32,441 nt of DNA, from positions 1-32,441 of the forward strand of contig JAGCGS010000049.1 of NCBI GenBank assembly GCA_017649485.1, read 5' to 3'. The notes beneath the pieces were generated by a model, which was not told the DNA's origin, did no database searches, and worked only from the letters and a program-made list of their open reading frames with translations. The position numbers and the translations under genes were made by a program. This document shows, piece by piece, positions 1 through 32,441 of this stretch (the first letter of the stretch is position 1; the number at the start of each line of letters is the position of its first letter). The stretch is from Bacteroidaceae bacterium. GTDB taxonomy: Bacteria > Bacteroidota > Bacteroidia > Bacteroidales > Bacteroidaceae.

Positions 1-261
1 GGCCGCTCTGAGAAGCTGGCAGGAGCCCATGTGAAGCACTATAATAGTCATGCCATCGGTGTGTGCTATGAAGGAGGCATCGACGAGCAAGGGCACTATG
101 CTGACACCCGCACAGAGGCGCAGAAAGCTGCCCTGCTGTTCTTGCTGAAGGATCTCAAGGATAGTTATCCGAAGGCCGTTATTCAAGGCCATCGTGACTT
201 CCCCAACATCCGCAAACTCTGCCCCTGCTTCGATGCTAAGACAGAATATGCTAACCTCTAA
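1..261 (+). CDS. N-acetylmuramoyl-L-alanine amidase, 3' end only
   Basis: The reading frame is open from base 1 and ends at TAA 259-261, so this is the C-terminal 86 residues of a gene that begins outside the window. The text HAIGVCYEGG, then GHRDFP, then KLCPCFDA is the typical end of Amidase_2 (T7-lysozyme/PGRP-like) enzymes, which cut the bond between MurNAc and L-Ala in peptidoglycan. In that fold the His of GHRD is a catalytic-site/zinc residue and the Cys of the CPCFDA segment replaces a zinc ligand. The first zinc His lies upstream of the window. A GTG at 31 also fits the frame but falls inside the domain, so it is not a start. Such amidases are common in Bacteroidales prophages, conjugative elements and accessory regions; which applies here cannot be seen. 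Confidence 0.85.
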   Translation, partial: GRSEKLAGAHVKHYNSHAIGVCYEGGIDEQGHYADTRTEAQKAALLFLLKDLKDSYPKAVIQGHRDFPNIRKLCPCFDAKTEYANL

Positions 262-649
262 AACAATCACTTATGAACCATCTATTCCCCCATCCCCGTG
301 ATGACATAATATTAAGCCAAACTATTAGCTTCCTGCAATTAGGAAAAAGATTATATCGAATCTCATCACTAAGTATTTTAGCCAAATCGGGATATCCAAT
401 CTCCATTCTTGTTAGGATGGCCTAACTTCGCAATGACTCATCAAGTATTTCTATTCAAAAGTATCATTCCGATAACACATTATCTGGTTAAAAGGCCGCC
501 GGCAGTATAATCAAAATTAAAGTGCCGTACTACCACTGAAAGAAGACTTCCAACTCGTTATAACAAACACGCTTCCGCAAAAATCTTGCTAACAGACTGA
601 TAATATCGAAATATCATCACGGAGGATGGCACAAATAATATATATTAAT
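262..649. other. Intergenic stretch, nothing recognisable
   Basis: About 390 bp separate the amidase stop from the stop of the DUF262 fusion on the other strand. I read all frames and found frequent stops and no protein-like stretch, no tRNA and no convincing terminator. A short AT palindrome lies near 600-618 (around GATAATATCGAAATATCATC). The two flanking genes converge here. Confidence 0.5.
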
Positions 650-2275
650 TTACCCTGTATATGTCATGCCGAGTCTTTCAACAAAAGCCTTCTCTCTTTG
701 GCTAATAATAGACAGTCTATTTTTCAGGAACACCTTCACATCCGATTCATTCATTACGAGAGAATAGTGCTCAGGCAGGAAGAACGACTTTCTCAGCATT
801 TCGTCTTCTAACACCTGCTGTGGCAATTCATTGTATCCCCATTTCAATTTTTTCTCCAAGCCGGAAAGTGGTACAATGTTTGCAGGTGTATTATCTTCCT
901 GCAAAACTATCTTTTTTAGGTTCAACCCGCCTGTATGTGGCGCGGCTCCCGTCACTTCCCTATAGTAGCGCAACTCAAACAACAACAAAGATTTGCAACG
1001 CACTGACGCCAGCGATATTCTGTCAGGCATGGCAAGCGTTGAAAACTTCTGCCTGACCTCATCCATGAATATCATACTATCACTCTTCCCGTCTAGATAA
1101 TCCACAAACTGTGCAAAAGCCTTTCTCTGACTTGATAGCGAATAAATTGTGAAATAATTAGAATAACTTGTTGTCCAAAACCATTCTTTCAGGGCAGCAA
1201 TTTGTTCCTTCGTAGGATTACTGAGTTTCTTAAAAAAAGTCATCAAGAATATCAGCTGGGTGTTATACGGCAACAACTTATTATCTATCACATTCAATTC
1301 GTTATATAGAAATCTTACAGCCCTTTCTACATGAGGGGTGGTTTTTTTAACCACCTCCACAAAATCATTTCTCCTAGCCAACTTCTCGATATTCGATTGG
1401 TCTATATACATTTTATCATCAAAAGCACTCTGGTAGCATCTGAACAATGCCGTACGAGAAATACCCTCAAAATGATAACGGTTCAGGCGCATTTTTAAGT
1501 TGTCAATCTCTATGGCAAAGCTAAAATCATCGTTATAGGCCAATGTATTTACCATCCAGTCGGGTGATATTTCCGTTCCTTTCGTGTTGATGCGCGAAAA
1601 AATATCAACAGCATCATCCAATCCGGCATTGGTCACCTCAATCACTGCCATCTTATATTCCACCAGACTTCGCGAGAAAGAATCAGCTCTGTCCAGATAT
1701 ATTTCGAGTTTCTCTTCTTTTACATGGGGTTCTAGCTTCTTACGCGAATAACGCCTAAAATCCATTGTGCTCATCAGTATATATACCGGCACCTGCCATG
1801 GACGAGGTTCACGTCCTCCCATATACACAAACGATTCATCGTCAAGGTCGTAGTATAAATCAATAGTCTCGCTTCGCTGCTTGACATCATAGCTCAGCCC
1901 TGACTTTTCGGGGTTCGTCAGACACCCAAAAAGCGACGATAGCCTTTGGTAGCCATCCAATACATAGATTTGCTGCCCATGGCTATCTGGCAAAGTGTAG
2001 CTGCCTATGCACTTACCTTGCCAGTCTTTCTGCTCAAGAGGCTTCCACAGCAGTATAGAACCAATTGGATAATCGTTCTTGATACTATCAAACAGCCTCG
2101 GTCCCATGCTGAGCTTCTCAACCAAAATAAAATCTCCCGGCATCATTTCAGGCACCATAGAATTGGTTGGCACCTTAAATGACACCAAGAGAAATACTTG
2201 CAGCAGATGATACCCCACCACTGCCAGGCATCCATAGAACACTAAGTTCACCAGTATGTTGAGGAGTTTCTTCAA
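650..2275 (-). CDS. Chimeric ORF: signal peptidase I N-half fused to DUF262 (GmrS-like) protein
   Basis: 541 residues that join two unrelated parts. Residues 1-63 are the start of a Bacteroidetes-type signal peptidase I (S26): a membrane segment (about 9-33), then VPTNSMVPEMMPGDFILVEK with the catalytic Ser39. From about residue 64 the text is DUF262: SIKNDYPIGSILLW, then DGYQRLSSL (D107; usual form DGQQRLTTL, the presumed NTP-binding motif), then FSRINTKGTEIS near 230 and a long helical C-terminus. The peptidase catalytic Lys and the DUF262 opening motif (YQR..Y.W type) are both missing, so each half looks truncated at the junction near 2084-2090. No C-terminal DUF1524 HNH motif is visible. 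The start is TTG, 9 bp after the upstream propeller stop and in its frame; the nearby ATG (2278-2280) is out of frame and stops at once. It is the last gene of the NVEALA operon. Either half may be non-functional; an assembly error is possible but the frame is clean. Confidence 0.75.
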   Translation of the reverse strand: MKKLLNILVNLVFYGCLAVVGYHLLQVFLLVSFKVPTNSMVPEMMPGDFILVEKLSMGPRLFDSIKNDYPIGSILLWKPLEQKDWQGKCIGSYTLPDSHGQQIYVLDGYQRLSSLFGCLTNPEKSGLSYDVKQRSETIDLYYDLDDESFVYMGGREPRPWQVPVYILMSTMDFRRYSRKKLEPHVKEEKLEIYLDRADSFSRSLVEYKMAVIEVTNAGLDDAVDIFSRINTKGTEISPDWMVNTLAYNDDFSFAIEIDNLKMRLNRYHFEGISRTALFRCYQSAFDDKMYIDQSNIEKLARRNDFVEVVKKTTPHVERAVRFLYNELNVIDNKLLPYNTQLIFLMTFFKKLSNPTKEQIAALKEWFWTTSYSNYFTIYSLSSQRKAFAQFVDYLDGKSDSMIFMDEVRQKFSTLAMPDRISLASVRCKSLLLFELRYYREVTGAAPHTGGLNLKKIVLQEDNTPANIVPLSGLEKKLKWGYNELPQQVLEDEMLRKSFFLPEHYSLVMNESDVKVFLKNRLSIISQREKAFVERLGMTYTG

Positions 2276-2284
2276 TTCATCGCC

Positions 2285-3298
2285 TCAGTCTAATATCCCC
2301 TTCAAATCTAAATAGCCGAATTGAAAATCATCCTGGAAAGAGAAATACAGGCGGTCATTATCTTCATCCACACTCATACGCCAGATTTTATAACCGATGT
2401 CGAGTGTTTTTATATAATTGCCTTCCAAGTCAAAGACATGACAGATTGTAGGCATGCTACCAGTTTGCCGGTCTTTCCCGTCATAAGCTGCTATAATCCA
2501 ATCTTTGTAGATAACTACACTAAGGAAATGTTGTTTATTGTCACCGCTCTCTTCCCATTCCGGCCCATATATCCGGGCTTTCAGATCGAGTTGACCATCG
2601 AAAATGTTTATCAAGTCGAATCTGTTGCTACACTCCACTATCAAATCATGTTCGTTTGAATAATCATATACGACAACATTCTCAGATGTAGCCGGATGTT
2701 CAGAATGATGCAATTGAACACCACCTGTCAGCATATTCCACTTCCCTATTTTCATCTCATTTGACCTATACCTATTAGGTATAATAAAAGAGCCATAACA
2801 TAAAGTGTCATTTAAGAAATGATACTCATAAGTAAAAACATCATCACGTAATTTCTGCTTTACAGTTGGCAAATAATGTGGATTCATCTTGACGCTGTCA
2901 ACATTAAAGCTGTAAATATTCTTGCTCCCATAATCTACAACTTGTAAGCAATCATTTTCCATGTCGTATGTTATTGCTGCGATAGATGCTATCTCACCGG
3001 GACCTTGACCCAAGTCACCTGTACTGGCAATATATGACAAGGTGTTTTTTTCGAATATATGTACCAATTTCTCAGAGGATTTCAGGTCAGGAATTACAAC
3101 ATAATCTCCTAAGACTTTGATATAGGAAAAGTCGCTTATTAAGACGCTATCCGGTTCAAAATATTTGATGTTATCCTTGACTATAACAACATTATCCCGG
3201 CTTTTCTGCGTCTTATCAATACTGTTTCCGTTTCGGCAACTTAATGCCAAAACAGAAACAGCAAACAATAATAGGATTGGATATTGGCTTTTAATCAT
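2285..3298 (-). CDS. 6-bladed beta-propeller lipoprotein (BF3164-like), copy 2
   Basis: 337 residues with a lipoprotein signal peptide (MIKSQYPILLLFAVSVLALSC, Cys near residue 21), then repeated WD/NHL-like strands. The segment SYIASTGDLGQGPGEI (about 90-105) is the hallmark of the 6-bladed propeller lipoproteins of Bacteroidetes (BF3164 family). It is clearly a paralog of the neighbour at 3537-4535: both carry GDLGQGPGEI, an IYSF..DS.K segment, and end in FQF.YLDLKGIL. The start overlaps the upstream NVEALA gene by 8 bp, which suggests translational coupling. Role unknown; outer-membrane or periplasmic attachment is inferred from the lipobox. Confident on family, not on function. Confidence 0.85.
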   Translation of the reverse strand: MIKSQYPILLLFAVSVLALSCRNGNSIDKTQKSRDNVVIVKDNIKYFEPDSVLISDFSYIKVLGDYVVIPDLKSSEKLVHIFEKNTLSYIASTGDLGQGPGEIASIAAITYDMENDCLQVVDYGSKNIYSFNVDSVKMNPHYLPTVKQKLRDDVFTYEYHFLNDTLCYGSFIIPNRYRSNEMKIGKWNMLTGGVQLHHSEHPATSENVVVYDYSNEHDLIVECSNRFDLINIFDGQLDLKARIYGPEWEESGDNKQHFLSVVIYKDWIIAAYDGKDRQTGSMPTICHVFDLEGNYIKTLDIGYKIWRMSVDEDNDRLYFSFQDDFQFGYLDLKGILD

Positions 3299-3524
3299 CC
3301 GGTTCTATTAATTTCGCGGTCTTACCCCATGTGAATTCACCTGGACAATCACAATAAACTCCGCCTTTTTCACACGTACAAGACGGTGGAAGTGCCTGTC
3401 CCAACGCCTCCACATTTGCCTGAGCAAGTTCACTCATGTTCACTTTGCTCTCATTAGAGCCTGTCATCATGTAGCCAGCTGCGATGGCAGCTACGAGGGC
3501 TACGCTCATAATTACTCTCTTCAT
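3291..3524 (-). CDS. NVEALA-family small leader-type peptide, copy 1
   Basis: 77 residues from the ATG at 3524 (an ATG at 3536 would add MITN). The start at 3524 is preferred because MKRVIMSVALVAAIAAGY then matches the start of the paralog at 4555-4785. The N-terminus is hydrophobic and signal-like. The motif AQANVEAL (N37-L41) is the family signature of the NVEALA proteins (Pfam family of that name), small Bacteroidetes peptides of unknown function. After the motif comes a short core with four cysteines in two CxC pairs (C49, C51, C58, C60), GGVYCDC and an acidic end. It sits between two propeller genes, directly after one stop and overlapping the next start by 8 bp. Processing and export of the core peptide is an inference. 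Confidence 0.85.
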   Translation of the reverse strand: MKRVIMSVALVAAIAAGYMMTGSNESKVNMSELAQANVEALGQALPPSCTCEKGGVYCDCPGEFTWGKTAKLIEPDD

Positions 3525-3536
3525 ATTCGTTATCAT

Positions 3537-4535
3537 TTAGTTTAAAATGCCTTTCAAATCCAAATAGGCAAACTGAAACTCTTCGTCTAGTGACAAGAAC
3601 AACCTTTCATTATCTTCATCTGCACTCATAAAATGAATTTTGCAACCAGTCTCCAATGTCTTTACATAATCCCCATTCATTTTAAAAACAAGAAGCTTGG
3701 TAGGTAACATGTAGTCACGATAACTACTACCTGAATATGCGGAAATGATATATCCATTACATATTACAGTTGGAAAGAAATTAAGCTTCTGATCATCCCC
3801 GTCATCCCAATCAGGACCATACACATTGTGCTTAAGGTTAAAACTACTATCGAAGATACTGATCAGATCTGCTCTTCCATGAGCTTCTACAAACAGATTA
3901 TGCTTTTTCGAATAAGCATAATTTGTTTGATAGTTCTTAACATCAGGTTGAATGTAATCCATAAGTTTCACCTCGTTTGTTTTCATGTTCCACTTACCAC
4001 TAACGCGCCTGGTCGTTTTATTATCAATATACTGAACATACGTCGCAAAGCATAATGTATCAGACACATAAGTCAAATAAGTAGGTATCATCTCAGGCTG
4101 CATATGATACTTGATATAGGGCATGTAATCTTTGTCCCTTTTAAGGCTATCAATGTCAAAACTGTATATACATAAATGACCGAGGTCAGATACATAAAGT
4201 TTATCTTTCTTGTCATTCTGCATCACTTGCCCTAAACTAATGATCTCTCCTGGTCCTTGCCCAAGGTCTCCTATACTTGCTACATAAGATAAAGTATTCT
4301 TATCAAACAAATGAATCATCTTTTGGGATGATGAATAATCACTGAATTCTAGAAAATCATCCAGGACATAAATACGTGTTCCTCGTCCCATCAGAATATC
4401 ATCACCGAAATCGAGTTTTTCTAACTTCACATTAACAACATTGTCTCGTCTGGTTTGATAAACATCAGTCTGTTTATCATCGCAGGAAAATAAAATGAAC
4501 AATAGACATGTATATAAGATGAAACGAATATCCAT
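3537..4535 (-). CDS. 6-bladed beta-propeller lipoprotein (BF3164-like), copy 1
   Basis: 332 residues. The signal peptide MDIRFILYTCLLFILFSC ends in a lipobox Cys at 18. The residues just after it (CDDKQTD) are acidic and resemble the lipoprotein export signal that sends Bacteroidetes lipoproteins to the cell surface. SYVASIGDLGQGPGEI (about 88-103) and the C-terminal FQFAYLDLKGILN mark it as a BF3164-type propeller and as the paralog of 2285-3298. The gene starts 19 bp after the NVEALA gene at 4555-4785, so each propeller follows one NVEALA peptide. A surface receptor, binding or scaffolding role is plausible but unproven. Confidence 0.85.
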   Translation of the reverse strand: MDIRFILYTCLLFILFSCDDKQTDVYQTRRDNVVNVKLEKLDFGDDILMGRGTRIYVLDDFLEFSDYSSSQKMIHLFDKNTLSYVASIGDLGQGPGEIISLGQVMQNDKKDKLYVSDLGHLCIYSFDIDSLKRDKDYMPYIKYHMQPEMIPTYLTYVSDTLCFATYVQYIDNKTTRRVSGKWNMKTNEVKLMDYIQPDVKNYQTNYAYSKKHNLFVEAHGRADLISIFDSSFNLKHNVYGPDWDDGDDQKLNFFPTVICNGYIISAYSGSSYRDYMLPTKLLVFKMNGDYVKTLETGCKIHFMSADEDNERLFLSLDEEFQFAYLDLKGILN

Positions 4536-4554
4536 AATTCAACGAATTAAAATG

Positions 4555-4785
4555 TTATTGATCTATCTCGACAGATTTTTTTGACTCAAAAGTAATGTAA
4601 CCATCGGTACAATGCCAACCAAAGTCAACACAATCAATATAATTGAGGTCATCAGCCAAAGCCTCCACATTAGCCTGGGTCAAATCATTAACACTCACAT
4701 CGCTCTTGTCAGAGCCAATCATACTATAGCCAGCTGCAATCGCGATTGCTGAAATGAGGGCTACGCTCATAAAAAACTTCTTCAT
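4555..4785 (-). CDS. NVEALA-family small leader-type peptide, copy 2
   Basis: 76 residues: MKKFFMSVALISAIAIAAGY is a hydrophobic leader, then LTQANVEALAD carries the NVEAL signature (N39-L43), followed by a short core with only two cysteines (C52, C59) and an acidic end (SVEIDQ). Leader and motif closely match the copy at 3291-3524 while the cores differ. That is the pattern of leader-directed peptides with variable products. It lies 31 bp downstream of the truncated TPR gene and 19 bp upstream of a propeller gene, and has no promoter of its own that I can see, so it probably depends on the promoter at 5168-5199. Confidence 0.85.
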   Translation of the reverse strand: MKKFFMSVALISAIAIAAGYSMIGSDKSDVSVNDLTQANVEALADDLNYIDCVDFGWHCTDGYITFESKKSVEIDQ

Positions 4786-4816
4786 AATACTGAATTTTAA
4801 ATGGTTAATAAAAAAG

Positions 4817-5152
4817 TTATTCTACTTTGCCACTGATTGTTATACGAAGTGGCGATTGTTTTGCATTACAATAAAGGATAAGCAGGATGATGCTATCTGT
4901 CAGCAGGGGCTTACTCAGCTTATCGGTTGCCTTGATCTTCTGAAGTTCAAACCTCATTTTTGCACTTTGGCTTTTATTTGACATTTCGCTATCAAGTTTA
5001 CTCACTATCTCGAACGCTTGTTGGTAATTCTTCTCAGCCAACAGGCTATCAATTTTGTCAAGTGACTCCAGGTCATCGCCCCAATGCATACCCTGACACC
5101 CTGCCCAGCAGAGCATCAAACCCAACAGCAATATGTGAACTATCCGTTTCAC
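4817..5152 (-). pseudogene. Truncated TPR-type lipoprotein regulator at head of NVEALA operon
   Basis: The frame is open from 5206 (GTG), but a promoter at 5168-5199 lies inside that extension, so the GTG at 5152 is the likely start. It gives KRIVHILLLGLMLCWAGC, a signal peptide with a lipobox Cys at residue 19. Residues 25-75 (DKIDSLLAEKNYQQAFEIVSKLDS) look like the first helices of a TPR array. The protein ends after 111 residues with an unrelated-looking tail. The intact relative next door (6749-8071, 440 residues) starts almost the same way, with Met/Val-x-x-x-VHI aligned residue by residue up to the Cys. So this is most likely a deleted or frameshifted remnant of a TPR/HTH regulator. It may still be transcribed and act as the operon leader. 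Confidence 0.6.
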
Positions 5153-5167
5153 CAGTTTGTCAACGGG

Positions 5168-5199
5168 CAAAGATATGAATGATTTTGGTAACAAGCAAA
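5168..5199 (-). promoter_or_regulatory. Promoter of the NVEALA/propeller operon
   Basis: On the minus strand TTTG (5196-5199), a 20-bp spacer, then TATCTTTG (5168-5175): a full match to the Bacteroides consensus TTTG-N19-21-TAnnTTTG. Transcription would begin near 5161-5164, about ten bases before the GTG at 5152. The genes from 5152 to 650 are tightly packed on this strand with no terminator seen, so this is the probable operon promoter. Confidence 0.75.
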
Positions 5200-5423
5200 T
5201 CTGCACAACATAAATATGGAAGAAAAATGTTGTTCATATGTGAATTGTATATCCACGTGATGACAGAGTAATTGTTATGCTTACTCAAATGTTTCTACTT
5301 CCCCGAGGCACCTATTTGTCCGTGAGAAGACAAAAAAGTGGTTTCGCGGACGATTAGTGGCATAAAAATTTGGTTAACTCGCTAAACATCATTACCATAC
5401 ATCTGAAACAATAAAAACAGATG

Positions 5424-6638
5424 TTATTTCATCATTTCCCTGATGGCATCCCTGATTTCCTGGTCAGTGGTACCCTCGCCAAAGCCAAAGAAGGATTTGC
5501 GGACGAAGTGGCTTCTGTCAAGCAGGAAAATCCAAGGGGCAGAGCCTTCTGTCTTGTAAGTGTCCAACATTTCCTCTGTAGCTCGAATGAAAGGATAGGT
5601 CAGCCCTTTCTTCTCGGCATAGAACTTCATCGTGGAATCTTTGGCTCCCCACGACTCAAAGGTGATAATGAGCAAATCATCCTCGTTATACTCTTCTCTT
5701 AATTGTTTGAGAAAAGGCACAACCGCTTGGCAGGGAGCACAAGCCGTTGCAGAAAACTCGAGCAAGATAACCTTTGCATGTAAGTCTTTCAAAGAAACTG
5801 TATTGCCTTCCAAATCTGTGAGAGTCCACATAGGAGCAGGCTTATTCAACAAACTATTGGCATCATTCACAGAACGTTGTTTCACTTTGTATGGCCTCAC
5901 GAGATAGTCTTGTGGAAGATAGTCATTTATGTCAAAATCGGATGGGTTTTCTGCATTGAGAACAGGATTATGGCAAGTTTCATCACCGATATCATGCTCT
6001 TGCGTTCGTCTAAGACGATAGGGCAAGTTGGTTTGTTTACTGAACCATATTTCATACTCAGAAGTTGGGTCAACGATATAACCTCCTCCATCAATGTGAG
6101 TGGCTTTACCTCCAGTAAACTCAATCTGTTCATTTTCATGGGTAATCATGTGGAATTTATAGTAGTCCAAAGAATCGACCAAAGTATATTCAATGCTATC
6201 ATGCGTGGTAAGTGCATAGTCGATGACATGATAGGCATAGCGGAAGAAAGGAGGCCACACCAACCTGAAAGGCAAGTTTCTTGCCGTAAAGTCATCCCTG
6301 ATGATGCCTTTGTGTTCGTGATAAATAGTGTATTTCGCCTCGCCATCATAGACCCCCTCGACAAGGGTACTGTCATCTTCCGAATAGCGAACGAAATTGG
6401 TTCCTACTGTGGTGTCAGCTGAATTCTTATACTCCTTATATTTTATGAACCAATGAGCTCTTAGATTGGGATCACCTGGACTAAAACCCAACTTTTCATT
6501 TGTATAGCTTGCCGTTTGAATCTGGTCAAGCCTCTCTCGCATCTGACGCAAATAGGCGTCACTATCTACTTGTCTGCTTGTGCAGGCGTTCATCAGAATG
6601 GCTATCAATGCCATCATGTAATAAAACATCTTTTTCAT
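5424..6638 (-). CDS. TlpA-like thioredoxin-fold lipoprotein
   Basis: 404 residues. The signal peptide MKKMFYYMMALIAILMNAC ends in a lipobox Cys19. Residues 30-255 are a Bacteroidetes-type N-terminal region rich in beta strands. Residues 263-404 are an AhpC/TSA-TlpA thioredoxin domain: LNKPAPMWTLTDLEGNTVSL, then the redox pair CAPC (300-303) and the cis-Pro in SAPWIFLLD (P368). It should act as a thiol-disulfide oxidoreductase outside the cytoplasm. Genes of this type often sit with TPR regulators, NVEALA peptides and propellers in Bacteroidales. The NVEALA cores contain cysteines, so redox handling of those peptides is a possible, unproven role. A near-consensus -7 box (TTACTTTG, 6662-6669) precedes the gene. 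Confidence 0.85.
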   Translation of the reverse strand: MKKMFYYMMALIAILMNACTSRQVDSDAYLRQMRERLDQIQTASYTNEKLGFSPGDPNLRAHWFIKYKEYKNSADTTVGTNFVRYSEDDSTLVEGVYDGEAKYTIYHEHKGIIRDDFTARNLPFRLVWPPFFRYAYHVIDYALTTHDSIEYTLVDSLDYYKFHMITHENEQIEFTGGKATHIDGGGYIVDPTSEYEIWFSKQTNLPYRLRRTQEHDIGDETCHNPVLNAENPSDFDINDYLPQDYLVRPYKVKQRSVNDANSLLNKPAPMWTLTDLEGNTVSLKDLHAKVILLEFSATACAPCQAVVPFLKQLREEYNEDDLLIITFESWGAKDSTMKFYAEKKGLTYPFIRATEEMLDTYKTEGSAPWIFLLDRSHFVRKSFFGFGEGTTDQEIRDAIREMMK

Positions 6639-6748
6639 AACCTTGTTTTTTAGTTTTGTCGCAAAGTAATGAAAAGGGATGTGAATGCCTTATATAATAC
6701 ATTTCACAAAAACTTCACAAAAGAATGATGGGGTGATAACAGGCTGGA

Positions 6749-8071
6749 TTATAAGCTCATGATGACTTTATCCCAATCTTCGGCTTTTCCGTCTTTGCCA
6801 AGCACTTTCTTATACAAACGTGCTCTGGTATTGGCAATGGCACTATCGGTCCGACTAACCAAACTGGCAATGCGAGAGGGCTTGAACCCCATTTTGAGCA
6901 AGAGGCATACCTTCAAATCTTGTTCTTTCTCTACCCCCATCTTCTGCAAACTGGAGAGGAAAGTGGGATAAACTTGGTTAAGTAGGGCTATCACCTCTTG
7001 TTGCTCTACCTCGTTCATGGCTTTCTCTGTGGCAAGTAATTGCTGGTAGATTTCTGAGTCGCGAATGGTCATCGTAGTGGTATGCTCTAACTGAATGCGT
7101 TTATTGATTATACGATAGATAATAATCACTGTTATTGCTACCACCAATACCAAAAGCAGAATGGCGATGATGGCATAGTACTTAATCAGCTGATTACGAG
7201 CCTGCAGCTCGGCATTCTGACGCTCCATGTTCAAGGCCTGATACATCGTACTAACAGCTGACGTTGTCTCGGCAACCTGCTCTTTAGACATAGCGCTTTG
7301 CAACCTTTTATTATTCCTATACAACTGATAAAAAGCGTGATCACCAACATTGCGAAGAGCTTGTCCTATTTGCCAATCGATGACATAGTTTTGATAATAG
7401 CTATCTTGGGATTCTAACAGCTTCTGCATATAATAATCAGCAGAATCCTTATCCTCACGATCAGTAAAGTTATAGATATGCCACATCACATAGTTATAGA
7501 TGTCCTTATCCTCAGGTTCAACATGATAAGGAGGCTTAGGCAAAAGTTCAACGGCTAAATTCATCCTTCCACCTTCCATAAAAGCAGTGGCCAAGCGAAG
7601 TGCCAAAGAGATGCGAGGCTTTTCTTGATTGGCTTGGATGGCCAACTGCTCTGCGAGGTCATAGTAATGAACAGATTCGCCCAAATCAATTTGCTTGCGA
7701 TACATATCACCCAAGCACTTGTAAGCTGAAATCATATTAAAGGTGTCTTTCAGACTTTCAGCACATCCGTATGCTAATTGGTATCTCCCAATGGCCTCTT
7801 TGTAAAGCATTTGCCCGGCAAACAGTTCACCCATACTTGTGTATATCTTGACCTTGCGAGCCAAGAAAGCAGTATCATTGCCAGTCATAACATCAATGGC
7901 TCGCTGATAGTAGAGCAATGATTGCATCGCAGGTTCCTCCCCCACGCTATCATTTGCGACCTGACACAAACTATCAGCCAAAGCCAATGCCTCCTCTACC
8001 CTCATTTGTCTGTTACAAGAGGTGAGGCAAAGCAGCAAAACCGCCAATACAATATGAACCATTTGTCTCAT
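6749..8071 (-). CDS. Membrane TPR regulator with C-terminal HTH-like domain
   Basis: 440 residues from the ATG at 8071. In-frame starts at 8104 (ATG) and 8122 (GTG) would place extra residues before the signal peptide, and a TAnnTTTG box at 8078-8085 lies within that extension. MRQMVHIVLAVLLLCLTSC is a lipoprotein-like signal (Cys19). Residues about 30-250 are helical TPR-like repeats; a single membrane segment lies at 299-321. A coiled coil follows, then a C-terminal domain (about 388-440: LLLKMGFKPSRIASLVSRTDSAIANTRARLYKK) that resembles the HTH end of Bacteroidetes TPR regulators. The layout, a periplasmic sensor joined through one helix to a cytoplasmic DNA-binding domain, suggests it senses a signal and controls the neighbouring NVEALA/TlpA genes. 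Confidence 0.8.
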   Translation of the reverse strand: MRQMVHIVLAVLLLCLTSCNRQMRVEEALALADSLCQVANDSVGEEPAMQSLLYYQRAIDVMTGNDTAFLARKVKIYTSMGELFAGQMLYKEAIGRYQLAYGCAESLKDTFNMISAYKCLGDMYRKQIDLGESVHYYDLAEQLAIQANQEKPRISLALRLATAFMEGGRMNLAVELLPKPPYHVEPEDKDIYNYVMWHIYNFTDREDKDSADYYMQKLLESQDSYYQNYVIDWQIGQALRNVGDHAFYQLYRNNKRLQSAMSKEQVAETTSAVSTMYQALNMERQNAELQARNQLIKYYAIIAILLLVLVVAITVIIIYRIINKRIQLEHTTTMTIRDSEIYQQLLATEKAMNEVEQQEVIALLNQVYPTFLSSLQKMGVEKEQDLKVCLLLKMGFKPSRIASLVSRTDSAIANTRARLYKKVLGKDGKAEDWDKVIMSL

Positions 8072-8077
8072 AGTGGG

Positions 8078-8085
8078 CAAAAATA
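8078..8085 (-). promoter_or_regulatory. -7 box of the TPR regulator gene
   Basis: TATTTTTG on the minus strand matches TAnnTTTG. It is followed by CCC just as in the box at 5168-5175, so the two TPR-type genes share promoter ancestry. No clear TTTG is found 19-21 bp upstream. The ATG at 8071 begins only 6 bases after the box, so the transcript would be leaderless, or translation may begin at the next ATG (8062). Confidence 0.5.
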
Positions 8086-8161
8086 CAAATTTCTCCCATT
8101 CCATCGAATAAAATGAGTTCACAAAAAGTTCACAACCCCACCTCTCAGTACTTTATATAAG

Positions 8162-8188
8162 AAAAAAGGCAGAGCCGAAGCCCTGCCT
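8162..8188 (-). terminator. Rho-independent terminator after the serpin gene
   Basis: On the minus strand a 9-bp stem (AGGCAGGGC with GCTCTGCCT, one G-U pair) closes a TTCG tetraloop and is followed by a run of T. It lies 21 bp after the serpin stop and separates that gene from the TPR regulator. Confidence 0.88.
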
Positions 8189-8209
8189 GCGACATTTTAC
8201 TAACTAACA

Positions 8210-9526
8210 TCATTCACCATAATAGCCAATGAAGAGAGGGCATTCCGTGTTGGTTTCCACAATAGCATAGAAGAACGGACGGTCGAGGACCATATAAATC
8301 GGTTCAGAAGGAACGGAAGTTACTTTGGCAAAAATATCAGTCACGGCTGCTGCCTCCACTTTCTCCTCATCCATCATGAAGTATGTTTTCTGTATGGCAT
8401 CCAGCAACATCTCTTCCTTATGGTTGAAGATGCTGATGTCATTCCAATTCAGCATCAAATCAGGATTGATGTCTTTCATGCGTCTGAAGAGTCCCTCAGC
8501 TGTGTATTCTGACTTGAATTTAGGAGCGAGCAGCATAACCCTCTCCATCTCAGGCTTTCCAGGATAATATTCTGCGGTAGCTGTTACCTTGAAGTCCAGG
8601 ACTGAAGGTATGGCATCTTCCAGCTTCACCCCCTCCTTAGGCAGGATGAACACCATCTGGAATGACCCGTCGATAAAGGGTTTCACGCATTGTTGATACA
8701 AGTCGGTCTCAGCGTATGAGGTCCTGATTTCCTGGCGCATCATATCCACATCAGCTGTTTTGCCGTTGGCATAGTGGAAAGGCTTCTTCTGGGTGAGCTC
8801 CTTGTCGAAAGGCTCTTCCCACAATGCCTTGAAATAAACGGCATTCATCAGGTGGAACAAATCTGTCCCATCTGTCTGGTCTATCATCTTGGGGATGAGG
8901 TTATTGGTATGCTCAGCACACCAGGCATTGATGGTGTCCTTCGTCGTGGGGTCGGTAAAATCCACTGCCTCTGTCTTGGCATCATAGCCTGTCTGGATAA
9001 CTGACAGGAAATCCTGATTGGCCGAACGGGTCTGATTGTACCAAAAGGAGTTGGCACTCTTGAATGTAGCTGCCTCGTCGGCATTCTCGATGCCTTTCAT
9101 CATGGTCTTGAAGTAGTCGTTGATTTGCGCCTTGCTGAAGCTTTCCAAACCCATTGTCTTCAGCATTTCCTGCAAACTCTCACCCTCCAATCCATTGATA
9201 AACATGCCTAAGTCTAATGTCAAGCTGATTGGGGAAACCATCAGGTTAGTGCCTGCATCACGATGGGTAAATACTTCCTTGAACAGTTTCCAGGAAAAGT
9301 CCTGCACCTTGTTATGGACTGCCCTTTGTGACTCAGCCAAGAGCACAGGCTTGTAGCTGTGACGGGTTTCGGGCTCTGCCGGCTTCGCATCCACAGGCTC
9401 CGCAGGTTTCAGCTCCTCCTTCTCAGGATCCACGCGCAACGGCTCCAACAATTCTTTGTCTTTATCTCCACAGCTGCTCAGACTCAAGGCGAACAGCACA
9501 CTTAAAAGGATACTTTTTGTCTTCAT
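8210..9526 (-). CDS. Serpin-family lipoprotein
   Basis: 438 residues. The signal peptide has lipobox LSLSSC (Cys19), followed by an acidic stretch (GDKDKE) that fits surface export, and a Pro/Glu/Lys linker to about 55. The rest is a full-length serpin: FSWKLFKEV near 77, NPLM-type SPISL near 100, NAVYFKALWEEPF mid-protein, and the C-terminal DRPFFYAIVETNTECPLFIGYYG signature. The reactive-loop hinge EEKVEAAAVTD (387-397) keeps the small-residue run typical of inhibitory serpins, although P15 is Lys rather than Gly. Counting from it, P1-P1' would be Thr403-Ser404. It probably inhibits serine (or cysteine) proteases at the cell surface, for example host or competitor enzymes in the gut. Single gene with its own terminator. 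Confidence 0.92.
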   Translation of the reverse strand: MKTKSILLSVLFALSLSSCGDKDKELLEPLRVDPEKEELKPAEPVDAKPAEPETRHSYKPVLLAESQRAVHNKVQDFSWKLFKEVFTHRDAGTNLMVSPISLTLDLGMFINGLEGESLQEMLKTMGLESFSKAQINDYFKTMMKGIENADEAATFKSANSFWYNQTRSANQDFLSVIQTGYDAKTEAVDFTDPTTKDTINAWCAEHTNNLIPKMIDQTDGTDLFHLMNAVYFKALWEEPFDKELTQKKPFHYANGKTADVDMMRQEIRTSYAETDLYQQCVKPFIDGSFQMVFILPKEGVKLEDAIPSVLDFKVTATAEYYPGKPEMERVMLLAPKFKSEYTAEGLFRRMKDINPDLMLNWNDISIFNHKEEMLLDAIQKTYFMMDEEKVEAAAVTDIFAKVTSVPSEPIYMVLDRPFFYAIVETNTECPLFIGYYGE

Positions 9527-9704
9527 AAATCACTGTTTTTATTTATTTCACTCCTGCATATTAAATGCCAAAAGCCTGAAACCTTGCACAACATTAACAT
9601 AAATTAACCTACCAAAGATGTTTGTGTGTGAACATACAGCCTCGGAAACCAAACATTCATATCGTTATTTATGGTGTAATGCTAACATTGTTAGAAATAT
9701 TTGC

Positions 9705-9712
9705 TAAATTTG
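9705..9712 (+). promoter_or_regulatory. -7 box of the GH5 gene
   Basis: TAAATTTG matches TAnnTTTG; no good TTTG box at the expected distance upstream. Transcription would begin near 9719, which rules out the in-frame TTG at 9701 and supports the ATG at 9731. Confidence 0.6.
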
Positions 9713-9730
9713 CATCAGAATAATGATAAT

Positions 9731-10876
9731 ATGAAAGCTATGAGAAAGTTTTTAATTTTACTGGCATTTTTCGCCACCACAATGCTGGCTCTGGTCTCTT
9801 GTGCAGGTCAGGCAGGTAAGTCTAACGGAGTGAACAACTTCAACATCAAGCGTGGTACCAACCTAAGTCACTGGCTATCACAGTCAAGGGTGATGGGTGA
9901 AGAACGCAGGAAACACATACAAGAAGACGATTTCGAGCGTTTGGAACAGTTGGGCTTCGATTTTGTCCGCATCCCCATCGATGAGGTACAGTTCTGGGAT
10001 GACAATGGGAACAAGTTGCCAGAAGCTTGGGATTTGCTGACGAATGCCATCAACCTGGCTGAGAAGCATCACTTGCGTGTGATTGTTGACCTCCACATCA
10101 TCCGCTCACACCGTTTTATTGACAATGATTCTTCCAACACCTTATTTACTTCAGAGAAGTCACAACAAGACCTTATTAACTTGTGGTATCAGCTTTCTGA
10201 TGTGCTGAAAGGTTATAGTAATGACTCTGTAGCTTACGAGTTTATGAACGAACCTGTGGCACCAGAGCATGAGCAATGGAATGTGGTGGTTGAGAAGGTG
10301 CATAAAGCCCTGCGTGAGGTGGAGCCTCAACGCACCTTGGTGGTGGGCTCAAACCGTTGGCAAGACTATGAAACCATCAAGTATCTGCGTGTGCCTGAAG
10401 GTGATAAGAACATTATACTCTCCTTCCACTATTACCACCCAATGATTATTACACACCGCGGTGCCTTTTGGACTCCTCTTGGAAGATATAAAGGACAAGT
10501 GAACTATCCTGGCGTGCTTATAACCCAAGAAGATTATGATGCTGCTCCAGAGGAAATCAAGGAAGAGCTAAAGCCTTTCCTTACCCAGGTGTGGAACAAG
10601 GACAAGATACGTGAGGACTTCAAGGATGCCATCGAGGCAGCCAAGAAATATGGTTTACAGTTGTTCTGTGGTGAATGGGGTGTGTATGAGCCTGTTGAGC
10701 GTGATTTAGCTTATGCTTGGTACAAGGATATGATCGATGTGTTCGATGAGTTTGACATTGCCTGGACCACCTGGTGCTATGATGGCGACTTTGGCTTCTG
10801 GGATCAGCGCACTGAGTCATACAAAGACAAGCCATTGGTGGATATACTAACATCTGGCAAAGCATTAGGCGAATAA
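9731..10876 (+). CDS. GH5-family glycoside hydrolase (cellulase-like) lipoprotein
   Basis: 381 residues from the ATG at 9731. MKAMRKFLILLAFFATTMLALVSC is a lipoprotein signal (Cys24). The rest is a GH5 (clan A) TIM barrel: RGTNLSHWL, FDFVRIPID, VIVDLH, then the acid/base Glu174 in FMNEPVAP, SFHYYHP, the nucleophile Glu315 in FCGEWGVYE, and AWTTWCYDG near the end. It should cleave beta-1,4-linked glucan, mannan or a related chain; the exact substrate cannot be read from sequence. The DjlA-like gene follows after 25 bp and is probably co-transcribed. The divergent neighbour is the serpin. Confidence 0.92.
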   Translation: MKAMRKFLILLAFFATTMLALVSCAGQAGKSNGVNNFNIKRGTNLSHWLSQSRVMGEERRKHIQEDDFERLEQLGFDFVRIPIDEVQFWDDNGNKLPEAWDLLTNAINLAEKHHLRVIVDLHIIRSHRFIDNDSSNTLFTSEKSQQDLINLWYQLSDVLKGYSNDSVAYEFMNEPVAPEHEQWNVVVEKVHKALREVEPQRTLVVGSNRWQDYETIKYLRVPEGDKNIILSFHYYHPMIITHRGAFWTPLGRYKGQVNYPGVLITQEDYDAAPEEIKEELKPFLTQVWNKDKIREDFKDAIEAAKKYGLQLFCGEWGVYEPVERDLAYAWYKDMIDVFDEFDIAWTTWCYDGDFGFWDQRTESYKDKPLVDILTSGKALGE

Positions 10877-10901
10877 CTCGTTAATTAATGCATTAGAATC
10901 T

Positions 10902-11690
10902 ATGGCATTAGGCAAATGGATAGGCGGCATCTTTGGCTTCATCAATACAGGTAGCATATTAGGCGCAATAGCCGGATTTGTACTGGGTTCGCTGTTTGAT
11001 GCCTTTACAGATAAGAAGGAGAAGCCTGAAGAGATTTTTTATGGCTCTGAGGATGAGGATATCAAACCAGGAAAGGGGGATACGAGGGACGATTTCCTGT
11101 TCTCACTGATGGTGTTGTGTGCTCACATGATTCATGCCGACGGGAAAATCATGCACTCAGAGATGGAGAAGGTGCGCAACTTCTTGAGAGATTCTTTTGG
11201 TCAGGCAGCTTCGACAGAGGGCAACAGGATATTGCTATCACTATTTGATTATAAGAAGCAGCAAGGCGAGCTGGCTTGGCAATATCAGATTGAGCAGGCA
11301 TGCAAGGAGATGATGGTGGCAATGCCAGAGGAACATCGCATTCAGTTGGTCGCTTTCTTGGCGGAAGTGGCGAAATCGGATGGCAAGGTGTTGCAACAGG
11401 AGATTGATGCTCTTAGGATTATCACCATGAGGTTAGGATTGGGTGCCAACATGGCAGACCAATTGTTGTCACTGGGTGGTAATACATTGGAAGATGCTTA
11501 CAAGGTGTTGGGCATCAGTCCTGATGCTACAGACGAGGAAGTGCGGAAGGCATATCGCAAAATGGTGATCCAGCATCATCCTGACAAGGTGCAGAATTTA
11601 GGTGAGGATGTAAAGGAAGCGGCAACGAAGAAGTTGCAGGAAATCAATAAGGCGAAAGAAATGATTTTCCAAGCAAGGGGACTGAAGTAG
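10902..11690 (+). CDS. djlA: DjlA-like co-chaperone: TerB-like plus J domain
   Basis: 262 residues. A glycine-rich N-terminal hydrophobic segment (about 6-33) is followed by a TerB-like all-helical domain (about 64-185; HADGKIMHSEMEKVRNFL and KSDGKVLQQEIDALRII are its paired metal-site repeats). The C-terminal J domain (198-262) has DAYKVLGISPDATDEEVRKA and the HPD triad at 226-228, needed to stimulate DnaK ATPase. This order matches DjlA, a membrane-anchored DnaK co-chaperone. Membrane attachment is inferred from the N-terminus. The gene shares the GH5 transcript by position only. Confidence 0.88.
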   Translation: MALGKWIGGIFGFINTGSILGAIAGFVLGSLFDAFTDKKEKPEEIFYGSEDEDIKPGKGDTRDDFLFSLMVLCAHMIHADGKIMHSEMEKVRNFLRDSFGQAASTEGNRILLSLFDYKKQQGELAWQYQIEQACKEMMVAMPEEHRIQLVAFLAEVAKSDGKVLQQEIDALRIITMRLGLGANMADQLLSLGGNTLEDAYKVLGISPDATDEEVRKAYRKMVIQHHPDKVQNLGEDVKEAATKKLQEINKAKEMIFQARGLK

Positions 11691-11693
11691 GAC

Positions 11694-11735
11694 GTTGACC
11701 ATTAACCATTGACGATTGACCATTGACTATTGTTA
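11694..11735. repeat. Six tandem 7-bp units, consensus ATTGACC
   Basis: Starting at 11694 the sequence falls into six 7-base units: GTTGACC, ATTAACC, ATTGACG, ATTGACC, ATTGACT, ATTGTTA. The last unit contains the stop codon of recO. It fills the gap between the convergent djlA-like and recO genes. No hairpin is evident. Function unknown; copy number could vary by slippage. Confidence 0.8.
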
Positions 11736-12464
11736 ATCGAACACTTCTTTTAATATAGAGAGCGAGTTGAGCTCAGGAAAGTCTGGAAGATGCAGGCGAT
11801 AATAGTCGTTGATGAGGGAGAGAAGGCGATTACGCTCATTGCGATTCATCCTGAAAAGGTGCATGTTGGTAAAGTTCAGGCGCATGAGATTCACCAGGTG
11901 GCGACATTCCTCTGGCACAACAAAATAGGTATGATTCAAAGGCTTCAGTGATACAAATGAGGCATTGAGCATATCGAAGTAGTAGCCTTGACGATAGTTT
12001 TCCACATTAGGTTGCAACCCCAAAAAGCGTGACACTCGCATGAGAAACACCAAGTGGAAGTTGGCATAATCACTCTCAGCCATATCAAGCCATCGCATGG
12101 AAGTGGATAGATAGGCATATAGAGACTCATTGGGTTGCCCTTCTTCACGAACAGCCCTGTAGAGAAATTCTTGCAGAAACAGGGCAATGACAGACTTGAC
12201 AGGATGATAAGGAATGGAGTGGAAGGGTTGTAGTGGTTGTACCGCCTTTACCCTAAATAGAGAAGTTTTGGGCTTCATGTCAGCCTCAACCTCAACCTCA
12301 GCCAAGGGTTGCAACAACAGGTGCTTGCCCCCTGCCTTGTGCGTCTTGGGGATGGTAGTGATATAAGACACCCTACCCCACTGCTTGGTAAATACCACTG
12401 CAATGAGCTGGTTTTCCTTAATCTTGAAGGTGTGTAAAACGATGCCTTTAGAGCGCTGTAACAT
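11733..12464 (-). CDS. recO: DNA repair protein RecO
   Basis: 243 residues from the ATG at 12464. The text MLQRSKGIVLHTFKIKENQLIAVVFTKQWGRVSYIT is the OB-fold start of RecO. It is followed by HLLLQPLAEVEVEADMKPKTSLFRVKAVQP and the helical domain around LLFL..RFLGLQPN. RecO helps RecR load RecA on single-stranded gaps (RecFOR pathway). A TTG at 12488 would add eight residues but lies in the -7 box at 12486-12493, so it is rejected. The zinc-finger cysteine set of some RecO proteins is not evident, as is common in Bacteroidetes. Confidence 0.93.
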   Translation of the reverse strand: MLQRSKGIVLHTFKIKENQLIAVVFTKQWGRVSYITTIPKTHKAGGKHLLLQPLAEVEVEADMKPKTSLFRVKAVQPLQPFHSIPYHPVKSVIALFLQEFLYRAVREEGQPNESLYAYLSTSMRWLDMAESDYANFHLVFLMRVSRFLGLQPNVENYRQGYYFDMLNASFVSLKPLNHTYFVVPEECRHLVNLMRLNFTNMHLFRMNRNERNRLLSLINDYYRLHLPDFPELNSLSILKEVFD

Positions 12465-12485
12465 ATAGAAATAACTGTTTACTTG

Positions 12486-12493
12486 CAAAGATA
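12486..12493 (-). promoter_or_regulatory. -7 box of recO
   Basis: TATCTTTG on the minus strand, 21 bases before the recO ATG, matches TAnnTTTG. The upstream element is not at the usual distance (a TTTG lies only 14 bp away). Confidence 0.55.
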
Positions 12494-12547
12494 ATACATA
12501 TAAAAACCAAAGAAAAGTAAAAATTGATATTTTTTTTTGAAGAATGT

Positions 12548-12578
12548 TTTGTCAATTCAAAAATAGTACCTACCTTTG
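12548..12578 (+). promoter_or_regulatory. Promoter of tRNA-Glu/rpsT
   Basis: TTTG (12548-12551), 19-bp spacer, TACCTTTG (12571-12578): a full Bacteroidetes consensus promoter, 30 bp before the tRNA. No second promoter is visible between the tRNA and rpsT. Confidence 0.8.
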
Positions 12579-12608
12579 CATCCGCTTAACGGCAAAAACA
12601 AAAAGCGA

Positions 12609-12680
12609 GGCCCATTCGTCTATCGGCTAGGACGAGAGATTTTCATTCTCTAAAGAGCAGTTCGACTCTGCTATGGGCTA
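12609..12680 (+). tRNA. tRNA-Glu, anticodon TTC
   Basis: 72 nt. The acceptor stem GGCCCAT (12609-12615) pairs with ATGGGCT (12673-12679), with a G-U first pair. The anticodon stem AGAGA/TCTCT encloses the loop TTTTCAT, giving anticodon TTC at 12642-12644. The T arm contains GTTCGACTC. CCA is not encoded. It is co-directional with rpsT, 45 bp upstream of it. Confidence 0.95.
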
Positions 12681-12725
12681 CATAATAAGTAAAACAATAA
12701 ATAACAATTTAAAAGATTAGTCGAG

Positions 12726-12980
12726 ATGGCAAATCATAAATCAGCACTGAAGAGAATCAGACAGTCAGAGAAAAGAAGACTGCACAACAGATATTATGGC
12801 AAGACCATGAGAAATGCTGTTCGCAAACTTCGCGCAACCACTAACAAGGATGAGGCAGCTGCTATGTTGCCAAGCGTAACCAAATTGCTTGACAAGTTGG
12901 CAAAGACACGCGTTATACACAAAAATAAGGCTAACAACCTGAAGTCAAAGCTGGCTAAATACATCAACAAACTGGCATAA
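12726..12980 (+). CDS. rpsT: 30S ribosomal protein S20
   Basis: 84 residues, small and very basic. [21 protein letters not shown] is the classic S20 start, and the C-terminus [19 protein letters not shown] also fits. S20 binds 16S rRNA early in 30S assembly. Length is normal for the family. It is probably expressed from the tRNA-Glu promoter and ends at the terminator at 13018-13053. Confidence 0.97.
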
Positions 12981-13017
12981 GCCACGCTGTTCATCAGCTT
13001 TGTTTTCATTCCTATAA

Positions 13018-13053
13018 ACAGGTTGAGTTATCAATACTCAGCCTGTATTTTTA
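13018..13053 (+). terminator. Rho-independent terminator after rpsT
   Basis: An 11-bp stem (ACAGGTTGAGT with ACTCAGCCTGT, one wobble) around a 7-base loop, followed by ATTTTTATT. It separates rpsT from gyrB. Confidence 0.88.
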
Positions 13054-13088
13054 TTGCCAAAAATAAGGGAATTTTAACGCCAAAATAA

Positions 13089-15107
<2,019 letters not shown>

Positions 15108-15141
15108 ACGGCTTTTCGCACCTTACAACCATAAGAAAAGG

Positions 15142-15190
15142 AAAACGCTCTGGCTGAAACAGGAATAGTCCTCGTTTGCCAGGGCGTTTT
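15142..15190. terminator. Bidirectional terminator after gyrB
   Basis: AAAACGCTCTGGC (15142-15154) pairs with GCCAGGGCGTTTT (15178-15190), one wobble, around a 23-base loop. A T-rich run follows in both directions, so it can end gyrB on plus and the operon ending at 15280 on minus. Confidence 0.75.
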
Positions 15191-15271
15191 AATTTTACTC
15201 CCCCGTCGCTTTGCGACACCCCCTCTACTTTAGAGGGGGAGTTTGGGGGGCTTGTTTGTCTGGGCGTTTTA
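15174..15271. repeat. GC-rich palindromic element between 18-bp near-direct repeats
   Basis: GTTTGCCAGGGCGTTTTA (15174-15191) recurs with two changes at 15254-15271 (GTTTGTCTGGGCGTTTTA). Between them lie two nested hairpins: GTCGC-TTT-GCGAC (15205-15217) and CCCCCTCTA-CTT-TAGAGGGGG (15219-15239), with CTCCCCC/GGGGGAG outer complementarity. The direct repeats suggest that a small palindromic unit was inserted and duplicated the terminator arm. Confidence 0.7.
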
Positions 15272-15279
15272 TGCAAAAA

Positions 15280-16008
15280 CTATTTCCTTTTTTCCTCTGC
15301 TTTGGTATATTCTTCTAAGTAAGTGTTATAGAGGTCTTCGTAACGCTGATTATCGAAGGCTGATTCTCGCTTTTTGACAAACTCTGCCATATCATCTTCC
15401 GAGATATTCATAATCTTCTTGTTATGTTCATTATATTGCTGGAGCTGCAATGCAATCACCTTGATGTCGAAAAGGAAATAAGGGAGATCGTAATTCAGCA
15501 TATAGTCCAATTCGTCTTTCTCATGATGGGAAAAGAAATCTTTCATCAGACTTGAATAAGTATTGTCCTTCAAATAGTTACGCCAATAATAGCACCCACT
15601 CACATTGTCGATGAAGACGGCATTGTCCAAAGTGCTCCAGATGTCGGCACTTGAGCTGAAGATTTTCTCATTATATTCATTGAATTCCAGCATACGGAAT
15701 TTATGCGTAAACATGAAGGGATTCTTATTCCACAGACTATTATCTTCCCGCAACTGGTCCTGCAACTTGATGCATTCTTCCAGTATATCAATATAGTCGT
15801 TGAGTTTATCGATGCTATCGTCAATGTCGTGCAGAATCATCATCGCCATCTGGCGTTGTGCCTGACGATTCTCGTAGCGTTGAATAAGCTCAGCCGTACC
15901 AAACGTCAATACAATAGACATAGTAGTGGCGATAAACGTCATCAGCAACTCGGAAAAGAACTTCTTTACACCCGTTACATTCATCTTTGACACATTCTTA
16001 GCATCCAT
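15280..16008 (-). CDS. Hypothetical protein, one N-terminal membrane segment
   Basis: 242 residues, not recognised with confidence. A short cytoplasmic-like start is followed by one hydrophobic segment (about 20-42, ELLMTFIATTMSIVLTFGTA). A long, charged, helical region then begins with ENRQAQRQMAMMILHDIDDS. The layout (amphipathic start, one TM near residue 30, then a helical tail beginning with an ENR/WNE-like turn) resembles Bacteroidetes DUF6090-type proteins, but I cannot assign it. It starts 6 bp after the DUF3109 stop, so it is the last gene of the gpmI operon. Confidence 0.7.
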   Translation of the reverse strand: MDAKNVSKMNVTGVKKFFSELLMTFIATTMSIVLTFGTAELIQRYENRQAQRQMAMMILHDIDDSIDKLNDYIDILEECIKLQDQLREDNSLWNKNPFMFTHKFRMLEFNEYNEKIFSSSADIWSTLDNAVFIDNVSGCYYWRNYLKDNTYSSLMKDFFSHHEKDELDYMLNYDLPYFLFDIKVIALQLQQYNEHNKKIMNISEDDMAEFVKKRESAFDNQRYEDLYNTYLEEYTKAEEKRK

Positions 16009-16014
16009 ATCTTT

Positions 16015-16599
16015 TCATTTTATGTAGTTACGTTTCTTCAACTCAGCCACAGCATCTTCCAACTCATGGTACCACTCTTCGCCAAACTTACGGATGAGGG
16101 GCTCTTTTAAGAACTCATAAACCCGCACATCCAGTTGTTCACCTAAAAGAACAGCAGCCTTGCACACATCCCAACGATGGTAGTTCAAGGCATCTAAATC
16201 CCCTACTTTCTTGTGACGAATGGGATAGAGATGACAGGACAAGGGTTTATAGAACTTGGTCTTACCTTCACGATATGCCTTCTCCAGTGCGCAATAGCAG
16301 CAGCCCTTTTCATCATAGCAAGTAAAGACACAGTCTTTGTTGTTGACGATAGAAGTGACAAGTTGCCCTTCAGGATCGGCATACGCCACCCCCTGCTTGT
16401 TGATGACCTTGCGGGCAGAGATGGAGAGCTGATCCCAGATGACTGGCAACACCTCCTCGATTTGCATGATCTCATCCAAATCAACAGGTGCCCCTGCATC
16501 GCCTTCGATGCAGCAGGCACCCATACATTTTTCCAAGTCGCAGACAAAGCGCTCAGTCAGCACCTCATCGCTAATCAGTACATCACCTATCTGGTACAT
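16015..16599 (-). CDS. DUF3109 family cysteine-rich protein
   Basis: 194 residues. Cysteines are clustered as in the DUF3109/YkgJ-like group, thought to bind an iron-sulfur cluster or zinc: FVCDLEKCMGACC near 19-31, NKDCVFTC and KGCCYCALEKA (about 87-105), SCHLYPIR (about 122) and WDVCKAA (about 144). Function unknown. It begins one base after the gpmI stop and ends 6 bp before the next gene, so it is co-transcribed with gpmI. The conserved run LSCHLYPIR and the ACCIEGDAGAPV segment make the family call firm. Confidence 0.88.
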   Translation of the reverse strand: MYQIGDVLISDEVLTERFVCDLEKCMGACCIEGDAGAPVDLDEIMQIEEVLPVIWDQLSISARKVINKQGVAYADPEGQLVTSIVNNKDCVFTCYDEKGCCYCALEKAYREGKTKFYKPLSCHLYPIRHKKVGDLDALNYHRWDVCKAAVLLGEQLDVRVYEFLKEPLIRKFGEEWYHELEDAVAELKKRNYIK

Positions 16600-18117
16600 T
16601 TACTTAATCAAGTCGTTGCCTGTCATCTCAGCTGGCTGAGGCATACCCATGATGTGCAGGATAGAAGGAGCCACATCGGCCAGCACGCCATTCTCTACCT
16701 TAGCATCTTTGTTAGCGGTAACATAGACGAAAGGTACAGGGTTGAGCGAGTGAGCTGTATTAGGTGTACCATCTTCGTTGAGAGCGTGGTCGGCATTACC
16801 ATGGTCGGCGATGATAATCACCTCATAGTCGTTAGCCTTGGCAGCCTCAACGGTTTCCTTCACACAATTGTCGATAGCTACAACAGCCTTCTCAATAGCA
16901 GGATAGATACCGGTATGACCCACCATGTCACCATTCGCATAGTTCACCACGATGAAATCATACTGCTGAGTATTGATAGCCTCCACCAACTTGTCCTTCA
17001 CCTCGTATGCACTCATCTCAGGTTTCAGGTCGTAAGTAGCTACCTTTGGAGAAGGCACCAGAATACGATCTTCGCCAGCGTAAGGAGCTTCACGTCCGCC
17101 GTTGAAGAAGAAAGTTACATGGGCATACTTCTCTGTCTCAGCAATGTGCAACTGCTTCTTGCCGTTGTTAGAGAGGTATTCACCCAACGTATTCTCCACA
17201 TTCTCCTTGTCGAACAGGATGTGAACGCCCTTGAAAGATGCATCATAAGGAGTCATGCAGTAATACTGCAGATTCTTGATGGTGTGCATGCCCTGCTCAG
17301 GCATATCCTGCTGAGTCAGTACGGTGGTAATCTCCTTAGCGCGGTCGTTGCGATAGTTGAAGAAGATGAATACATCGCCTTCCTTTACGCGACCATCAAC
17401 GGTGCTATTAACAATAGGCTTGATGAATTCGTCGGTAACGCCTTCGTCATAAGACTCCTGCATAGCACGTACCATATTGTCACTCTGCTTGCCTAAGCCA
17501 TGTACCAACTGATCGTAACCTACCTTTACACGTTCCCAACGCTTATCACGATCCATGGTGTAGAAGCGACCAATGATGGATGCCACCACACCAGCACTCT
17601 GCTTGCAATGAGCCTCAACCTCTTCAATGAAGCCCTTACCGCTACGAGGGTCAGTATCACGACCATCCATGAGGCAGTGAATGAAGGTACGACCTTCCAG
17701 ACCATATTCTTTAGCGATATCGCAAAGCTTGAACAGATGATCCATAGAACTGTGTACACCACCGTTGCTGGTCAAGCCCATGATGTGCAGACCTACGCCA
17801 TGCTCTTTGGCATAACTGTAAGCATTGATGATTTCCTTGTTCTTCAGGATGCTGCCATTTTTGCAGGCACGGTTAATCTTCACCAAGTCCTGATATACGA
17901 TACGTCCAGCACCGATATTCAAGTGACCCACCTCAGAGTTACCCATTTGCCCATCAGGCAGACCCACGTTCTCGCCAGAAGCCTGGAGCTGAGAATTAGG
18001 GTAGTTAGCAATCAAATAATCCCAATAAGGAGTTGGGGTACAGAAAATCACATCGTCTTTGTGACGATCTCCAATACCCCAACCATCCAAAATCATTAAT
18101 AACGCTTTCTTAGCCAT
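16600..18117 (-). CDS. gpmI: 2,3-bisphosphoglycerate-independent phosphoglycerate mutase
   Basis: 505 residues, normal length. It interconverts 3- and 2-phosphoglycerate in glycolysis with two Mn2+ ions and a phosphoserine intermediate. ILDGWGIG (metal ligand Asp11), [15 protein letters not shown] (phosphorylated Ser61), [33 protein letters not shown] and [14 protein letters not shown], then [12 protein letters not shown] are all present, so the active site looks complete. Its ATG shares one base with the stop of the upstream TIM-barrel gene (TAATG), and the DUF3109 gene follows with no gap: an operon. Confidence 0.96.
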
Positions 18118-19118
18118 TACTTCACGAAGTCAGACATGTTCAAGAATTTTGCAGACTCTTCCAGACGGCCGAACTGCTTGCCACTATTGGTGTCTTCAAT
18201 CTCGATGAAGAAGTACTTGTTGCCATTTGCATAGAACTTATCGAAGATGTTCTTGAAGTTCATTGCACCAGAAGCACCCAGTACCATGAAGTCCTTAATA
18301 TGCAACATCTTGATGCGGTCAGCACGACGAGTCAGCCATTCCACAGGATCCTGCTGGCCCATTACAGTCCAGTAAACATCGAGCTCGAAGATAACGTTAG
18401 CAGGATTAGTGTTGTCCATATAGACATCTTCGATAATCTGTGCGCCCTGCATTCCCATACCAGAGAACAGGTCACCCAGAACGGCAGCCTTACTGTCAGC
18501 AGTAACCTTAGCCATCTCCATGTTGTGGTTGTGGTAACCGAACTGGATGCCACCAGCCTTAACAACCTCACCAGAGATGTTCAGCAGGTTAGCGAAGTCC
18601 TTAGCATCATCAATGCAGTTCACTGTACGAGGAGGCATCATTGGCTGTACCAGATACTCAACACCCAACTTAGCGTGGTCTTCTACTACCGGCTTCCAGA
18701 ACTCTCTCACGTCGTTAGCCATCTGCTTCAGGGTCTTTGGCTTCTGTGCAGGAGCACCAGGACGCTGGAACATACCACCCATCAAGACACCAGGAGTAAC
18801 GTGAGAACTAACAATCTTCAGGTCATTGTCATCAGCTGCCTTCTTGAAGTCAGCCAAAGAAACACCACTAATGTTATGCTGATCAGCATTGTAGCCAGCG
18901 AGCTCCAAGTTCTTGATGCCCATCTCACGGATGCGCTTAAAATTAGCTGACAAATCGCCCTGAGTCAGTTCCGGACCCAGTGTGTAAATCTGCAAACCTA
19001 AACCTTTGTTCTTGTTCTCAACTGGAGCAGCAGGAGTAGCCTCCTTAGTGTTACATGCTGCCAAAGCGCCTAATGACAGGAGAGAAGCGCTCTTTAAGAA
19101 ATCTCTTCTATTGATCAT
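18117..19118 (-). CDS. Tat-exported sugar phosphate isomerase/epimerase-like lipoprotein, paralog A
   Basis: 333 residues. [22 protein letters not shown] combines a twin-arginine signal (NRRDFLK) with a lipobox Cys22. The mature part is a xylose isomerase-like TIM barrel (AP_endonuc_2 family): [43 protein letters not shown] and FIEIED carry the Glu/His/Asp residues that bind the metal in this fold. It is expected to act on a sugar or inositol-like substrate in the periplasm; the true reaction is unknown. One of three neighbouring paralogs (with 19202 and 20384). Translationally coupled to gpmI through TAATG. Confidence 0.88.
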
Positions 19119-19158
19119 TTCAGTTTAATATTATTAATATGGTATATGAAAATTAGAA

Positions 19159-19183
19159 GGCACAGCTTTCGCAAAGCCGTGCC
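19159..19183 (-). terminator. Hairpin between paralogs B and A (weak terminator or attenuator)
   Basis: On the minus strand GGCACGGCTTT pairs with AAAGCTGTGCC (one G-U) around GCG, followed by TTCTAATTTTC, a poor U tract. I see no TAnnTTTG promoter between it and the next gene, so part of the transcription of paralog A and gpmI may pass through it. Confidence 0.6.
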
Positions 19184-19201
19184 TCCATGTTGATTGTCTA
19201 T

Positions 19202-20203
19202 TTATTTAACCCAAGGCTGAGCATTGATGAACTTCATTGAAGCCTCAACGCGCTGCATCTGCTTGCCGCTATCAATATCTTCAATCTCGCAGAACAGATA
19301 CTTATTGCCATTCTTATAGAACTGCTCGAAGATCTTCTGGAAGTTCATAGCACCAGAATCACCCAGTACCACAAAGTCCTTCACGTGCATCAACTTGATG
19401 CGGTCTGCACGCTTCTGCAACCAAACAACAGGATCCTGCTGACCCATTACAGTCCAGTAAGTATCCATCTCATAGATAACGTTTGAAGGATCAGTGTTGT
19501 CCATCAGCAGATCCATGATCATAGGACCATCAGCAGCTGTCAGCGGAGTCAATACGGTAGGCAGGCGGAAGCCCTTAACACCCTTGACCATGCGGGCAAA
19601 TTCCATATTGTGGTGGTGGTAACCGAACTTGATACCAGCAGCCTTGAATATCTCACCACTCTTATTCAGCATCTCAGCAAAAGCCTTTACATCGTCTTCG
19701 GTGTTCAGATAAGCCATCATTGGGTGAACAACATACTCGATACCCTGCTTAGCATGATCCTCAGCAACCTTCTTGAATGACTCAGCAACCTTGTTAATCA
19801 TAGAGCGGTTGAACTGACCATCGCTACCATCGCGGCTCTCGCGACCAGCTACGCCTGAGAACAATCCAGGAGCATTCACATGTGAACTTGGAATCTCCAA
19901 ACCAGCATCGTTAGCCATCTTCTTGAACTCAGTGAAATCAACGCCACCTACCTTATTGGTGTTTACATCGTAACCTGCCAGCTCAATGTACTTAAAGCCC
20001 ATGCCATTCAGGCGCTTGAAGTTGTCTGCCAGATTGCCAGCATACAACTCATTGCCCAGCGTGTAGATTTGCAAACCAAAATACTTGTCTGTTGAATTAG
20101 CCTCAACAGCTGGAGCAGCTGCTGTCTCCTTAGAATTGCAAGCAGCCAAAGCGCCCAAAGATAACAATGAAGCGCTCTTCAGAAAATCTCTTCTATTAAC
20201 CAT
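19202..20203 (-). CDS. Tat-exported sugar phosphate isomerase/epimerase-like lipoprotein, paralog B
   Basis: 333 residues from the ATG at 20203, chosen because [22 protein letters not shown] then matches paralog A almost exactly (Tat motif, lipobox Cys22). A start at 20251 would add 16 residues before the signal. Same TIM-barrel motifs: [61 protein letters not shown] near-consensus -7 box (TAACTTTA) lies about 30 bases upstream. Likely periplasmic or membrane-anchored epimerase/isomerase-like enzyme of unknown substrate. Confidence 0.88.
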   Translation of the reverse strand: MVNRRDFLKSASLLSLGALAACNSKETAAAPAVEANSTDKYFGLQIYTLGNELYAGNLADNFKRLNGMGFKYIELAGYDVNTNKVGGVDFTEFKKMANDAGLEIPSSHVNAPGLFSGVAGRESRDGSDGQFNRSMINKVAESFKKVAEDHAKQGIEYVVHPMMAYLNTEDDVKAFAEMLNKSGEIFKAAGIKFGYHHHNMEFARMVKGVKGFRLPTVLTPLTAADGPMIMDLLMDNTDPSNVIYEMDTYWTVMGQQDPVVWLQKRADRIKLMHVKDFVVLGDSGAMNFQKIFEQFYKNGNKYLFCEIEDIDSGKQMQRVEASMKFINAQPWVK

Positions 20204-20318
20204 AATTTTACTAATTTTAGTGTATTTGGCTGTAAAGTTAGGCTTTTTCAATGAGATATTAACAATTTACTGATTTAATTTTTCTAAAATACGTGCATTT
20301 TGTCTCATATAACGGCAT

Positions 20319-20352
20319 AAAAAGAGCAGAGCTGGCTTCACAGCCAGCTCTG
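20319..20352 (-). terminator. Strong rho-independent terminator after paralog C
   Basis: On the minus strand CAGAGCTGGCT and AGCCAGCTCTG form a perfect 11-bp stem around GTGA, followed by CTCTTTTT. It makes the gene at 20384-21415 a separate transcription unit. Confidence 0.9.
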
Positions 20353-20383
20353 TCTTATAATTTTAACCCAAATTTTCTTTTTA

Positions 20384-21415
20384 TTAAGACTTTACAAAGC
20401 CCTTACCAAGTAAGTACTTCGCACTTGCCTCAGCACGCTCTAACTGCTTGCCACTGTTAATATCCTCGATTTCTACGAACCAGTTGCGATGACCGTTTGC
20501 ATAGAAATTGCTGAAGATATTCTCAAAGTTCATAGCACCAGAAGCACCAATCACAATGAAGTCCTTAATGTGCAACAGTTGGATACGATCCTTATACTTG
20601 TTAATCCAAACAATAGGATCCTGCTGACCCATTACTGTCCAATAGCAGTCAAGCTCGAACAATACGTTCTGCTTATCAGTACCCTCGATGAATACTTCCT
20701 CAATCGTCTTAGGTTCTGGAGAGTTGTCACCAGGACGACGGAAGCCACGCTGATAGTAAGGAGTTACAGCCTCACCGCCAGGGATTACCTTGTTAAACTC
20801 GTTGCTGTGGTTGTGATAACCGAACTTGATGCCGTTCTGACGCAGCAACTCACCTACCTTATTGAAGATTTCAGCTACATTCTGAGCATCTTCCAGGTTG
20901 TTGATTGTAGGCAGACTTGGCTGAACAATGTACTCAACACCAAACATCTTGTGATCAGGAAGAATCTTCTTCCAGAAGTCCAAGATCTGAGTCTCAGTGC
21001 TCTTGTCATACTTAGCACCACGCTGCAGGTTAGGAGTCATGTGTGAGCTGACAATCTTGATACCAGCATCATCTGCCATCTTCTTGAAGTCAGCTGCAGA
21101 AGTAGGAGCACCACCACCGAAGCTTGAGAACTGGCCGTGACCCTTGCTGTCGTCAAAGCCGTAGAAAGCCAACTCAACCTGATCGAAACCATAGCTCTTC
21201 ATCTTCTTCAGTGCGTCAGCTGGATTATTCAGCAACTCACCACCGAGAGAGTAAGCCTGGAAACCAAGGTTAGAACCAGCCTTAGGAGCCTGTGCTGTAG
21301 CAGCAGAAATGCCGTCAACACCATTCATGCCATTAGCTGCACTCATTTTAGAAGCTGCCAATGCGCCCAGCGTCATGAAAGACGCGCTCTTAAGAAATTC
21401 TCTTCTGTTTGCCAT
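20384..21415 (-). CDS. Tat-exported sugar phosphate isomerase/epimerase-like protein, paralog C (no lipobox)
   Basis: 343 residues. MANRREFLKSASFMTLGALAAS has the twin-arginine motif, but the residue where paralogs A and B have the lipid-modified Cys is Ser22, so this copy is probably soluble in the periplasm. TIM-barrel motifs are kept: [49 protein letters not shown] and FVEIEDINSGKQ. It carries a short insertion around PGGEAVTPYYQRGFRR relative to A and B. It has its own promoter (21460-21490) and terminator. Confidence 0.88.
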   Translation of the reverse strand: MANRREFLKSASFMTLGALAASKMSAANGMNGVDGISAATAQAPKAGSNLGFQAYSLGGELLNNPADALKKMKSYGFDQVELAFYGFDDSKGHGQFSSFGGGAPTSAADFKKMADDAGIKIVSSHMTPNLQRGAKYDKSTETQILDFWKKILPDHKMFGVEYIVQPSLPTINNLEDAQNVAEIFNKVGELLRQNGIKFGYHNHSNEFNKVIPGGEAVTPYYQRGFRRPGDNSPEPKTIEEVFIEGTDKQNVLFELDCYWTVMGQQDPIVWINKYKDRIQLLHIKDFIVIGASGAMNFENIFSNFYANGHRNWFVEIEDINSGKQLERAEASAKYLLGKGFVKS

Positions 21416-21459
21416 AAATTTGATTAAACTAAAGATTTTATAAAAACATAAATTTGGGT

Positions 21460-21490
21460 CAAAGGTACGACTTATTTTTTATAAATCAAA
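21460..21490 (-). promoter_or_regulatory. Promoter of paralog C
   Basis: Minus strand: TTTG (21487-21490), 19-bp spacer, TACCTTTG (21460-21467), about 45 bases before the ATG. A full consensus match. Confidence 0.8.
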
Positions 21491-21544
21491 GAAAAATTGC
21501 ATAAAAAACTATTCAACTGGCTTTTTATTTTCACTGAATATTCA

Positions 21545-21552
21545 TAAATTTG
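21545..21552 (+). promoter_or_regulatory. -7 box of rnhB
   Basis: TAAATTTG matches TAnnTTTG, with a TTTT 19 bp upstream (21522-21525). It overlaps the in-frame TTG at 21550, which supports the ATG at 21571 as the rnhB start. Transcription diverges here from paralog C. Confidence 0.6.
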
Positions 21553-21570
21553 TACAAATTTTCATGCAAT

Positions 21571-22170
21571 ATGTTGTATCCTTACCTGAGAAACACCATT
21601 GAAGCTGGCTGCGATGAAGCAGGAAGAGGCTGTTTGGCAGGAGCTGTCTATGCCGCAGCCGTTATCCTGCCTCTTGATTATCAAAATGAATTGTTGAATG
21701 ATTCCAAACAACTAACCGAACGTCAGCGTTACCAGCTACGCCCCATCATCGAGAGAGATGCAGTCGCTTGGGCAATCGGCATTGTCACCCCTGAGGAAAT
21801 AGACAAGATTAACATCCTCAACGCTTCTATACTTGCCATGCACCGAGCTTTAGAACAGCTGACCCCCCAACCTCTCCACATTATTGTGGATGGCAACCGT
21901 TTCAAGCCCTACGCAGACATCTCCTACCAAACCATCGTTAAAGGTGATGGCAAATACCTCAGCATAGCCGCTGCCTCAGTCCTGGCCAAGACTTATCGTG
22001 ATGATTATATGAACGAGCTCGATGCCCAATACCCAGGATATGATTGGTGCCATAATAAAGGATACCCCACTAAGGCACATCGTGCTGGTATTCAACGATT
22101 AGGCACTACACCTTATCATCGCATGAGCTATAATTTGCTCGGCGACGGACAGCTTTCGTTCGATTTTTAA
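21571..22170 (+). CDS. rnhB: Ribonuclease HII
   Basis: 199 residues from the ATG at 21571. [21 protein letters not shown] is the RNase HII signature with active-site Asp15 and Glu16. [17 protein letters not shown] (Asp107), [23 protein letters not shown] (Asp144 region) and the C-terminal [10 protein letters not shown] and [10 protein letters not shown] are all present. It cuts RNA in RNA-DNA hybrids and removes single ribonucleotides from DNA. Normal length. A TTG start at 21550 is rejected because it lies in the promoter. Confidence 0.95.
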
Positions 22171-22189
22171 CAAAAATGATGATTATTTT

Positions 22190-22220
22190 TTTGTTATGTC
22201 TTATCTTTACATTACCTTTG
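22190..22220 (+). promoter_or_regulatory. Promoter of the esterase operon
   Basis: TTTG (22190-22193), 19-bp spacer, TACCTTTG (22213-22220), 28 bases before the ATG at 22249: full consensus. The next three genes follow with gaps of 32 and -1 bp and share this promoter by position. Confidence 0.82.
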
Positions 22221-22248
22221 CATCAATTAATATAATAGTATTTTAACC

Positions 22249-23367
22249 ATGAAATTATTAAAGTTATGCATGATGGCGGTGGCTGTTGCAGTCACCCTCC
22301 CAGTTGCGGCACAATTCCGCCGCACCCCTACTCCTAATGACACTTTACAGTCTGTCAGGGTTTCTCCAAAGGGAGATGTTACTTTTAGTATTTATGCACC
22401 TAATGCCAAGGAGGTAAGAATCAACGCTGAATGTGCACCTTTCGGTCAGCCAGTGAATGTGGTGAAGAGCGATGTGGGCGTTTGGTCGGCTACCATCCCC
22501 GGTGTGAAGGACGGTGTGTATCGTTACAACTTTGTAGTGGACGGTGTTACCGTACAGGACTCTAAAGATGCCGGTGTGGCCAATGCCAGGGCTTTGGCTG
22601 TAGTGGCTACCGATGCCAACGCTTTCTTTGTTAACAAGGATGTGCCTCATGGCGCAGTGGCTCAGCGCTGGTATTACTCAAAGCCACTGAAGGAGATGCG
22701 TCGCATGCACGTGTGGACACCCGCCGGTTATGAAAAGAGTGCCGACAAACTGCCTGTATTATATTTGGTACATGGTGGTGGCGACAACGATACATCTTGG
22801 CCGGGTGTGGGTCATGCAGGCTTCATTCTCGACAACCTGCTGGCTGAGGGCAAGATGGTGCCTATGATTGTGGTAATGCCTAATGGCAGCATCGACATGC
22901 CCGATGGCAATATCCAAGGCGAAGTGCCAGTGTTTGCAGAAGACATGATTCAGAGCATTATTCCTTATATCGAAGCCAATTATCGGGTACTGACCGACAA
23001 GGATCACCGTGCTATGGCTGGTCTGTCAATGGGTGGTATGGAAACGATGGAAACCGCGCTTTACCATCCTGAGATGTTTAGCTATGTATGGGTACTCAGT
23101 TCATCATTCGCTCCTGGCGACAAGAATAAATATGAGGCTGAACGCATCCACCTGAAGAATGACGCTGCCAAGATCAATGCCAATATCAAGCAGCTGGTGT
23201 TTACCCAGGGTGGTCCTGAAGACATAGCTTACAACAACTGCAAGGAAACCCTCAAGTTGTTTGACGAGGCTGGCATCAAGTACGAGTTCAGCGAGATGCC
23301 AGGTGGCCATAGCTGGCATGTATGGAGACATAACTTGCGTGACTTGGCACCAAGGATATTCAAGTAA
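22249..23367 (+). CDS. Exported CE1-like esterase with N-terminal E-set domain, copy 1
   Basis: 372 residues. A Sec signal peptide (cleavage after PVAAQ near 22) is followed by an immunoglobulin-like E-set/CBM48-type domain (about 35-122; VTFSIYAPNAKEVRI, VYRYNFVVDG). An alpha/beta hydrolase of the esterase D/feruloyl or acetyl-xylan esterase kind (CE1) comes last: MHVWTPAGYE, LPVLYLVHGGGD, then nucleophile Ser260 in AGLSMGGMET and His354 in PGGHSWHVW. It should release acyl groups (acetate or ferulate) from plant polysaccharides. It is clearly related to the next gene, a tandem duplication in one operon. Confidence 0.9.
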   Translation: MKLLKLCMMAVAVAVTLPVAAQFRRTPTPNDTLQSVRVSPKGDVTFSIYAPNAKEVRINAECAPFGQPVNVVKSDVGVWSATIPGVKDGVYRYNFVVDGVTVQDSKDAGVANARALAVVATDANAFFVNKDVPHGAVAQRWYYSKPLKEMRRMHVWTPAGYEKSADKLPVLYLVHGGGDNDTSWPGVGHAGFILDNLLAEGKMVPMIVVMPNGSIDMPDGNIQGEVPVFAEDMIQSIIPYIEANYRVLTDKDHRAMAGLSMGGMETMETALYHPEMFSYVWVLSSSFAPGDKNKYEAERIHLKNDAAKINANIKQLVFTQGGPEDIAYNNCKETLKLFDEAGIKYEFSEMPGGHSWHVWRHNLRDLAPRIFK

Positions 23368-23372
23368 GTTAA

Positions 23373-24586
<1,214 letters not shown>

Positions 24587-24587
<1 letters not shown>

Positions 24588-25948
24588 TGAATATGAAACT
24601 TCATTTATTGGCAATAACACTGCTGGCTTTGGCTTCTTGCTCAAGCCAGCAGTCTGTTAATAACCCCATCCTCAACATTGAGGGCGGGCAGATTCAGGGT
24701 GCAATATCCAACGACCCTGACGTGATCGTGTATAAAGGTGTTCCCTACGCTGCTGCCCCTGTGGGTGACCTGCGATGGAAAGCGCCACAGCCTGTCACTC
24801 CTTGGGAGGGCGTAAAGGTGGCCGACCAATGGGGGGCTGCCGCTATGCAGAACAGCGGTAAGGCTACAGGCGATTTCTATTTCAAGGAATTCTATGCCGA
24901 TGGTGACCCTGCTTTCAGCGAAGATTGTCTTTTCCTGAACATCTGGACACCTGCTGATGCGGTGGGACAAACCGATAAGAAACTGCCGGTGGCCATGTGG
25001 ATACATGGTGGTGCCTACGACCACGGCTATGGCTATGAGGTAACAATGGACGGCGATGCATGGGCAAAGCGTGGTGTTATCCTTGTCACCATCAACTACC
25101 GCGTGGGCATCTTCGGCTTCTTGGCTCATCCTGACTTGATAGCCGAAGACGCAAAACACGCTCCAGGCAACTATGGTACCCTCGACCAGATTGCTGCCCT
25201 GCAATGGATTAAAAACAACATCGGGCAGTTCGGTGGCGACCCATCCAACATCACCATCCTCGGACAGAGTGCCGGAGCGGCCAGCATCAAGAACCTGGTG
25301 ATGTCACCCTTGTCAAAGAAACTCATCAGCCATGCCATCATCCAGAGTGGAGGTGGCATCGATGAGCAGGTATTGCCAGAGCAGTCACTAACCGAATTTG
25401 CCGTTGATTGCAAAGCTTTTATGGATGAGAATGGCTTGACCGATTTGGATAAGATGCGTGCTGCCAGTGCCGAGAAATTGATGGAAATCTTCAACAACAA
25501 ACCTCAGCAGCTTCGTTTCCGTCCACATTATGACAGCGTAAACATCCCATACGGCTTTACAGCTGCTACGTTCGATGGCACCATTGCCAATGTACCTTAC
25601 ATGATCGGCTATTGCGCCAACGACAATCCCACCATGGGGGCAGGCATCCAACGTTTTGCCACTGAGCGAAAGAAACAGCACAAACAACCGGTTTATACTT
25701 ACTTGTTTGCTCGTCCTTTGCCTGGTGACAATGCCGGTTCGTTCCATTCATCTGAACTTTGGTACATGTTCCATACCCTCGACCGTGCTTGGCGTCCATT
25801 TACTGAAGCCGACTATGCACTGGCCGATAAGATGACCGATGCCTGGACCAACTTTGCTAAAACTGGTAATCCCAACTATCCAGACAAGACCGATTGGAAA
25901 CCTTACGACCCCGAAACAGACTTCACTTACGTGTTCGATGTAGAGTAA
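24587..25948 (+). CDS. Type-B carboxylesterase lipoprotein
   Basis: 453 residues. The signal MNMKLHLLAITLLALASC ends in a lipobox Cys18. The body is the carboxylesterase type-B fold: YKGVPYAAAPVGDLRWKAP, SEDCLFLNIWTP (family signature, about 111-122), MWIHGGAYDHG, the oxyanion region, nucleophile Ser228 in ILGQSAGAAS, and His387 in GSFHSSELWY. The third acid is probably the Asp of ANDN near 340. It hydrolyses carboxylic esters outside the cytoplasm; with the two CE1-like enzymes upstream it suggests deacylation of complex glycans. At 453 residues it is on the short side for the family. Confidence 0.9.
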
Positions 25949-25955
25949 AAGACTG

Positions 25956-25996
25956 GAGGATGCGGTTGCTGATTAACCCGCATCCTCTTTTTATTT
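25956..25996 (+). terminator. Rho-independent terminator of the esterase operon
   Basis: GAGGATGCGG (25956-25965) and CCGCATCCTC (25978-25987) form a perfect 10-bp stem, followed by TTTTTATTT. It begins 7 bp after the carboxylesterase stop. Confidence 0.92.
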
Positions 25997-26033
25997 CCGC
26001 CCGAATTCAGCTGGCATATCCTAATAGCAAACT

Positions 26034-26192
26034 TCAGGCATATGGTCCAAATGAACACAGATATTGGGCAATCATATCCTTGAAATACAGGTCATTGAAA
26101 CTCTTGTTCCGAATATATTCTATCTTCAATTCCTTATCATTGACGGTCTTGGCGGTATATGCAGATAGGAAAAATATTTGGATATCGCCCTT
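26034..26192 (-). pseudogene. Possible C-terminal remnant of an unknown gene
   Basis: Minus-strand frame open for 52 codons between TAG (26193-26195) and TGA (26034-26036), with no internal start codon. The residues look protein-like (TVNDKELKIEYIRNKSFNDL then YFKDMIAQYLCSFGPYA at the end). I do not recognise the family. It could be the end of a decayed gene, or chance. Confidence 0.3.
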
Positions 26193-26223
26193 CTACAAGA
26201 TGCAACGCTGATATCACCGTATC

Positions 26224-26318
26224 GGTACCAAGCGTATCACTGCAATCAGTACCATGCTAGAGCTTGAATCGGTATCGTCTGTATCCCTGCAAATGGTACC
26301 AAGCTTATCGGCTCTGCC
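26224..26318. repeat. Four degenerate tandem units of about 24 bp
   Basis: Units begin at 26224, 26248, 26271 and 26295, three of 24 bp and one of 23. Each opens with GGTACC or a variant (AGTACC, GGTATC), and units 1 and 3 share a GTATC..CTGCAA middle. Units 1 and 4 share GGTACCAAGC. They lie in the gene-poor gap after the esterase operon. Function unknown; spacing is too short and too degenerate for CRISPR. Confidence 0.5.
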
Positions 26319-26372
26319 TAACAGGTTTCAAAGTTAATCATTTTTCCCGACGCATAGATTCTCCTTTTAATT

Positions 26373-26423
26373 CTATATTTGTTGCCATTCCTCATAGATG
26401 CGGCAGACTTCTTCGATTGTCAT
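26373..26423 (-). other. Possible 16-codon ORF behind a consensus -7 box
   Basis: TACCTTTG (minus strand, 26458-26465) lies 34 bases before an ATG at 26423 that reads MTIEEVCRIYEEWQQI and then stops at TAG. A second very short ORF (MRREK) follows after AAGGAG. This may be a leader peptide, or the 5' end of a gene lost to deletion (see the remnant at 26034-26192). The rest of 25997-26490 shows no gene. Confidence 0.3.
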
Positions 26424-26490
26424 GTACTTCAAATTTACGATAGATTAAAAAGCAGCGCAAAGGTACACACAAAAGCAGACAATACGGGGT

Positions 26491-27252
26491 TTACAGATGA
26501 CTTACCAAACAACAATAGTCTTTTATTCGTTTCCCTCTTTTATCCACAAAGTCCAATTCTTTATTTATCCAAGAAATATAAGATTCTACAGAAGGAGGCA
26601 TTGGATTTGAAACAAAGAGAGGCGTATCTAACCAAAGCTTAACATTAAGGTTTTCATCAACACAATCTTGAAAAAAGAAGAAATCCACATATCCCTTGAA
26701 ATCAACAAATAGTTCAAAAAACTCTTTACTTCGTTGGAATGCAGTATCTAAGGGTGAACTCTCACCATTATAGAAACGTCTGATGCATTCCAATGTCAAA
26801 TCCCATCTGTCACAAATCTTAGGGCTACAACCTCTTGCCTGATTCATGCTCCACTTCACCTGAGGAAAAATAACACTACCAGCTATTGTATATGATTTAC
26901 GCAAATAGTTTTCCCGATACTGAGGATACTCAAGAATATCATGCTCTACTTTATTTCGTAACTTATATCGAGCATTCATAAAACTGACAATAATGGAATC
27001 GCTACCAAAATAAAAATCCCTCCACCTTAAATATCCATTCTTAGCAACCTCTAGTTTCATGAATTGACCATTAGGAAGCTGCTTACTCCATAAGAGTTGA
27101 TGATAAGACCTCAAAGTCTTGCTTGCATAATCGGGATCTTTACCTTTACTATCAGCCCTTACATCAAAAGTAATATCTATTTCAACGACATTCATAACCC
27201 TATTCATTAATCTTGAAAGACAATTGATCAGCTTCTTAATTGAATCTTGCAT
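26491..27252 (-). CDS. Unknown protein (possibly DUF6994-like), second gene of cassette
   Basis: 253 residues from the ATG at 27252 (overlapping the upstream stop by 17 bp); ATGs at 27207 and 27195 are alternatives and the latter (MNVVEIDITFDV) may be the true start. The segments DPDYASKTLRSYHQLLWSK and KLEVAKNGYLRW, then KWSMNQARGC and ICDRWDLTLECIRRFY are reminiscent of a Bacteroidetes/Firmicutes family I recall as DUF6994; I am not certain. No signal peptide or membrane segment, so cytoplasmic. AT-rich like its upstream partner. Function unknown. Confidence 0.72.
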   Translation of the reverse strand: MQDSIKKLINCLSRLMNRVMNVVEIDITFDVRADSKGKDPDYASKTLRSYHQLLWSKQLPNGQFMKLEVAKNGYLRWRDFYFGSDSIIVSFMNARYKLRNKVEHDILEYPQYRENYLRKSYTIAGSVIFPQVKWSMNQARGCSPKICDRWDLTLECIRRFYNGESSPLDTAFQRSKEFFELFVDFKGYVDFFFFQDCVDENLNVKLWLDTPLFVSNPMPPSVESYISWINKELDFVDKRGKRIKDYCCLVSHL

Positions 27253-28312
27253 TATCACCCACCTTTTCCAACCACATCTTTTCTTCAAATGAAACATCAT
27301 CGTCTATAATTGCGACCATTTTAAAAAAGGAATATAAACATGAAAAATATTGCTTTATTAAATCCCATCTCTTACTTCGTTTAAGAATCTCAGCTATAAA
27401 GAAATAATCATCTCTAGGATAGTTCTCAAAAGCCTTCTCTGTTTTGTCAAAATTAACCTTAAAAGGTTGAACTTTATAAAATATTATTTTTATATCATCA
27501 TATGTAGTATTTAAAAATCTTTTACTGTTTAAAATAGAGTATGATAAGAGAAGTAAAGCAAAACCTTCTTTATTATTCAAGTCATCTATACTATGACCCA
27601 TTAGTGTAAACAGTTTTCTAACGTCAGCATGAAACAAAAAAGACAGCTTATCTGAGGAATCACCAAACGTATAAGGTAAACTATTATCAATAATGCTACT
27701 TATTGTTTCGTTCTTATCGAAATAACCATAAAGTCTAATTATTGGTTTTATTGTTTCTTTGAGATTATAAAATAAATCACTAGAAATATCAGAAAGATAA
27801 GAAGGAACTATATTCATAATAGTATCATGAACATTAATCATATCAATCTCTTTACTCTGAGTGTTAGGTTTTATTTTAGTAGCTTTTGATCTAACTTTTT
27901 TCGCTAAAAAGCGATATATTGGCATAATATATAAGAGGGCGAGGAACCCTACTATACCTGCTATGCTAGTTATTATTTCTTTAGTAGAATACTTGTTACC
28001 GTTAAAAATGAGACCTAAAAGAGCAATTACCAACAGGACTGTACAAAAACCTCTAAACAAAGAATAAATAAGAAATAAACAAGAAGGTTCACTCTTATAA
28101 TTAGCATCCCTTATGTTTTGTACCTTTTTAGAAGAAACCTTATCCCTACGATAAAGTCCTGTACCAGGAACACCTGTATTCAAGTACATTTCATTACTTG
28201 TTATATTTACACTAGCACCTTTTTTCCCAATAGTTGTGCTAATGCCACTTTTACTGATGTTTAATTTAACACCAGGCAATAACTGAATCCTTTTTCTATA
28301 TCTCCAAGCCAT
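27236..28312 (-). CDS. DUF4236-containing membrane protein
   Basis: 358 residues from the ATG at 28312 (MAWRYRKRIQLLPGVKLNIS), chosen because that is the canonical start of DUF4236. Residues 1-55 are DUF4236: LNISKSGISTTIGKKGASVN, YLNTGVPGTGLYRR. Two membrane segments follow (about 78-103 and 112-133), then a charged helical region (about 165-358) ending with DDDVSFEEKMWLEKVG, which resembles a TerB-like acidic site. The function of DUF4236 is unknown. The next gene overlaps or nearly overlaps the stop, so the two form a cassette. Codon use is AT-rich compared with the flanking operons, which suggests acquisition. Confidence 0.82.
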   Translation of the reverse strand: MAWRYRKRIQLLPGVKLNISKSGISTTIGKKGASVNITSNEMYLNTGVPGTGLYRRDKVSSKKVQNIRDANYKSEPSCLFLIYSLFRGFCTVLLVIALLGLIFNGNKYSTKEIITSIAGIVGFLALLYIMPIYRFLAKKVRSKATKIKPNTQSKEIDMINVHDTIMNIVPSYLSDISSDLFYNLKETIKPIIRLYGYFDKNETISSIIDNSLPYTFGDSSDKLSFLFHADVRKLFTLMGHSIDDLNNKEGFALLLLSYSILNSKRFLNTTYDDIKIIFYKVQPFKVNFDKTEKAFENYPRDDYFFIAEILKRSKRWDLIKQYFSCLYSFFKMVAIIDDDVSFEEKMWLEKVGDNARFN

Positions 28313-28381
28313 ATTAAAAATCAATTTCAAATAAAACGATGCTACTGCAAAAAGTTATCTCGTTTAAGCGCTGCTCTCTAA

Positions 28382-28629
28382 AAAACAAGAGTCTGACTAT
28401 ATAAGCACGAAACGTGCACTATTACTCATCCGCATTCCAGGTGCTTGATCAAACCCTTCCGAGAAACAAGTAACGCCCACCCATAGCGTGAACGTCTGCA
28501 AGTTAAATTCGAAAAATCTTCTGCGACCATCTTTGGAATGTCTTATAAACAGCAAACGCTTTGTTACACCCACACAAAAACACACTGGCATCTCCGCTGA
28601 GGCATTTGCCAACGTTCAGGGCAAAGGTA
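28382..28629 (-). other. Promoter-headed element resembling a recurrent Bacteroidales repeat
   Basis: Minus strand: a CTTG at 28650-28653, 20-bp spacer, then TACCTTTG (28622-28629) form a good promoter. Downstream a 71-codon frame is open (TTG 28612 to 28397; ATG at 28591) reading FTLWVGVTCFSEGFDQAPGM then RMSNSARFV. From memory, near-identical spurious proteins recur at many loci in Bacteroidales genomes, which points to a repeated, possibly non-coding transcribed element and not to a unique protein. That is memory, not a search. The gap 28313-28381 shows nothing else. Confidence 0.35.
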
Positions 28630-28648
28630 GAAAAAGGAAATAAATAAT

Positions 28649-29197
28649 TCAAGCGGTATGGAAGAAATCTGATATGGGAAGTAAGAAAAAAGGATATTCC
28701 TCTCTACCTAACATAATAGTTGAGTTTGTAATCTGCCATTAAATTGTTAAACTCGCTTTTTTAAGGAACGTAACATCATCCCATGCTTTGATTACCGTCC
28801 TGGATAAAGATCAATGAAATTCTCACGAGCTTTAGTAATCGCACGAGGGTCAAGGTCATCCATACAGGCATCTTGTATTACCTGTGCAGACCAGTCTATT
28901 TCAACATCGTTTTGCTCGTCCAAGATATCGTCTCTACGAGAATTCTTCAACTCCATTAATGAGTCATCCAACCTCTGCCATGCCTTGTTATGCGCATAAA
29001 CGGGCTGTCTCTTCATGTGTCTTGGCACATGGATGACCAATACTGTTTTGTGAGTATCATCTGCGATAAAAAACCTCTACTAGCAGACCCTCAGGCTGTA
29101 GATTTGTACATTGGTCTATTAAACGTAGCTTTGCTTTTTGCACATCGTAGTTGTAGGTGTCCGTTCCAACAATGCTCTGAGACCTATCCAAAAACGA
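28649..29197 (-). pseudogene. Decayed AlbA_2 (schlafen/RecG-like) ATP-binding protein
   Basis: Three minus-strand frames join into one recognisable protein. Frame 1 (about 29197-29060): TYNYDVQKAKLRLIDQC, LQPEGLLVEVF, then stop. Frame 2 (about 29070-28792): ADDTHKTVLVIHVPRH, NDVEIDWSAQVIQDACMDDL, ITKARENFIDLYPG, then TAA. Frame 3 (about 28790-28649): VIKAWDDVTFLKKASLTI, an in-frame TAA, then GREEYPFFLLP and TGA. The order VIHVP, DWSAQ, DP.AI.KAR..F, W.D..FL.K..LT, LLG is that of the central part of AlbA_2 domain proteins (putative DNA-binding/transcriptional regulators). Two frameshifts, one internal stop and missing ends show it is dead. Confidence 0.75.
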
Positions 29198-29229
29198 TAA
29201 AAAAAGAATATACATATTGTTTTAATTTG

Positions 29230-29237
29230 TATATTTG
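29230..29237 (+). promoter_or_regulatory. -7 box of the GH9 gene
   Basis: TATATTTG matches TAnnTTTG, 28 bases before the ATG at 29266. No clear TTTG at the usual distance upstream. Confidence 0.6.
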
Positions 29238-29265
29238 CAGTATCATAACCTAAAAAAAGACCATT

Positions 29266-31605
29266 ATGAAGTTACAAAGAAAGCTGATTCCACTATTGAT
29301 GCTGTTATTTCTCCAAGTAACAGTCAACATGCAAGCTACAAAATTCATCGATTTAAGAGTAATTGATAAGGATTACCTGATGGTGCATCTGCGCGATGGC
29401 GAGGTACACTATCGCGATGATGCCACAGGAGCCAGTGCCTACCTGGGTCACACATTTGTAGAAGGTGATGACACCCTGTTTGTGTTTGGGCAGCGCCTGC
29501 AAACCGAAGTGGCACAGCAGGCTGCCAAATGGCGCGTCCGCTCTGACGATGACAAGGCTTTTGGCACTGTACAACCCCTGCACGTTTGGCGCAAATCGAA
29601 ACCCATGAACTTTGACCATACACTAAAAGCTGAACTCGACCATTGGCTGTTTTTGGAACTGCCTAAATCGATGAAACAAGGATGTTCCTACATAGTAGAT
29701 ATGCCATCAGATATGGGTTCCGACCAAACTTCCGCCAGTATTTGCTTCGATGTATGGAACACCCCATCGGAAGCTTTGCATGTGAACATCATAGGCTATT
29801 CTCCAGCTGAAGCACTTCACCCCGCCGACCTCTATCTGTGGCTTGGCGATGGCGGTCAACGCAACTATAAAGCTTGGGAAGGACGAAAGGTGTATCTCTA
29901 CAATGTGAATACGCAAAAAAAGACCGCCGCTGGCACTGTGCGTTTCTGGAAACCTGCAACCGCTGCCGAAGCTGAGGCCGGGAATAGAAACCTGACAGGC
30001 TCTGACGTGTGGAACATCGATTTCAAAGCCACAGTTCCCGGACGCTACCGCCTGGTGGTGGAAGACGTAGGATGTAGCATGGATTTCGACATCGACAAGG
30101 ATATTTACTTCCAACCCTATCGCTACAGTCTGCGAGGTTATTATTACATGCGCTTAGGTGAACCCATTGATCCCGAGCATGTTTTCCCCGTTCCACGTCA
30201 GCCTCAGTTTATCCCGGAGACTGACCCAAAGGGATTTACTGTCTATTTAACCGACCTAACTCCCTGGAGCCCCGAATGGCGTGCATTGCGCAGTGACGTT
30301 TGGGACGAGCCTCACTTCAAACCTGTAATGGCCTCGCTCTTTTGGCAACATCGCCTGCCTGGCAATCCTGTGAACACTGAGGTTAAAGGTGGGCACTCTG
30401 ATGCCTTCGACTGGGATCGTCACCTGGCTCATGTGAGCAATATCTACGACCTGTTGCTTCCTTACCTGCTAACTAACGGCAGGCTTTCTGAGGATAACTT
30501 GGGTATTCGAGAGAGTGGCAATGGCATACCAGACCTGATAGACGAGGCCCGCAACGAGGTAGATTTCTTCTTGAGCATACGCGATGGCGAAGGATATTCG
30601 CAAGGAGTAACCAACCCCAGCAACGACTGGACCGTGATGTATCAGGCAGGATGTACCAACATGGCAGCATGGGCCAATGCCGCCAACTGTGCCATCTTGG
30701 CCGAGGCTTTCCGCATACAAGGGAATGACTCCCTACGCACCTATTATACCGAAGAGGCCATCCGTGCCTTCCGCTATGCCAGTCGCCCACCGCTGGAGGA
30801 GCAAATGCTGGATGAACAGCAAGATGTGGGTAGCATGAGTATGCGTGGACGTGACTTCCGCCAGATGGCAGCTGCTTATCTTTACAACTTGACAGGCGAC
30901 ACCGAATGGGAACGCGTCTTTGCCGACGAAAGCATGATCAAAGACGGACATTCACTACTAATACGCCTGGGTCGCAGGGGAGCTCCAGCTGCTGAGGCAG
31001 CCTATCATCAGTTATGGGCTGCAGCTGCTTACCTGATTTGCCCTCATCCTCGTCACTATGCCGAACTGTACAAAAACTTGCAGGCAAGTATCCGTAAACA
31101 AGCTGAGGAGGAAAACGTGAGTCACATGACGAATCGCCCCTCACGACGCACAGCCAACGACCCACGCCATCGTGCTTCAGAAAACCTTCAATTGGTGATG
31201 CTCGACCATTATCAGGCCGATGCCAACCGGAAGAAGCTTTTAGAGCGAGCCATGTATATCGAGACGAGTTGGGGTTTGGGACGTAATCCTGGCAACATCG
31301 TTGAGATGACAGGCTTAGGTGAGCGTCACCTTACCGATGTTTATAGCACAGGACGCAACGATGGCGACCCAGGTACACACCCAGGTCAGACTCCATTCAA
31401 TGGCACGGAGACATGGTCGCCTAACAACGGTGGCGATGCGAGGCTCATCTTACAGTATTGCTATCCCAACTGGGATGAAGGCGGATGGCCACAGCAGGAA
31501 TCGTATTTCAACCAGCGCTATTTTTGGGTAAATGCCGAGTTTACTCCTCGTGAAACTATGAGGGGAAAGATGGCGTTACTGGCTTATTTATATGGAATAA
31601 GGTAG
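29266..31605 (+). CDS. GH9-like exported glycoside hydrolase
   Basis: 779 residues. Signal peptide MKLQRKLIPLLMLLFLQVTV (cleavage near 24), beta-rich regions (about 25-280) including an E-set/CelD_N-like domain (LHVNIIGYSP near 171, GRYRLVVEDVG near 259), then an alpha/alpha barrel. GGHSDAFDWDRH (375-385) aligns with the GH9 motif GW.DAGD: Asp379 and Asp382 would be the catalytic-base pair, with Phe in place of Gly. ESGNGIPDLIDEARNEVDFFL and the C-terminal WGLGRNPGNIVEMTG, HPGQTPFNG and VNAEFTPRETMRGKMALL also fit; the acid Glu is probably in NAEF. It should attack beta-glucan or xyloglucan-type chains outside the cytoplasm. Single gene. Confidence 0.87.
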   Translation: MKLQRKLIPLLMLLFLQVTVNMQATKFIDLRVIDKDYLMVHLRDGEVHYRDDATGASAYLGHTFVEGDDTLFVFGQRLQTEVAQQAAKWRVRSDDDKAFGTVQPLHVWRKSKPMNFDHTLKAELDHWLFLELPKSMKQGCSYIVDMPSDMGSDQTSASICFDVWNTPSEALHVNIIGYSPAEALHPADLYLWLGDGGQRNYKAWEGRKVYLYNVNTQKKTAAGTVRFWKPATAAEAEAGNRNLTGSDVWNIDFKATVPGRYRLVVEDVGCSMDFDIDKDIYFQPYRYSLRGYYYMRLGEPIDPEHVFPVPRQPQFIPETDPKGFTVYLTDLTPWSPEWRALRSDVWDEPHFKPVMASLFWQHRLPGNPVNTEVKGGHSDAFDWDRHLAHVSNIYDLLLPYLLTNGRLSEDNLGIRESGNGIPDLIDEARNEVDFFLSIRDGEGYSQGVTNPSNDWTVMYQAGCTNMAAWANAANCAILAEAFRIQGNDSLRTYYTEEAIRAFRYASRPPLEEQMLDEQQDVGSMSMRGRDFRQMAAAYLYNLTGDTEWERVFADESMIKDGHSLLIRLGRRGAPAAEAAYHQLWAAAAYLICPHPRHYAELYKNLQASIRKQAEEENVSHMTNRPSRRTANDPRHRASENLQLVMLDHYQADANRKKLLERAMYIETSWGLGRNPGNIVEMTGLGERHLTDVYSTGRNDGDPGTHPGQTPFNGTETWSPNNGGDARLILQYCYPNWDEGGWPQQESYFNQRYFWVNAEFTPRETMRGKMALLAYLYGIR

Positions 31606-31623
31606 ATTTACAAAAAAAATCAC

Positions 31624-31631
31624 TATCTTTG
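31624..31631 (+). promoter_or_regulatory. -7 box of metG
   Basis: TATCTTTG matches TAnnTTTG and lies 31 bases before the metG ATG. Confidence 0.6.
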
Positions 31632-31662
31632 CAGCCAATTATAGTTATAAACAATACCATAT

Positions 31663-32441
31663 ATGGAAAAGAATTTTAAGAGAACTACCGTGACGGCTGC
31701 GTTGCCCTACGCCAATGGTGGTGTTCATATAGGGCATCTGGCTGGTGTATATGTGCCGGCCGACATTTATGTGCGTTATCTCCGTGCAAAAAAACGTGAG
31801 GTGATGTTCATCGGCGGCTCTGACGAACATGGTGTGCCCATCACCATCCGTGCCCGCAAGGAAGGCATCACGCCTCAAGAGGTGGTGAATCGCTACCACA
31901 CGATGATTCGTGACTCGTTCGACGAGTTCGGCATCTCTTTCGACATATACAGTCGCACAACCTCAAAGACTCACCACCAGTTTGCTGCAGATTGGTTCCG
32001 TAAACTTTACGACGAGGGCAAGCTGACAGAGGAGACAACAACTCAGCTTTATGACGAGGAAGCAAAGCAGTTCTTGGCAGACCGTTATGTTATGGGCGAA
32101 TGTCCCCACTGCCACAACCAGGGAGCTTATGGCGATCAGTGTGAGAAGTGCGGACGAGACCTATCACCTACAGAGTTGATTAACCCAAAATCTACTATCT
32201 CCGGCTCAACACCTGTTTTGAAAGAGACGAAGAACTGGTATTTGCCCCTGAACGAGTATCAGGACTGGCTGAAAAAATGGATACTGGAGGAACATAAGGA
32301 GTGGCGCAGCAATGTCTATGGACAATGCAAAAGCTGGCTCGATATGGATCTGCAGCCTCGCGCTATGACCCGCGACTTAGATTGGGGAATCCCTGTACCT
32401 GATGAAGGTGCAGAAGGCAATGTACTCTATGTCTGGTTTGA
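31663..32441 (+). CDS. metG: Methionyl-tRNA synthetase, 5' part
   Basis: 259 codons from the ATG at 31663; the frame is open to the right edge, so the gene continues outside. It charges tRNA-Met with methionine. [18 protein letters not shown] carries the class I HIGH motif. [14 protein letters not shown], the zinc knuckle [17 protein letters not shown] (about 147-163), [15 protein letters not shown], and the run [10 protein letters not shown] near residue 245 are all standard MetG. The KMSKS motif lies beyond the window. Confidence 0.97.

Follow-up and report, generated by a model that had tools for sequence, protein, structure and literature searches.

Paired NVEALA peptide and propeller lipoprotein genes in Bacteroidales loci that resemble a peptide-making and peptide-recognising system

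Gene content of the locus

The window (the whole stretch of 32,441 nucleotides of Bacteroidaceae DNA analyzed here) carries NVEALA peptide genes and propeller lipoprotein genes, two of each, that alternate on the minus strand in the order peptide 1, propeller 1, peptide 2, propeller 2 (Table 1). The gaps between them are 19, 0 and −8 bases, the last being the overlap of the peptide 2 and propeller 2 genes. A sequence-only reading had proposed this arrangement, and the coordinates and the PF14055 and PF17170 matches agree with it. Both peptides are members of the NVEALA family (PF14055), with 41.9 bits for peptide 1 and 32.8 bits for peptide 2 at a Pfam cut-off of 27. For PF17170 (DUF5128; cut-off 22.9), propeller 2 reaches 32.7 bits and propeller 1 barely passes with 23.4 bits. 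The Pfam descriptions of both families give no function. An AlphaFold2 model of propeller 1 has a mostly-beta fold (mean pLDDT 86.3, pTM 0.84), and its top structural matches in Foldseek are propellers. The first and fourth, 3s9j (DUF4221 protein BVU_1028; TM 0.58) and 4raa (exported protein BF0058; TM 0.57), are solved Bacteroides propellers at 11% identity whose entry titles name neither ligand nor partner; 4raa also matches by sequence (E 1.4e-5).

Peptide 1 comprises an N-terminal hydrophobic segment, the NVEALA motif at residues 39-44 and a core with two single Cys, whereas peptide 2 has NVEALG at the site and a core with two CxC pairs (CTC and CDC). As the same reading had noticed, the leaders are alike (71% DNA identity across 131 bases) and the cores are not. 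Among 142 units, core 1 is closest to that of L010:11404-11631, where the accompanying propeller is also closest to propeller 1. For core 2, the cores paired with the closest propellers of propeller 2 include no clear relative. In total, the genome of origin holds nine NVEALA genes in three clusters.

Table 1. Features of the locus and its direct neighbors in the window.
Feature	Position	Strand	Basis
GmrSD_N-type remainder	650..2077	-	PF03235, E 1.6e-15; in-frame fusion to S26 remnant
S26 signal peptidase, 5' remnant	2078..2275	-	60/66 residues identical to L010:5273-6163
Propeller lipoprotein 2 (putative partner of peptide 2), 337 aa	2285..3298	-	PF17170
NVEALA peptide precursor 2, 81 aa	3291..3536	-	PF14055, E 5.8e-8
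Propeller lipoprotein 1 (putative partner of peptide 1), 332 aa	3537..4535	-	PF17170
NVEALA peptide precursor 1, 76 aa	4555..4785	-	PF14055, E 8.3e-11
CxxC/DUF1573 lipoprotein remnant, last 21 codons	4817..4882	-	16/21 residues identical to end of L011:10204-11163
TPR regulator remnant, N-terminal part	4874..5065	-	34/64 residues identical to L011:11614-13203, residues 2-65
TlpA-like thioredoxin lipoprotein, 404 aa, intact neighbor	5424..6638	-	PF00578, PF08534
TPR/membrane/HTH-like regulator, intact neighbor	6749..8122	-	Named by eye

The expectation of a complete make-process-sense locus did not hold up. Two ORFs are chimeric, one joining the S26 remnant to the GmrSD_N-type remainder (650-2275) and one joining the TPR remnant to the DUF1573 tail (4817-5206), although the assembly is a draft in 69 contigs with a completeness of 82.61%, and both junctions could be assembly errors. 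The peptidase piece that had been read as linked is real, but it amounts to a 66-codon fragment: the Ser motif (PTNSM) is kept, the Lys and later motifs are gone, the match stops at residue 66, and the Ser region is all that remains of a type I signal peptidase. Three paralogues in the same genome share 95.7-97.7% DNA identity with this remnant, stopping near 2087. The GmrSD_N-type part covers positions 30-190 of the 199 in the PF03235 profile and, as the match starts at position 30, lacks its own N-terminus. The L011 protein resembling the TPR remnant has Pfam TPR matches, and the one resembling the tail is a DUF1573 protein. Scanning the window with the locus profiles found neither a pump nor a ligase-like gene. 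Judged from these matches, the window locus is a partly broken copy with two intact-looking pairs. A peptidase and a CxxC/DUF1573 gene of its own are apparently lost, and the locus would have to rely on intact copies at other sites of the genome. The intact TlpA-like neighbor does not match the recurrent DUF1573-type profile. The intact regulator served as one seed of the TPR-regulator profile, and its 3' end matches L011:11627-11788 at the DNA level.

Conservation of the peptide and propeller pairs

The survey of the pairs covered 80 loci, drawn from 56 genomes of Bacteroidales. A propeller gene directly follows 158 of the 206 NVEALA genes, compared to 24 of 410 among the unlabelled genes and 94 of 320 among the propeller genes themselves. 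These counts are not independent, as some genomes are related and some contribute more than one locus. The one-to-one pairing first read from the window is thus conserved, and this neighbor control rules out chance adjacency. An NVEALA gene is missing in front of 159 of 317 propellers, which is half, and none of the ORFs that match the NVEALA profile in the 80 loci is a natural NVEALA-propeller fusion. A lipobox pattern occurs in 249 of 325 propellers versus 48 of 315 unlabelled proteins. At the level of the family, 64 of 399 genomes have Pfam NVEALA matches, as multi-copy conserved loci. The cores are under purifying selection, with a pooled dN/dS of 0.37 compared to 0.29 for leaders and 0.13 for propellers (62 pairs).

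Pairs with alike propellers also have alike cores. Core similarity among them is 0.336, against 0.079 in 300 within-locus shuffles (SD 0.022, maximum 0.171), while the leader control gives 0.386 against 0.391. When the class A peptides described below are set aside, core similarity is 0.376 against 0.128 and is reached by none of 1000 shuffles. Leaders then show 0.527 against 0.499, reached by 15 of 1000 shuffles (1, 15 and 0 of 1000 at three limits), an excess far below that of the cores. Joint inheritance of adjacent genes can by itself produce such core-propeller matching. A polarity test on P-N-P triplets, aimed at separating out this effect, pointed in the expected direction (p 0.017) but was underpowered, with four informative pairs on one side against 50.

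Presumed cleavage site, signal peptidase and accompanying genes

Ala follows NVEAL in 189 of 195 peptides. Of 213 peptides, 191 were chosen by at least four of the first five motif letters, so that the sixth letter onward is unbiased; in these, the presumed site is preceded by L (98%) and then A (97%). All but one of these 191 cores contain Cys, in even number in 145 and odd in 45. About 20 residues lie between the hydrophobic segment and the Ala-Leu-Ala, more than is usual for a signal peptidase I site.

A distinct S26 subfamily accompanies these peptides: NVEALA is found in 52 of its 58 carrier genomes, against a base rate of 64 in 399. The S26 subfamily is missing (at E below 1e-50) from nine of the 64 NVEALA genomes, and more distant S26 proteins (1e-80 to 1e-50) occur in 27 genomes, just three of them with a Pfam NVEALA match; these E limits were set after the results were known, and profiles A1 and A2 were built from NVEALA-found loci, partly in genomes later searched. 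Among 18 S26-fetched loci from genomes without a Pfam NVEALA match, NVEALA-like peptides are present in 11 and none were found in seven. In the linked S26 proteins (22 aligned), S43, K118, G249, D250, S255, D257, S258 and R259 are invariant, so the catalytic Ser and Lys are present, and the S26 protein of L010 matches PF10502 (E 1.5e-26). The −1 residue is Ala in 85 of 89 cases versus four of 16 with a divergent S26, where it shifts to Ser or Thr. This joint change is suggestive, the divergent loci being nearly all from genomes without a Pfam NVEALA match, a choice that itself favors odd motifs.

Linkage of S26 peptidases and CxxC lipoproteins to the pairs recurs in other genomes, in line with what the gene content of the window had suggested. 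A CxxC/DUF1573 protein occurs in 56 of the 80 loci, whereas RND pump genes and a ligase-like protein are less frequent, as counted with family profiles built from the same loci. The DUF1573-type proteins carry C..C in 66 of 79 cases; for propellers and for other proteins the figures are 56 of 328 and 23 of 202. Pfam recognized no thioredoxin domain in the four that were scanned, and a thioredoxin label, for which C..C and a single sub-threshold AhpC-TSA match would speak, was dropped. A transglutaminase label for another recurrent protein was likewise abandoned, its Pfam matches being weak and below cut-off, as was the label DUF3244 for a small protein adjoining the TPR regulator, which has no such Pfam match. 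A Wzy_C protein recurs too. RiPPs are defined by a modified core and an enzyme devoted to modifying it, for which the Wzy_C protein and the one with weak transglutaminase matches would at most be candidates here. The O-glycosylation motif D[ST][AILVMT] is present in seven of 191 cores, which lends no support to glycosylation by the ligase-like protein. A peptidase-containing ABC transporter is not among the recurrent families inspected, with unlabelled genes scanned in part.

Regulators and a regulator-linked peptide class

The TPR/HTH regulator proposed for the window exists as a gene, but it has neither a TPR nor an HTH match in Pfam, and TPR/HTH regulators occur in just 11 of 80 loci, which rules them out as the usual regulator. 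By sequence, their TPR part comes first and an HTH-like part, itself without Pfam match, is C-terminal. The cytoplasmic RRNPP peptide sensors have the other layout, an N-terminal HTH followed by the TPR sensor. A membrane winged-helix protein is commoner, with 39 genes spread over 36 of the 80 loci; 37 of them encode two hydrophobic helices and 35 adjoin an NVEALA gene. Peptides with the core pattern CxGxGSxDCP, here called class A, stand directly behind the winged-helix gene in 32 of 39 cases versus 11 of 154, for which the p-value is descriptive, as the pattern was picked after inspecting the same loci. Class A propellers are alike in several loci, mostly from the genus to which the window belongs.

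The winged-helix family is no exclusive partner of NVEALA, as follows from 20 regions fetched with the profile of the regulator. An NVEALA gene directly adjoins the regulator in four (L138, L139, L145 and L148), at least two of which (L139, L148) were already among the earlier NVEALA matches, and it lies one gene away in two more (L141, L146). Nine regions without NVEALA group in the tree (L131-L135, L137, L140, L142 and L143). The other five (L129, L130, L136, L144 and L147), some at a contig end, have no adjoining NVEALA gene. The cores of L139 and L145 fit class A exactly and those of the other two adjoining regions roughly.

Proposed mechanism and alternative readings

Most likely, the loci make disulfide-rich peptides that would be freed by the signal peptidase and each bound by its own propeller. 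We infer that NVEALA proteins are export precursors with one common leader, whose N-terminal hydrophobic segment would carry the precursor through the inner membrane and then anchor it there. The dedicated S26 (type I) signal peptidase would cut after Ala-Leu-Ala and leave a short Cys-rich core on the periplasmic side. The CxxC/DUF1573 lipoprotein may set or isomerise its disulfides, and the propeller lipoprotein encoded just downstream would bind each freed core. A candidate for the export step is the RND/TolC pump downstream in intact loci. One conserved class of peptides may be read by the adjoining two-helix membrane winged-helix regulator. Taken as a whole, from leader export to regulator, we consider this chain reasonably probable.

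By analogy with bacteriocins, the cores could be antibacterial peptides, the downstream propeller an immunity protein and class A an inducer, a possible but doubtful reading. It would account for the common leader with variable Cys cores, the matched pairs and the conserved peptide class linked to a regulator. The propellers without a peptide (159 of 317) resemble orphan immunity genes, although orphan receptors would give the same picture. Bacteroidetocins are class II-like bacteriocins of Bacteroidales, in which a peptidase-containing ABC transporter cleaves the leader behind GG (PMC6671954). NVEALA products are like them in being short peptides of Bacteroidales hosts with several Cys, exported and with a thiol oxidoreductase gene nearby (both as predicted for NVEALA), and unlike them in the AxA site, S26 peptidase, N-terminal hydrophobic segment and propeller partner. 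The double-glycine leader end of class II bacteriocins and bacteroidetocins is absent from NVEALA peptides, whose leaders end in LA (n = 191). Bacteroidetocin producers are reported to inhibit themselves, from which the authors infer that there is no immunity protein (PMC6671954).

Equally doubtful is that all cores are extracellular or periplasmic signals, with the propellers as receptors or carriers that feed the winged-helix regulator. The position of class A behind a gene whose product has two hydrophobic helices, the likeness of its propellers in several loci and the purifying selection on cores are consistent with signalling, yet the majority of peptides lack a regulator that is theirs alone and relatives of the regulator exist without NVEALA. 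A reading in which the NVEALA protein is never released and stays anchored, assisting the propeller as a small partner or chaperone, is unlikely. The direct adjacency and matched pairs would suit it, but the near-constant AxA site and the co-occurring S26 subfamily argue against it, and the short Cys-rich tails, mostly with even Cys counts, resemble free disulfide peptides. Mere co-inheritance, with pairs travelling as units whose products never meet, is more unlikely still: adjacency would suffice for matching, the polarity control is weak and leaders show a small pair signal, but some cores remain alike although their propellers are merely about 40-44% identical (BLAST), and the peptide-then-propeller order is kept across the mapped Bacteroidales loci.

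Relation to known systems

Among pheromone-regulated class II bacteriocin loci, the blp locus of Streptococcus pneumoniae combines a common leader, a regulator-linked peptide and variable peptides with partner genes under common processing and export. Loci of this type rely on a GG leader, an ABC peptidase, small membrane immunity proteins and regulation by a kinase pair. The NVEALA loci share the common leader, one regulator-linked peptide, variable peptides with partner genes and, as predicted, processing and export in common, whereas they differ by the absence of GG and by S26, lipoprotein propellers and a one-component membrane regulator. Extending the preferred reading of freed and propeller-bound peptides, we tentatively suggest that the CxGxGSxDCP peptide, through the winged-helix receptor, may switch on the variable disulfide peptides, which would be cut by S26 behind their common NVEALA leader and exported by RND/TolC, each with a propeller as receptor or immunity protein. 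This would make an undescribed Gram-negative system, a counterpart in function of pheromone-controlled Gram-positive bacteriocin loci assembled from unrelated parts.

More generally, the loci look like an undescribed peptide-making and peptide-recognising system of Bacteroides-group gut bacteria. If so, it would serve communication or competition by peptides in the gut, with cognate pairs readable from the genome, and the predicted cleavage site, protease and receptor make it directly testable. A literature search by title and abstract gave no account of the NVEALA-propeller pairing, the S26 link or the regulator-linked class, and a search for NVEALA by name gave no match among the papers covered. 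The terms propeller, signal peptidase and NVEALA do not occur in a Bacteroidales RiPP survey (PMC10352776). The name BF3164 occurs in a 2007 phylogeny paper, and literature matches to PF14055 are, by their titles, mostly on Plasmodium or malaria and probably reflect gene numbers.

Pairing of NVEALA peptide genes with propeller lipoprotein genes

The sequence-only reading had described two tandem peptide–propeller cassettes, and their order, strand and gaps (19, 0 and -8 bases in series) are borne out as written by the gene positions, all four genes passing the Pfam cut-offs. Peptide 2 carries NVEALG, not NVEALA. An AlphaFold2 model of propeller 1, made with 11 relatives, has a mean pLDDT of 86.3 and a pTM of 0.84; among solved Bacteroides structures, BVU_1028 (3s9j) and BF0058 (4raa) come closest in fold, with no partner in either entry title.

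Features discussed in the text; positions refer to the window unless a compared region of the own genome (L010, L011) is named
Feature	Position	Strand	Remark
NVEALA peptide 1	4785-4555	minus	PF14055 above Pfam cut-off
Propeller lipoprotein 1	4535-3537	minus	DUF5128 above Pfam cut-off
NVEALA peptide 2	3536-3291	minus	PF14055 above Pfam cut-off
Propeller lipoprotein 2	3298-2285	minus	DUF5128 above Pfam cut-off
S26/GmrSD_N ORF	650-2275		in-frame chimera, S26 N-terminus and GmrSD_N (DUF262-type)
TPR regulator/DUF1573 ORF	4817-5206		in-frame chimera
Serpin protease inhibitor	8210-9526	minus	Pfam E 2.3e-73
Three similar tandem proteins	18117-21415	minus	twin-arginine-like starts
S26 signal peptidase	L010:5273-6163
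Degenerate NVEALA gene	L010:7471-7722	minus	NIRALA replacing NVEALA
Split S26 gene (contig C41)	L011:6415-7343	minus	two ORFs, stop within the first half

PF14055 has matches in 64 of the 399 genomes searched in the family (E 1e-4), in 26 of the 393 in the order (E 1e-3) and, phylum-wide, in three of 385 sampled genomes, each belonging to the own order. From the matches listed in the own-genome, order and family searches, 80 loci of 56 genomes were mapped, the window included. A propeller lies directly downstream of 158 of 206 NVEALA genes, compared with 24/410 unlabelled genes, 94/320 propellers and 13/78 DUF1573 genes. Conversely, 158 of the 317 propellers with a mapped preceding gene follow an NVEALA gene and 159 another gene. 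The pairing is general. Long propeller-gene runs devoid of NVEALA partners also adjoin NVEALA loci (L032, L033, L047, L078).

Matching was assessed on 142 peptide–propeller units from 72 loci, with cores (the variable, Cys-rich parts after the NVEALA site) shuffled inside their own locus and alike propellers compared between different loci. Cores of alike propellers had a mean score of 0.336 versus 0.079 when shuffled (maximum 0.171 of 300 shuffles); for the shared leaders, the control, it was 0.386 versus 0.391. Without class A peptides, which have a CxGxG...C core and are mostly encoded next to a membrane winged-helix regulator gene, cores scored 0.376 versus 0.128 (reached by 0/1000 shuffles) and leaders 0.527 versus 0.499 (15/1000); under a looser and a stricter propeller limit, the leader score was reached by 1/1000 and 0/1000 shuffles, its excess being far below that of the cores. 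By these scores, the pairs match. Adjacent genes are inherited together, which may account for some of the matching, and the polarity control was too small to decide on this. Some units have near-identical cores despite propellers only about 40-44% identical (BLAST). Window peptide 1 conforms to this, its closest core and its closest propeller coming from one and the same L010 unit; the core of peptide 2 has no clear relative among the cores paired with its closest propellers.

Proposed peptide processing and associated genes

Signal peptidase I classically cuts after an Ala-x-Ala motif. NVEAL is followed by Ala in 189, Gly in four and Ser in two of 195 motif-bearing peptides. A subset of 191 of 213 peptides agrees with the first five motif letters at four or more positions; within it, Ala occupies position -3 in 99% and Glu stands three residues past the site in 82%. 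The cores have a median length of 37 residues, and 190/191 contain Cys (145 an even, 45 an odd number). Pooled dN/dS over 62 pairs, with silent sites near saturation, places the cores under purifying selection (cores 0.37, leaders 0.29, propellers 0.13). Judged by sequence, the peptides resemble exported products that undergo processing.

The S26 proteins of the loci are well separated from the enzyme of nearly every genome (E below 1e-80 versus roughly 1e-33 to 1e-43, one search). NVEALA occurs in 52 of 58 genomes with the locus-type S26, which is absent in 12 of 64 NVEALA genomes at E below 1e-80 and in nine at 1e-50. Another 27 genomes carry a form that is further removed (E between 1e-80 and 1e-50), and only three of these have a Pfam NVEALA match. 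Twenty loci were fetched by S26, 18 of them from genomes without such a match; our own profile identified NVEALA-like peptides, mostly with EALS or EALT, in 11 of these 18 and none in the other seven.

A ligase-like protein, TolC, an adaptor and RND pumps recur in order around S26; Pfam confirmed Wzy_C, OEP, HlyD and ACR_tran in scanned representatives, in which the 'transglutaminase' matches were below cut-off. Counts over the 80 loci, many of which end at contig ends, are 56 (DUF1573 type), 40 (transglutaminase-like), 39 (S26), 36 (Wzy_C type), 24 (adaptor), 20 (RND) and 10 (TolC). The linked DUF1573 proteins carry C..C in 66/79 cases, often as GCxSCKLQ, versus 56/328 propellers and 23/202 other proteins. 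All four scanned contain the Pfam DUF1573 domain, and none of the four a thioredoxin-type domain over the cut-off. According to Coyne et al. (PMC6671954), general disulfide machinery is absent from Bacteroides, and a thiol oxidoreductase of the bacteroidetocin locus likely forms the bonds.

Remnant nature of the window locus

The first 66 residues of the S26/GmrSD_N ORF are identical at 60 positions to the L010 S26 signal peptidase, and the DNA match to three paralogues (95.7-97.7%) ends near 2087. The Ser motif is kept; the Lys and later boxes, invariant in 22 relatives, are absent. The GmrSD_N remainder in turn lacks its first 29 profile positions, so each partner is truncated where the two meet, and the chimera has the look of a scar left by rearrangement, not of a working fusion protein. 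In the second chimera, a stretch resembling TPR regulator residues 2-65 is joined to one resembling the C-terminal 21 residues of a DUF1573 lipoprotein. The complete make-process-sense locus proposed from sequence alone is therefore not found; the window locus is a remnant. As the own genome is a draft, the two junctions may be assembly errors.

A fuller order occurs in a sheep-rumen Bacteroidaceae (L171): TPR regulator, small protein, DUF1573 protein, peptide, propeller, peptide, S26, two others, peptide, propeller, S26, adaptor, pump, TolC, pump. The L011 relative of the small protein has no Pfam match. Own-genome contig C41 has a similar order, its S26 gene being split, and unbroken S26 frames lie on contigs C56 and C33. 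The degenerate NVEALA gene of L010 adjoins a normal one of the same cluster. The genus group of the source genome includes Bacteroides acidifaciens (one contig from a same-genus genome, once reverse-complemented, is identical to a contig of its strain DSM 15896).

A regulator-linked peptide class

A winged-helix gene is the immediate upstream neighbour, on either strand, of 32/39 CxGxG...C-core peptides and 11/154 other NVEALA peptides, the core pattern having been picked on the same loci in which neighbours were counted. Winged-helix profile matches, response regulators among them, occur in 44 of 80 loci. Of 39 such genes of 310-410 codons (36 loci), 35 adjoin an NVEALA gene, and the products of 37 have a pair of hydrophobic helices, at about residues 23 and 215; both regulators scanned end in a PF00486 winged helix. 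NVEALA is present in 30 of 32 regulator-carrying genomes at E below 1e-20 and in 31 of 38 at 1e-5. Exclusivity of the regulator to NVEALA is ruled out, with an NVEALA gene directly adjoining in only four of 20 further regions fetched by regulator alone; nine tree-clustered regions among these have none (L131-L135, L137, L140, L142, L143). In four of the nine (L137, L140, L142 and L143) the membrane regulator adjoins an ORF resembling, by eye, an acetyltransferase end.

Proposed mechanism

The best reading is that a shared-leader NVEALA precursor would be made, cut by S26 and oxidised, its core then being bound by the adjoining propeller. The core may then serve as a signal or as a killing agent. 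Pheromone-controlled bacteriocin loci combine one regulator-linked peptide with variable peptide–partner pairs, a layout that NVEALA loci resemble. However, leader end, peptidase, partner and regulator all differ, and we therefore do not class the NVEALA system with them. No description of an NVEALA–propeller system was found in the literature searched, a scope outside which most subscription journals fall.

Other genes in the window

The serpin gene lies upstream of the intact TPR regulator of the window (6749-8122, so named by eye). The three tandem proteins (starts of 16 residues, not shown) have, by eye, sugar-isomerase-like sequence.
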